Shown: positions 1 through 46,103 of the stretch, piece after piece | How positions within the stretch are numbered: the stretch's first letter is position 1 | Layout of the letters: each line of letters opens with the position of its first letter | DNA from: Rhizobiaceae bacterium | GTDB taxonomy: Bacteria; Pseudomonadota; Alphaproteobacteria; Rhizobiales; Rhizobiaceae | Assembly (NCBI GenBank): GCA_029212415.1 | Contig: JARGOF010000045.1 | Span: 1 to 46,103 of the forward strand | DNA length: 46,103 bases | Reading direction: 5' to 3' | Translations under genes and position numbers: made by a program | Notes under the pieces: model-generated | Seen by the model: only the letters and a program-made list of their open reading frames with translations | Database searches by the model: none | What the model was told of the DNA's origin: nothing

Positions 1-652
1 GCAGGATCTTTCGCTTGTCGGCGACACCAAAATTGTGCGTGGCCTCATCGGTGCCCGAAGCAATGCCGCCGCCAATCGCGAAGAGATGCAGCCCGAATCG
101 CGAGCCGTGAATGATTTTCCAGGCGATCAGCACCGTGACAATGCCCCAGAAAACAGGAAGCGGTATGCCGTAAAACGAGCCCGCAACGGCATCGATCACG
201 ATCTGCGGCACATCGCCTCCCGATACCGGGCGCAGAATTCGGGTAATTCCCAGCACAATGAACTGCATCGACAGGGTGGCAATGATCGGGTGGACATTGA
301 GACGGGTAACCGCAAGGCCATTGATCAGCCCGATGAAGGCTGCAAGAGCAAAGACACCCGGTATGGAAATCAGCGCGGGGGCCCCGAGGGCCAGGATCGC
401 CGTGGTAAAACTGATGACCGAACCGACGCTCAGATCAAGACCACCGACCAGCACGACAAGCATCATGCCAATGGCCGTGATGATCAGCGGCATGGCCTGT
501 GCGACAAGATTGAACAGATTTTCCGAAGTCAGAAATCGCTCGGTGGTCAACCCCAGCCAGAGGACAATGGCCAGAGCAATCAACAGAGCGAAAAACCAAC
601 GCCCCTGCCGACTGTCCTTTCCCGTTAGCAGTCTTTTCATCGTCCGGTTCAT
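1..652 (-). CDS. Ribose-type sugar ABC transporter permease (partial, cut by window edge)
   Basis: Inner-membrane permease of a ribose/xylose-type importer (BPD_transp_2 family). It is read on the minus strand from an ATG whose first bases overlap the TGA of the ATPase gene (ATGA overlap). The translated N-terminal 217 residues are a run of hydrophobic helices and contain GGLDLSVGS, the signature loop of RbsC-like permeases, at about residue 60. A usual family member has about 320-340 residues, so roughly a third is missing beyond base 1. The overlap places it third in an operon after the binding protein and ATPase. The family call is firm; the sugar is unknown. Confidence 0.9.
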   Translation of the reverse strand, partial: MNRTMKRLLTGKDSRQGRWFFALLIALAIVLWLGLTTERFLTSENLFNLVAQAMPLIITAIGMMLVVLVGGLDLSVGSVISFTTAILALGAPALISIPGVFALAAFIGLINGLAVTRLNVHPIIATLSMQFIVLGITRILRPVSGGDVPQIVIDAVAGSFYGIPLPVFWGIVTVLIAWKIIHGSRFGLHLFAIGGGIASGTDEATHNFGVADKRKIL

Positions 653-2175
653 GGTGTGGTTTCCAATCTGACCTGACCGGCCTGACGGCTCAGAGCGGCG
701 TCCAGAATTTTGTGTTCAGTGGCATTTTCCGCAGCCATTTCGCTGACGATTGTATCCTCATGGACGACATAGAGACGATCACACAGGCCAATCAGCTCAA
801 TGGTTTCACGCGACAGGACCACGACGGCCCCACCCTGGTTCGCAAATTCCCTGAGCAACCGGTAGATTTCCGACTTGGCCCCTATATCGACACCGCGCGT
901 CGGCTCTTCGACAAGCAGGATCGACATTCCCGCCGCAAGGTAGCGGCCAAGCAGCACTTTTTGCTGATTGCCACCAGACAATGCGCTGACCAGTTCCGCC
1001 GGACCACTGGCCTGCACGGACATGCTGGCCATCGTCTCGCGAATTTTGTCCCCATAGCCTTCGGCGAGGGAGAATTCGGATTTTCTACTGTGCAACCCAA
1101 TCGCAATATTGTGACCGATGGAGAGCGTCAGAAAAAGTCCCTCTTCCTTTCGGTCTTCAGGCACCAGCCCGACACCCAGAGACTGCAGATAGCGGATGCC
1201 GCCATCCTTGCTGACAGGGAATTTCAGTGCCTTTCCACGCACCGAAACCTTTCCTCCGAAGGGTTCGAACTGGCCGACAAGAGAGCGCAGAAACCTCTGC
1301 TGCCCCTGTCCCTCCAGGCCTGCCATTCCGACGATTTCACCCTTGCCCACAGTCATGGAAAATGGTGCGGAACTGTCCGTGATCCTGAAGTTTTCAACAT
1401 CCAGCATTGCTTCGCCCGGTTCCGCGTTGCGTTCGGGAAACAAATCCTTCAGTTCCCGTCCCACCATCATGGCGATGAGCGAATGCGGGGTCATTTCGGC
1501 AAGAGGTTTTGTTGCAACCAGTTCACTGTCCTTGAGGACGGTGACCGTGTCACAAATCTCGAAGATTTCATCCATCCGGTGCGAGATGTAGACAATTGCC
1601 TTGCCCTCATCACGAAGCCGTCGGATATGCCTGTTCAGAACCTCGACATCAGCGGCATTCAGCGCGGCTGTCGGCTCATCCAGAATAAAAATACTGGCGT
1701 CGGCTTTGATGCCGTGCGCTATCTCGACAAATTGTCGCTCGGCAATCGTCAATTCGGAGACCATTGTTTTCGGATTGAGGTCCAATCCCAGTTCTGCCAG
1801 CGCCTTGGTGGTTTCCCGGTTCATGGTCGCATAGTCAACGGTGCCGAAACGCAAGGTTGGCTCCCGACCAAGAAACATGTTTTCCGCAATCGTCAGATTT
1901 GCCAGAAGGGAGAGTTCCTGAAACACGGTGGAGATACCAAAATCCAGCGCCTCTTTCGGCGTGGCGAACGTCACCACCTGTCCGTCCCTGCTGATTTTGC
2001 CGCTGTCCGGTTGGTGGACCCCTGCAAGAATTTTCATCAAGGTGGATTTGCCGGCACCATTTTCGCCCATCAAGGCGTGCACAGATCCCGCCAGCAGTTC
2101 AAATGAAACATTCTTCAGCGCGACACTGCCTCCAAACGCCTTTGATATCCCTGACATTTCAATGAGTTTTTTCAC
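649..2175 (-). CDS. Sugar ABC transporter ATP-binding protein (RbsA/XylG type)
   Basis: Cytoplasmic ATPase with two fused ABC domains, 508 aa, the normal length for RbsA/XylG/MglA proteins. The first domain has Walker A GENGAGKST near residue 38, a TIAERQ signature-like segment and Walker B ILDEPTAAL. The second domain has a degenerate Walker A (GLEGQGQQ) but a clear LSGGNQQK signature and LLVEEPTRGVD, which is the usual asymmetry of this family. It powers sugar import with the permease downstream (ATGA overlap) and the binding protein upstream (about 105 bp away). Antisense open frames across it are shadows. Confidence 0.95.
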   Translation of the reverse strand: MKKLIEMSGISKAFGGSVALKNVSFELLAGSVHALMGENGAGKSTLMKILAGVHQPDSGKISRDGQVVTFATPKEALDFGISTVFQELSLLANLTIAENMFLGREPTLRFGTVDYATMNRETTKALAELGLDLNPKTMVSELTIAERQFVEIAHGIKADASIFILDEPTAALNAADVEVLNRHIRRLRDEGKAIVYISHRMDEIFEICDTVTVLKDSELVATKPLAEMTPHSLIAMMVGRELKDLFPERNAEPGEAMLDVENFRITDSSAPFSMTVGKGEIVGMAGLEGQGQQRFLRSLVGQFEPFGGKVSVRGKALKFPVSKDGGIRYLQSLGVGLVPEDRKEEGLFLTLSIGHNIAIGLHSRKSEFSLAEGYGDKIRETMASMSVQASGPAELVSALSGGNQQKVLLGRYLAAGMSILLVEEPTRGVDIGAKSEIYRLLREFANQGGAVVVLSRETIELIGLCDRLYVVHEDTIVSEMAAENATEHKILDAALSRQAGQVRLETTP

Positions 2176-2221
2176 GTCGCCCCCAATCCTTGTCGCCGCG
2201 ACCTGCTTAAGGCTCTTGATG

Positions 2222-2251
2222 TTCCTGCGGGAGCTTTTGCCCCCGCAGGAA
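2222..2251 (-). other. Intercistronic stem-loop between binding protein and ATPase genes
   Basis: A perfect 10-bp inverted repeat (arms TTCCTGCGGG and CCCGCAGGAA, 10-nt loop) lies in the gap between the binding-protein stop and the ATPase start. Read as minus-strand RNA it has no following U tract, so it is a poor terminator. In sugar ABC operons, hairpins at this place commonly protect the binding-protein message from 3' decay and raise its level over the membrane parts; that role is inferred here. Confidence 0.6.
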
Positions 2252-2280
2252 TGGTGTGGACCGTAAAGTCCTGGGAGAAA

Positions 2281-3357
2281 CTACTTCTTGCTGTAGAGTT
2301 CCTGCAGCTTTTCTTCCGGCAATTCCGTTGGCCACCAGACATTGGCCGACAGGTCATCACGATAGTAGGTTTTGGCCTTTTCCACATCCCAACCGTCGGG
2401 ATTGTAATCGTAATGTTTCTTCAGTTCCTTGCCTTCAAGCAAGGCCACCGCAGCACGCACACCGGCAGCACCCTGGGCCGGAGAGTATTCTGCAGAAATC
2501 GAAGCGAAGCCGTCTTTGATCCACTGACCAAAATAGCCATTGTTGCCCTCACCGGAAATCGGCGGGATTGTAGCACCGAATTGCTTGAATACGTCGACAC
2601 AGGCACGGGTCATATCCGCTCCCGAAGACCAGATTCCATCGACGTTCGGATTGTTCAGGTAGAGTGTTTCACAGAGCTTTTTGGTCTTGTCGTATTGCCA
2701 ATCACCATGTTCTTCCACCAGGATTTCAATATTGGTGCCTTCAAGGGATTGCTTCAGACCATTGTAGCGGTTGGTGTCCTCGGGATGGCCCGCAAGACCG
2801 CGTAGAACCCAGATCTTTCCATCCTGGCCAACACTTTCCACAAGCCAGTCACCCATGACTTTGCCGAAATGCTCGGCGCCACCCTGAATCTCTGTTGTAA
2901 AGGCATCGGATTCAATGCGACCTGTGTGCAGGACCACGGGAATGCCGGCAGCAATGGCCTTGGCAATGGAAGCATCGGCGGATGTCGATGTAACCGGCTG
3001 AACGATGATGGCGTCCATTCCCTGGGCAATCAGATCCTCAATATCAGCCACCTGTTTCTTCTGATCAAAACCTGCATCGAGCAGAACGAATTTTTCGATG
3101 CAGTCGACAGCGGCAGCAGCGCCTTGCGATTCATGCGCAACCTGAACGGTCCAGGTGTTCGCATTGACGCCGAAATGGCTCATGCCAATCTTCCAGCCAC
3201 AGTCTTTCTTGTATTTGCCGGCGGGCACCACCGGGTTGTCACCGGCGCGTTCCGTGACGCCATCCATGATATTCACGCCTTGCGCAAAGGCCGGAACCGA
3301 CAGTGCCGTTGTTGCCAAAAGCGCGACTGCGGCAAATGCCTTAATTGAATTCTTCAT
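2281..3357 (-). CDS. Periplasmic sugar-binding protein of the ABC transporter
   Basis: Substrate-binding protein of the Peripla_BP_4 (ribose/xylose) type, 358 aa. I chose the ATG at 3357 because GGAGG lies 8 bases upstream and the product then begins with a textbook signal peptide (MKNSIKAF...PAFAQ, cut after AFA near residue 25). An open frame extends 39 codons further upstream but has no leader-like features. The mature part shows the family layout, with IIVQPVTSTSADASIAKAIAAGIPVV and a hinge segment GNNGYFGQ; the PGDNPVVP-like insert near the N-terminus is less common. First gene of the import operon. The ligand cannot be read from sequence; the neighbouring esterase hints at an acylated or acetylated sugar. 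Confidence 0.93.
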   Translation of the reverse strand: MKNSIKAFAAVALLATTALSVPAFAQGVNIMDGVTERAGDNPVVPAGKYKKDCGWKIGMSHFGVNANTWTVQVAHESQGAAAAVDCIEKFVLLDAGFDQKKQVADIEDLIAQGMDAIIVQPVTSTSADASIAKAIAAGIPVVLHTGRIESDAFTTEIQGGAEHFGKVMGDWLVESVGQDGKIWVLRGLAGHPEDTNRYNGLKQSLEGTNIEILVEEHGDWQYDKTKKLCETLYLNNPNVDGIWSSGADMTRACVDVFKQFGATIPPISGEGNNGYFGQWIKDGFASISAEYSPAQGAAGVRAAVALLEGKELKKHYDYNPDGWDVEKAKTYYRDDLSANVWWPTELPEEKLQELYSKK

Positions 3358-3783
3358 TGAGCTAACCTCCATGTTGGTCTCAGATTTCCAATCCCGTTCC
3401 CGGTGGTCGAAAGATCCGAAGACCCTCTTCCCCGGATGCCAGATGGCCCGTTCCAAACAGATTGAACGCCACAATCGGCAACGATGTACTGGTTGTCAGG
3501 CCTGATCAGTGCGTTGCGCGTAAGCAACCGAACCAAAGCACAAGAGCAAGAGCAAATTTCGAGCTCGCTCCCTGCGTCTGAAACATCATTTCAGGACCTC
3601 CTCCCACCGTCAAAAAATCACGCATCAAGGCACCTGTCAATAGATATTCATGTAGAATGATTATTATGCAAAACCCTCTGGATGTTGCTATTTGTGACGA
3701 TAGCTGCCATCATGAAATTGAATAAATCACCCATTGAGCACCCGTAACACACTCTATTTATTGCCATTTTAGACAGGAAGAAA
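3358..3783. promoter_or_regulatory. Divergent control region between sugar ABC operon and esterase/ROK genes
   Basis: This 426-bp gap has no convincing gene. It must hold the promoters of the minus-strand ABC operon and the plus-strand esterase-ROK pair. The AT-rich stretch at about 3640-3780 is the most promoter-like part, and AGGAAG sits just before the esterase ATG. I could not fix a clear -35/-10 pair or an unambiguous operator for the ROK protein. Confidence 0.45.
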
Positions 3784-4437
3784 ATGCGCTCTGTTCTTTG
3801 CTTCGGAGATTCCAATACCCACGGGCAGATGCCGGGTGGAACGCCTCTGGATCGGTTTGGTCCTCAGCAGCGCTGGCCAGGCGTGATGGGTCGTGAGCTT
3901 GGTCCAGGCTGGCACATCGTTGAGGAAGGCCTGAGTGGCCGGACCACGGTGAGAGACGATCCGATTGAAGGCGCACACAAGAATGGCCGGACCTATCTGA
4001 CGCCTTGCATCCAGAGCCACACGATCCTTGATATTGTCATCATCATGCTCGGCACCAACGACCTGAAGGTGCGTTTCAATCAGCCACCCTCTGAAGTGGC
4101 CATGGGCCTGGGGTGCCTCATTTACGACATCAAGGAGTTGAGCCCCGGCCCTAAAGGAACAATCCCGGAAATCATGATCGTTGCTCCGCCTCCGATGCTT
4201 GATGACATCAAGGAGTGGGAATCAATCTTCAAGGGCGCACAGGAAAAGTCGCGAAAACTGGCCCTTGAGTTCGAGATCATTGCGGATTCCCTTGAGGTCC
4301 ATTTTTTTGATGCCGGCTCCGTTGTGGCCTGTGATCCGCGTGACGGATTTCACATCGGCAGGCAAGCCCATGAAGATCTGGGCGTCGCCCTGGCCCGCGA
4401 AGTCGAAGCAATCGGGTGGGCAAACGAACATGTTTAG
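3784..4437 (+). CDS. SGNH-family esterase/acyltransferase
   Basis: SGNH (GDSL) hydrolase of 217 aa. Catalytic Ser is S10 in FGDSNTHG, the oxyanion-hole Asn is N92 in MLGTND, and the Asp-His pair is D187/H190 in DGFH. The overall pattern (RFGPQQRWPGVM, EEGLSGRTT, IIMLGTNDLK, FFDAGSVV) matches the arylesterase/acyltransferase group known from Mycobacterium smegmatis. There is no signal peptide, so it is cytoplasmic. Start is supported by AGGAAG upstream. It diverges from the sugar importer and precedes the ROK regulator, which suggests deacylation of an imported sugar ester; that link is inference. Confidence 0.92.
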   Translation: MRSVLCFGDSNTHGQMPGGTPLDRFGPQQRWPGVMGRELGPGWHIVEEGLSGRTTVRDDPIEGAHKNGRTYLTPCIQSHTILDIVIIMLGTNDLKVRFNQPPSEVAMGLGCLIYDIKELSPGPKGTIPEIMIVAPPPMLDDIKEWESIFKGAQEKSRKLALEFEIIADSLEVHFFDAGSVVACDPRDGFHIGRQAHEDLGVALAREVEAIGWANEHV

Positions 4438-4517
4438 GCCATCTGAATTGCGCAGCCGCTCTATGCCTGGCGACAGGTGCCAACAAGCCAGCACGGGAGG
4501 TCGTGCTCTTGCCTGAC

Positions 4518-5630
4518 ATGAGATTTGCGCCCCCCAACCCGCTGCGCATCGCCGATCGTGCAAGCGGATTGAACGCGGTGAGTGTACGCAGCTATAACGA
4601 ACGCTTGCTGCTGTCCCTGCTGTTGCAAAATGAATCGATCTCGCGCTTCGAGATCGGTGTAAAGACCGGCCTGTCCGCCCAGACGGTGTCTGTTCTGGTC
4701 CGATCGCTGGAACAGGAAGGATTGGTTGCCAAAGGGGAAGCGCAAAAGCAACGGGGCCGGGTGGGGCCACCGACCGTGCCGATTTCTCTCAACCCGGAGG
4801 GTGCTTTCTCTGTGGGTGTGAGTGTTGGTCACAAACACACGGATGTGGTTCTCATCGATTTTGTCGGGAGCGTCAGGTTCCACGCCACGCTGCCCAATCC
4901 GACACCGGATCAAAACAGCAACCATTCCGATTTCCTGGAAACGGTCAAAAAGGCCATTCAACTTCTGCCCGGTGAAACCCACCAAAGACTGGCCGGCATC
5001 GGCCTGGCGCTGCCTGAACCGGGCGACGGGGCACACAATGATCCCACGCCCCCGGACCTGAGATATTCAGCCCTGCAGGAGGAGATGGAAAAAGAAATCG
5101 GCTTTCCCGTCTTTGTGCAAAACGACATCACCTCGGCGGCTGGCGGCGAAAGCATGTTCGGGGCGGCCAAACCTCTGTCCGACTATCTCTTTTTCTATCT
5201 CGGAGCCGAGCTGCACAGCCGGCTTATCTTGAACCATCAGATTTACTACGGAAACTCTTCGCTGAGTTTCGACGTTGGCATTGCCAGCCTCGAGCGAAAT
5301 CTGCAGGAAATCAACAAACCAACGGAACCACTTTGGGATCGGGCTGGCACCTGGCCCGACTATGGCAAGATCAAGGAAAGCTGGGAGGCATCACTTGTCG
5401 AGCAGATGAAACGCTCTTTCAATGCTCTGGCGCAGTTCGTCGAAATCAAGACGATTGTTCTGTCATCCTATGCACCGCAGGACATTTGCGGCGCCATTTG
5501 CGAAAATCTTGAAAGCAGCCTGATTGGCGTCAAGGCCATTGCCGGCAGCATCACCCCCTCTCCCAAGGCCATAGGAGCTGCCAGCCTTCCCTTCAGTTCC
5601 CATTTCATGGTCGAGAACAAAGAGAAGTAA
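4518..5630 (+). CDS. ROK-family transcriptional regulator
   Basis: NagC/XylR-like repressor, 370 aa from the ATG at 4518. That start removes 34 poorly conserved residues overlapping the esterase gene. GGGAGG lies about 17 bases upstream, farther than ideal, so the start is not certain. Residues about 20-75 form a winged HTH (ISRFEIGVKTGLSAQTVSVLVRSL as separate helices). The rest follows the ROK fold (QNDITSAAGGESMFG), but the phosphate-binding GGT loop is replaced by SVGHKH and I see no CxCGxxGC zinc motif. It is therefore probably a sensor without kinase activity. Its place suggests control of the divergent sugar operon. Confidence 0.88.
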   Translation: MRFAPPNPLRIADRASGLNAVSVRSYNERLLLSLLLQNESISRFEIGVKTGLSAQTVSVLVRSLEQEGLVAKGEAQKQRGRVGPPTVPISLNPEGAFSVGVSVGHKHTDVVLIDFVGSVRFHATLPNPTPDQNSNHSDFLETVKKAIQLLPGETHQRLAGIGLALPEPGDGAHNDPTPPDLRYSALQEEMEKEIGFPVFVQNDITSAAGGESMFGAAKPLSDYLFFYLGAELHSRLILNHQIYYGNSSLSFDVGIASLERNLQEINKPTEPLWDRAGTWPDYGKIKESWEASLVEQMKRSFNALAQFVEIKTIVLSSYAPQDICGAICENLESSLIGVKAIAGSITPSPKAIGAASLPFSSHFMVENKEK

Positions 5631-6080
5631 TTGATTGGGGCGGCGCCGGCTTCCAGCTTTCCCATTTGAATGACAATCGACGCAGGCGTTGCCCCTGGGT
5701 TTCCCGTTGTTGCACGGATTGCCGCAACCTTCACTACGGGATTGTCACGTACTGACAGGGGCATTTCCCTGCCCGGGCATGGCCCGACATGCCTGCGAAA
5801 AACCGATCCACTAGCAGCCTGTCTTGCTTCGGATTTTCGCACATTTTCCTGTACCTCTGCGTGATCTGATGCGATAATCAGCGAATTGCTCCCGGCAAAA
5901 TACAAGGGGTGCAATGGTTCAGCATGGGCGTGACGATACGCAATCGATCAAATTGGGGGTCTTGGGGAAAGACCGTTGATTGTCATGGAGCGCCTAAAGA
6001 CAAGCCGTGCAGGATCAGATCTATCAAGGGACTGTCTCCAGGGATGGGAGACAGATGTATCGAATTTACAAGAGAGGGAT
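5631..6080. other. Intergenic region, no gene recognised
   Basis: About 450 bp between the ROK gene and the secreted VHL-like protein. A short inverted repeat, GGCATG-6 nt-CATGCC (5776-5793), could be a weak terminator for the ROK gene. Open frames here on either strand lack homology-like patterns and sensible starts. Confidence 0.35.
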
Positions 6081-6926
6081 ATGACGATGTTTTCACATTT
6101 GAAGTGCGGTTTGCTGGCGTTTTGTCTGGTATTGTTCAGCCAGGCAGCTTCGGCGCAGGTTAAAGAAACCGTCTACGCCCACGTGCGTGGATGGACAGTG
6201 GTGACAGCCACGGAATATGGAAACTTTCAGGGTTGCGGGATGTCACGTGGCAATGGTGCCTTTGACATTATTCTTGGCATTGACAATGCGGGCAACTGGA
6301 ACATCGGCTTCCCTTCCAGCACGCGGCAAGGCGGACGCGTTAACGTCGATATGGATATCGATCGGATGAGCGACGTGGTGACCCTGCAGGCGAAAGTAGG
6401 CTTCGCTTTTGGACTGACGTCTCCCAGTTGGGTGGGCGCAATAGCCAGCGGACGCCACATGAGTGTGCTGATGGAAGGCCGCAGGCACGACATTTCCCTG
6501 AACGGCACAACCGCTGCCATTCACAAGGTTGAAGAATGTGCCGGCCGATATGTCCGGGTGGCTTCGATTGCCCGCAACAACCGCGCGGCAGCACCAAAGG
6601 CCCCGCAGCAGCGCGCAGTCGCCCCGGTTGAGCGTGATGTGGCCAGGATGGGCTCCGGCTGCCCCGCCTATGGCAGCCTGCGTTCACCCAATGTACAGGA
6701 CTGGGGTGAAGTGAACTTCACCAACCGCACGGATCGCGCCCTGAACATCGCCTGGCTCGACTACCAGGGCAACAATGTTGATATGGGTGGCATTCTGCCG
6801 GGCGAAACGCTGTCGCTGAACTCCAATGCCGGTCACATGTTCATTGCAAAAGATTTCAGTGGAAGTTGCATCGGCGGCGTGTGGACATTGGGTGTGGGTC
6901 AAAATCAGTTCGATATTTACCAATAG
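6081..6926 (+). CDS. Secreted protein with C-terminal VHL beta-like domain
   Basis: 281 aa from the ATG at 6081 (GAGAGG upstream), giving a clean signal peptide (hydrophobic LLAFCLVLF, cleavage after ASA near residue 25). Residues about 26-160 are an unknown beta-rich domain with two conserved-looking Cys. A Pro/Ala/Arg linker follows (about 165-190). Residues about 192-281 align without gaps, by hand, with the beta domain of human VHL: N215-R216 with N78-R79, W225 with W88, G230 with G93, P240-G241 with P103-G104, S248 with S111, G251-H252 with G114-H115, D258 with D121. Y98 and W117 of VHL become Met and Phe. Probably periplasmic; function unknown. Confidence 0.82.
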   Translation: MTMFSHLKCGLLAFCLVLFSQAASAQVKETVYAHVRGWTVVTATEYGNFQGCGMSRGNGAFDIILGIDNAGNWNIGFPSSTRQGGRVNVDMDIDRMSDVVTLQAKVGFAFGLTSPSWVGAIASGRHMSVLMEGRRHDISLNGTTAAIHKVEECAGRYVRVASIARNNRAAAPKAPQQRAVAPVERDVARMGSGCPAYGSLRSPNVQDWGEVNFTNRTDRALNIAWLDYQGNNVDMGGILPGETLSLNSNAGHMFIAKDFSGSCIGGVWTLGVGQNQFDIYQ

Positions 6927-7474
6927 ACCCACCGCTCACTCCGCCTGAATTCTGGCTGGACCCTATCACAAGGACCAGCGCGGCTTGGTATGAGCCGCGC
7001 CCAGTTTGCGTCCTGGACCGTATCCACAGACTTGGTCCGAAGAGGATCAAGGATGCGATATTGGCGAACGCTGAAAGGACCTGGTGATCGCAGACGCGCA
7101 AGCGCGGATTTATGCCATACTCGGTGATTGACGTTTGATGTTGCCTCATCTGTGACGCTGAAGAAGATATAATCGGTTTTGCCACAACCAACTTGCGCTC
7201 GTTTGGTGGGGCGAAAGCAACAGCCTATGATGATAAAGTGTGCGATGTTTGCGCGAAGAATGGGCTGCTGATCCACTTTTATCACGATCAATTGCGATAC
7301 GTCGCCAGCATCGAGATGCACTTACTTCGCCTGCGCGCGGCACCACAGTCTGATCGCATCTGCTTTGGAACAAGTGATTGATTGATCAAATTGAATCCCA
7401 TGGCGTTATCGATTGACTCTTGACCCAGGATACTCAACTACTGACCCTTGGATTATTATAGTGGGGGAAAGTGC
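6927..7474. other. Intergenic region, no gene recognised
   Basis: About 550 bp with no convincing coding signal. A 62-codon frame at 7193-7381 (TTG start) has two Cys but no ribosome binding site or recognisable family, so I do not call it. No strong hairpin or repeat was seen. Confidence 0.4.
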
Positions 7475-7804
7475 GTGAAGCGCTATGCTGTTGTTTTGTC
7501 TATTCTCCTCATGTCCGTGGGGTGCGCCAAGCGCCCAGACGCGATTACGCCTGTGTCAATGCCCAGCGATGTCTATACATTGATGGGGTGCAGCAAGCTC
7601 AGTGATGAACTCACCCGAGAACAGCAGAACCTGGATACGCTTTCGCGCGCTCAAAACGATGCGGCAACCGGCGACGCTCTCGGTGTGTTTTTGGTCGGCC
7701 TGCCCCTCGCAAGTGCGACTGGCGGCGACAAGGAAGGGCTGATCGCAGTATCGAAAGGCAAGGTGCAAGCGCTCGAGAGCGCGAAGCTGCGAAAAGGCTG
7801 CTGA
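7475..7804 (+). CDS. Small putative lipoprotein, unknown function
   Basis: I take the GTG at 7475 as start because GGGGGAAA precedes it at good spacing and the product then opens with Lys-Arg and a hydrophobic core (VKRYAVVLSILLMSVGC), a lipoprotein signal with the Cys at about residue 17. The mature part (about 90 aa) is mostly helical and has a Gly-rich stretch (VFLVGLPLASATGG) and a C-terminal RKGC. The pattern resembles small conserved lipoproteins of unknown role in alphaproteobacteria. It stands alone, with gaps on both sides. Confidence 0.72.
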   Translation: MKRYAVVLSILLMSVGCAKRPDAITPVSMPSDVYTLMGCSKLSDELTREQQNLDTLSRAQNDAATGDALGVFLVGLPLASATGGDKEGLIAVSKGKVQALESAKLRKGC

Positions 7805-8283
7805 TTGCATCTGCGTGATCGATGCATCTGTTCACGCAATCACCTTGAATTCAACGGACAGTGCCTCTCTCGCTCCGCCAGATCATCGTATTGCTGCGAT
7901 TACAATTCTGTCAGAAAGCCTTAAGTTCCGACGGAACAATCCCTCGTTTTGCGCATGAGCAGGTGAAAATTCCGAGCGTCACACGATCAGCCTCTGCCAA
8001 CACATAGGCATCGTCGCCAGACCACGTGCTCGCAGCATCAGAAAAGTAACCAAGTGCTTCCAAGACAGGACTGGCTGCCTTAACGCGACTGACCATCACC
8101 TCTACTGGTACTCTCTTGCAAAAGAGGAAATATCATTGCAGCGCTCAGTCAACATGCCAAATGGTGGAATTCAGGAAAGGCGACATTTTGCCCAACGGTG
8201 CGCTACCGATATCTTTGGGCGCGGTCATCTATAGCTACTCAGAATGCTTGTAGGAAAATGCTTTCCCTAGGTCAGTGAGAATG
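7805..8283. other. Intergenic region, at most one doubtful small ORF
   Basis: About 480 bp. Apart from the doubtful minus-strand frame at 7911-8096 listed separately, nothing recognisable is present. Confidence 0.35.
7911..8096 (-). CDS. Doubtful small protein
   Basis: A 61-codon frame from an ATG at 8096, with AGAGG almost touching the start. The composition (SRVKAASPVLEALGYFSDAAS, WSGDDAYVLAEADRVT as separate blocks, a CSC pair) is protein-like rather than random. I know no family, and it may be a fragment of a longer lost gene. Weak call. Confidence 0.3.
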   Translation of the reverse strand: MVSRVKAASPVLEALGYFSDAASTWSGDDAYVLAEADRVTLGIFTCSCAKRGIVPSELKAF

Positions 8284-9108
8284 TCAAACCTTGTCGGCGA
8301 CCGAGCGACCGAAATCGGCGAGTCCGCGCTGACGCATCCGCAATGGCCAGAGTTCGCTGATCTCTTGCGAAGCCTGCCGCAACGCCTCGGCCAGTTCTGT
8401 CCAACGCCCCTTGTGAATGCGAACCAGCGGACCGGCGATGGAAATCGTTCCGGCGATCGGATCATCTTCGCCAGAGCCCGAACGGAACGGCACGGCGAGT
8501 GCAGCCGTACCCGCCTCAGCCTCTTCCACAGAGATGCCAAAACCCAAAGCACGGGTTTCGTTCAACCGCCCCCGCAATTCGTCAACATTGCGCGCACTGT
8601 TCGGACCAAGCACGCGGTCCGTTCTGAAGCCGCGCGAATAAACGATGGAAAGCGCTTCTTCCTCGGGCAAGGTCGCCAACCAGGCTTTGCCGTTTGCCGT
8701 TGCATGGAGGACAACCTGCTGGCCCATGTCGGGATCATAGCGCAGCCCTGTGACGGCGCCCTGCGCCCGCGCAACCCAGACAAGATCTTGTCCTTCCAGC
8801 ATGGCAAGCCGACAATATTCCTGCGTGTTTGCTGCCAGTCGGTTCAACACTGCCTGTATCACGTCAGGGACATTCCGGCTATCAAGATCGCGGAATGCCA
8901 GAACGCTCATCTTCAACGACAGTGCATATTTCTGGCTGGAGGGTTCCTGAATCACCCATCCATGATTGGCCATGGTTGTCACAAGACGGTGGGCGGCGCT
9001 GGGTGGAATATCCATGCGCGCAGCCAGATCGGAAAGCTCAAGCGCATCGCGTGCGCCGGCGAGAATATCCAACAAATTCAAACATCTGGAAACGGCCGCT
9101 ACAGTCAC
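8284..9108 (-). CDS. IclR-family transcriptional regulator
   Basis: 274 aa starting at a GTG (9108) with GGGAG seven bases upstream. Residues 1-65 are the IclR winged HTH (LELSDLAARMDIPPSAAHRLV), and the remainder is the GAF-like effector domain, including HATANGKAWLA and the late GTISIAGP segment. It is transcribed away from a TRAP transporter and sulfatase and should control them. Two palindromes built from TTCCA/TGGAA half-sites lie in the shared promoter region and are good operator candidates. The effector is likely the TRAP substrate or its breakdown product (inference). Confidence 0.95.
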   Translation of the reverse strand: MTVAAVSRCLNLLDILAGARDALELSDLAARMDIPPSAAHRLVTTMANHGWVIQEPSSQKYALSLKMSVLAFRDLDSRNVPDVIQAVLNRLAANTQEYCRLAMLEGQDLVWVARAQGAVTGLRYDPDMGQQVVLHATANGKAWLATLPEEEALSIVYSRGFRTDRVLGPNSARNVDELRGRLNETRALGFGISVEEAEAGTAALAVPFRSGSGEDDPIAGTISIAGPLVRIHKGRWTELAEALRQASQEISELWPLRMRQRGLADFGRSVADKV

Positions 9109-9144
9109 TGAAATTCTCCCTGTCTTGATAAGATATCAGCTTTA

Positions 9145-9157
9145 TTCCAATTTGGAA
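9145..9157. promoter_or_regulatory. Palindrome before iclR-type gene, candidate operator
   Basis: TTCCAATTTGGAA is a perfect palindrome around one central base, 37 bp upstream of the IclR start. It uses the same TTCCA half-site as the palindrome in front of the TRAP operon, but in the opposite orientation. Autoregulation is a common habit of IclR proteins; binding is inferred. Confidence 0.5.
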
Positions 9158-9353
9158 ACTATTTCTGATTTCACTTTATGGGTTTTCAGGGAGTCGTTTT
9201 CCAAACAGCAAAACACCAGGCAAATTTCACATAAATCGCACAATAATTGTTAGTTTTGAAATATTTCACTCTATATATTGATGATACTGAGACCAAGTTC
9301 CAACTCTACCGGTTTCCACTTTTGCGTTGACAGGCATAGGTGAATCGTCATTA

Positions 9354-9368
9354 TGGAATGACATTCCA
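9354..9368. promoter_or_regulatory. Palindrome before TRAP operon, candidate IclR operator
   Basis: TGGAATGACATTCCA is a perfect 15-bp palindrome ending 19 bases before the DctP start codon. TGGAAT/ATTCCA arms are typical of IclR-family operators. Its position overlapping the leader suggests repression of the TRAP-sulfatase operon. Confidence 0.62.
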
Positions 9369-9387
9369 AAAATGAAGGGTGGAGACT

Positions 9388-10401
9388 ATGAAAATACGTA
9401 ACATACTGGCTGCAGCCGCATTCATTGCGTTGCCCTGCACCGCATCAGCAGATCCGATCAAGTTGGTCTGGGCGGGACCGGCGCCTGAAAGAGACTCTCA
9501 GGTCCAGGCCATCGAACTCATGGGGGATTACCTGGAACGGGCTGCGCCTGGCGAATTTGACATCGAGGTCTTCGCCGGCGGCACATTGGTCAAGCAATCC
9601 GGTGTCTTGCCTTCTTTGCAGACCGGGGCCATCCAATTGGCCTATATCAATGCATTTGACGTATCATCTCTGGTCCCGGAATATGGCGCGCTGACAGCGG
9701 CCTATTCAGTGCGTGACCCATTGCACATGTGTTCGGTACTGAACGGCAAGATTGGTGATGATTTCAGTCAGGCTCTGGAAAAAAATGCCGGCGTGGTCTC
9801 CCTTGGCGCGACATTGTTCGGTTTGCGTCACGTGGCACTGCGCAAGGCAAAGGAGGTCAATACGCCAGCGGACCTCAAAGGCATCAAGCAACGCGAGCCG
9901 AATTCAGAAGCCTGGCAGCTTCAAGGTCAAGCCGTTGGGGCGAGCCCGACACCGTTGGCACTGGGCGAACTCTTTCTGGCGCTTCAGACCGGCACGGTGG
10001 ATGCCCATAGCCTGCCCATTCCGTCCAGCTACAATTTCAAACTCCACGAAGTCACCGAGCAGATCGTGCTGACCGGACATTATGTGAACCATCTGGTCCT
10101 GGTGATTTCTGCCGACAGCTGGAATGCACTGGACAAACGTCAGCAAGAGCTACTGCGCGAGGCGGCCGATGTCGCACGCATATTCAATGACCGCGCCAAG
10201 GTGAGGGGCGAAGAGGCACTGAAAGCGGTCTTCGAAGAGGCTGGCGTTTCGTTTTCCGTTCCGGACATTCCAGCTTTCATGGCCCACGCTGAGAAGGTCT
10301 ATGCCGACTCGGATTTCTCCAAAACCTGGAAAGCGGGACTTGCTGCAGAAATGGCCGCGACGCCCAGCGATAACCCCCGGTGTTTTCATCTGATGCCCTG
10401 A
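9388..10401 (+). CDS. dctP: TRAP transporter solute-binding protein, DctP type
   Basis: Periplasmic receptor of a tripartite ATP-independent transporter. I place the start at the ATG 9388 (GGTGGAG upstream) rather than the in-frame GTG at 9379. The 337-aa product has a signal peptide ending TASA-DP near residue 22. The family pattern is clear: FAGGTLVKQ, PSLQTGAIQLAYI, the DLKGIKQREPNSEAW strand carrying the usual carboxylate-binding Arg, and LGELFLALQTGTVDA. DctP receptors bind organic acids through that Arg, so an anionic ligand is likely. First gene of dctP-dctQ-dctM-sulfatase. Confidence 0.93.
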   Translation: MKIRNILAAAAFIALPCTASADPIKLVWAGPAPERDSQVQAIELMGDYLERAAPGEFDIEVFAGGTLVKQSGVLPSLQTGAIQLAYINAFDVSSLVPEYGALTAAYSVRDPLHMCSVLNGKIGDDFSQALEKNAGVVSLGATLFGLRHVALRKAKEVNTPADLKGIKQREPNSEAWQLQGQAVGASPTPLALGELFLALQTGTVDAHSLPIPSSYNFKLHEVTEQIVLTGHYVNHLVLVISADSWNALDKRQQELLREAADVARIFNDRAKVRGEEALKAVFEEAGVSFSVPDIPAFMAHAEKVYADSDFSKTWKAGLAAEMAATPSDNPRCFHLMP

Positions 10402-10460
10402 AGATAACCAATGGCCCGGCCGCGATCAGCGTCCGGGCACGTCTTTCCAAAGGCCACACA

Positions 10461-10931
10461 ATGTCATCGCTACAATTTGTCTCCAGGCTGATTTCAGCAT
10501 CCTTCTTTGCTGTGTCCATCATTGCCATTCTGCTCCAGGTCATTTTTCGCTATCTGCTTCAGTGGCCTTTGGGGTGGACAACGGAAGTTGCGATCAATGC
10601 ATTTTTGATTGGGTCCTGGTGGACCATCTGCCTGAATGTGCGGTTGCAGGATCATGTGAAGATCGGACTGGTTTTCGATCGTCTGCCCGTCTGGGCACAA
10701 CATCTCAGCCAGATTATCGCCTGCACATTTGCCGGTTGCATGTTGCTCCTGGCCCTGCCCGGAAGCCTTAAATATCTGGAGGTCGTGAACCGTCTTGTCA
10801 CAGGTGTGCTGAAGGTTCCGCTCTCATGGATCTACGTTGTTTTTACATTTTTCCTTTTTGTCGTCGGCCTTAGGCTCCTGCTGAATGCTGCACGATGCCT
10901 GCGCCTTTTCTATATCGGAGCCACAAAGTGA
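10461..10931 (+). CDS. dctQ: TRAP transporter small permease, DctQ type
   Basis: Four-helix membrane subunit, 156 aa from the ATG at 10461. Upstream in-frame codons back to 10380 overlap dctP and are hydrophilic, so I leave them out. Helices lie at about 10-30, 45-65, 85-105 and 125-145. GWTTEVAINAFLIGSWW and VRLQDHVKIGLVFDRLP are typical DctQ segments. The stop codon overlaps the DctM start (GTGA). Confidence 0.88.
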   Translation: MSSLQFVSRLISASFFAVSIIAILLQVIFRYLLQWPLGWTTEVAINAFLIGSWWTICLNVRLQDHVKIGLVFDRLPVWAQHLSQIIACTFAGCMLLLALPGSLKYLEVVNRLVTGVLKVPLSWIYVVFTFFLFVVGLRLLLNAARCLRLFYIGATK

Positions 10932-12223
10932 GCGTCGAATTTGGTGCCATGCTGGCACTGCTTGTTGCAGGCGCGCTCATGCGCTTGCCGATCGGTATCG
11001 CGCTGATCTCAGCCTCGATTGCCTATCTCTGGATGCGCGGCCTGCCATTGGTGGCAGTGACCAACACAATCATGCAGGGCTTTAGCTCGAATTTTGTTTT
11101 TCTGGCGATACCCCTGTTCATATTTGCGGCACAGGTGATGAACATTGGAACGATCACCGACAGATTGCTGGGTTTCGCGGTGGCTGTGGCTGGACGCACC
11201 AAGGGCGGACTGGCGCAGGTCAATGTGATCACCAGCCTGATCTTTTCCGGAATGAGCGGCAGTGCAACCGCCGATGCTGCGGGTGTGGGCACCGTGCTGG
11301 TCAAAATGATGCGCAAAAATGATCGCTATCCGGCAGGTTTTGCAGGTGCGGTCACCGCAGCATCCTCTGTCATCGGTCCGATCTTTCCGCCCTCGATACC
11401 CATGATCTACTATGCAATCTCCGCCGATACATCGGTTGGCGCGTTGTTTTTGGGAGGGATCATTCCCGCGCTGTTCATCACAGTGGCAATGATGGTCCTG
11501 AACAGTGTGATAGCCAGGCGCCGGAATTTCCCGATCGAGCCTGCGCAATCGTCTGGAGAAATTTTCACCCAGTTGCGCATTGCGATGCTTCCGTTGCTGA
11601 CACCGTTCATATTGCTGGGTGGTATCTATTCCGGTGTGATGACGCCAACCGAAGCGGCCGCGGTTGCCGCAGCCTACGCCATTATCGTTTCAATCTATTA
11701 CCGGGCGCTTGGATTCAAGGCCTTTTTCCGGGCATTGGAGGAAAGCGCTCGAAAGTCTGCCGTCGTGGTGATGATCATCGCCGGCGCTTTCATGTTCAGC
11801 TATGTCATCGCAATTGAGCGGCTTCCCAACACGCTTGTCGCATGGGTTTCTGATTGGGAAATCTCGGCGACAGCGTTTTTATTGCTGATCAATCTGATGA
11901 TTCTGCTTTTGGGAATGATCATGCCCGCGGCAACAATCCTGCTGGTGATTATTCCGGTGCTGGTTCCAGCCACCATGGCCATGGGTATCGATCCGGTCCA
12001 TTTCGGTGTCGTTATCGTGATCAACACGATGATCGGTCTCATTACACCGCCCTATGGGGTTCTTGTCTTTGTAACGTCCGCCGTCAACGACATCGATGCA
12101 TGGAGCATCATTCGCGAAATCGTTCCCTATATCGGTGTCTTGCTGTTTTGCCTGCTGACCCTTTCCCTCTTTCCAGAGATCGTCCTTTATCTGCCGAAAA
12201 CCTTTGGATACAGGCCATTGTGA
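10928..12223 (+). CDS. dctM: TRAP transporter large permease, DctM type
   Basis: Large Na+-coupled membrane subunit of about 431 aa. I prefer the GTG at 10928, which overlaps the dctQ stop (GTGA); an ATG at 10895 would add 11 residues. The sequence carries the DctM hallmarks: LFIFAAQVMN, MSGSATADAAGVG, SVIGPIFPPSIPMIYYA, a mid-protein PTEAAAVAAAYA and a late LITPPYGVLVFV. It makes about 12 membrane helices. It works with DctP and DctQ to import a small anion; the sulfatase downstream suggests a sulfate ester. Confidence 0.93.
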   Translation: MSVEFGAMLALLVAGALMRLPIGIALISASIAYLWMRGLPLVAVTNTIMQGFSSNFVFLAIPLFIFAAQVMNIGTITDRLLGFAVAVAGRTKGGLAQVNVITSLIFSGMSGSATADAAGVGTVLVKMMRKNDRYPAGFAGAVTAASSVIGPIFPPSIPMIYYAISADTSVGALFLGGIIPALFITVAMMVLNSVIARRRNFPIEPAQSSGEIFTQLRIAMLPLLTPFILLGGIYSGVMTPTEAAAVAAAYAIIVSIYYRALGFKAFFRALEESARKSAVVVMIIAGAFMFSYVIAIERLPNTLVAWVSDWEISATAFLLLINLMILLLGMIMPAATILLVIIPVLVPATMAMGIDPVHFGVVIVINTMIGLITPPYGVLVFVTSAVNDIDAWSIIREIVPYIGVLLFCLLTLSLFPEIVLYLPKTFGYRPL

Positions 12224-12337
12224 TGGATCACAAAGTGACCGCCCCCATCACAAGACCTTCCACACCGTTTATTTGCCTCCTGTGAAAGGCAGCACTGCAA
12301 TGTTTTTAAGCATTGAATTCAAAATTGGAGAGAGTTG

Positions 12338-13771
12338 ATGACTAAGCAACCGAACATCGTCTTCTTGATCACGGATCAACAACGCTATGATACGATCAGT
12401 GCTCTTGGATATCCGCACGTGGATACGCCGAACCTCGACCGTCTCGTTACCGAAGGCGTTCATTTTACCCGGTGCTATGCGGCGGCTCCCTCTTGCGTTC
12501 CGGCGCGTGCGTCGCTTTTCAGCGGCTACTACCCCCACACAACCGGCGTTCTCAACAATGCCGCTTCCTGGCAGAAAGGCTGGATAGAGGATCTTTCAGC
12601 GGCGGGATATGACTGTGTCAATGTCGGCAAGATGCACACCCAACCCATGGACGCACAGGCCGGTTTTCGCGCCAGAATGATCGTGGAAAACAAGGACCGG
12701 TCAATGGCAAAGCGTGGCCGCGATTTTATCGATGAATGGGACAAGGCCATACAGAAAGCGGGTTTTGAAAAGCCCGGTCTTCCAACCTATAGCAAATTAA
12801 ACGATTATGCTGATCGGCTGGGTGCCTTTGACTGGCCGCTACCGCGCGACCTTCATTCAGATGTATTTGTGGCCGATCTGGCAATCGACTGGATAGAGAA
12901 ATCCCGTCTCGAGGCACCGTTCTTTTTGCAAGTCGGATTTCCCGGCCCTCACCCGCCCTATGACCCGACAGAAGAAGACGTCGAACCCTATCTTGGCAGG
13001 GATCTGAAGATACGACCCGTGTCGGATGGTGATCTGCAAAGCCAACCGGTCGCCTTTCAGCGCCTGGCGGCCAAACATGCAGCGGGTGACCATGACGCGG
13101 TTCGCCACAAGATCGATGCGCCCGAACAGGAGAGGCATCGTCAGCGGGCCTATTATCTTGCAAATGTCACCATGATCGACGCTCAGGTTGGCAAGATCAT
13201 CGATGCATTGGAAAAAGCCGGCCAATTGGACGACACAATCATTGTCTTTACCTCCGACCATGGGGACAGCCTGGGAGACCATGGCCACAGCCAGAAATGG
13301 ACCATGTACGAAGAGGTCATAAAGCTGCCCCTGATCATATGGGGCCCTGGCGCATTCGCTGCCAAAGGCCCCGTTGACGGGCTGGTCCAGCATATGGATG
13401 TGGCGCCAACATTGTTCGAATTGGCCGGAATCACATTCCCGGAAGGCAGAGAGGCCCTTTCATTCGCCAAGGCGCTGAGGGGCGAACCATTTGAGGGCCG
13501 AGAGGCTATTTACTGCGAACAGGGTCTCGATGTCGTTTTTCAGTTCAGCAAATTTGTCTCCATGGTTCGAACATCTCGCTGGAAATATGTCCATCTTCTG
13601 GACGAAAATTTTGGACAACTCTTCGACTTGCTGGAGGATCCGCTTGAAGAGAACAACCTGTGGCGTGATCCCGACAAGACTGCAATTCGCGAGGAGATGC
13701 ACGAGCGACTGTTCAACTGGCGTCTGGAAAGCGGCTATCAGACACGCGATTGGGCAGAAACGGCAAGATGA
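12338..13771 (+). CDS. Sulfatase, formylglycine (Cys) type
   Basis: Alkaline-phosphatase-superfamily sulfatase, 477 aa, start at ATG 12338 (GGAG upstream; an in-frame TTG precedes it directly). Metal and catalytic elements: D13 in LITDQQ, C53 in the CVPAR motif where a maturase would make formylglycine, and D307-H308 in TSDHGD. No signal peptide is seen, so the enzyme should work in the cytoplasm on an imported ester. It follows dctM by about 115 bp in the same direction. The substrate could be choline sulfate, an aryl sulfate or a sugar sulfate; phosphonate monoester hydrolases share this fold and are an alternative. No maturase gene is in the window. Confidence 0.92.
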   Translation: MTKQPNIVFLITDQQRYDTISALGYPHVDTPNLDRLVTEGVHFTRCYAAAPSCVPARASLFSGYYPHTTGVLNNAASWQKGWIEDLSAAGYDCVNVGKMHTQPMDAQAGFRARMIVENKDRSMAKRGRDFIDEWDKAIQKAGFEKPGLPTYSKLNDYADRLGAFDWPLPRDLHSDVFVADLAIDWIEKSRLEAPFFLQVGFPGPHPPYDPTEEDVEPYLGRDLKIRPVSDGDLQSQPVAFQRLAAKHAAGDHDAVRHKIDAPEQERHRQRAYYLANVTMIDAQVGKIIDALEKAGQLDDTIIVFTSDHGDSLGDHGHSQKWTMYEEVIKLPLIIWGPGAFAAKGPVDGLVQHMDVAPTLFELAGITFPEGREALSFAKALRGEPFEGREAIYCEQGLDVVFQFSKFVSMVRTSRWKYVHLLDENFGQLFDLLEDPLEENNLWRDPDKTAIREEMHERLFNWRLESGYQTRDWAETAR

Positions 13772-13785
13772 CCAAAGAGCCCATT

Positions 13786-13816
13786 TCCCGCCAGTTCGCA
13801 CCTTGAACTGGCGGGA
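13786..13816 (+). terminator. Strong hairpin after the sulfatase gene
   Basis: Perfect 12-bp inverted repeat (TCCCGCCAGTTC / GAACTGGCGGGA) with a 7-base loop, starting 15 bases after the sulfatase stop. No T run follows, so it may act as a Rho-assisted end or as message protection rather than a classic terminator. Confidence 0.6.
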
Positions 13817-14106
13817 TGTGAGGTGCGACAGAACGTTCCACTGACCGGATGGAGAATGCCCCGGTTTGGATTGGTTCACCCTTGGCAGTTGCGGCTGGCG
13901 GCAACAAAACCATGGGATCAATCAGGTCGCACGCGGATCTGGGCCGTTCCCGATGCCGGGTGCAGCGACGACATGAATGCACTGGCATTATTTGGGAACT
14001 GAAATTTCACAAAACTGGCCAGTGGAACGCAACAACGGCAAGTCTTCCAATTCGTTCACCATTTTTATGTAACATCGAAACCGGCGGTCACTGGGGAGAG
14101 TTGCAC
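13817..14106. other. Intergenic leader of the DUF805 gene
   Basis: About 290 bp without a gene I can support. An open frame runs through it in phase with the DUF805 gene, but its residues are unlike the family and the downstream ATG has its own ribosome binding site. Confidence 0.4.
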
Positions 14107-14538
14107 ATGTCGTTTTTCTTTGGGTTTAAGGGACAAATTGGCAGAGCAAAATACTGGCTCCTGCTGCTTTTCTGGGCGGTGGCCATCGTTTCGACCGGAC
14201 CCTTTCTGATCAAACTGGTTGATCAGGAATCCACCACATTGCAATCAGTCATTTTATTCGCCCTGTTCGCCCTGATATCAATTTCGATCATGTCCATGGT
14301 CGTCAGGCGGCTGCACGATCTGGGCAAATCCGGCTGGTGGTACGTGCTTTATATTCTTGTCCCCAAGACCGGAATCGCCTTTTCCAGTGCCGATCCTGGA
14401 ACCGATACGCAAACCGCTGTTCTCGCCGTTTGCGGCATCATTGCCCTATGGGCATTTTTGGATCTGGGTTTCGTCAGAGGCAAGATGGGTGACAATAAAT
14501 ATGCCTTTGCCAGTGATGTGATTCCTGTGCACCCCTAG
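14107..14538 (+). CDS. DUF805 inner-membrane protein
   Basis: 143 aa from the ATG at 14107, preceded by GGGGAGAG. Matches the DUF805 family, whose hallmarks are FxGRIGRxxYW near the N-terminus (here GFKGQIGRAKYW) and RRLHDLGKSGWW in the middle. Four membrane helices (about 18-37, 48-68, 80-95, 110-130). Function of the family is unknown. It converges on hyuB, with stop codons only a base apart and no room for a terminator. Confidence 0.9.
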   Translation: MSFFFGFKGQIGRAKYWLLLLFWAVAIVSTGPFLIKLVDQESTTLQSVILFALFALISISIMSMVVRRLHDLGKSGWWYVLYILVPKTGIAFSSADPGTDTQTAVLAVCGIIALWAFLDLGFVRGKMGDNKYAFASDVIPVHP

Positions 14539-14539
14539 G

Positions 14540-16333
14540 TCAGTTTTTTGGCCCATTGCGCAGGGATCTTGTGGCGACTTCATCGACAGAGCGAAGCCCG
14601 CTCCCATCTGGGGCGTTCAGGGCAACCTTGTAGACGTCACGTGCTTTTTCTGCCGTCAGCCAACCGGCATTGACCGATGTCGCCACGCGGGCCGGATCCC
14701 TGTCCAAAGGGTCCCCATAACCACCACCACCGCAGGACAGGAACATCATTTTTTCTCCGTCCTTGCACAGTTCCTGATTGAATGCCGGAAGGTCAACCAC
14801 CTGACCATTCGCCAGCATTTTCTGGCTGGCAGTCGGCGCGGCGTCCTTGCCGCCCAGCACGCCGCGCGGCGGAAATGTCGTTGCATCCGCCGCATACATG
14901 ATGGTCATGTCATGATCGATGGGATAATAGGCCCCCTGCACCCCCGGCGCACCTTCAAATTCGCCATAGCCCTGACTGTCGGGACGCACCTCGCGGCTTT
15001 CGATGATGAAGGGGTACATGCTTTCATCGACCTCGATTGAATCAAGCGTGATCAGACCGCCATTGGCCGGGCCGCAATAGGTCAGCCAGCCATCATGACC
15101 GTTGTTGGCCCCGCCACCGGCATAGCCGACAAAGATCTGGTTTATATAGACCTGCTCCTCCTTGAAGGGGTCCTTTCCTGAAATAACCGCCATGCCAACC
15201 GGCAGGTGCGGCCCGCCCTCGGCCTGGCCATAGGGTTTGCCCATTTGCGAAAAGACTGCGTTTCCAGCCGTGGTCAGGCGGTCGTTGACATTGGTCGTCG
15301 CCACCGAAGTGCCCGCCGGATAGATCGGCTTGCCAATGGCAGAGCCCTCGCGCATCAGAACCTTGATCTGATTGGCGCTGCCGTGGCAATGGGGCAGGCT
15401 GGCGTCGAGATTGTTGAACACGCCGATCCGGCAGGCGCCATTGGTGGTGTTTTCCGACAGGTTCAGGCCGCCGGGCACACAATCAATGTTATCGCGCACA
15501 TCGGCGGTGATTTCGCCGGCTTCCGGATCAACGATGATCTTGAGGTTGATCGGTATGCCCGCATCGGCAACACCGGGAACCGGGTCATGGCTGATCCGAT
15601 ATTCATATTCGCCAGCAGGCAATTTGCCAATTTCGGCTTTGGCGCGGCGTGCCGCGTAGTCGAACCACTCCTCGACAAAGGCCTGCAACGTGTCGACACC
15701 GTATTTCTCGCACAGTTCGATCAGGCGCTTCTCGCAGGTGCGCACCGCCCCCATCTGGGCGCGCACATCGCCCAGCCACAAATCCGGCACACGATTTTTC
15801 AACATGCCCATGCGCAGAATATCCTGCTTTTCCTTGTAGTTTTCTGCGATACGCACGCATGGCCAGTGCATGCCCTCTTCATAGATATTCTTGGCGTAGG
15901 GCAGATAGGTCGAGGGTTCCGGCGCTCCGGTATCGGCGTGGTGTGACAGGGCGACAGCCCAGAACAAGGGCTTTCCGTCAAAGAACACCGGCATCGACAG
16001 GATCAGATCAGCATGGTGCGTGCCGCCGGTGAAAGGCGAGCTGTTCACAAACATGTCGCCCTGTTTGATATCATCAAAAAGCTCGGTCAAAGGGCGTGTC
16101 GCCACATCCATCGAAGTGACATGGATCGGCAGCGCATCTTCGGTCGTGACCAGACGATGGTCATAGGTCAGAATGGCACAGCTCAGATCCTTGGCGTTCT
16201 TGATCACCGCCGAGCGACTGGCCTTGGTGACAACCAGGGTCATTTCACGCACGATGCTTTCGAAACGGCTTTTGAGCACCGACATCAAAAACGGGTCAAG
16301 CTGTCCGGCAGCCATGTTCTTTGTCGTATTCAT
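14540..16333 (-). CDS. hyuB: Hydantoinase B/oxoprolinase-family subunit
   Basis: 597-aa partner of HyuA. Family marks include DLILSMPVFFDGKPLFW, GGTHHAD, the N-terminal SRFESIVREM segment and, late, the Gly-rich CGGGGYGDPLDRDP. It starts by ATGA overlap with hyuA and so is translationally coupled. These pairs perform ATP-dependent opening of hydantoins or oxoproline, or carboxylate ketones (acetone and acetophenone carboxylases are relatives). The window does not show a third small carboxylase subunit, which favours a hydantoinase-like role, but the substrate is open. Confidence 0.92.
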   Translation of the reverse strand: MNTTKNMAAGQLDPFLMSVLKSRFESIVREMTLVVTKASRSAVIKNAKDLSCAILTYDHRLVTTEDALPIHVTSMDVATRPLTELFDDIKQGDMFVNSSPFTGGTHHADLILSMPVFFDGKPLFWAVALSHHADTGAPEPSTYLPYAKNIYEEGMHWPCVRIAENYKEKQDILRMGMLKNRVPDLWLGDVRAQMGAVRTCEKRLIELCEKYGVDTLQAFVEEWFDYAARRAKAEIGKLPAGEYEYRISHDPVPGVADAGIPINLKIIVDPEAGEITADVRDNIDCVPGGLNLSENTTNGACRIGVFNNLDASLPHCHGSANQIKVLMREGSAIGKPIYPAGTSVATTNVNDRLTTAGNAVFSQMGKPYGQAEGGPHLPVGMAVISGKDPFKEEQVYINQIFVGYAGGGANNGHDGWLTYCGPANGGLITLDSIEVDESMYPFIIESREVRPDSQGYGEFEGAPGVQGAYYPIDHDMTIMYAADATTFPPRGVLGGKDAAPTASQKMLANGQVVDLPAFNQELCKDGEKMMFLSCGGGGYGDPLDRDPARVATSVNAGWLTAEKARDVYKVALNAPDGSGLRSVDEVATRSLRNGPKN

Positions 16334-18417
16334 TTCCTCACCCCCCGGTTCCGGTTTTTGTCGACAAGCAGATTGCCGTAGGCATCAACCTCGACATCGT
16401 GACGCGCAGGCAGGAAGGCGGTGTAGGTTTCAGCCTCGATCAAGGATGGTCCTTTGACAATCGCTCCCGCTCCCAGCGACATCAGTTCAAAAACCGGCAG
16501 GTCGATATAGCCGCCCTTGAGCTTGTCCTGAACATAGGCCTTGCGCATCCCCTTGGGTTGGGCTGGTCCATCCTGCGCCTGCAGCTTGAAGTTACGCCAG
16601 ATGTCCTGATGCGGACGCTTGCCGATCGCCCGAACATTCCAGCGCGTGAACTCGATCAGATCGTCATTGTTGCGGATGGAATAGATGCGTTCATGGATCT
16701 TGTGAAACCGTTCGCGCAGGTCATCGATATGGGCCGGTTTGATCCCACCCGCCGGCAGATCAAAAGGCACCTCGATGTCCCAGGACTGGTATTCATAGCG
16801 GCCAAGGAACGACAGCTCAAAGGTCTGGTTGGCCGGATCGACATTTGCACCATTGAGAAAATCACGGGCCTCGCCGATCAACATCGCGATCAACGCGTTG
16901 ACATCATCATGGCGGAACCGTTTGGCATCGGTGTGCAGGGCGCGGCTGGTTTCCCAGCGAATGTCCGAGATCAGGCCGCCAAATGCAGAAAGCCCGGCCA
17001 TGAAACGCGGGATTATATAGCGTGACAAACCCAGAATATCCGCCATTTCGGCGATATGCAGCGCTGTGCCGCCACCACCGCAAACGAAATAACTGTCGCG
17101 CGGGTTCAGACCCTCGCGGATGGTAATATCCTCGATTGCTCCAACCATATTGTGGTTGGAGGTGGTGTAGATTGCATAGGCTGCCTCGGCTACGGATATG
17201 CCCAGAGTATCGGCCAGTGGCGCAATCGCCCTTTCAGCCAGATCACGACGCAGAGGAAATCTGCCACCCAGAAAATACGCCGGTTCAATATAGCCAAGAA
17301 CAAGATTGGCGTCAGTGACCGTCGGCTGGTCGCCGCCCTTGTCAAAACAGGCCGGTCCAGGCCGGGCGCCCGCCGAATGAGGACCGACATGCAACATGCC
17401 GCCCGCATCCACATAGGCAATGGAACCGCCGCCCGCGCCGATCGAGCGCACATCCACCTTGGGAATGCCAAGCGCGTCATTGTGGATCATCGAATCCGCT
17501 GTGATAATCAACTGGCGATCACGCAGAGCCGACACGTCAAAGGTCGTTCCCCCCATATCGCCGACGATCACGTCTGCTTCCTCCGTCAGCGCCATTGCGG
17601 CCATCGGCGCAAGTGTCGGGCCGGACATCACGCTGTAAATCGGGCGTCTGATCATGTCGGCCGTCGGCATCATGCCGCCCACGCAATTGGCCAGCAGCAG
17701 GTCGCCCTTGAAGCCGGATGCCTCCAGCCTGTCAACCAGCCGTTCCACATAGCTGGTAATCACCGGGCTGATTGATGCATTGATGACTGTCGAAATTATA
17801 CGTTTGTATTCGCGCGGCAGCGGATTGACGATGTGGCTGAGCGAGACCGGCAGGTCCGGGGCCATTTCGGCGATGATGTCACGCAGCCGCAACTCGTGCG
17901 CCGGGTTGGCGATCGACCATAGAAGGCCGACGGCGATGGCTTCCACGCCGCGTTCCAGCAACAGTGCGACGGCGCGACGCGCGTCATCCTCATCAAGGGC
18001 AACATGAATGTTGCCGCGTGCATCAATCCGCCCTTCAACAGTCTGGGTCAATGTGGCCGGAACATAGGGCGCGGGATAATCCAGGTTCCATTCAAACGCA
18101 CCCTTGCGCGGTCCTTCGCGCAGCGTCAGCACATCTTTGTGGCCACGGTTCAGGATCACGCCGGTTCTGGCAACCTTGCGCTCCACCAGCGCATTGGTCG
18201 ATACGGTCGAACCGTGAACGATTTGCCCAATGTTGGATATAAAGGCTTCGGGACTTTCGCCAAAGCCCTCGGCGGCCACCTTCAGCACATCGATAAATCC
18301 GGTCTCGAATTCCCCCGGCGTGGTAGCCGACTTGAAAATGCGGATGGAGCCGTCTTCGCAGGCGGCAAGACAGTCGGTAAAGGTTCCGCCGATGTCGATA
18401 CAGATTTGATATTTCAT
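16330..18417 (-). CDS. hyuA: Hydantoinase A/oxoprolinase-family subunit
   Basis: 695 aa, the normal HyuA length. It opens with an actin-like ATPase phosphate loop (IDIGGTFTDCLA, residues 6-17), has a second nucleotide loop VGDMGGTTFDVSAL in mid-protein and SIGAGGGSIAYVD after it; the metal-binding LGYIEPAYFLGG segment follows. It forms a cytoplasmic complex with HyuB and spends ATP to activate a cyclic amide or ketone. The gene directly follows a relic of an ABC permease in the same orientation (18438-18551), hinting that a transporter once led this operon. Confidence 0.93.
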   Translation of the reverse strand: MKYQICIDIGGTFTDCLAACEDGSIRIFKSATTPGEFETGFIDVLKVAAEGFGESPEAFISNIGQIVHGSTVSTNALVERKVARTGVILNRGHKDVLTLREGPRKGAFEWNLDYPAPYVPATLTQTVEGRIDARGNIHVALDEDDARRAVALLLERGVEAIAVGLLWSIANPAHELRLRDIIAEMAPDLPVSLSHIVNPLPREYKRIISTVINASISPVITSYVERLVDRLEASGFKGDLLLANCVGGMMPTADMIRRPIYSVMSGPTLAPMAAMALTEEADVIVGDMGGTTFDVSALRDRQLIITADSMIHNDALGIPKVDVRSIGAGGGSIAYVDAGGMLHVGPHSAGARPGPACFDKGGDQPTVTDANLVLGYIEPAYFLGGRFPLRRDLAERAIAPLADTLGISVAEAAYAIYTTSNHNMVGAIEDITIREGLNPRDSYFVCGGGGTALHIAEMADILGLSRYIIPRFMAGLSAFGGLISDIRWETSRALHTDAKRFRHDDVNALIAMLIGEARDFLNGANVDPANQTFELSFLGRYEYQSWDIEVPFDLPAGGIKPAHIDDLRERFHKIHERIYSIRNNDDLIEFTRWNVRAIGKRPHQDIWRNFKLQAQDGPAQPKGMRKAYVQDKLKGGYIDLPVFELMSLGAGAIVKGPSLIEAETYTAFLPARHDVEVDAYGNLLVDKNRNRGVRK

Positions 18418-18945
18418 CTGGATTTTTCCGATTGAATTTAACGAAGTCTGCGGCAGCCGCGCCGATCAAAAGCCAAGATGGCAATAATCACACAGCTCAG
18501 GATGATGTCCTGAAACAAACCGTCGATGGGCATCAGGTTCACACCATTGCGCGTCCTTGTCCGTCGGCGAGGCTTGCAGAACAATGGATTTAGTCATTTG
18601 GTGCAGAATCCTGTCGATCATCCTGAGGATATTAGTCGGCTTGCTTGCAGCATTGCAAATGTCATTGTTTGAATGTGTAGCGTTATCCCAAGGGCCTTCC
18701 GATAGGATGGGTTCCCACCGACCCTCAGCAGACATCATCGGATGCCTGATTCTCCATATCAGGAAATCACGTCTATGCTGGACTGATATCCCGGAGCTAC
18801 GCTATTTGTTATCGCAACCGAAATATTTCATGCGCCGCCATGGGTTGAATTGGATGGATAACATTAAGGCATCTCGAAATGGAGCACCACAGCACTTGCT
18901 GGCCCATTGCCTACTCTGGCATGGAAATAAATTGGAAGGCTTGCA
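18418..18945. other. Region upstream of hyuA, mainly non-coding
   Basis: About 530 bp between hyuA and a small plus-strand gene. Apart from the permease relic listed separately I see no gene. The hyuA promoter should lie here but no clear -35/-10 pair stands out. Confidence 0.35.
18438..18551 (-). pseudogene. Relic of the C-terminus of an RbsC-type ABC permease
   Basis: Minus-strand translation gives RNGVNLMPIDGLFQDII followed by LSCVIIAILAFDRR and a stop. This matches the last helix and tail of ribose-type permeases, which end in NG-x-NLL, a QQ/QD-x-I turn, a hydrophobic helix and D-R. Upstream of the RNG codon the match ends abruptly and there is no start, so only about 37 codons of the old gene remain. 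Its stop is about 20 bases before the hyuA start. Recognised by pattern only. Confidence 0.5.
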
Positions 18946-19359
18946 ATGAAGCGGGGTTTGAAGGTTCGGAAAACAGAAGCGAAACTGCAAATTTTGAATC
19001 GGGGATTTCACGAAAAGTCATTGATGCCAACTTCGTTTTACAAGCAACTCATGCAAGCAGGATTTGCATATCGCAATTGCATTCTGGTCGAGCTTTTTCC
19101 TGATGGAGAGACGTCCTGGTTTGGCGTCATTATAAGACAAGATTGTCTGGTCTTCGAAATCGATCTGGATTTGCATTACCCGGAATACTCCGAGTGGACT
19201 GATATCAGCGAGGCCTTCCACAACAAAGCACTCCGCTTTCGGGACATCAAACCCTGGCTGAAGGAAGTCGTTGCATTCAAACAATTCGAAGCATGCAAAA
19301 AGAGCAGTCAGTCACACGTTCATCAGTGCCGCACATCACTCATTGACGAAGATCGATAG
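18946..19359 (+). CDS. Hypothetical protein
   Basis: 137 aa with GGAAGG at good distance from the ATG. It has no signal peptide or membrane helix, a basic N-terminus (MKRGLKVRKTEAK), a central strand-rich part (FAYRNCILVELFPDGETSWFG, then FEIDLDLHYPEY) and a Lys/His-rich tail. No family recognised. The end overlaps, tail to tail, the last 24 bases of the large secreted-protein gene on the other strand, so the true stop region is shared. Probably real, but unproven. Confidence 0.5.
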   Translation: MKRGLKVRKTEAKLQILNRGFHEKSLMPTSFYKQLMQAGFAYRNCILVELFPDGETSWFGVIIRQDCLVFEIDLDLHYPEYSEWTDISEAFHNKALRFRDIKPWLKEVVAFKQFEACKKSSQSHVHQCRTSLIDEDR

Positions 19360-21420
19360 ATTGAGCAACTCCGGTATTTCCTGAGGCGCCATTGTCGCCG
19401 CCCCCATGAGGGCAACAGCAGCCACCGGATTTTCAGGCGCTGCAACGATGCGTAAACTCTGCGGATCTTCCAGAAACTCTGCCACGGCGGCCAGAATCAT
19501 GCTGGAAAATTCGGCGTTGCCGATTTTTGCCAATTCTGCCTCAAGCTGCTTGAGGCCCACCTCAACGATGATTTCCTCCGGCATATTTTGAGACATGGCA
19601 GCCACCGACAATGCCGCCTTGAGGCCCCCATCATCCACCAGTTCAAACGCCGCAGACTTGAAGCTGGCCGTAAAGATTGCTGTTTGCAGGATTTGCTCCG
19701 CCTGATCAGGGTTTTCAAAAAGTGCCCGCGGTACACCACCGAGCCGGACACTGGCGCGCACCGTTGCGATGTCGCCCACATCAATCATCACATCCTCAAC
19801 AATCAGATCTTCGCTCGCCTCGTCCCAGCGCAAGCTCAGGTTCTGGCTCAAACGGATTTTCTCCAGCCCCATCAGCTGAAGCATGGCAGCCACATCCGGC
19901 TGCTTGAGATCAGACAGCGGCATTTCCCATCCATGGATCGACATGTCCAGCGTCGTCGGGACCGGTGGCAAAGTGCTGTTCAATTCCAGCGCATAATGAT
20001 CCAGCCTGATATCAGACCCCGTTTCCGGATTGATGGCAAAGAGATCGGACAGCTCAAATGCCATGGACGTCGGTGTGAAGAGACGCGCAACGGCCATCGG
20101 ATCTGGCTTACCATCCACATCAAAGTCGGCAATATAGTCGCGAATGGGCCCATAGGCCGGGTATTCGATCGGTCCGATGTGGAAACCGCCAATGGAGGCA
20201 ATTTGATTCGCTCCGCTTTTGACGTCCACATCGCGTACCGACATCGTGTTCAATCCATTGGAACTTATATCAAGCCCTTCGATCCGCCCGACGTCAAAGC
20301 CGAACATGAAATCCGGTAAATTGGACGATGCTGTCAATTCCTCCACATAGAGGCGTTTGACAGAAAATGAACGATACAGATCAAAAGCGGCAATCAGCGC
20401 CTTTTTGACAAGCATCTCATCCGGCTCGCTCTGCTTTGTTACTGCCAGAAACAAAGCGTCAGCGATCGCCATCATGTTTGTTTCCGGTGGTCGAATGGAC
20501 AGACCTTCCAGGCCCAGCCGTTTTATCCCGATTGCCTGCAAACCATTGTCCGTTTGCTGGTTCTGGACCTCCAAACGATCAATATAGGGTCGGTATTCCT
20601 GGTTATCCGTTCCATCGGAATTCAGCAGATCGACAAGGGCGATATAATCCAAGCCCATCAGGGTTGTCTGGCCCGTCTGCGATTTGTCTCTGAAAGGCTT
20701 GCCATCCGGTCCTTCAAGAATCGTTTCCTGACTGCTACCACCTTCGCTGTATTCAGCGAGACGACCATCCAACAAGCCCTTCAGCATAAGATCACGGCTT
20801 TCAGCATGCCCGGTCATTGCAGGTACATCCTTACCCAGACCGGCAAATGTAAAATCCATCGTCAACAGACTGTAGCCGCCCAGATCAAGCCTGTAGTCCT
20901 TTAGGACCTCCAAATAAGGCATCCACCGGCTGATAGGCCGCTTGGGGTCCGTGTCAATTTTCGGGATGCGCGGCCAGCCATAACCATTCAGCACGGAATC
21001 CTCGATCGTGCCTTGCATGTCCAGAATGGTCTCCTGCGCCTGTCTGACCTCAAAACCGAATGTCGTATCGCTGGACAACGCCATCGTATCGGCAAAAAAT
21101 CCGTCCTCATCGGCAACAAAGCCAGTCGTTGTCAGCTTGGGAGTGTGCCACCGAAAAATCAGGCTGAGCGGCCCCTGCAGGTCAGCAGTCGCTTTCGCTT
21201 CAGGCAATTCAAATGTGGTGGAAAAGGAAAATCTTATCCCCGAAACAAGCAGCGTGTTTCCTGCGGATTCAGCGGAATCATACGAGGATTCAATTCCAAA
21301 TGCCCGTTGATCGTCCAACCATTCATCCAGCGCCGCTTTTCCAGATTGCTGCGCATGGGCGGGGTTCAAACACATTGCCAAACCGAAGATAAGCGATAGC
21401 ACCCGAATTTTCATGGTCAT
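19336..21420 (-). CDS. Large secreted protein of unknown function
   Basis: 694 aa from the ATG at 21420 (GGAG five bases upstream); ATG 21414 two codons on is equally possible. A signal peptide (KIRVLSLIFGLAMCL, cleavage after AHA) sends it to the periplasm or outside. The mature protein is acidic and looks like repeated beta/alpha blocks of the form RLxVEELxxS...GLDISxxG (for example VKRLYVEELTASS, RIEGLDISSNG, DVKSGANQIASIGGF), which suggests an elongated repetitive fold. It resembles conserved alphaproteobacterial exported proteins, but no characterised family is recognised. No Cys in the mature part apart from the leader. Confidence 0.8.
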   Translation of the reverse strand: MTMKIRVLSLIFGLAMCLNPAHAQQSGKAALDEWLDDQRAFGIESSYDSAESAGNTLLVSGIRFSFSTTFELPEAKATADLQGPLSLIFRWHTPKLTTTGFVADEDGFFADTMALSSDTTFGFEVRQAQETILDMQGTIEDSVLNGYGWPRIPKIDTDPKRPISRWMPYLEVLKDYRLDLGGYSLLTMDFTFAGLGKDVPAMTGHAESRDLMLKGLLDGRLAEYSEGGSSQETILEGPDGKPFRDKSQTGQTTLMGLDYIALVDLLNSDGTDNQEYRPYIDRLEVQNQQTDNGLQAIGIKRLGLEGLSIRPPETNMMAIADALFLAVTKQSEPDEMLVKKALIAAFDLYRSFSVKRLYVEELTASSNLPDFMFGFDVGRIEGLDISSNGLNTMSVRDVDVKSGANQIASIGGFHIGPIEYPAYGPIRDYIADFDVDGKPDPMAVARLFTPTSMAFELSDLFAINPETGSDIRLDHYALELNSTLPPVPTTLDMSIHGWEMPLSDLKQPDVAAMLQLMGLEKIRLSQNLSLRWDEASEDLIVEDVMIDVGDIATVRASVRLGGVPRALFENPDQAEQILQTAIFTASFKSAAFELVDDGGLKAALSVAAMSQNMPEEIIVEVGLKQLEAELAKIGNAEFSSMILAAVAEFLEDPQSLRIVAAPENPVAAVALMGAATMAPQEIPELLNLSIFVNE

Positions 21421-21764
21421 CCATTCTCCATTTCCCCGATGAAGATTGCAGATTTTGGGGTGCTTCACCACCCCTTAATACAGCCTCCTGATGCAACCCA
21501 TGCACGGGCGGGTTTGCCTGTTCAACGCCTTCAGGTCTGGCCATATCGGGTTGTGCCAGGACAAAACGGCCTGGCTCAACCAAAAATCGAGACAATAATT
21601 TCATTTCTGCTGCAGAAGCAGCGCGCCCTTTTGATGGGAAGATGCCAAGCCGACCGATGCTGCAGTGGAGATCGAAAAATTAGCGCTGATGGAACTTGTA
21701 GCCAACTGACGCGTTTATTGTTTGAAGGTTACAGACGCCGGAAGAACGCAAAAGGAAAAACATC
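21421..21764. other. Divergent intergenic region
   Basis: About 340 bp holding the promoters of the large secreted protein (minus) and the DUF992 gene (plus). No gene or clear operator found. Confidence 0.4.
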
Positions 21765-22244
21765 ATGAATAATATTCTCAAAGTCGCTGCTATCGCTTCA
21801 CTGGCATTTACGTCGGTGACAACCATTGCGAATTCCCAGGATTCAGGCATTCAACTCGGTCAGTTGACCTGTGAAGTGGAAGGCGGCTTTGGTTTTGTTT
21901 TCGGCTCATCAAAAGACCTGACCTGCACCTTCATGCCCGCAAACGACAGTTTTGCAGAGGAAACCTACACAGGCACAATTGACAAATATGGCATCGATGT
22001 CGGCGTCACCGGCAAGTCGGTGATCGCCTGGACAGTGGTCGCTGCAGAAGAAGAGATTTACGCGCCACGTGCTCTCGCAGGCACCTACAGCGGCGCCACC
22101 GCATCTGCAGCATTTGCCGCCGGTCTTGGAGCGAACATTCTGGTTGGTGGCTCGGACAGCTCCTATGCATTGCAGCCGCTCAGCGTCTCTGCCTCTGAAG
22201 GGGTCAATGTTGCGGTCGGCTTTGCACAGATCAAACTGAACTGA
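21765..22244 (+). CDS. DUF992-family exported protein
   Basis: 159 aa with AAGGAAAAA before the ATG and a signal peptide ending near residue 24 (IANS-QD). The mature part is a full DUF992 domain: GQLTCEVEGGFGFVFGSSKDLTC, then YTGTIDKYGIDVGVTG, LAGTYSGATASAAF and SYALQPLSVSA. The two Cys of the first segment are conserved in the family and may pair. Function unknown; these are common periplasmic proteins in Hyphomicrobiales, which supports the taxonomic guess. Confidence 0.9.
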   Translation: MNNILKVAAIASLAFTSVTTIANSQDSGIQLGQLTCEVEGGFGFVFGSSKDLTCTFMPANDSFAEETYTGTIDKYGIDVGVTGKSVIAWTVVAAEEEIYAPRALAGTYSGATASAAFAAGLGANILVGGSDSSYALQPLSVSASEGVNVAVGFAQIKLN

Positions 22245-22297
22245 ACGAGAAGCACATCTGAGTGCTCCCGATGGCCTTAACTGCAGCCCGACAATTC

Positions 22298-22319
22298 GGG
22301 CCCCATCAATATGGGGCCC
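22298..22319 (+). terminator. Hairpin after the DUF992 gene
   Basis: Perfect 9-bp stem GGGCCCCAT / ATGGGGCCC with a CAAT loop, about 55 bases after the stop. It lacks a T tract, and its right arm forms the first unit of a 15-bp repeat series. Confidence 0.5.
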
Positions 22320-22349
22320 AGCAATATGGGTCTCAGCAATATTGGCAAA
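22305..22349. repeat. Three imperfect 15-bp direct repeats
   Basis: Units at 22305, 22320 and 22335 share the core (A)xCAATATxGG in register; unit two is AGCAATATGGGTCTC. They start inside the hairpin after the DUF992 gene, so the hairpin may have arisen from or been extended by slippage of this unit. Confidence 0.6.
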
Positions 22350-22420
22350 GCAGTCGGGCCATTGGTGATCAGATTGTATTTCTCAATCTCAATGAACGCC
22401 AATCTTCAGGGATCTGACCG

Positions 22421-22600
22421 ATGACGGATACAGATATGACCGTTATCAAGAGCGGCTCTGGTGGCGCAGACTGGTTTCGGTGGAGGCCTTGTTGGTCATC
22501 GTCTCTATCGGTGGCTACGTCCTGTAAGGCGGTGGGCTTTCAGGCGGTGACATCAGCATTCACCTCGATCTACCTGCAACCAAATAACCTGGATTTTTCG
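22421..22600 (+). pseudogene. Decayed gene for a small single-helix membrane protein
   Basis: The first frame reads MTDTDMTVIKSGSGGA, then the sense moves by frameshift to the frame with EALLVIVSIGGYVL, a stop codon, GGGLSGGDISIHLDLPAT and a final stop. Read together this gives a short charged start with a Gly hinge, one membrane helix and a GGDxSIxLDLPA tail, a layout I know from intact small alphaproteobacterial membrane proteins. One frameshift plus one nonsense codon make it a pseudogene unless the bases are misread. Confidence 0.5.
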
Positions 22601-22665
22601 TGAAACCGGCGCAATGGGTGCGTCGGTCTTTCCGCGACAGGAGCAAGCATTGGGGTTAATGGCAA

Positions 22666-23931
22666 ATGCCACCAAGCCAGTTTTTTGAGTTCAGCTCCTA
22701 CCATATTGCCGTGACGTTCATCGGTTTCATTATCATACTGGCGTCCTGGTTGCCGCGCATTTTTTCCAAACGCGAGCCTGCCGCTGCGCCATTGATGATC
22801 ATATTCGGCGCCGCCGCCGCCCTGCTTTTCCCCGATTTTCCATCCTTGCCCGATCCACGCCGGAACCCATTGCCCTGGGAGCTGGTCAGTGAGCTTGCGG
22901 TGATCATTGCCCTGTTCGGCGCTGGACTGCGGATCGACAAGCTCAAGCCATGGAGCCGCTGGTTTCCGACGCTGCGCCTGTTGTGTATCGCCATGCCTCT
23001 TACAATTCTGGCGATCGCATTTGCAGGAACGATCATCACGGGCCTGACGGTCGCAGGGGCAATATTATTGGGCGCGGTCCTCTCGCCAACGGACCCCGTC
23101 CTTGCCGGCGATGTACAGGTTGGGCCGCCACAGGAGGGTGCGGAGCATCCGGTTCGTTTCACGCTCACAACGGAAGCGACCCTGAATGACGGCCTGGCTT
23201 TCCCCTTTGTATATCTGGGGCTTGTAGTCGCTGCCCAGGGTTTCAATCCGGGCGCCTGGTTTGTCGAGTGGATGGTGTGGGATGTATTTTACCGAATCAT
23301 CGTCGGTGTCATTGCCGGATCGCTGGGCGGCCGCGCCTTGGGATACCTGCTGTTTACCGTTCCGAAAGGCGCTTTGCTTGCGGACACCGGTTCAGGGGTC
23401 GTTGCTTTCGCCAGTGTGATCTTGTGTTATGGATCGACTGAAATTGTTGAAGGTTACGGTTTCATCGCGGTTGCCGTCATGGGCCTGACGCTTCGACGCA
23501 TCGAAGAACATCACCCCTTCCATCGCCGATTACATGACTTTTCCGTCGCTATCGAACACACAATCACTGCCCTATTGCTGGTGGCTCTGGGTACGGTCAT
23601 TCCGGCGCTTTTCATAGATCTGTCCTGGAACCATATTCTATTGGCACTCATATTGATCATTGTGGTGCGCCCCCTGTCTGCATGGGTTTCCCTTGGTGGC
23701 AGTTCACTGGACCGCAAGAGTCGCGCGATCGTGTCGGTCTATGGCGTTCGTGGCATCGGTTCAATTTACTACCTCTGTTACGCCGGGTCTCACATGGAAT
23801 TTGCCAACGAGACACAGATCTGGTCGCTGGTCGCTCTCGTCAATCTTTTATCGACGATCATGCATGGATTTACAGTTGGCTGGGCCATGGATACCCTCGG
23901 CGCTGATGATAAGAATTCCGAGAGTGGGTAA
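22666..23931 (+). CDS. Cation:proton antiporter, CPA1/NhaP-like
   Basis: 421-aa integral membrane protein with about 12 helices. Core antiporter motifs are present: LLGAVLSPTDPVLAGDVQ (the unwound helix 4 region) and TTEATLNDGLAFPFVYL, where N-D are the predicted ion-binding residues of helix 5. It exchanges Na+ or K+ for H+ across the inner membrane. The Shine-Dalgarno before the ATG at 22666 is weak. It sits about 330 bp before the pqi operon in the same direction but is probably separate. Confidence 0.9.
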   Translation: MPPSQFFEFSSYHIAVTFIGFIIILASWLPRIFSKREPAAAPLMIIFGAAAALLFPDFPSLPDPRRNPLPWELVSELAVIIALFGAGLRIDKLKPWSRWFPTLRLLCIAMPLTILAIAFAGTIITGLTVAGAILLGAVLSPTDPVLAGDVQVGPPQEGAEHPVRFTLTTEATLNDGLAFPFVYLGLVVAAQGFNPGAWFVEWMVWDVFYRIIVGVIAGSLGGRALGYLLFTVPKGALLADTGSGVVAFASVILCYGSTEIVEGYGFIAVAVMGLTLRRIEEHHPFHRRLHDFSVAIEHTITALLLVALGTVIPALFIDLSWNHILLALILIIVVRPLSAWVSLGGSSLDRKSRAIVSVYGVRGIGSIYYLCYAGSHMEFANETQIWSLVALVNLLSTIMHGFTVGWAMDTLGADDKNSESG

Positions 23932-24304
23932 GAGAGCATGTCTTGTTTTCATTGAACCACTCTGTTCGTGATCCAGTTTGTCGATCCGCCAGGACGGCGG
24001 TAAAGAGCGATGCGCACGCATCGGTCGAGACGTCAGACACAACGGGTGACGCAGCGGGCGGCCACTGGTCACGAACCCTTCGGGCCAGCTGTTTTTCGCC
24101 ACGATCGACGCCGTTTCGCTTGCGCATACCTTGAGGTAAGCGCTTCGCGAACCAACCTGCTGTCACCTCCCGTCCAAAAGGGACAATTGGTCTTCGACAG
24201 AAAAAGAACATAAAGAAAAACATATACAAACCGCCAGCATCCTGATTTCTGGCTTATTTCGCTTGAGCCCCGACTTCTTTACCCGCATTTGGCAAGGTGA
24301 CACC
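23932..24304. other. Intergenic region before the pqi operon
   Basis: About 370 bp. A near-perfect palindrome CGATGCG-CA-CGCATCG lies at 24008-24023, possibly a weak transcription end or binding site. No gene recognised; the last 42 bases could be coding if pqiA1 starts at the TTG 24263. Confidence 0.35.
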
Positions 24305-24922
24305 GTGATTTACGATCCCACATGTATCGCATGCCCCCATTGCGATGTCGTCTACCGGCTTTCGGCGACCCAGATGGTTACCCGTACGCGATGCCTGCGC
24401 TGTGGCTATCAGTTGACGCTTGGCAAGTCTGAAGCGATTGCGCGCGTGGTCGGTCTGGCGCTGACCTCGACGATTTTGATGGGCATTGTTCTGTTTGCAC
24501 CCTTTTTGCATCTGAACGCCGGACCGTTTGTTTCAAGCGCATCTGTTGCGGATGTCGTATTGGGCTTTGCCACGGGAATCATGATGCCGCTGGCGTTTGC
24601 CGTTCTGATTTTCATTATTGTCGTGCCCGTATCCCGTTCACTCCTGTTGATCTATGCGCTGGCACCGCTGCTGACAGGGCACGCCAATGCAAGCGGCGCG
24701 CAATCCGCGCTGCGCTGGGCCTTTGTGCTCAAGCCCTGGGCAATGGCGGAAATATTCATGGTTGGTGTTGCCGTTGCCCTGGTCAAGATTGGAGGCATGG
24801 CCACCGTCCACACCGGGACGGCATTTTGGGCATTTGTCCTGCTTGTTGTCGTCAATACTTTTCAAGATACTTTCATGTGCAGGAACACGCTATGGACATC
24901 TCTGGCCACCAACAGAAGCTGA
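24305..24922 (+). CDS. pqiA1: PqiA-family membrane protein, first half
   Basis: Inner-membrane protein with an N-terminal zinc-ribbon (CIACPHCD and CLRCGYQL pairs, first 40 residues) and four membrane helices. I choose the GTG at 24305, which has AAGGTG upstream; a TTG at 24263 would add 14 residues. E. coli PqiA carries two such ribbon-plus-four-helix units in one chain of about 417 aa; here each unit is its own protein, overlapping by 31 bases. With PqiB and PqiC it should take part in lipid movement between the two membranes. Confidence 0.87.
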   Translation: MIYDPTCIACPHCDVVYRLSATQMVTRTRCLRCGYQLTLGKSEAIARVVGLALTSTILMGIVLFAPFLHLNAGPFVSSASVADVVLGFATGIMMPLAFAVLIFIIVVPVSRSLLLIYALAPLLTGHANASGAQSALRWAFVLKPWAMAEIFMVGVAVALVKIGGMATVHTGTAFWAFVLLVVVNTFQDTFMCRNTLWTSLATNRS

Positions 24923-25530
24923 CAACAGCACGCGATGCCGGCATGGTCGCCTGCACGAGTTGCGGGCTTGTGGCCTCGCCTGACGTTGAATCCTGCCCCC
25001 GCTGTCATGCGCGAATGCAAAGCCGCAAAGACGGCAGCATTCAACGGGTTCTGGCCTGGCTCCTTGCCGGTTTGATCCTCTATGTTCCGGCAAACATCTA
25101 TCCCATGTTGCGCACGACACAGATGTTCAAGGAGCAGGACAGCACCATCGTCGGCGGTGTCATTACCCTCATTCATCATCACGCCTACGCCATTGGCGCC
25201 ATCATCTTCATTGCCAGTGTGCTCATTCCGGTCGGGAAATTTATCGTGATTGCCTATCTGGCGGTGCTCCTGTCGCGGCCGCACACCAAGGACCCGCACA
25301 GGCTGCACTTTATACACGCAGCCGTGGAGTTCATTGGCCGTTGGTCGATGATCGATGTTTTTGTGGTTGCTATTCTGGTGGCACTGGTTCAATTCGACGT
25401 GCTGGCATCCATCAAGCCTGGCCTTGCGGCAGCCTGTTTCGCTCTGTCCGTCGTCTTTACAATGTTGTCGGCCCAGGCCTTCGATCCACGCCTGATCTGG
25501 GATATTGCCGATGAAGGAACACCCAAGTGA
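24892..25530 (+). CDS. pqiA2: PqiA-family membrane protein, second half
   Basis: 212 aa from the ATG at 24892, inside the end of pqiA1. Contains the second ribbon (CTSCGLV and CPRCHARM, residues about 18-40) and four helices with LILYVPANIYPML, IVGGVITLIHHHAYAIG and IEFxGRWSMIDVFVVAIL-like segments characteristic of the second PqiA unit. Its stop overlaps the pqiB start (GTGA), so the genes are coupled. Confidence 0.9.
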   Translation: MDISGHQQKLTTARDAGMVACTSCGLVASPDVESCPRCHARMQSRKDGSIQRVLAWLLAGLILYVPANIYPMLRTTQMFKEQDSTIVGGVITLIHHHAYAIGAIIFIASVLIPVGKFIVIAYLAVLLSRPHTKDPHRLHFIHAAVEFIGRWSMIDVFVVAILVALVQFDVLASIKPGLAAACFALSVVFTMLSAQAFDPRLIWDIADEGTPK

Positions 25531-27281
25531 GTAACATAGCCCCTGATCTGTCCAGCCTGCCTTCTCCAAAGCTGCAAAAGCCCAGCCGCCGTCCCTCGCT
25601 GATATGGCTCATGCCCTTCCTGGCGTTGGCAATCTCGGCCGGTGTCGTGTGGAACAATTATGCTTCAAAAGGCCCATTGATCACCATCACGTTCAAATCA
25701 GCCTCCGGCATTGTCGCCGGCACCACGGAAGTCCGCATCCGTGACTTGCGCGTCGGCCTCGTGGAGACGGTTGGCTTTTCCGAAGGCATGGCGTCGGTGG
25801 AGGCCCAGATTCGGCTCGACAAGAAGATTGCGCGCTACGTCGATACGGAAGCGGAGTTCTGGATCGTGGAACCGAAGGTCACGGCGCGCGGCGTCAGCGG
25901 CATCGGAACATTGCTTTCGGGCGTCTACATCGCAGCAAACTGGGACGGCAAGGAAGGCGTCAGGGCTGATCGCTTTGTCGCCCTTGATGTGCCGCCGCTT
26001 GCCTCCTTTGGCGAGGAAGGCACACGCATCGTCCTGAAAGCACGCGCCGGCGGCCAGTTGGCAGCGGGCGCTCCGGTTCTCACAAGCGGCATCGAGGTCG
26101 GCAGGATCGGGCAACCCAAACTGTCGATCTCCGGAACGACCGTGACGATGGACGCATTCATCCTGAAACCCTATGACGCCCGACTGACGACCAATACGCG
26201 ATTCTGGGATGCCTCCGGCCTTTCCTTCAATCTCGGGGCGCAGGGCATCGCGCTCAAGGTGGATAGTCTGGCCGCCCTGCTCGAAGGTGGTGTGACATTC
26301 GGAACACCCGTCACCGGCGGTGGCCCGGTTGCCGACGGCCATGTCTTCGACGTCTTTGCGAGCCAGAGTGTTGCCCGTACCAAGGCATTTGAGGCCGATG
26401 CAAGCCCGGATATTTCGGCTTCAATTCTGCTCGATAAAGACGTCAACGGTCTTGGACTGGACACCATCGTTCGCTTCAGGGGTGTGAAGGTGGGTGGCGT
26501 CGAGGATCTGGTCGGCATTGAAAACGTCGTCAAAGGCCCGGTCAAACTGCGCGTTGATTTGCGCCTCTCGTCCAAGCGGCTTGGATTGCCCGGGGGCCTG
26601 TCGTCCGACAAGGTGCGGGCGCTGCTCGATAGCCGTGTCGCCAAAGGCCTTCGCGTCCGGGTCAGTTCTGAAGGTCTGTTTGGCCAGACGGTTGTTCTGG
26701 AATTGGTCAACCTGCCCGCGCAGGCCAAAGCCGAAATCACGCTTGATCCCGATGGCAGAATAATGTTGCCGACTGCGCCCGCTGCCGTTCCCGACGCCGA
26801 CACCGGCGTCAATGGCCTGGTCACACGCATTTCCAACCTTCCCATAGAGGAATTGATGACCGCCGCGACGCAGGCACTCCACAATGTCTCAAAGTTGACC
26901 GGCACCGCTGAAAGCGTGCTGACTGCCGACGGCGTGGACCGCATCCCGCAGACCATCGAACAGACTCTTCAGGAGGTCCGCGCCCTGGTCACGGCCATCC
27001 GCGATGGTGGCGCCATTGAAAATCTGAATGCCACGCTGCGCAGCGCTGACAGCGCCCTCAAGTCGGTCGACAGCGCCGCAAACACGCTTCCAGCGCTTGC
27101 CGAACGCCTCAACGCCGCCGCCGACGGACTGCAATCGGTCGTTTCGGGTTATGATTCCAATTCCCGTTTCTATACGGATATCAGGGGCGTTCTTCGTGAT
27201 ATCTCATCGACGGCGGAATCCTTCCGCTCGCTGGCGCGCAGCATCGAACGCAAACCGAATTCACTTTTGTTGGGACGTTAA
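25527..27281 (+). CDS. pqiB: PqiB-like MCE-domain protein
   Basis: 584 aa, GTG start coupled to pqiA2. One N-terminal membrane helix (about 25-45) anchors a periplasmic part built from MCE (MlaD-like) domains; the first follows directly (ITFKSASGIVAGTTEVRIRDLRVG) and at least two more repeats of the K-A/S-x-x-G-L-x-x-G type occur before residue 400. Residues about 430-584 are a long helical, coiled-coil-like tail. In E. coli, PqiB stacks MCE rings into a tube that spans the periplasm. Slightly longer than the E. coli protein. Confidence 0.92.
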   Translation: MSNIAPDLSSLPSPKLQKPSRRPSLIWLMPFLALAISAGVVWNNYASKGPLITITFKSASGIVAGTTEVRIRDLRVGLVETVGFSEGMASVEAQIRLDKKIARYVDTEAEFWIVEPKVTARGVSGIGTLLSGVYIAANWDGKEGVRADRFVALDVPPLASFGEEGTRIVLKARAGGQLAAGAPVLTSGIEVGRIGQPKLSISGTTVTMDAFILKPYDARLTTNTRFWDASGLSFNLGAQGIALKVDSLAALLEGGVTFGTPVTGGGPVADGHVFDVFASQSVARTKAFEADASPDISASILLDKDVNGLGLDTIVRFRGVKVGGVEDLVGIENVVKGPVKLRVDLRLSSKRLGLPGGLSSDKVRALLDSRVAKGLRVRVSSEGLFGQTVVLELVNLPAQAKAEITLDPDGRIMLPTAPAAVPDADTGVNGLVTRISNLPIEELMTAATQALHNVSKLTGTAESVLTADGVDRIPQTIEQTLQEVRALVTAIRDGGAIENLNATLRSADSALKSVDSAANTLPALAERLNAAADGLQSVVSGYDSNSRFYTDIRGVLRDISSTAESFRSLARSIERKPNSLLLGR

Positions 27282-27286
27282 AACCT

Positions 27287-27841
27287 ATGCGTATTTTTCT
27301 TCTGTTGCTGCTGCTTTTGCTCCTCTTGGGGTGTACCGGCACAAACCGTGATCGCTACCTGATCGAGCCGGTTGCTTCTGCCGCGAACGTCAAAACCGGC
27401 GCGCGCACGATTTCCATAACAGCGGTGAGCCTGCCCACCTACGCCAAGGAATCAGGCATTTTCATACAGACCGCAGGCGGCGCGATCATTGCAATTCCCA
27501 AAGCCGACTGGGCTGATGATACCGAACGGGCCATGAGACTGTATCTGGTGCGCAGCCTGGCCGATATTTCCGGCGCCCAGGTGGCATCCGACCCCTGGCC
27601 GCTGGCTGGTGTCCCGGAAGCCGAGATCCGTATTGATGTGGAGCACATGCTGGTCGATAGCTCAAACAGGATGCGCCTGTCCGGACAGTTTTCCATCCGG
27701 CGCGACCGGGCCGAAAGCCGCAGTCGCATTCGCCAGTTCGACATCACTGCCAAAGCCAGATCCAGCAGCGCCGCCGACGTGGTCGCCGCCCATGGCGAGG
27801 CCTGGGAGGAATTGGCCGAGGTCATTGCCAAGGCCCTTTGA
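27287..27841 (+). CDS. pqiC: PqiC-like lipoprotein
   Basis: 184 aa, beginning only 5 bases after pqiB. The leader is an extreme Leu run ending LLGC, a lipobox with Cys at about residue 16. The mature domain fits the ABC-transport-auxiliary (PqiC/YmbA) family: YLIEPV, ISITAVSLPTYAKESGI and DWADDTERAMRLYLVRSL. It is expected at the outer membrane, receiving the PqiB tube. Last gene of the operon; it converges on the Rieske oxygenase gene. Confidence 0.9.
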   Translation: MRIFLLLLLLLLLLGCTGTNRDRYLIEPVASAANVKTGARTISITAVSLPTYAKESGIFIQTAGGAIIAIPKADWADDTERAMRLYLVRSLADISGAQVASDPWPLAGVPEAEIRIDVEHMLVDSSNRMRLSGQFSIRRDRAESRSRIRQFDITAKARSSSAADVVAAHGEAWEELAEVIAKAL

Positions 27842-27873
27842 CGGCCACGCGAGTACGCTACGGCAGAATCGCT

Positions 27874-29154
27874 CTATTCAGCAGCAAGCATCTCTTTCGT
27901 ATCAACCAGAGTGCGCCAGTCGACGTCCTTTGAATACACACCTTCGCGCGAGGCTATCCGCGCCTGGGGTACACGGGGTTCCCTTGTGCCGATCGCCGGG
28001 CCGCCTTCAGCAACCTGGCGCGCGGCATCAACCATCAGGCGTCTGAACTCGACAATGGCCAGGTCCGAGGCACCAAGCACATCGTTCGTCCGATCGACGA
28101 TCGGCCCCATACTGACCCACATGATGATATCCTGGTTCGGAATACCCGGTACACCGGTAAAACTCCCCTGCTTCATGGCCTCGCGGTCCTGCAGGAAATC
28201 GTTTTCCAGTGTGCGCTTGGAGCGCCATTTATGGTCAACATCTTCACCGGGAACGGAGTGGTTGAACCGCCGCCACTCTTCGGTGCTTGGCACGTTCGGC
28301 CCCCCCCACGCTATGAAATGAAAGGCCGTCTCCTCATCGCTGATCGGCACGATAACGCTGGCGACCTTGTAATTGTTGTTCGGTGGAATCAGCGAATAGT
28401 AAGGCGCGACGAATTCGGTAATGCGCAGATAATGGTGGGTTTGCGCATTCTTGATCGGCTTGCGGATTGCGGCATAATGAAAACCGTAACTCGTGGTTTC
28501 GGTCTGCATTTTCGGTGCTTTGTCGGTGGAAGGACGGTACCACGCCTTCTCGTCCGCCGACGCGCCTTCCACCCGCGCTGGCTTCATGTCTGACGAATGC
28601 AGCGAAGACGAGTGCGCGCTGTCAATTTGCCCCTCATGGATCTGGGCCCAGTTTGCCGGGACACGGATTTTGAGAATCGAAAGCGGCGTATCCTCCGTCG
28701 GAGCAAAGGCGGGCGGCTCGAATTCGGCAACCTGCTCCCTGTCACCCAGCCAGGCCCAGACAAAGCCACCCCACTCGCGGGTCGGATAGGCGCGGTGAGT
28801 CACCTTATTCATCAACGGACTGCCTTCCGGCTCCGAAGACATCGCCACGATGTTGCCATCGACGTCCATTTTCCAGCCGTGATAGAGGCAGCGCAGGCCA
28901 CATTCCTCGTTCCTGCCATAGACAAGCGATGCCCTGCGGTGCGGGCACAATTCATCCAGCAGACCGACTTTTCCGTCGCTGTCGCGAAAGGCGACATAGC
29001 GTTCGCCAAGGACTTCGACCAGCAGCGGTTTGCCATCCTTCTCCAAAACCTCCTCGATGAGGCAGACCGGCGTCCAGTGTTGGCGCATCAGCTGTCCCAT
29101 TGGCTTGTCGCTGCCGACACGCGTGAGAATTTCGTTCTCTTCTGGCGTGAGCAT
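27874..29154 (-). CDS. pht3: Rieske oxygenase, phthalate 4,5-dioxygenase-like
   Basis: 426-aa oxygenase component. Rieske [2Fe-2S] ligands are C70/H72 (CPHR) and C89/H92 (CLYHGW). The mononuclear iron site is EGQIDSAHSSSLH, with D178, H181 and H186. The opening MLTPEENEILTRVG and the single-subunit (alpha-only) plan match phthalate oxygenases. It should add O2 to phthalate at C4-C5 using electrons from the divergent reductase gene. AGGAGG precedes the ATG. Related substrates such as hydroxylated or methoxylated benzoates cannot be excluded on sequence alone, but Pht4- and Pht5-like neighbours make phthalate the best guess. Confidence 0.9.
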   Translation of the reverse strand: MLTPEENEILTRVGSDKPMGQLMRQHWTPVCLIEEVLEKDGKPLLVEVLGERYVAFRDSDGKVGLLDELCPHRRASLVYGRNEECGLRCLYHGWKMDVDGNIVAMSSEPEGSPLMNKVTHRAYPTREWGGFVWAWLGDREQVAEFEPPAFAPTEDTPLSILKIRVPANWAQIHEGQIDSAHSSSLHSSDMKPARVEGASADEKAWYRPSTDKAPKMQTETTSYGFHYAAIRKPIKNAQTHHYLRITEFVAPYYSLIPPNNNYKVASVIVPISDEETAFHFIAWGGPNVPSTEEWRRFNHSVPGEDVDHKWRSKRTLENDFLQDREAMKQGSFTGVPGIPNQDIIMWVSMGPIVDRTNDVLGASDLAIVEFRRLMVDAARQVAEGGPAIGTREPRVPQARIASREGVYSKDVDWRTLVDTKEMLAAE

Positions 29155-29175
29155 GAGTCCTCCTTGAGAAAATCG

Positions 29176-29187
29176 TTAGATAGCAAA
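29176..29187. promoter_or_regulatory. Imperfect MarR-type operator near the oxygenase start
   Basis: TTAGATAGCAAA fits TTAG-N4-CTAA with one mismatch. It lies 21 bp upstream of the oxygenase start, where a bound repressor would block transcription. Weakest of the four sites. Confidence 0.4.
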
Positions 29188-29223
29188 GGATTTTTATAAC
29201 ACCTTGTCGCCCCCGTCCAGCTC

Positions 29224-29249
29224 TTGACACTAAATAGTTAGCTTTCTAA
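29224..29249 (+). promoter_or_regulatory. Promoter and MarR-type operator of the reductase operon
   Basis: TTGACA at 29224-29229 is a perfect -35 box. The palindrome TTAG-CTTT-CTAA at 29238-29249 begins eight bases later, in the spacer between -35 and -10. The -10 box itself is not clear. The same palindrome occurs before the TAXI receptor and the aldolase-like gene. Confidence 0.6.
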
Positions 29250-29286
29250 GTACATACCCACACGCAAGTAGGAGGAGCTCCGTGCG

Positions 29287-30237
29287 ATGAGCGAAAAGAT
29301 CGAAGCGATCAAGATGACAGTGAAAGGCCGCCGGTCGCTGACGCCATCGATCATGGAGTTTGTGCTGGTGCCGCAAGAAGGCACCGATCTGCCGGAATAT
29401 GGGCCGGGGGCGCATGTGACCGTGCAAACACCTTCAGGTGCCATGCGGCGCTATTCGCTGACCGGCGCTGGTGAGAATCCGCAGCAATACGTCATTGCAG
29501 TCAAGCGCGAGCCAGCGTCTCGCGGAGGCTCGCAATCAATGTTTGACGATGCGACCGAAGGAACGACGCTCCTTGTCGAGCCCCCGGAGAACGACTTTCC
29601 GCTCAAGAAGGCATCGAAATACCTGCTGATAGCCGGCGGCATCGGCATCACCCCGATCCTCGCCATGGCGCGTCATCTTGACAGCGCCGGTAACGATTTC
29701 AACATCATCTACTGCACTAGAAATGCCGAAGAGACCGCCTATCTCAAGGATTTGACCGAGGCCTTTGGCGACCGGGTGCTGCTGCACCATGACGATGGAG
29801 ACCCGGAAAAACTCTACGATTTCTGGGATCATTTTGCTGAACCGCAGAACATGCATGTCTATTGCTGTGGACCAAAACCGCTGATGGAGGAGATCAAGGC
29901 GATATCCGGACACTGGCCCGAAGGCCGCGTCAATTTCGAGGACTTCAAGCCTGTCGATGTGATCCGCCCCGACGACGTCGCTTTCGATGTTGAACTGGCC
30001 CGGTCTGGCAAGACCATCACTGTGCAAAGCGATCGTTCCATTCTTGAAGCGCTGCGCGATGCCGGCGTGCCAACGGTAAGCTCGTGTGAAAGCGGCACTT
30101 GCGGCACCTGCAAGACGAGGTTGATATCAGGAGACGTCGATCACCGCGACATGGTGCTGATGGACGAGCAACGGCAAGATCACATCATGATTTGTGTCTC
30201 ACGCGCCCGCAGCGGAGGTCTGGTCATTGACCTCTGA
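29287..30237 (+). CDS. pht2: Phthalate dioxygenase reductase-like protein
   Basis: 316-aa electron-transfer flavoprotein. N-terminal FMN/NAD reductase (RRYS at 54-57 for flavin, GGIGITP near 117-123 for the nucleotide, CCGPKPLM in the NAD domain) and a C-terminal plant-type [2Fe-2S] ferredoxin domain with Cys at 267, 272, 275 and 303. That order (reductase first, ferredoxin last) is that of phthalate dioxygenase reductase. It passes electrons from NADH to the Rieske oxygenase. GGAGGAG precedes the ATG. First gene of a plus-strand operon. Confidence 0.92.
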   Translation: MSEKIEAIKMTVKGRRSLTPSIMEFVLVPQEGTDLPEYGPGAHVTVQTPSGAMRRYSLTGAGENPQQYVIAVKREPASRGGSQSMFDDATEGTTLLVEPPENDFPLKKASKYLLIAGGIGITPILAMARHLDSAGNDFNIIYCTRNAEETAYLKDLTEAFGDRVLLHHDDGDPEKLYDFWDHFAEPQNMHVYCCGPKPLMEEIKAISGHWPEGRVNFEDFKPVDVIRPDDVAFDVELARSGKTITVQSDRSILEALRDAGVPTVSSCESGTCGTCKTRLISGDVDHRDMVLMDEQRQDHIMICVSRARSGGLVIDL

Positions 30238-31420
30238 CCGGTCACCCGTGGGCATTGGCGTCATTGGGCTGGGGCGTGGCTTCGTGCTGATGCTTCCGGC
30301 ATTGCGTGGCGATCCGCGTGTGCAACTGGTCGCCGCCTGCGCGCCGCGGGAGGTCTCGCGCGCTGCGTTTCGCAACGAATTTGGCGGCAAAACCTATGAA
30401 GACGTGGAAAGCCTCTGCGCGGATCCAAACGTCGAGATCGTCTATGTCGCCACGCCGCACCAGATGCATTGCGCGCATGTCATCGCCGCAGCCAGCGCTG
30501 GAAAACATGTTCTCGTCGACAAACCGCTTGCCATCACGATCGAGGACGGCATGCGCATGGTCGCAGCCTGCCGGGACGCTGGCGTGCACCTTATCGTCGG
30601 ACCAAGTCACAGCTTCGATGCACCGGTCAGGATTGCCAGAGAGCTGATTGAAAGCGGCGAACTGGGCAAGCTGCGCATGATCAACGCCTTCAACTACACA
30701 GATTTTCTCTACCGGCCGCGCCGCGCCGAAGAACTGCGCACCGATGCGGGTGGCGGCGTCCTGTTTTCGCAAGGCGTGCACCAGATCGATATCGTTCGCC
30801 TGCTGGCGGGCGGCCTTGGCGAAACCGTGACTGCCATGACGGGAAACTGGGACCCTGCACGGCCCACGGAAGGTGCCTATAGCGCACTTGTCTCCTTTGC
30901 CGGCGGAGCATTCGCCTCGCTGACCTATTCCGGCTACGCCCATTTCGACAGTGATGAATGGATGGGCTGGACCGGCGAATTGGGATCGAAGAAGCCCCCC
31001 GAAGCTTACGGTGATGCCCGGCGGAAGCTGGCGGGCATCCGTTCTGCCGAAGAGGAAAAAAACCTCAAGTCCGCGCGGACCTATGGTTCCGGTGACATGC
31101 CGAAACCGGCAACCCATCACGAGCATTTCGGCCCGATGATCGTCTCGCTGGACAAAGCGGATCTGCGCCTCGCGCCTGAGGGCGTTCATGTCTACGGCAA
31201 TACAAGGCGTGAATTTCTGACCGCACCAAAAATTCGCAACCCGCGCACCGAGGTGATCGACGCAATTATAAGCGCCGTGCGCGATGGAGTGCCGCCGGCG
31301 CAGACAGGTGCCTGGGGCCTGGCAAGCCTCGAAATCTGCCTGGCGATACTGGGGTCGGCGAAATCCCGCACCACGGTGACGCTCGAACATCAGACCGGTA
31401 TAAAAGGGAAAAGCACATGA
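30227..31420 (+). CDS. pht4: Gfo/Idh/MocA dehydrogenase, Pht4-like
   Basis: 397 aa from a TTG at 30227, chosen because GGAGG (30214-30218) is eight bases upstream and the product then begins right before the Rossmann strand (GIGVIGLGRGF). It overlaps the reductase by 11 bases. Family marks: YVATPHQMHCAHV, GKHVLVDKPLA with the EKP-like Lys, and GGGVLFSQGVHQIDIVR. The known Pht4 dehydrogenase of the phthalate pathway belongs to this family and oxidises cis-4,5-dihydrodiol to 4,5-dihydroxyphthalate with NAD+. Function is assigned by family plus context. Confidence 0.87.
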   Translation: MTSDRSPVGIGVIGLGRGFVLMLPALRGDPRVQLVAACAPREVSRAAFRNEFGGKTYEDVESLCADPNVEIVYVATPHQMHCAHVIAAASAGKHVLVDKPLAITIEDGMRMVAACRDAGVHLIVGPSHSFDAPVRIARELIESGELGKLRMINAFNYTDFLYRPRRAEELRTDAGGGVLFSQGVHQIDIVRLLAGGLGETVTAMTGNWDPARPTEGAYSALVSFAGGAFASLTYSGYAHFDSDEWMGWTGELGSKKPPEAYGDARRKLAGIRSAEEEKNLKSARTYGSGDMPKPATHHEHFGPMIVSLDKADLRLAPEGVHVYGNTRREFLTAPKIRNPRTEVIDAIISAVRDGVPPAQTGAWGLASLEICLAILGSAKSRTTVTLEHQTGIKGKST

Positions 31421-32409
31421 GCACCTTGGAACTTTCAATCGCAATGGGGGACTACGACCGCACACGTGCAATCACCGACGGTCGTGTCGCAATTGACGGA
31501 GTCGACCCGAACTGCATGTTGTTGTCGCCCGAGGAGATGTTTTTTCGCGCCTTCAGGCATCAGGCTTTTGATGTGAGCGAACTTTCACTGTCTTCCTACG
31601 CAATCTCCGTCGCCCGCGGCAATCCGCACTATATCGCGGTTCCGGTCTTCCTCTCACGCGCCTTCAGACACACGTCGATCTATGTGAGAAAAGACCGCGG
31701 GATCGAACACCCCTCCGACCTGCGCGGCAAGCGAATTGGCATTGCCGAGTACCAGCTTTCAGCCAATGTCTGGTTCCGCGGTATTCTCGAGGACGAGTAC
31801 GGCGTCAAGCCCTCCGAAATCCAATGGGTCCGCGGTGGCATGAACACCGCCGGCAGGCCGGAAAAAATCAAGGTCGAACTTCCTGCCGATATCAAGGTGA
31901 TCGATGCGCCCGAGGGCGCCACCTTGAACCAGATGCTGATAACAGGCGACATTGACGGCTTCGTCGGGCCGCGTGCACCGCGCTGTTTCGACGAAGGCCA
32001 TGTTTCCATCGGAAGACTGTTCAACGACACCGTGACGGAAGCTGAAAACTACTTCCGCAAGACCGGGATCTTTCCGATCATGCATGTCCTTGGTGTGCGC
32101 CGATCGCTGGCTGATCAACATCCCTGGCTTCCCGGCGCGCTGCTGAAGGCGTTTACAAAGGCCAAGATCATGGCCGAAGAAACACTCGCAGACACCTCGG
32201 CGACCAAGGTCACGATGCCATTCGTCGAGGACAACCTCGCCCGGGCAAAGGCGCTCATGGGCAACGATATCTGGTCCTATGGTCTCCAGGGCAATCGCAA
32301 TGTGCTCGAGACTTTTCTACGCTATCATCATGCCCAGGGACTCTCACCGCGCAAGGTCGACGTCGACGAACTTTTCCATCCGGCGACCGTCGAGGCTTAC
32401 AGCCTGTGA
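31417..32409 (+). CDS. pht5: 4,5-dihydroxyphthalate decarboxylase-like protein
   Basis: 330 aa, overlapping pht4 by four bases (ATGA). It has the fold of a periplasmic binding protein without a signal peptide, as in the Pht5 decarboxylase family; typical segments are MGDYDRTRAITDGRV near the N-terminus, LRGKRIGIAEYQ, GPRAPRCF and the late IWSYGLQGNRNVLETFLRY. The enzyme removes one carboxyl from 4,5-dihydroxyphthalate to give protocatechuate, in the cytoplasm. With pht3, pht2 and pht4 this completes the upper phthalate route. Confidence 0.92.
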   Translation: MSTLELSIAMGDYDRTRAITDGRVAIDGVDPNCMLLSPEEMFFRAFRHQAFDVSELSLSSYAISVARGNPHYIAVPVFLSRAFRHTSIYVRKDRGIEHPSDLRGKRIGIAEYQLSANVWFRGILEDEYGVKPSEIQWVRGGMNTAGRPEKIKVELPADIKVIDAPEGATLNQMLITGDIDGFVGPRAPRCFDEGHVSIGRLFNDTVTEAENYFRKTGIFPIMHVLGVRRSLADQHPWLPGALLKAFTKAKIMAEETLADTSATKVTMPFVEDNLARAKALMGNDIWSYGLQGNRNVLETFLRYHHAQGLSPRKVDVDELFHPATVEAYSL

Positions 32410-32437
32410 CCGGTCCTGCGCCCAACAGGATTGAGGC

Positions 32438-32878
32438 ATGAAATTCTCACCCGGTGACATCATTGAAATCGAAGGCGCTAAGGGTCTTCATTATGTGCAG
32501 GTAACCCATGACCACGCATCCTATCCCGAGGTGGTGCGGGCCCTTGCCGGGACACACGACAGCCGGCCTGCAGATATCCATGCACTGGCCCGCTCTGAAA
32601 CGGCGTTCACAGCAATGACTGCGCTGGGAAGCGCGATCGAAAACGAACGGATCAGCGGATCCAGAATCGGCAACGCCGCCATCCCCGAGCAGGACCTGGC
32701 GTTCCCGATATTTCGCATGCCGATCCGCAACAAACAGGGTGACATTGCCTATTGGTGGCTGTGGAATGGACAAGGCCTGCGATATGAGACGGAGCTCACA
32801 CCGGAAGCGGAAAAATACCCGATGCGCGAAGTGATGTCGGCAGAGGCTTTCCTGCGCAGGCTGTCCGAGAGCCTCTAG
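32438..32878 (+). CDS. Conserved hypothetical protein of the phthalate operon
   Basis: 146 aa, 28 bases after pht5 and so probably co-transcribed. No signal peptide. It begins like a small beta barrel (FSPGDIIEIEGAKGLHYVQVTHDH), has a central FPIFRMPIRNKQGDIAYWW and ends in a helix (MREVMSAEAFLRRL). The first segment resembles short cytosolic proteins annotated only as hypothetical, sometimes likened to Imm26-type folds. I would not assign a function; an accessory role in the pathway is a guess from position. Confidence 0.7.
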   Translation: MKFSPGDIIEIEGAKGLHYVQVTHDHASYPEVVRALAGTHDSRPADIHALARSETAFTAMTALGSAIENERISGSRIGNAAIPEQDLAFPIFRMPIRNKQGDIAYWWLWNGQGLRYETELTPEAEKYPMREVMSAEAFLRRLSESL

Positions 32879-32908
32879 TAATTGCGTCACCTGCCAGTGG
32901 GCAGAGGT

Positions 32909-33412
32909 CTATTCGGTGGCGCCGTCGCCATCTGCGGCGCCGGCAAGCAAATTGTCCTGGATGACCTTGAGATATTCGAGCAGCGTGGAACGCTCGCGAT
33001 CGGAAAACCCGCGCACCGAGCTGTCCACCACCTCCTTGGCCAATGGCATCAATTCCGCTCTCAGCGCTTTTCCGCGCTCTGTCAAATAGATGTTTATCTT
33101 GCGCCGGTCGTCCTCGTTGTTGACCCTGTGAACCAGTCCGCTTTTTTCCATCGACTTGATAGCGGTGAGTGTTGTCGGCTCCATGGTGCCGACGACCAGC
33201 GACAGTTCACGCTGCGTCATGCCATCCTCGTGCCAAAGCGCACGCAAAAAATACCACATACCGAGCGTCACGCCATGCGGTTCGATTTTGTGCTGCAGAC
33301 TGCGTTGAATCAGGCGGGATGTCAGACGAATTTGATAGCCGACGCTTTCGTCGAACGGCAGTGCAATGTCTTCCTGGGGGGATTTCGGTTCTTTCCCTGT
33401 CGACGCGGCCAT
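32909..33412 (-). CDS. MarR-family regulator
   Basis: 167-aa dimeric winged-helix repressor. HTH: MTQRELSLVVGTMEPTTLTAIKSM, wing: NNEDDRRKINIYLTERG. It is the last gene of the minus-strand TAXI-receptor/TRAP-permease operon (56-bp gap) and the only regulator in the phthalate block. Repeated TTAG-N4-CTAA palindromes stand before three of the transcription units (and, imperfectly, a fourth), so it probably represses all of them and lets go when an aromatic acid binds. Regulator-operator pairing is inferred. Confidence 0.9.
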   Translation of the reverse strand: MAASTGKEPKSPQEDIALPFDESVGYQIRLTSRLIQRSLQHKIEPHGVTLGMWYFLRALWHEDGMTQRELSLVVGTMEPTTLTAIKSMEKSGLVHRVNNEDDRRKINIYLTERGKALRAELMPLAKEVVDSSVRGFSDRERSTLLEYLKVIQDNLLAGAADGDGATE

Positions 33413-33467
33413 GTTTCGTTACCCCTCGAACGCCGCACCGATCGTGCGACTTCGCCTTTCGCAACCT

Positions 33468-35396
33468 TCAGCCGGACTGATTTCCGGCCTCCGGTTTGGT
33501 CTCTATCTGCTTGAGATTCCCTTGGAACCTGAGCAGGATGGTGCCTGCCGCAAGCGCTGTCAACGCCAAGGCAACGGTGAAATAGCCGGCTGCCAGAAAG
33601 AGCAGCCCGGAAACCGCATAGATCAATCGGATGAACCAGGGGATATGCGCCTTCCAGTATCCCTCTGCGGCGATCGCAATCATGACCAGTCCGCTCACCG
33701 CGCTGGCCGTGGTGAATACGATCTCCCATAGGCTGCCCTGCATGAGCAGGCCATGATTGTAGACGAAACAGAACGGGATGAGAAATGCGCCGATTGCAAT
33801 CCTCACCGACTGCGCTGCGATCTTCAGTGGATTGGCATCGGCGATGGCACTGGCCGCATAGGCGGCGACCGCCACAGGTGGCGTCAACGCCGACATCACC
33901 GCAAAATACAACAGGAACAGATGCCCCGGAAGATCTTCCACGCCGAGAGCCCGCATCACGGGTGAGATAAGCACTGCCGCGAGAATATACGCACTGGGTG
34001 TGGGCATTCCCATGCCGAGAAGCGTGGTAAGGGTAGCGGCAATCACCAGTGAGGAGAAAAGATCCGCACCTGACAGCAGGAAGACCAGCGTCGAGAATTT
34101 CGATGCAAGGCCGGTCATGGTGATTCCGCCGATGACAAGACCGGCCGCAGCGCATGCTCCGGCAACCGGAACGGTGCGCAGGCTCGTCTCGGCGAGGATG
34201 TCATAGATCTGTAGCGGGCCCAATCGTGTCGACTTGCGAAACAACGACACGGCAAACACCGCAACCACGCCGTAGACGGCCGCATAGGTTGGCGTGTAGC
34301 CTTCAACCAGCGCCCAGGTAATGGCGACCAAAGGCACGACGAACAGTCCGCCCTCGCGAAGCGTCACGCCAAGCGTCGGGATCTGGGATCGATCGACCGG
34401 CGCCAGATTCTCGCGCTTGGCACGCAAATGAACCTGAAGGTAGATCGGCACGTAATAGAGCAAGGCCGGGATCAGCGCTGCAAAGGCGATGTCGATATAA
34501 TCTATGCCCGTGTATTCCGCCATGATGAACGCGGCAGCGCCCATGACCGGTGGAAGCAGGCTGCCGCCAGTGGATGCAGCCACCTCCACGGCACCGGCAA
34601 ATGTCGCTTTATAGCCCATCCGCTTCATCATCGGGATGGTAATGGCGCCGGTGGTGACAACGTCGGATGTCGGGCTGCCGGAAATCGTGCCGTAGAGGCC
34701 TGACGATATGACGGCGATCTTGGCTGGACCACCGGGAGAACGCCCCGTCAGGTAGGAGGCGATGTTGAAGAAGAAGGCAGAGCCACCGGCTTTCGCCAGG
34801 GTGGTGCCGAAAAACACGAAGAGAAAGGCGTAGGTCGCCGCGACACGCAAGGGCACGCCAAAGAGGCCATCCGTGGTGAAAATGGTGATGTCGAGGAAAT
34901 GCTCATAGGTGATCAGGCCGTGTCCGAGGACGCCGTCGAACCGGTCTCCAAACAGATTATACGCCAGAAAGACCAGAACGATCAGCGTCAGTCCGACCCC
35001 GACGGTCCGCCGCATCGCTTCAATCGTAAGACCGAGGATCAGCGAGGCGAACACGACGTCATAGGTCGATAACGGATCCAGCAGGGTAATGCGCTGGGCG
35101 ATGATGCCCGCCTGCGAGACGAAATAGATGCCGGTCACGCCCGACAAAAATGCCATGATCCAGTCGAAAGGCGGAATCCGGTCGCGGTCGGAATTCGCCC
35201 TGGCTCCTGTCATGACAAAGGTCAGAACGAGCATCAGAGACAGAAAGGTCATGATGAGCGTCAGGGAATCGGCGCGCGAGAATGCCGCTGCATAAACCGT
35301 CCAGACGGCAGTGCCCGCAGCAAACGCCTTTACCAGATGTCCAACGGCACCTTCCGGTGTGCGACGCGCCCCGGTGTCAAAAAATAAACTGATCAT
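33468..35396 (-). CDS. TRAP transporter fused permease (4TM/12TM)
   Basis: 642-aa membrane protein joining the small and large TRAP permeases in one chain, the usual form for TAXI-type systems. N-terminal four helices (about 20-130) are followed by the large-permease core with GLYGTISGSPTSDVVTTGAITIP, VEVAASTGGSLLPPVMGAAAF, TTLLGMGMPTPSAYIL and LTPPVAVAAYAASAIA. It couples Na+ to import of a small acid bound by the receptor encoded upstream. Given the neighbours, phthalate or a related aromatic acid is the likely cargo (inference). Confidence 0.93.
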   Translation of the reverse strand: MISLFFDTGARRTPEGAVGHLVKAFAAGTAVWTVYAAAFSRADSLTLIMTFLSLMLVLTFVMTGARANSDRDRIPPFDWIMAFLSGVTGIYFVSQAGIIAQRITLLDPLSTYDVVFASLILGLTIEAMRRTVGVGLTLIVLVFLAYNLFGDRFDGVLGHGLITYEHFLDITIFTTDGLFGVPLRVAATYAFLFVFFGTTLAKAGGSAFFFNIASYLTGRSPGGPAKIAVISSGLYGTISGSPTSDVVTTGAITIPMMKRMGYKATFAGAVEVAASTGGSLLPPVMGAAAFIMAEYTGIDYIDIAFAALIPALLYYVPIYLQVHLRAKRENLAPVDRSQIPTLGVTLREGGLFVVPLVAITWALVEGYTPTYAAVYGVVAVFAVSLFRKSTRLGPLQIYDILAETSLRTVPVAGACAAAGLVIGGITMTGLASKFSTLVFLLSGADLFSSLVIAATLTTLLGMGMPTPSAYILAAVLISPVMRALGVEDLPGHLFLLYFAVMSALTPPVAVAAYAASAIADANPLKIAAQSVRIAIGAFLIPFCFVYNHGLLMQGSLWEIVFTTASAVSGLVMIAIAAEGYWKAHIPWFIRLIYAVSGLLFLAAGYFTVALALTALAAGTILLRFQGNLKQIETKPEAGNQSG

Positions 35397-35471
35397 TGGC
35401 TAGGTGCCTGTCCTTGCAGTCTCGAAGAGATCATGCCGGGGCGAATGCGCGTCCCGGCATGTCGGTGTTGG

Positions 35472-36461
35472 TCAGTAACCAGCTTCTTCGTAGATTTTCT
35501 TCGCAGCCGGATGATAGGGCACGGTCTTGGCGCCCGCCATCAATTCCACATTGAGTGGAGCCATTGCCTTGTGCACGGCCTGAAGCTGATCGGCATTGTC
35601 AGTCATCGCCTTTGCGATGTCGTGGACCATTTGCGCGTCAGCGTCGGCGTTCACAAAAAGCTGTGCGGATACGGTGACAGTGAGGACGTCCTCATCAGTC
35701 CAGTCATAGGCATCGTTGGGGATCGTGAAATTCTTGATATCCCACTCGTCGACAACCTTTTTTGCGGTCTCCTCGGTAATCGGCAACAATTTGACATCGA
35801 TCGCGGAAGCCAGTTCCCGGATCGAGCTGTGATTGACGAACAGCGAGTTCAGGATCATGTCGATACGCCGGTCGCGCATCAGATCGCCCTGCTCGCCGGA
35901 TGCCGCAAACTGAACGTCACCGCCCCAGGAGCCGATCTCTTCCGGGCTTGCGCCGATGGCATTGAGCATCGATTCGCCCACCGAACTGACGACATTACCG
36001 CGACGGTTGAGCGCAATACGGATCGGCAGCTTCTGCTCGGCAATATCTTCGAGCTTGGTCAGATTGTGCTCTTTGGCATAATCGGCATTCACGATCGCCT
36101 GCATCGGCGCCCACGTATAGAGTTGGGCAATGGTCGCCATACTGTCGATTGGTGCCTTGAAAGGAGCCTTTCCGCCAAGCGCCAGCTTGGCTTCGGCATC
36201 GTGAATAATCGCCAGATCACAGGTTCCCTTGTCAAGCAGCCCGACATTGGCGAGTCCGCCTCCGGACGTTTGATAGGTGATTGTCGATCCCGGGAAAGAC
36301 TTCTTGACGGCCGCATCAATGCCGGCGCCAAGCAAGCTCCAAAGTCCGCCAGGGCTCGCCCCGCAAAGCGTCAGATTATAGGTTTGTGCCGAAGCTGTTG
36401 CCGCCGAAGCCAGCAAGAGCGCGGCCGCACCAGCAAGGGTGCTCTTGATCGTTATCCTCAT
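35472..36461 (-). CDS. TAXI-family TRAP solute receptor
   Basis: 329 aa with a signal peptide (cut after ATASA, near residue 25). Matches the TAXI group of TRAP receptors: LCGASPGGLWSLLGAG near the N-terminus, GGGLANVGLLDKGTCDLAI, the PIRIALNRRGN segment and a C-terminal PYHPAAKKIYEEAG. It captures the substrate in the periplasm for the fused permease 75 bases downstream. Glutamate-type ligands are known for some relatives; here context favours an aromatic dicarboxylate, which is not proven. Confidence 0.93.
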   Translation of the reverse strand: MRITIKSTLAGAAALLLASAATASAQTYNLTLCGASPGGLWSLLGAGIDAAVKKSFPGSTITYQTSGGGLANVGLLDKGTCDLAIIHDAEAKLALGGKAPFKAPIDSMATIAQLYTWAPMQAIVNADYAKEHNLTKLEDIAEQKLPIRIALNRRGNVVSSVGESMLNAIGASPEEIGSWGGDVQFAASGEQGDLMRDRRIDMILNSLFVNHSSIRELASAIDVKLLPITEETAKKVVDEWDIKNFTIPNDAYDWTDEDVLTVTVSAQLFVNADADAQMVHDIAKAMTDNADQLQAVHKAMAPLNVELMAGAKTVPYHPAAKKIYEEAGY

Positions 36462-36487
36462 TAAATTCCTCCATCAAGTCGCAATCT

Positions 36488-36536
36488 TTAGATTGCTAAC
36501 TGATTCAACATAGAGGGCGCTTATTGATATTGTCAA
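36488..36536 (-). promoter_or_regulatory. Promoter and MarR-type operator of the TAXI/TRAP/marR operon
   Basis: On the minus strand, TTGACA (36536-36531), an 18-base spacer and TATGTT (36512-36507) form a plausible promoter. The palindrome TTAG-ATTG-CTAA (36488-36499) sits just downstream over the expected start point. This would make the marR-containing operon autoregulated. Confidence 0.6.
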
Positions 36537-36599
36537 CGCACCATGAAGGGGCTCATCCCCCCTCGACAGCGACCTTGAAAGCAGGCTAATAGCTATTCA

Positions 36600-36613
36600 C
36601 TTAGAATACTAAG
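36600..36613 (+). promoter_or_regulatory. MarR-type operator upstream of the aldolase-like gene
   Basis: CTTAG-AATA-CTAAG, the best of the four palindromes (five-base arms, no mismatch). It lies about 310 bp before the aldolase-like gene and 140 bp before the TAXI operon on the other side, so it could serve either. A nearby GCTAATAGC (36585-36593) looks like a partial second copy. Confidence 0.5.
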
Positions 36614-36921
36614 GGGTTTGCAGGGCGTCTCGCAAGATGACAGGTCCGCAATTGGTCGAGATGCCTGCAAAAGATGATCGCCATTCTCCAGGGATGCAAG
36701 AATGCACATGACCTGCCAACGCGTCAGGATGAAATTTCCGGGACGTCCCGCTGTTGACCCGAGACCTGCAAGGGCACGCGTCGCAATTCCCGCCGTCCGC
36801 ATGTTCAAGGCAGAGCCAATGCCCGGACCGCTTGATCATCATCGCCACCATCGGGTTTCAACAGGCGTAACGCCAATAACAGTGCCTGACTGGATTTTAG
36901 AAACATGAACAGGAGAAAAAC
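36614..36921. other. Long leader between operator and aldolase-like gene
   Basis: About 300 bp without a gene I can support. AGGAG six bases before the ATG at 36922 marks the real start. No transposon sequence or strong hairpin seen. Confidence 0.4.
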
Positions 36922-37647
36922 ATGAGTGAAGCGACACTGCTGGATCATTCAATCCAACAACTCGTCCTGGCCAACAGGGTTCTTGCCAATGAGAACGTCA
37001 TTGACGGCTTCGGCCATGTCAGCGTGCGCCATCCGACCAACCCCGATCGTTTCCTGCTGTCGCGATCTCGCAGTCCTGAGGTCGTCACACGCGACGACAT
37101 CATGGAGTTCGAGCTCGACGGGACGCTTGTTTCAGACGACCCGCGGCGGCCCTACGCGGAACGCTTCATTCATGGCACGGTCTATATGGCCCGGCCGGAC
37201 GTCAATTCCGTGTCTCACCACCATGCCCACGCGGTGATCCCCTTTTCCATGACCGACGTTCCCCTGCGACCAGCCTTCCACATGGGCTCGGTGATGGGCG
37301 CCCATGTCCCGGTCTGGGACAGCCAGCCGGAATTCGGCGACACCAACATGATCGTTGATTCACTCGACATGGGACATTCGCTCGCCCGCACACTGGGTAA
37401 CGGCAGAACCGCCCTTCTGCGCGGACACGGCGCAATCTGCGCTGCTTTTGACCTTCGCGCCATCTGCATGGTGTCAATCTACATGAAAGACAACGCCGAA
37501 CTGGTCCTCAACACATTGCCACTGGGGCAGCCGAAGTATCTTTCCGAAGGCGAAATCGAAAAGGCAGGCAACATGCTGCTCAGCGACATGCCCCTGGCGC
37601 GAGCCTGGGACTACTGGACCGCCAGAGCCGGTTTCCCGGGCATTTAA
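36922..37647 (+). CDS. Class II aldolase/adducin-family protein, possible aromatic decarboxylase
   Basis: 241 aa, ATG with AGGAG upstream. Class II aldolase fold with a zinc site: the SHHHAH cluster at 98-103 and H169 in RGHG, plus a likely catalytic E80. The family includes fuculose aldolases and also non-oxidative decarboxylases; the 3,4-dihydroxyphthalate decarboxylase of the Gram-positive phthalate pathway belongs here. Placed in a phthalate cluster with a shared operator motif, an aromatic decarboxylase or hydrolyase role is attractive, but a sugar-phosphate aldolase cannot be ruled out. Confidence 0.85.
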   Translation: MSEATLLDHSIQQLVLANRVLANENVIDGFGHVSVRHPTNPDRFLLSRSRSPEVVTRDDIMEFELDGTLVSDDPRRPYAERFIHGTVYMARPDVNSVSHHHAHAVIPFSMTDVPLRPAFHMGSVMGAHVPVWDSQPEFGDTNMIVDSLDMGHSLARTLGNGRTALLRGHGAICAAFDLRAICMVSIYMKDNAELVLNTLPLGQPKYLSEGEIEKAGNMLLSDMPLARAWDYWTARAGFPGI

Positions 37648-37655
37648 AGCCCGGG
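37635..37655 (+). terminator. Hairpin overlapping the stop of the aldolase-like gene
   Basis: CCCGGGC / GCCCGGG, a perfect seven-base stem, with the TAA stop inside its ATTTAAA loop. No T run follows. Marks the right edge of the phthalate block, just before transposon relics. Confidence 0.45.
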
Positions 37656-37750
37656 TCTGCAAAGCCTGACCGCAGCGTCAAGGCGACAGATTGTGACCAT
37701 CCGGCGAACCCGGTTCGGCAAGGTGACGCCGGTATTGCGGCTTGAGCAGC

Positions 37751-37885
37751 GGAACGACAGGGCAGCAAGGCATCGATACGGGTGACCTTGTGTCAGCGAT
37801 GCAGCCGAGGACCCAGCTGAGCCAGCGGATCGACACCATTCAGTTTTACGGCTTCGATCAGGATGTAGGCGATTGCGCATGATTT
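37751..37885 (-). pseudogene. Relic of an IS66-family transposase C-terminus
   Basis: Minus-strand frames read in turn CAIAYILIEAVKLNGVDPLA, WLSWVLGCIAD and KVTRIDALLPC. Joined across two frameshifts they match the end of IS66 TnpC, whose pattern is A-Y-x-LIE-x-x-KLNGVDP-x-AWL-x-x-VL-x-RIADH, then a short basic stretch and ELLPW. No start, no other IS66 parts and no inverted ends are visible, so it is an old fragment. Confidence 0.7.
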
Positions 37886-38099
37886 ATCGCGCAGGAGCAT
37901 CATTATTATATGGTCTGTTGATCCGGAGCCGATGGCTGCAGAGCAAATCAATCGCCAGCGTGCCTCATTCAGCGCGATTACCCGGAACAGTCATGTCCGG
38001 TGGTTCATGCTCCTTCATGGGCCTCGCTCGTATAGGGGGATGCAGATCAGCAGGAACATACTACAGGCCATCTTCCTCAGACGGGTCCAGAATGAAATG
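37886..38099. other. Non-coding junction between two transposon relics
   Basis: No gene recognised. The stretch probably mixes debris from the IS66-like and RAYT-like relics on either side; the similarity to the 45.4-45.5 kb copy becomes too faint to trace here. Confidence 0.3.
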
Positions 38100-38322
38100 T
38101 ACCTTGTTTGGCATCAGGCAGGCAGCAGGCCCAGATCGCGCATCGGGTAAGCACTGCACACGCGTTCGGCATACCCTGAGACAACGCAGAGTCGAATGTT
38201 TAAAAGACACCTGCCCGAGCCTGACGATTATTGACCCGATGCGGCAGTCCGGTAGTGACTATGCGAGTGATATAGATTCATGGAAGATTTCTGTCGCTTT
38301 TGGGGATTAAGTATGCTGTCAC
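38100..38322 (-). pseudogene. Relic of a RAYT-type transposase with its conserved flank
   Basis: Minus-strand translation gives ITRIVTTGLPHRVNNRQ, then ARAGVF and a stop, and further on RCAIWACCLPDA. This mirrors the RAYT start MARIARLIVPGLPHHVTQRG...QVFFE and the later VWAWCLMPNH segment. At the DNA level it also matches the broken RAYT gene at 45.2-45.7 kb (for example CACCTGCCCG at both). The flank at 38302-38322 carries the same CTGTCACCGG block as the other copy. Heavily decayed. Confidence 0.68.
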
Positions 38323-38766
38323 CGGAATTCCTTCGCTGCACCTTGTGCAATCGTCTGCTAAGCGCCCCCAAATCGGCCATAGAGGCCAGTATTAGACTTT
38401 CCAAAAAGCAGACAATGATTACAGCGACATCGGAGGTTCGGGAAGATTGAGCCGTTCGTCTTGCGCGGCGATTTTGTCGAAAAAGGTGGATCACCGGCCC
38501 GAATGTGTAAGTGGCAAACTAACGGAATGCGCTGAGTCACAAAGCGGCCTTGAACCAGGCAAGCAGCGGAAAACCAATGGCCAGCGCTATTAGCGAACAT
38601 AAATTGAAAATGGCTGCGTCAATTTTACCGTAGAGCTCCGATATAAAGGAGGATACCGGGGAAGATATCCAATAATCTAAATGGGTAGCATTTGTTATCA
38701 TGCAAAAACAGAACGACGCCCTGCCCGGTTCCCCAAAAGTTCTTCTGAGTGAGCACGCAGGGTGAT
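38323..38766. other. Intergenic region downstream of the SDR gene
   Basis: About 440 bp between the RAYT relic and the SDR gene. Nothing recognisable in either strand; short open frames lack ribosome binding sites or family patterns. Confidence 0.4.
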
Positions 38767-39492
38767 TTAGCTGATGAGATAGCCGCCATCAATTGGCATG
38801 ACGATCCCCGTCACAAAACCGGCAGCCGGACTGCAGAGGAAAGCCACGGCGCCAGCTATGTCTTCCGGCCGGCCCCAACGTTTCAGCGGCGTCCGGTCAA
38901 GGATTGGTGCCGAGCGCGCGGGATCGTCCTGCAACGCCTGGGTCAATGGCGTTGCAATCCAGCCCGGGGCAACGGCATTGACCCGGATTCCATCTGGCGC
39001 ATAAGCTATTGCCAAAGATTTGGTCAGCTGCGCTACACCACCCTTGCTGGCGCTGTAAGCGGGAACCAGGCCGCCGCCGAAAAACGACAGCATTGACGCC
39101 ATGTTGACGATACAGCCATCGAACTTGGCGAGTTTTTTACGAGCGGCTGAGCAAACACGCATTGTTCCGGTCAGGTTTATCGCCAATACCTTCTCAAAAA
39201 CATCAAGCTGATGCTCTTCATTCCTGCGAATGACACCGGCACAATTGACGACGATATCAATCCGGTCGAGATCATTGATGAGCGAACGGACGGCTTGCTC
39301 GTCGCAGACGTCAAGCTCGCGCGCGCTGATATTGAGATCCTGCGGCGCGCTGAACTGGTCAGCGCCAAGACCGACTGCCATCACCTCTGCACCGAGCCGC
39401 GCAAGCGCAAGCGCAATCTCCGCTCCGATGCCCGTGGTGGCACCGGTCACAAGAGCGACCTTGCCGGCAAAAAGGTTGGGTTGGAATGTCAT
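38767..39492 (-). CDS. Short-chain dehydrogenase/reductase (SDR)
   Basis: 241-aa classical SDR. Cofactor loop TGATTGIG (16-23), NCAG (83-86), catalytic S133, Y146 and K150 (YSASK), and the C-terminal GIVMPIDGGYL. The acidic residue expected for NAD preference is not obvious, so NAD versus NADP is open. It is the last gene of the minus-strand tct block, separated from the cupin gene by a terminator-like hairpin, so its expression may be reduced. Likely oxidises or reduces a hydroxy/keto group of a pathway intermediate (inference). Confidence 0.92.
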   Translation of the reverse strand: MTFQPNLFAGKVALVTGATTGIGAEIALALARLGAEVMAVGLGADQFSAPQDLNISARELDVCDEQAVRSLINDLDRIDIVVNCAGVIRRNEEHQLDVFEKVLAINLTGTMRVCSAARKKLAKFDGCIVNMASMLSFFGGGLVPAYSASKGGVAQLTKSLAIAYAPDGIRVNAVAPGWIATPLTQALQDDPARSAPILDRTPLKRWGRPEDIAGAVAFLCSPAAGFVTGIVMPIDGGYLIS

Positions 39493-39542
39493 GTTCTGGC
39501 TCTGTCGATATAGCGGCCACTGAGGGCCTTATGGAGAACAAA

Positions 39543-39567
39543 GCGGCGCACTCAAAATATGCGCCGC
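39543..39567 (-). terminator. Hairpin between cupin and SDR genes
   Basis: Eight-base stem GCGGCGCA / TGCGCCGC with a nine-base loop. Read on the minus strand it is followed by TTTGTT, giving a fair intrinsic terminator or attenuator 20 bases after the cupin stop. Confidence 0.6.
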
Positions 39568-39586
39568 CTATTGCTGCTCATTGTTG

Positions 39587-40126
39587 TCAGCGGATAAACT
39601 GGTCGACGTAATCCGCTCCCAAACCAACTTCTTCATAGTGTTTGCGGCACATGTCGATCTTGGTGAAGACGTCTTCGTAGCCGTTATTGTTGCCCCATGG
39701 ATCGACGTAATACATGCAGCCGTTCACCTGGAAAAAGGTGATCATTTCCTCGACACCCTCGTCAACCACCAGCGTGTGCGTCTCGCCCGGGGGCTCGAAA
39801 GCATAAGAGCCTTCGGTCGCGACCCAATCGTGTTCGAGGTAATGCCAGCTGCCCTTGAGCACGAGGGCATGAACCGGCGCCGGGTGCCGATGACGGCTCA
39901 AAACCCCTGATTTTCGAACCCTGAGCAGATTGGTCCAGTAGCCTGACGACCGGTTGAGGCAAAGCGGGCGGAAAGACACGCTTGGCCCCTGCGGCACCCA
40001 GATTCGTTCGTCGGTAGGGATTGCGTTGGTCACAATCAGATCAGGCAATATCTCGGCAGGCTGCTCCTTCTGATACGGCATACGCCTTTGGGCATCCAGA
40101 TCCTGTTCATTCGTTTTATCGTTCAT
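39587..40126 (-). CDS. Cupin dioxygenase, 2,4'-dihydroxyacetophenone dioxygenase-like
   Basis: 179 aa from the ATG at 40126 (AGAAG upstream; a longer frame starts 20 codons earlier without a good site). Single cupin domain with a probable three-His metal site H79, H81 and H117 (SRHRHPAP and GETHTL). Overall pattern (VPQGPSVSFRPLCLNRSSGYW, HALVLKGSWHYLEHDW, CMYYVDPWGN) fits the 2,4'-dihydroxyacetophenone dioxygenase family, non-haem Fe enzymes that cleave an aryl-ketone C-C bond to a hydroxybenzoate and formate. Many relatives with this annotation have untested substrates, so the exact reaction is unknown. Confidence 0.8.
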   Translation of the reverse strand: MNDKTNEQDLDAQRRMPYQKEQPAEILPDLIVTNAIPTDERIWVPQGPSVSFRPLCLNRSSGYWTNLLRVRKSGVLSRHRHPAPVHALVLKGSWHYLEHDWVATEGSYAFEPPGETHTLVVDEGVEEMITFFQVNGCMYYVDPWGNNNGYEDVFTKIDMCRKHYEEVGLGADYVDQFIR

Positions 40127-40197
40127 GACAACTTCTTCTTTATTCTTTGCACAATCAAAAATCTGTCCCTGCATCGCAGACGACACCAGATCGGCAG

Positions 40198-40893
40198 TTA
40201 CATCACTCCGAAGGTCGCCAGCGCATCTGTTGCACTCATGCCGCCGCGAATTGCGCGTTCGACTTCACCTTCAATGCTAACCTTTTCCAGCGCCCGCCTG
40301 ATGGTTTCCTCTTCCGCGTCCGCCGGGATAATCAGCACGCCCTCGCGGTCACCGAACATCAATGTCCCGGGCTTGATCTGGATGCCGCCAAGTTCGATGG
40401 TCGTGCGGAAGTCGATGACTTTGCCGCGCGGTCCCTGGTCCTGGGCATAGACACCACGGCAGAACGCTGGAAAATTCTGAGCTTCAATTCCGTTCGCATC
40501 CCGAACATAACCGTCAAGAACGGCACCGGCAGCGTTCAGATGGCCGGCACGCACGGACATCAATTCACCCCACAGTGCGTAACGCAGCGAAGCGCCAGTG
40601 GCGACATAGACCTCGTCCTGCTTCAGATCATCAAGAGCCTCCAGCATCAGGCCGAAGGGTTTTTGAGCCAACGGTCCTCGCGCACCGGGTATCTCGGTGT
40701 CATAAACATCAGCTTCCAGAACAGGCATAGCCCGCCCGGCCATCTTGGTTGTTTTCTGCAGCGGGGCAATGCCGGCAGGCAGAAACTGGTGCCGGTAGCC
40801 GAGCAGGTCGAGAATGTCTCCGATCACAGCGGTAAACAGCTTGTCCTTCATCAAGGCAAACATTTCGGCATCATTGGTGTAGGGCGTGGTCAT
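40198..40893 (-). CDS. RraA-like aldolase/decarboxylase
   Basis: 231 aa from the ATG at 40893 (AGGA eight bases upstream), 23 bases after tctA. RraA-like fold with LFTAVIGDILDLLGY at the start, the GELMSVRAGHLNAAGAVLDGYVRD core and KPGTLMFGDREGVLIIP. The R-D pair in GYVRD is the metal and substrate site of 4-hydroxy-4-methyl-2-oxoglutarate/4-carboxy-4-hydroxy-2-oxoadipate aldolases. Such enzymes finish meta-cleavage of protocatechuate or gallate, giving pyruvate and oxaloacetate. True RraA RNase regulators lack enzymatic context, so the operon favours a catabolic enzyme. Confidence 0.85.
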   Translation of the reverse strand: MTTPYTNDAEMFALMKDKLFTAVIGDILDLLGYRHQFLPAGIAPLQKTTKMAGRAMPVLEADVYDTEIPGARGPLAQKPFGLMLEALDDLKQDEVYVATGASLRYALWGELMSVRAGHLNAAGAVLDGYVRDANGIEAQNFPAFCRGVYAQDQGPRGKVIDFRTTIELGGIQIKPGTLMFGDREGVLIIPADAEEETIRRALEKVSIEGEVERAIRGGMSATDALATFGVM

Positions 40894-40916
40894 GCGGACA
40901 TTCCTTTCAAAGGTAA

Positions 40917-42428
40917 TTATGAATCTGTGGCAGCAGGCGCGCGGCGTTTGCCGATGACATTCCACAGCGCGAAGCCGATAATCAGCGCCCATATGGACAA
41001 GGTCACCACGCCGAGCGTGCCGCCTATCGGACGATCGAAGAACGGCACCATTCCGCCATCAGACTTGATCATCGATTGCATGAAATTCTCCTCGATCAAC
41101 GGACCGAGTATCAGTGCCAGGATCGCCGGTGCGGTGGGGAAGTCGTTTTCCTCCAGCACGAAGGCGATGAGACCGACTACCAACATCACCCAAACATCAA
41201 ACAGCGTGTTATTGGTGGAGAAAGCACCAATGACGCAAAACAGAAGGATCACGGGAAACAGGATCGACTGCGATATGCTGAGAATATGGCGGGAGCCGAG
41301 AACGGCGAGGAACCCGAGCGGGACCATGATCAGATTGGCCACAATGAAAACTAGGAAAATGGCGTTGACCAGCGGTGCATCCATGATGAACACCATCGGC
41401 CCCGGCGTGATCCCCTTCATCAGCAGCACGCCGATCAAAATGGCAGTGATCGTATCTCCGGGGATGCCGAAAACAAGGCTTGGAATATAGGCTCCCGACA
41501 GAGCTGCGTTGTTGGCGCTTGATGCGCTGACAATACCTTCGACATGGCCTGAGCCAAATTTTTCCGGTGTACGTGAGAATTTCTTCGAGATCGCAAAAGC
41601 AATCCAGGCTGCGATGTCAGCGCCAGCACCTGGCAAGGCGCCAATAACAGTTCCCATCAGTGATGAGCGTGCAACACCACCCTTGTATTGCCAAATGATT
41701 TTGGAAACACCTTTGACCATCGCGCCGGGCCGAATCGGTGGAACCGGTGGAAGGGTTGTCGGATTGGCGACCTTCCGCAAGATCTCCGCAATGGCAAACA
41801 CCCCGATCAGAACCGGAATGATCGACACGCCGCCGATCAGTTCGGTGTCGCCGAATGTAAACCGCCGCACACCCATGACAACGTCGATGCCGATGGTCGA
41901 CAGCATCAGCCCGAGACAGAGCGCAATGACGCCTTTGATAGCGGAGCCACTCGACACAAGCACGGCACAGGACAAACCAAGAAGCGCCAGCCAGAAATAC
42001 TCATAGCTGGAAAAACCCAGTGAAAAGCGCGCGATTTGCGGTGCAGCAATGATCAGGATCGCAACACCGACCAACCCACCGATGGCCGAGCAGACGACGT
42101 TGACACCCAGCGCCAGTTCGACCTGTCCCTTTTGCCGCATTTTGTAGGCTTCATCGGTGTAGGCGGCGGACGCCGGTGTGCCGGGGATGCGCAGCAGAGC
42201 ACCGGGAATATCGCCGGCAAAGATCGCCATGCTGGTGGCGGCAACGATGGCCCCGATGGCTGGCACCGGATCAAGAAAGAAGGTGACCGGGACCAGCAAC
42301 GCTGTTCCCATGGTTGCCGTCAGGCCGGGAACCGCTCCGATCAGAAGACCGTAGATAGACGCAGCAAAGATGATTGCCAGAACATTGAACTGGAACACCT
42401 GCGGCATTGCGGAAATGAGCGTATCCAT
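40917..42428 (-). CDS. tctA: Tripartite tricarboxylate transporter large permease TctA
   Basis: 503-aa membrane protein with about 12 helices. Hallmarks: LIGAVPGLTATMGTALLVPVTF near the N-terminus, GDIPGALLRIPGTPASAAYT, the second half repeat IGALPGAGADIAAWIAF, and SGAYIPSLVFGIPGDTITAILIGVL. It moves a carboxylate using the ion gradient, together with TctB and the TctC receptor. Start overlaps the tctB stop by one base. Substrate is unknown and need not be a tricarboxylate. Confidence 0.95.
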   Translation of the reverse strand: MDTLISAMPQVFQFNVLAIIFAASIYGLLIGAVPGLTATMGTALLVPVTFFLDPVPAIGAIVAATSMAIFAGDIPGALLRIPGTPASAAYTDEAYKMRQKGQVELALGVNVVCSAIGGLVGVAILIIAAPQIARFSLGFSSYEYFWLALLGLSCAVLVSSGSAIKGVIALCLGLMLSTIGIDVVMGVRRFTFGDTELIGGVSIIPVLIGVFAIAEILRKVANPTTLPPVPPIRPGAMVKGVSKIIWQYKGGVARSSLMGTVIGALPGAGADIAAWIAFAISKKFSRTPEKFGSGHVEGIVSASSANNAALSGAYIPSLVFGIPGDTITAILIGVLLMKGITPGPMVFIMDAPLVNAIFLVFIVANLIMVPLGFLAVLGSRHILSISQSILFPVILLFCVIGAFSTNNTLFDVWVMLVVGLIAFVLEENDFPTAPAILALILGPLIEENFMQSMIKSDGGMVPFFDRPIGGTLGVVTLSIWALIIGFALWNVIGKRRAPAATDS

Positions 42429-42901
42429 CAGTAGATTACCTCAGTCAGCAGTCCCAGTGGCAATGGCACCTTGAGTACTTGCGCAAACAGAAACCAGATT
42501 GCCGCGGTCGCGCCCAGTGCCACCAGGAGCGATCGCCCCGGCCGCCCCGTGGTCAGCGTCAGAAATCCTGTCAGCAGCACAGGCACCACAAGCGGGAAGC
42601 CAATCGGCTTGCTGAGCAGGATGTAGGCAATGGTAAAACCGGGAACACAGGCCACCCGCCAGAGCGCACCGCGCGTCTTCAGCCATGGCGCGATCTCGAT
42701 TACCTCGCTCCAGCGGAACCGGCGCAGGTCACCCAGCGCAAGCAATAATCCACCGGCAAGCATGACCCAGGCGATGATGGAGGGAAAAGTCCCGGCCCCC
42801 ACCGACTGGTTGTTCAGGGTGGGAAACCCCGCTGCGATGATCAGAATAGTGATCGACAATGCAACGATGACAAAACCCAACAGGGTGTCGCTGATCTTCA
42901 T
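42428..42901 (-). CDS. tctB: Tripartite tricarboxylate transporter small permease TctB
   Basis: 157 aa with four membrane helices (about 8-25, 37-57, 78-100, 115-150), the normal TctB plan: hydrophobic start, LNNQSVGAGTFPSIIAWVMLAGG and a double helix at the end. It lies between tctC (37-bp gap) and tctA, as in most tct operons. Confidence 0.9.
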   Translation of the reverse strand: MKISDTLLGFVIVALSITILIIAAGFPTLNNQSVGAGTFPSIIAWVMLAGGLLLALGDLRRFRWSEVIEIAPWLKTRGALWRVACVPGFTIAYILLSKPIGFPLVVPVLLTGFLTLTTGRPGRSLLVALGATAAIWFLFAQVLKVPLPLGLLTEVIY

Positions 42902-42938
42902 CGGAGTTTCCCTTTATTGCTGTAGTGACGGGATCAGT

Positions 42939-43910
42939 TTACTGAGCCAGGCCCAGCTTGCTGATGACGTCGGCATTGTTGGCCGTGGCTTCAGTCATGA
43001 AGCTGTCAAATTCGGCAGCCGGGAGCCAACGCATGCCGAAACCACGGTTCGTCATGAAGTCCTGGTAGGCCGCACTATTGTAAATGGTATCGAGCGCTGC
43101 CTCTAGCTTGGCAACAGCTTCTGCATCCATGCCTTTAGGACCGACAATGCCGCGCCATGTGCCACCGACCGCAGGCTTGCCTGTTGCTTCCTCGGCAGTC
43201 TGCACATCGGGATAAGCTTCCAGCCTCTCTGCTGAGAGCACCGCAAGCGTCTTCACCAGATTTGCATCGCGCATTGAGGCGGCTTCAGGCAGCGAAGACG
43301 GCACGATGGCAACGCCGCCGGCAACCAGTTCTTGAAAGCCGGGAGCGGCCCCCTGACTTGGCACCACCGTGATGGCAGTCGGATCAACACCGTTGACGTT
43401 GAGGAAGTTTGCAAATGCCAGATGGTAGGCCGCGCCGACAGGGAAACCTGACGCCTTGTATTTGCCCGGTTCGGCCGCGATGGCCTTGAGAGCCTGATCG
43501 ACAGTCTCCCATTCGCTCTTGGCCGAAACATTGAATGCCGCAGCATCAAAGTTCATCAACGCGATCGGCGTCAGATCAGCGGACCCGATCTTGGATGTGC
43601 CAATGGCGGCATAGGTGGTGATTTCAGGAGTTGCCAAGCCGATGGTGTAGCCATCTGGATCTGCTTCGACCATTGCGCTATGTCCGACAATGCCGCCAGC
43701 GCCAGTGCGGTTGACGACATTGACCGGCTGACCAAGGGCTTCCTGCAGGCCGGTCGCGATCACGCGACCTACAGCGTCGGTTCCGCCACCGGCCGACCAT
43801 GGCACCAGAAGGGTGATCGGGCGTTCGGGATAATCGGCAAAGGCGGGCAGCGTGCCCATTGCGATCACGCTGGCAAAAGCAGCAGACAGCATCATTGTAC
43901 GTCGTTTCAT
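42939..43910 (-). CDS. tctC: Tripartite tricarboxylate transporter receptor TctC
   Basis: 323-aa periplasmic receptor of the Bug/TctC family. Start at 43910 is set by GGAGG nine bases upstream and a twin Arg-containing leader (MKRRTMMLSAAF...PAFA) cut near residue 25. Mature marks: YPERPITLLVPWSAGGGTDAVGR at the N-terminus, NRTGAGGIVGH and IVGPKGMDAEAVAKLEAAL. These receptors grip carboxylates through water-bridged loops, and the ligand cannot be read off. First structural gene after the regulator. Confidence 0.94.
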   Translation of the reverse strand: MKRRTMMLSAAFASVIAMGTLPAFADYPERPITLLVPWSAGGGTDAVGRVIATGLQEALGQPVNVVNRTGAGGIVGHSAMVEADPDGYTIGLATPEITTYAAIGTSKIGSADLTPIALMNFDAAAFNVSAKSEWETVDQALKAIAAEPGKYKASGFPVGAAYHLAFANFLNVNGVDPTAITVVPSQGAAPGFQELVAGGVAIVPSSLPEAASMRDANLVKTLAVLSAERLEAYPDVQTAEEATGKPAVGGTWRGIVGPKGMDAEAVAKLEAALDTIYNSAAYQDFMTNRGFGMRWLPAAEFDSFMTEATANNADVISKLGLAQ

Positions 43911-43947
43911 GGTTAGTCCTCCTGTTGAAACAAGTTTACCGGTTTGG

Positions 43948-44706
43948 TTAGTCACGGATGTCCGTGTCTCCTGCCTGCCCAAGCAGGCCGTGAGTGTCTT
44001 TACGATTGCGATCAATCAGGTCTTCCATGCACTGGCGAGCAACCTCAGGATCGCGGCGGGCGATGGCCTCGGCGACGTGGCCATGGTTATCGAGGTTTCC
44101 GTGGTAGTGCTTTACTTCACGATTGAGAGCACGGAAGTTGGCGCGCATGGCGTGTATAATGGTGCGGGTGATAGACAGCAGAAAACGGTTATTCGAGCCT
44201 TCGGCGACGGCAAAGTGAAACGCCACATCAACCTCCACCCGCCGCTTGTAGATGGCCTCGTTCGCAAGTGATTCATCTGCCTGGTCCACCATATCCTGAT
44301 ACGCAGCCATGATCTTCGCCACTTGCTCGGGACTTGCACATTTTGCCGCGTCATGGGCGGCGGCAGGTTCTACAAGATAGCGGATGCGAACCAGTTCGTT
44401 CATCAAGCCCATGTCGCTCTCGACTTCAGGGCCGCTCCAATTGAGAACATCCTCATCGAGGACGTTCCACTGGTCCCTCGACAGAACGATGGTGCCGCGC
44501 CGCGGTGCAACTTCAACCAGTGATTTTGCGGCAAGAAGCTTGATCGCTTCGCGAAGTGTATTGCGGGAAACTTTCAGGCTGGCAGCAAGCTCTGCCTCCA
44601 GCGGCAGTCGAGCGCCTTCGGGGTGAATCCCGCGAACGATGGCGGTGCCGATCGTCTCGGCGGCATAAGCTGCGCCGGAGCGCCATGTCGCGATCTTGTC
44701 TGGCAA
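43948..44706 (-). CDS. FadR-type GntR regulator (FCD domain)
   Basis: About 252 aa. GGAGG (44716-44712) is best spaced for a TTG start at 44706; a GTG at 44712 would overlap the ribosome binding site. Winged HTH in residues about 10-75 (RLPLEAELAASLKVSRNTLREAIKLL), then an all-helical FCD domain with the metal-site pattern D-x3-H (DVAFHFAVAEGSNN), HYHGNLDNHG and HVAEAIARRDPEVARQ. First gene of the tct operon, 37 bp before tctC. It probably binds the inverted repeat over its own promoter and is released by a small carboxylate. Confidence 0.9.
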   Translation of the reverse strand: MPDKIATWRSGAAYAAETIGTAIVRGIHPEGARLPLEAELAASLKVSRNTLREAIKLLAAKSLVEVAPRRGTIVLSRDQWNVLDEDVLNWSGPEVESDMGLMNELVRIRYLVEPAAAHDAAKCASPEQVAKIMAAYQDMVDQADESLANEAIYKRRVEVDVAFHFAVAEGSNNRFLLSITRTIIHAMRANFRALNREVKHYHGNLDNHGHVAEAIARRDPEVARQCMEDLIDRNRKDTHGLLGQAGDTDIRD

Positions 44707-45147
44707 ACACACCTCCCTAGGCGATTAGGCTGCGCCCTCCCGGCGCTCCTGCCAGAAGCAGATGAGCACCGCTTCATTGGTAGGATGAAACGGAAATTAT
44801 TCATCCTACCAATGGGAGTCAATCGGATTTTTGCGTCGGCCCTCGTGAAAATTACTATTCAGAAACGGAATTGCCCTCACGTCCCTATCAAAGGAGCCGA
44901 CGAATTCACAAAAATCAATGGAGTAAAATTGCTCAGGTCGGGAGGCGCGTTGACGAGATCACAAAGCAGCTTCGGCAATCCAGACTAAGCGGGCTACGAG
45001 TATCAGATCGCAGTCATCATCTTCATCGCGCTCGGTCTGATCCAGCGAAGGATCCCCTTTGGAGTTCCTTGGCGTCTCTGCAACGGCTGAAGGCCGTTTC
45101 CAACATTCTGACGCCGGAAGCTGCCAGACAGCTTTCGGCCCCATTAA
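44707..45147. other. Region between the tct promoter and the RAYT element
   Basis: About 440 bp. The first 120 bp hold the tct operon promoter and operator. The rest has no gene I recognise, although the end (45060-45145) looks like it could be the tail of a truncated gene read on the plus strand. Confidence 0.35.
44775..44822 (-). promoter_or_regulatory. tct operon promoter with inverted-repeat operator
   Basis: On the minus strand: TTGACT (44822-44817), a 17-base spacer and TAATTT (44799-44794). A perfect 15-bp inverted repeat, CATTGGTAGGATGAA (44775-44789) with its complement at 44800-44814, flanks the -10 box, one arm filling the spacer and one just downstream. TTGGTA half-sites are common in FadR/PdhR-type operators. 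Bound regulator would block RNA polymerase directly. Confidence 0.72.
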
Positions 45148-45151
45148 CTCC

Positions 45152-45177
45152 GTGACAGTTTACTCAATCCCTTTATT
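45152..45177 (+). repeat. Left inverted flank of the RAYT element
   Basis: 26 bases beginning GTGACAGTTTACTCAATCCC; 24 of 26 match the reverse complement of the right flank at 45705-45730. Confidence 0.75.
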
Positions 45178-45688
45178 TGGCTTTCTGCCCTTCTTTTACG
45201 GCATGAGAACCCGGCCCGTTTGCTTCTCCGGCATCTTCATTGAAGGGGTCGCCCGGAAACTGGACGAAATCACCCACACGCTCCAGCACGGATGGCACCT
45301 TTACAGCGTCACTATCATCGCCTGCCAGATAGGCACGGGCACGCGACCATGCCCAGTCCCATGCCCCACCATGACGCGTTTGGCCAGCCTTCCTGCACAG
45401 GATTGAGCGTGACATAACGGATGGCGTCAGACAGGTACATTTCGTCCATGACCACCGATCTATAGCGCCCCTGATAAAGATGTCCCGTGGTTCTGGCCCA
45501 TGCAATGATACGAACATGGTTTGGCACCAGGCCTGGGTCACGCATCGGGCGCGCTCTGCATTCTCGGCCAGCATGTCCAGAGACAGCGCATAGTCGGTTT
45601 CTTCAAAAAACACCTGCCCGCGCCTGTTGCCACGCTGGGTGACATGATGCGGCAGACCGGGAACAATAAGGCGAGCGATGCGCGCCAT
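45173..45688 (-). pseudogene. REP-associated tyrosine transposase (RAYT), broken
   Basis: Starts intact with MARIARLIVPGLPHHVTQRGN, the RAYT/Y1 transposase opening, and ends with WSRARAYLAGDD...VLERVGDF, the normal tail. In between the sense leaves this frame: GHLYQGRYRSVVMDE and AIRYVTLNPVQEGW are found in another frame (about 45315-45545), so two frameshifts are needed. The HUH motif NHVH reads NHVR, and about 25 residues of the middle are missing. A catalytically dead remnant, though the gene ends and flanks are preserved. Confidence 0.8.
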
Positions 45689-45704
45689 GAGACAAGTGTG
45701 GTCT

Positions 45705-45730
45705 AATTAAGGGATTGAGTATACTGTCAC
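45705..45730 (-). repeat. Right inverted flank of the RAYT element
   Basis: Reads GTGACAGTATACTCAATCCC on the minus strand, in inverted orientation to 45152-45177. A third related copy, more diverged, is at 38302-38322 by the other RAYT relic. Confidence 0.75.
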
Positions 45731-46103
45731 CGGAATTTCAAGCTCGGAATGCGTTTGTCTTCACGATCCTTAATGATCTCTATCAGCTTGCCGATGCTGC
45801 AGGCGCCGGCTGATGTGTTGATGCCAAACTCGCCGCAATGACCGCGCAACGCATTGATCAGCATGGTGCGCTGGCGAACCAGAAGATCGCGTGCCCTGTG
45901 CAGACTCAAGACCGCCTGCTGCTCGGCGCTTTTGATCGAAGCAAACCGCATGGTTGGCCGCATCGCGGCTTCACAGATCACCTCGGCATCCGTTGCATCG
46001 TTCTTCTTGGTCTTGACGAAGGGTTTGACATATTGCGGCGGGATCAATCGTACCTCGTGGCCGAGATCCTGTAAGGCACGTGCCCAATGATGCGCACTCG
46101 AAC
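45727..46103 (-). pseudogene. IS110-family transposase, truncated (runs off window)
   Basis: Minus-strand frame open to the window edge, so the start lies beyond 46103. It reads SSAHHWARALQDLGHEVRLI, PPQYVKPFVKTKKNDATDAEVICEAA and QRTMLINALRGHCGEFGI, the DEDD/RuvC-like N-terminal domain of IS110-family (IS1111-like) transposases. The frame stops after KRIPSLKFR, where the codons for KFR already belong to the RAYT flank. An intact protein is about 340 aa, so the C-terminal domain is gone. Confidence 0.82.

Follow-up and report, generated by a model that had tools for sequence, protein, structure and literature searches.

A probably exported protein of a Rhizobiaceae bacterium combines a predicted IalB fold with a VHL beta domain whose hydroxyproline pocket is derived

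The hydroxyproline pocket of VHL lies at the core of animal oxygen sensing and provides a handle for many degrader drugs. In human VHL the hydroxyproline site is described as consisting of W88, Y98, H110, S111, H115 and W117, where the hydroxyl is bonded by S111 and H115, the carbonyl by Y98, and H110 contributes through its backbone (PMC9528729). Among animals W88, Y98, I109, S111, H115 and W117 are described as almost invariant (PMC6650433), and the literature reports that choanoflagellates and other protists lack animal VHL. VHL domains of bacteria are not new in themselves: they are found within Pfam, databases name such proteins "VHL domain-containing protein", and one of them, EMK97_00595 of the gammaproteobacterium Litorilituus sediminis, has been modelled and discussed with regard to tumour-suppressor use (PMC9002001). 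The accessible part of that article mentions no IalB partner and no conservation of the pocket across the family, and no report on pocket conservation in bacterial VHL domains was found in the open-licence literature. As for IalB itself, the location and mode of action of the Bartonella protein are described as unsettled (PMC6299047), and the IalB-domain protein RgsG of Sinorhizobium meliloti is presented as periplasmic, essential and located at the growing pole, its molecular function being unknown (PMC7327166). New here are the IalB fold predicted for the N-terminal half of a VHL-domain protein, the conservation of five pocket side chains in most of the bacterial domains and the derived pocket of one of its members.

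The stretch of DNA analysed, called the window throughout, comprises 46,103 nucleotides of a Rhizobiaceae bacterium (assembly GCA_029212415.1, contig JARGOF010000045.1), and all features of the gene described below lie on its forward strand. The frame at 6081-6926 is translated into 281 amino acids and a stop codon with no internal stop. It is regarded as the whole gene of a probably exported two-domain protein on the basis of this translation, of an orthologue, 97% identical at the protein level, from a congeneric genome (G004, loci L002/L027) and of dN/dS. A probable ribosome-binding site, AGAGAGGG, was read by eye at 6071-6078; a second ATG at 6087 may be the true start, as its spacing from this site is better. 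Residues 1-25 (6081-6155) look like a Sec signal peptide ending in ...QAASA/QV, on a reading by eye and not by a signal-peptide program. They are followed by the N-terminal domain (residues 26-169, 6156-6587), by a linker rich in Ala, Pro and Arg (residues 170-192, 6588-6656), recognised from its sequence and from low pLDDT, which falls below 50 at residues 179-187 of the AF2 model, and by the VHL beta domain (residues 193-281, 6657-6923). This layout agrees with the initial annotation, which had proposed a modular protein with a signal peptide. A simple hydropathy rule locates a strongly hydrophobic stretch of 12 residues, starting within the first 100, in 71 of 76 family proteins. In the VHL domain Cys194 (6660-6662), kept in 34 of 34 bacterial domains, is likely to form a disulfide with Cys263 (6867-6869), kept in 32 of 34. 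Against the single 97% identical orthologue, dN/dS amounts to 0.124 for the whole gene and 0.038 for the VHL domain (one changing versus seven silent differences), so that the gene can be considered to be under constraint.

By sequence and predicted fold the C-terminal domain is a genuine VHL beta domain. In the HMMER alignment, residues 199-259 run gap-free along human VHL between N78 and D121, as the initial annotation had stated, and the residue assignments made at that time proved right: N78, R79, W88, L89, G93, P103-G104, S111, G114-H115 and D121 are matched, with Y98 replaced by Met and W117 by Phe. The expected match to Pfam PF01847 turned out to be borderline: against a gathering cut-off of 21 bits, the 281-residue protein scored 19.5 bits (E 9.8e-4), and the open frame 21.8 bits when the genome was searched. 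Such E-values, only borderline for the window protein alone, are what a fortuitous similarity between a small beta domain and VHL could draw on, but this explanation is hardly credible. VHL accounts for 24 of the 25 distinct PDB sequences that phmmer retrieved up to E 10, with 0.0076 as the best E, and the sole exception has an E of 1.4. A profile built from 22 further bacterial domains, the window protein being excluded and five pocket positions masked, recovered the domain in a search of one genome at E 4.2e-16. The whole-protein AF2 model, template-free and built on an alignment of bacterial sequences only, is weaker overall (mean pLDDT 71.0, pTM 0.49); its VHL domain is predicted with block means of 72-91 over residues 193-281 (86, 91, 91, 88, 89, 88, 85 and 86 within residues 201-280) and seven strands. 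Foldseek matched this model to 75 PDB chains at E <= 0.001, the best 50 of the 75 being all VHL, and the top VHL match reached E 6.7e-7 with an rmsd of 1.4 Å across 84 columns. It is the nearly pure VHL list of phmmer, the PF01847 match, the masked profile and the model that together raise the resemblance above chance. A borderline profile match is thus accompanied by a predicted VHL beta sandwich, and the fold first proposed for the domain is supported as a prediction. The protein stops at residue 281, shortly after the final strand predicted for the beta domain, and no alpha domain with an elongin-binding BC box is present; because of this absence it is not a pVHL, and the distance from ubiquitin biology that had been supposed is upheld.

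The N-terminal domain had been left unnamed in the initial annotation, and a fold can now be proposed for it. A second AF2 model of residues 26-169, made from 13 sequences, reached a pLDDT of 89.0 and a pTM of 0.81, and its PDB matches at E <= 0.001 are six in number, all of them chains of Bartonella IalB 3dtd (TM 0.57-0.63, with 14-15% identity across the fold match). Cysteines 52 and 153 (C27 and C128 in alignment numbering) are invariant in the 13 aligned sequences. No entry of the IalB family (PF06776) appears among the Pfam and NCBIfam matches of the window protein up to E 10, and a weak Pfam match to DUF1176 has an E of 0.01. The N-terminal half thus has the predicted fold of Bartonella IalB, unseen by sequence searches. 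Its likeness to the N-terminal domain of "VPETD" relatives is no more than suggestive (hhalign E 5.5e-4 with probability 30, and E 2.4e-5 with probability 76).

A survey of taxonomic spread, proposed when the domain was first noticed, revealed PF01847 (E <= 0.001) in 53 genomes out of 297 sampled within the order, that of the window included, and in 7 of 398 genomes of a phylum sample; three of these seven fall within the same order, three within a different family of the class, and the last lies in a different class. Among relatives, 31 of 201 genomes matched at E <= 0.01, 27 of them above the cut-off. The 14 control genomes of these surveys gave no match. In the class of genome G426 the only match among 78 genomes is G426 itself, and a contig scan of genomes returned the orthologue as its only match. 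VHL domains are also carried by plasmids of the cyanobacteria Nostoc and Calothrix and of Jannaschia. Phage records gave no match, and exact peptide patterns from one relative, a narrow and weak test, were not found in viral contigs; two fold matches of viral models at E <= 0.001 were set aside (rmsd 19.5 and 22.0 Å).

To describe the pocket across bacteria, 80 domains were pooled: the PF01847 matches above the cut-off from the searches of relatives, phylum and order, without L011, together with L056 (under the cut-off), L023, L024 and L026 (retrieved solely by searching with the window protein), the second copy of L095 and three plasmid proteins. After removal of 13 domains at least 80% identical to a kept one, 67 non-redundant domains at <80% identity were left, that of the window included. 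The counts exclude L011 with its stop codon at the Trp117 position, L055, L057, two more matches under the cut-off from the search of relatives, and L103, which is the same protein as L083 (both L083 domains were counted); in L016-L019 and L025 no VHL domain was found, and they are not counted. W88 is present in 65 of the 67 domains, H115 in 62, W117 in 59 and Y98 in 49, and position 111 is Ser or Thr in 65 (Thr 56, Ser 9). All five side chains, with either residue allowed at 111, occur in 47 of 67 non-redundant and 52 of 80 pooled domains; when Ser is required at 111 the number falls to 3 of 67. Among 58 columns ranked by conservation W88 is first, H115 second, W117 third, Y98 eighth and S/T111 ninth, and five random columns rank as well with a frequency of 2e-5 in a permutation that ignores kinship; if the set is enlarged by His110 and Ile109 this frequency is 3.5e-4, under the same disregard of kinship. 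These two residues are not kept in the bacterial domains (H110 rank 30; I109 rank 21, Gln in 31 of 67). Hydrophobic neighbours of the pocket are kept, namely F76, F91 (F or Y, rank 16) and Y112 (Y or F, rank 10). The HIF-peptide contacts N67 (rank 53), R69 (42), P99 (36) and R107 (35) are not kept, and ten wider peptide-contact positions outside the five do no better than random (frequency 0.16).

It is possible that selection by the search itself lies behind the conservation of W88, S/T111 and H115. For Y98 and W117 this can be discounted, because the window protein has neither of them and, used as the query, nevertheless retrieved 19 other places with a VHL domain, among which Y98 is present in 13 and W117 in 14 of the 16 counted (L002, L024 and the stop-bearing L011 being left out). 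A search with the pocket masked, covering 385 genomes of the class with at most 15 candidates scored per genome, found only the window domain and one new domain among the candidates scored. It is weak as a survey, but this single new case carries all five residues.

The same conservation might be structural, the five residues belonging to a core cluster of the sandwich with no ligand at all. Large aromatic residues are commonly retained for folding, the pocket side chains of VHL are described as buried (PMC9528729), which is a reason why they may be kept for folding, and N78, F76 and G93, all outside the five, rank 4-6 (F76 fifth). S/T111 and H115, however, are polar, and Y98 and W117 tend to be lost together in domains that stay in the family: Y98 is absent from 7 of 8 domains without W117 and from 11 of 59 with it (Fisher p 2.5e-4, uncorrected for kinship). 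Moreover, both counted proteins with two VHL domains (L083 and L095) have one copy with all five residues and another without. Such coupled losses and altered second copies favour, short of proof, a releasable ligand site over a folding core, and the structural explanation is considered improbable.

Three further observations concern individual pockets. L095 (1733-2980) is arranged as VHL, IalB-like and VHL domains, and its first VHL copy has all five residues while the last is altered, similarly to that of the window. In L059 (52-2034), which comes from another class, a ricin-type lectin domain is fused to a VHL domain in which the five pocket residues are complete; by eye, a second, weak VHL-like copy seems to come next. 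In L011 (1426-1800, genome G029) a TGA stands at the Trp117 codon of an otherwise recognisable VHL domain; either the gene is broken or naturally truncated, or the sequence contains an error.

In the window's own copy the complete five-residue pocket is absent. According to the alignment of bacterial domains, Trp225 (6753-6755, VHL Trp88), Ser248 (6822-6824, Ser111) and His252 (6834-6836, His115) are kept, and Met235 (6783-6785) and Phe254 (6840-6842) stand at the positions of Tyr98 and Trp117, so that the pocket reads W, M, S, H, F. It is a derived pocket. The nearest relatives, L089 and L090 (47% identity), read W, F, S, H, W; at 36% identity each, the second domain of L095 reads W, I, A, H, F and L062 reads W, M, S, H, F, and in the Jannaschia plasmid copy the pocket is likewise changed. 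The initial annotation had asked whether the domain binds a proline-rich or modified peptide. This idea gains for the family, because 47 of 67 domains keep the five side chains (Ser or Thr at 111), and loses for the window protein, because two of the five residues are changed (Y98M and W117F). Judged from the residues, hydroxyproline binding is plausible for the bacterial family and doubtful for the window copy. The genome of the window holds a second VHL-like domain on contig 60, at the end of a long protein (L023, 7-1803) with weak SH3-like and PPC matches; it contains a 7-residue insert, and both H115 and W117 are replaced by Phe.

Some bacterial VHL domains are fused to other domains, which point to the envelope or to the outside of the cell. 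MliC was found above the cut-off in L013, L049 and L056, LprI together with SH3_3 in L021, a ricin-type lectin domain in L059 and CVNH in one of 39 proteins (E 5.5e-5), and IalB-like domains are recognised in family proteins by their similarity to the window's N-terminal domain. Since these partners are of envelope and glycan types, they speak for the possibility that the same fold serves another ligand (a sugar, peptidoglycan or another envelope component), the pocket having been adapted to hydroxyproline later, in animals. Thr in place of Ser at position 111 of most domains, the lack of conservation of His110 and the half-changed pocket of the window copy point in the same direction. Against it, the best-kept positions ring the hydroxyproline and include the residues bonding its hydroxyl (of 67 domains, 65 have S/T at 111 and 62 have H at 115), a set which a sugar site would have no evident reason to keep; another ligand is on the whole unlikely, though it deserves to be reckoned with.

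The lysozyme-inhibitor partners have also led to the idea of envelope protection, where the VHL domain would act with them against attackers, muralytic enzymes among them. Matches exceed the cut-offs in three proteins for MliC and in one for LprI, and of seven further proteins of similar length scanned singly five gave weak MliC matches (E 0.0012 to 0.14) and two none; in protein set A5 no MliC was seen at E 0.001, weaker matches coming up at a looser limit. Even so, the four proteins above the cut-off stand among the 76 of sets A1 and A5 (73 of them VHL proteins), and the Pfam scan of the window protein shows no partner of the MliC or LprI type; protection of the envelope is for these reasons a very improbable role.

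As far as the neighbourhood is concerned, the window gene is flanked by a ROK/MarR-type regulator and a small lipoprotein-like frame. The latter (7448-7804) encodes 118 amino acids without a Pfam match, and in L027 an equally long frame (7368-7724) comes after the VHL gene. Among ten window frames scanned with Pfam none was hydroxyproline-related. Across 20 loci of 16 kb, where genes were called crudely as longest frames, no cluster recurs in more than 4 apart from the VHL proteins. Caspase-like proteins lie on both sides of the VHL gene of genome G102 (L118, 4445-7618 and 8147-10954, the same place as L044), and in genome G188 a frame similar to caspase-like proteins adjoins it (L112, 8773-11034); these neighbours were noticed among 128 sequences searched. 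Farther along the window, at 8284-13771, lies what looks like an uptake and desulfation cluster; it contains an IclR-type regulator and, divergent from it, a DctP-type solute-binding protein, together with two more frames and a sulfatase.

The explanation preferred here comes close to an even chance and is put forward tentatively: a Sec-exported protein with an IalB-fold and a VHL domain, belonging to a family which binds an imino-acid ligand, with the preference of the window copy shifted. The Sec route would take the protein to the periplasm or outside, where it would consist of an IalB-fold domain, a flexible linker and a VHL beta domain presumably braced by its disulfide. The VHL domain would be a member of a bacterial family of exported binding modules that keeps the aromatic, hydroxyl and imidazole side chains holding hydroxyproline in animal VHL, though not several residues reading the rest of the HIF peptide. 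Hydroxyproline or proline is the natural first guess for the family ligand, which may be either of them within a peptide, coming for example from wall and matrix proteins of plants and animals or from an envelope protein. In the window copy Ser and His, which would hold the hydroxyl, are kept; the hydroxyl of Tyr98 is lost and Trp117 is replaced by Phe, which may have shifted its preference. Against this explanation it must be said that Thr dominates position 111 in bacteria and full pockets with Ser are so few (3 of 67), that His110 (rank 30) and Ile109 (rank 21) are not kept, that the window copy differs at two of the five positions and that L023 has lost H115 and W117. The changed pockets of the nearest relatives and of the Jannaschia plasmid copy, the buried position of the pocket side chains, the permutations that ignore kinship, the ten scanned frames with no hydroxyproline-related gene and the 20 loci with no recurrent neighbour count against it as well. 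The rarity of Ser111 and the poor conservation of His110 and Ile109 also slightly lower the odds, both of this explanation and of a bacterial origin of the pocket.

The broader proposal, in which widespread secreted bacterial readers of hydroxyproline or proline were built on the VHL domain, were ancestral to animal VHL and were retuned in the branch of the window, is unlikely in its full extent. If it were true, oxygen sensing would have taken over a ready-made bacterial hydroxyproline-binding site, and the pocket side chains would be largely common to bacterial readers and animal VHL. The conservation of most pocket side chains in probably secreted bacterial proteins raises two testable questions, whether there is a ligand other than HIF in bacteria and whether animal VHL was acquired from them. 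Small bacterial domains with all five residues might also become simple binding reagents. The window protein offers a natural pocket variant for comparison.

In comparison with the described systems, the window protein shares with the human VHL beta domain the predicted seven-strand sandwich, the gap-free correspondence from N78 to D121 and residues W88, S111 and H115. In contrast to human VHL, it has a probable signal peptide, a conserved cysteine pair and an IalB-fold partner, it is devoid of the alpha domain for elongin C, and it carries Met and Phe instead of Y98 and W117. With EMK97_00595 it has in common a bacterial VHL beta domain and predicted secretion (PMC9002001). MliC and LprI lysozyme inhibitors share a polypeptide with some bacterial VHL domains, whereas the window protein has none. 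Finally, IalB of Bartonella (3dtd) and RgsG of S. meliloti share the predicted fold of the N-terminal domain, with TM up to 0.63; identity to IalB 3dtd is low (14-15%), and what sets the window protein apart from both is the added VHL domain.
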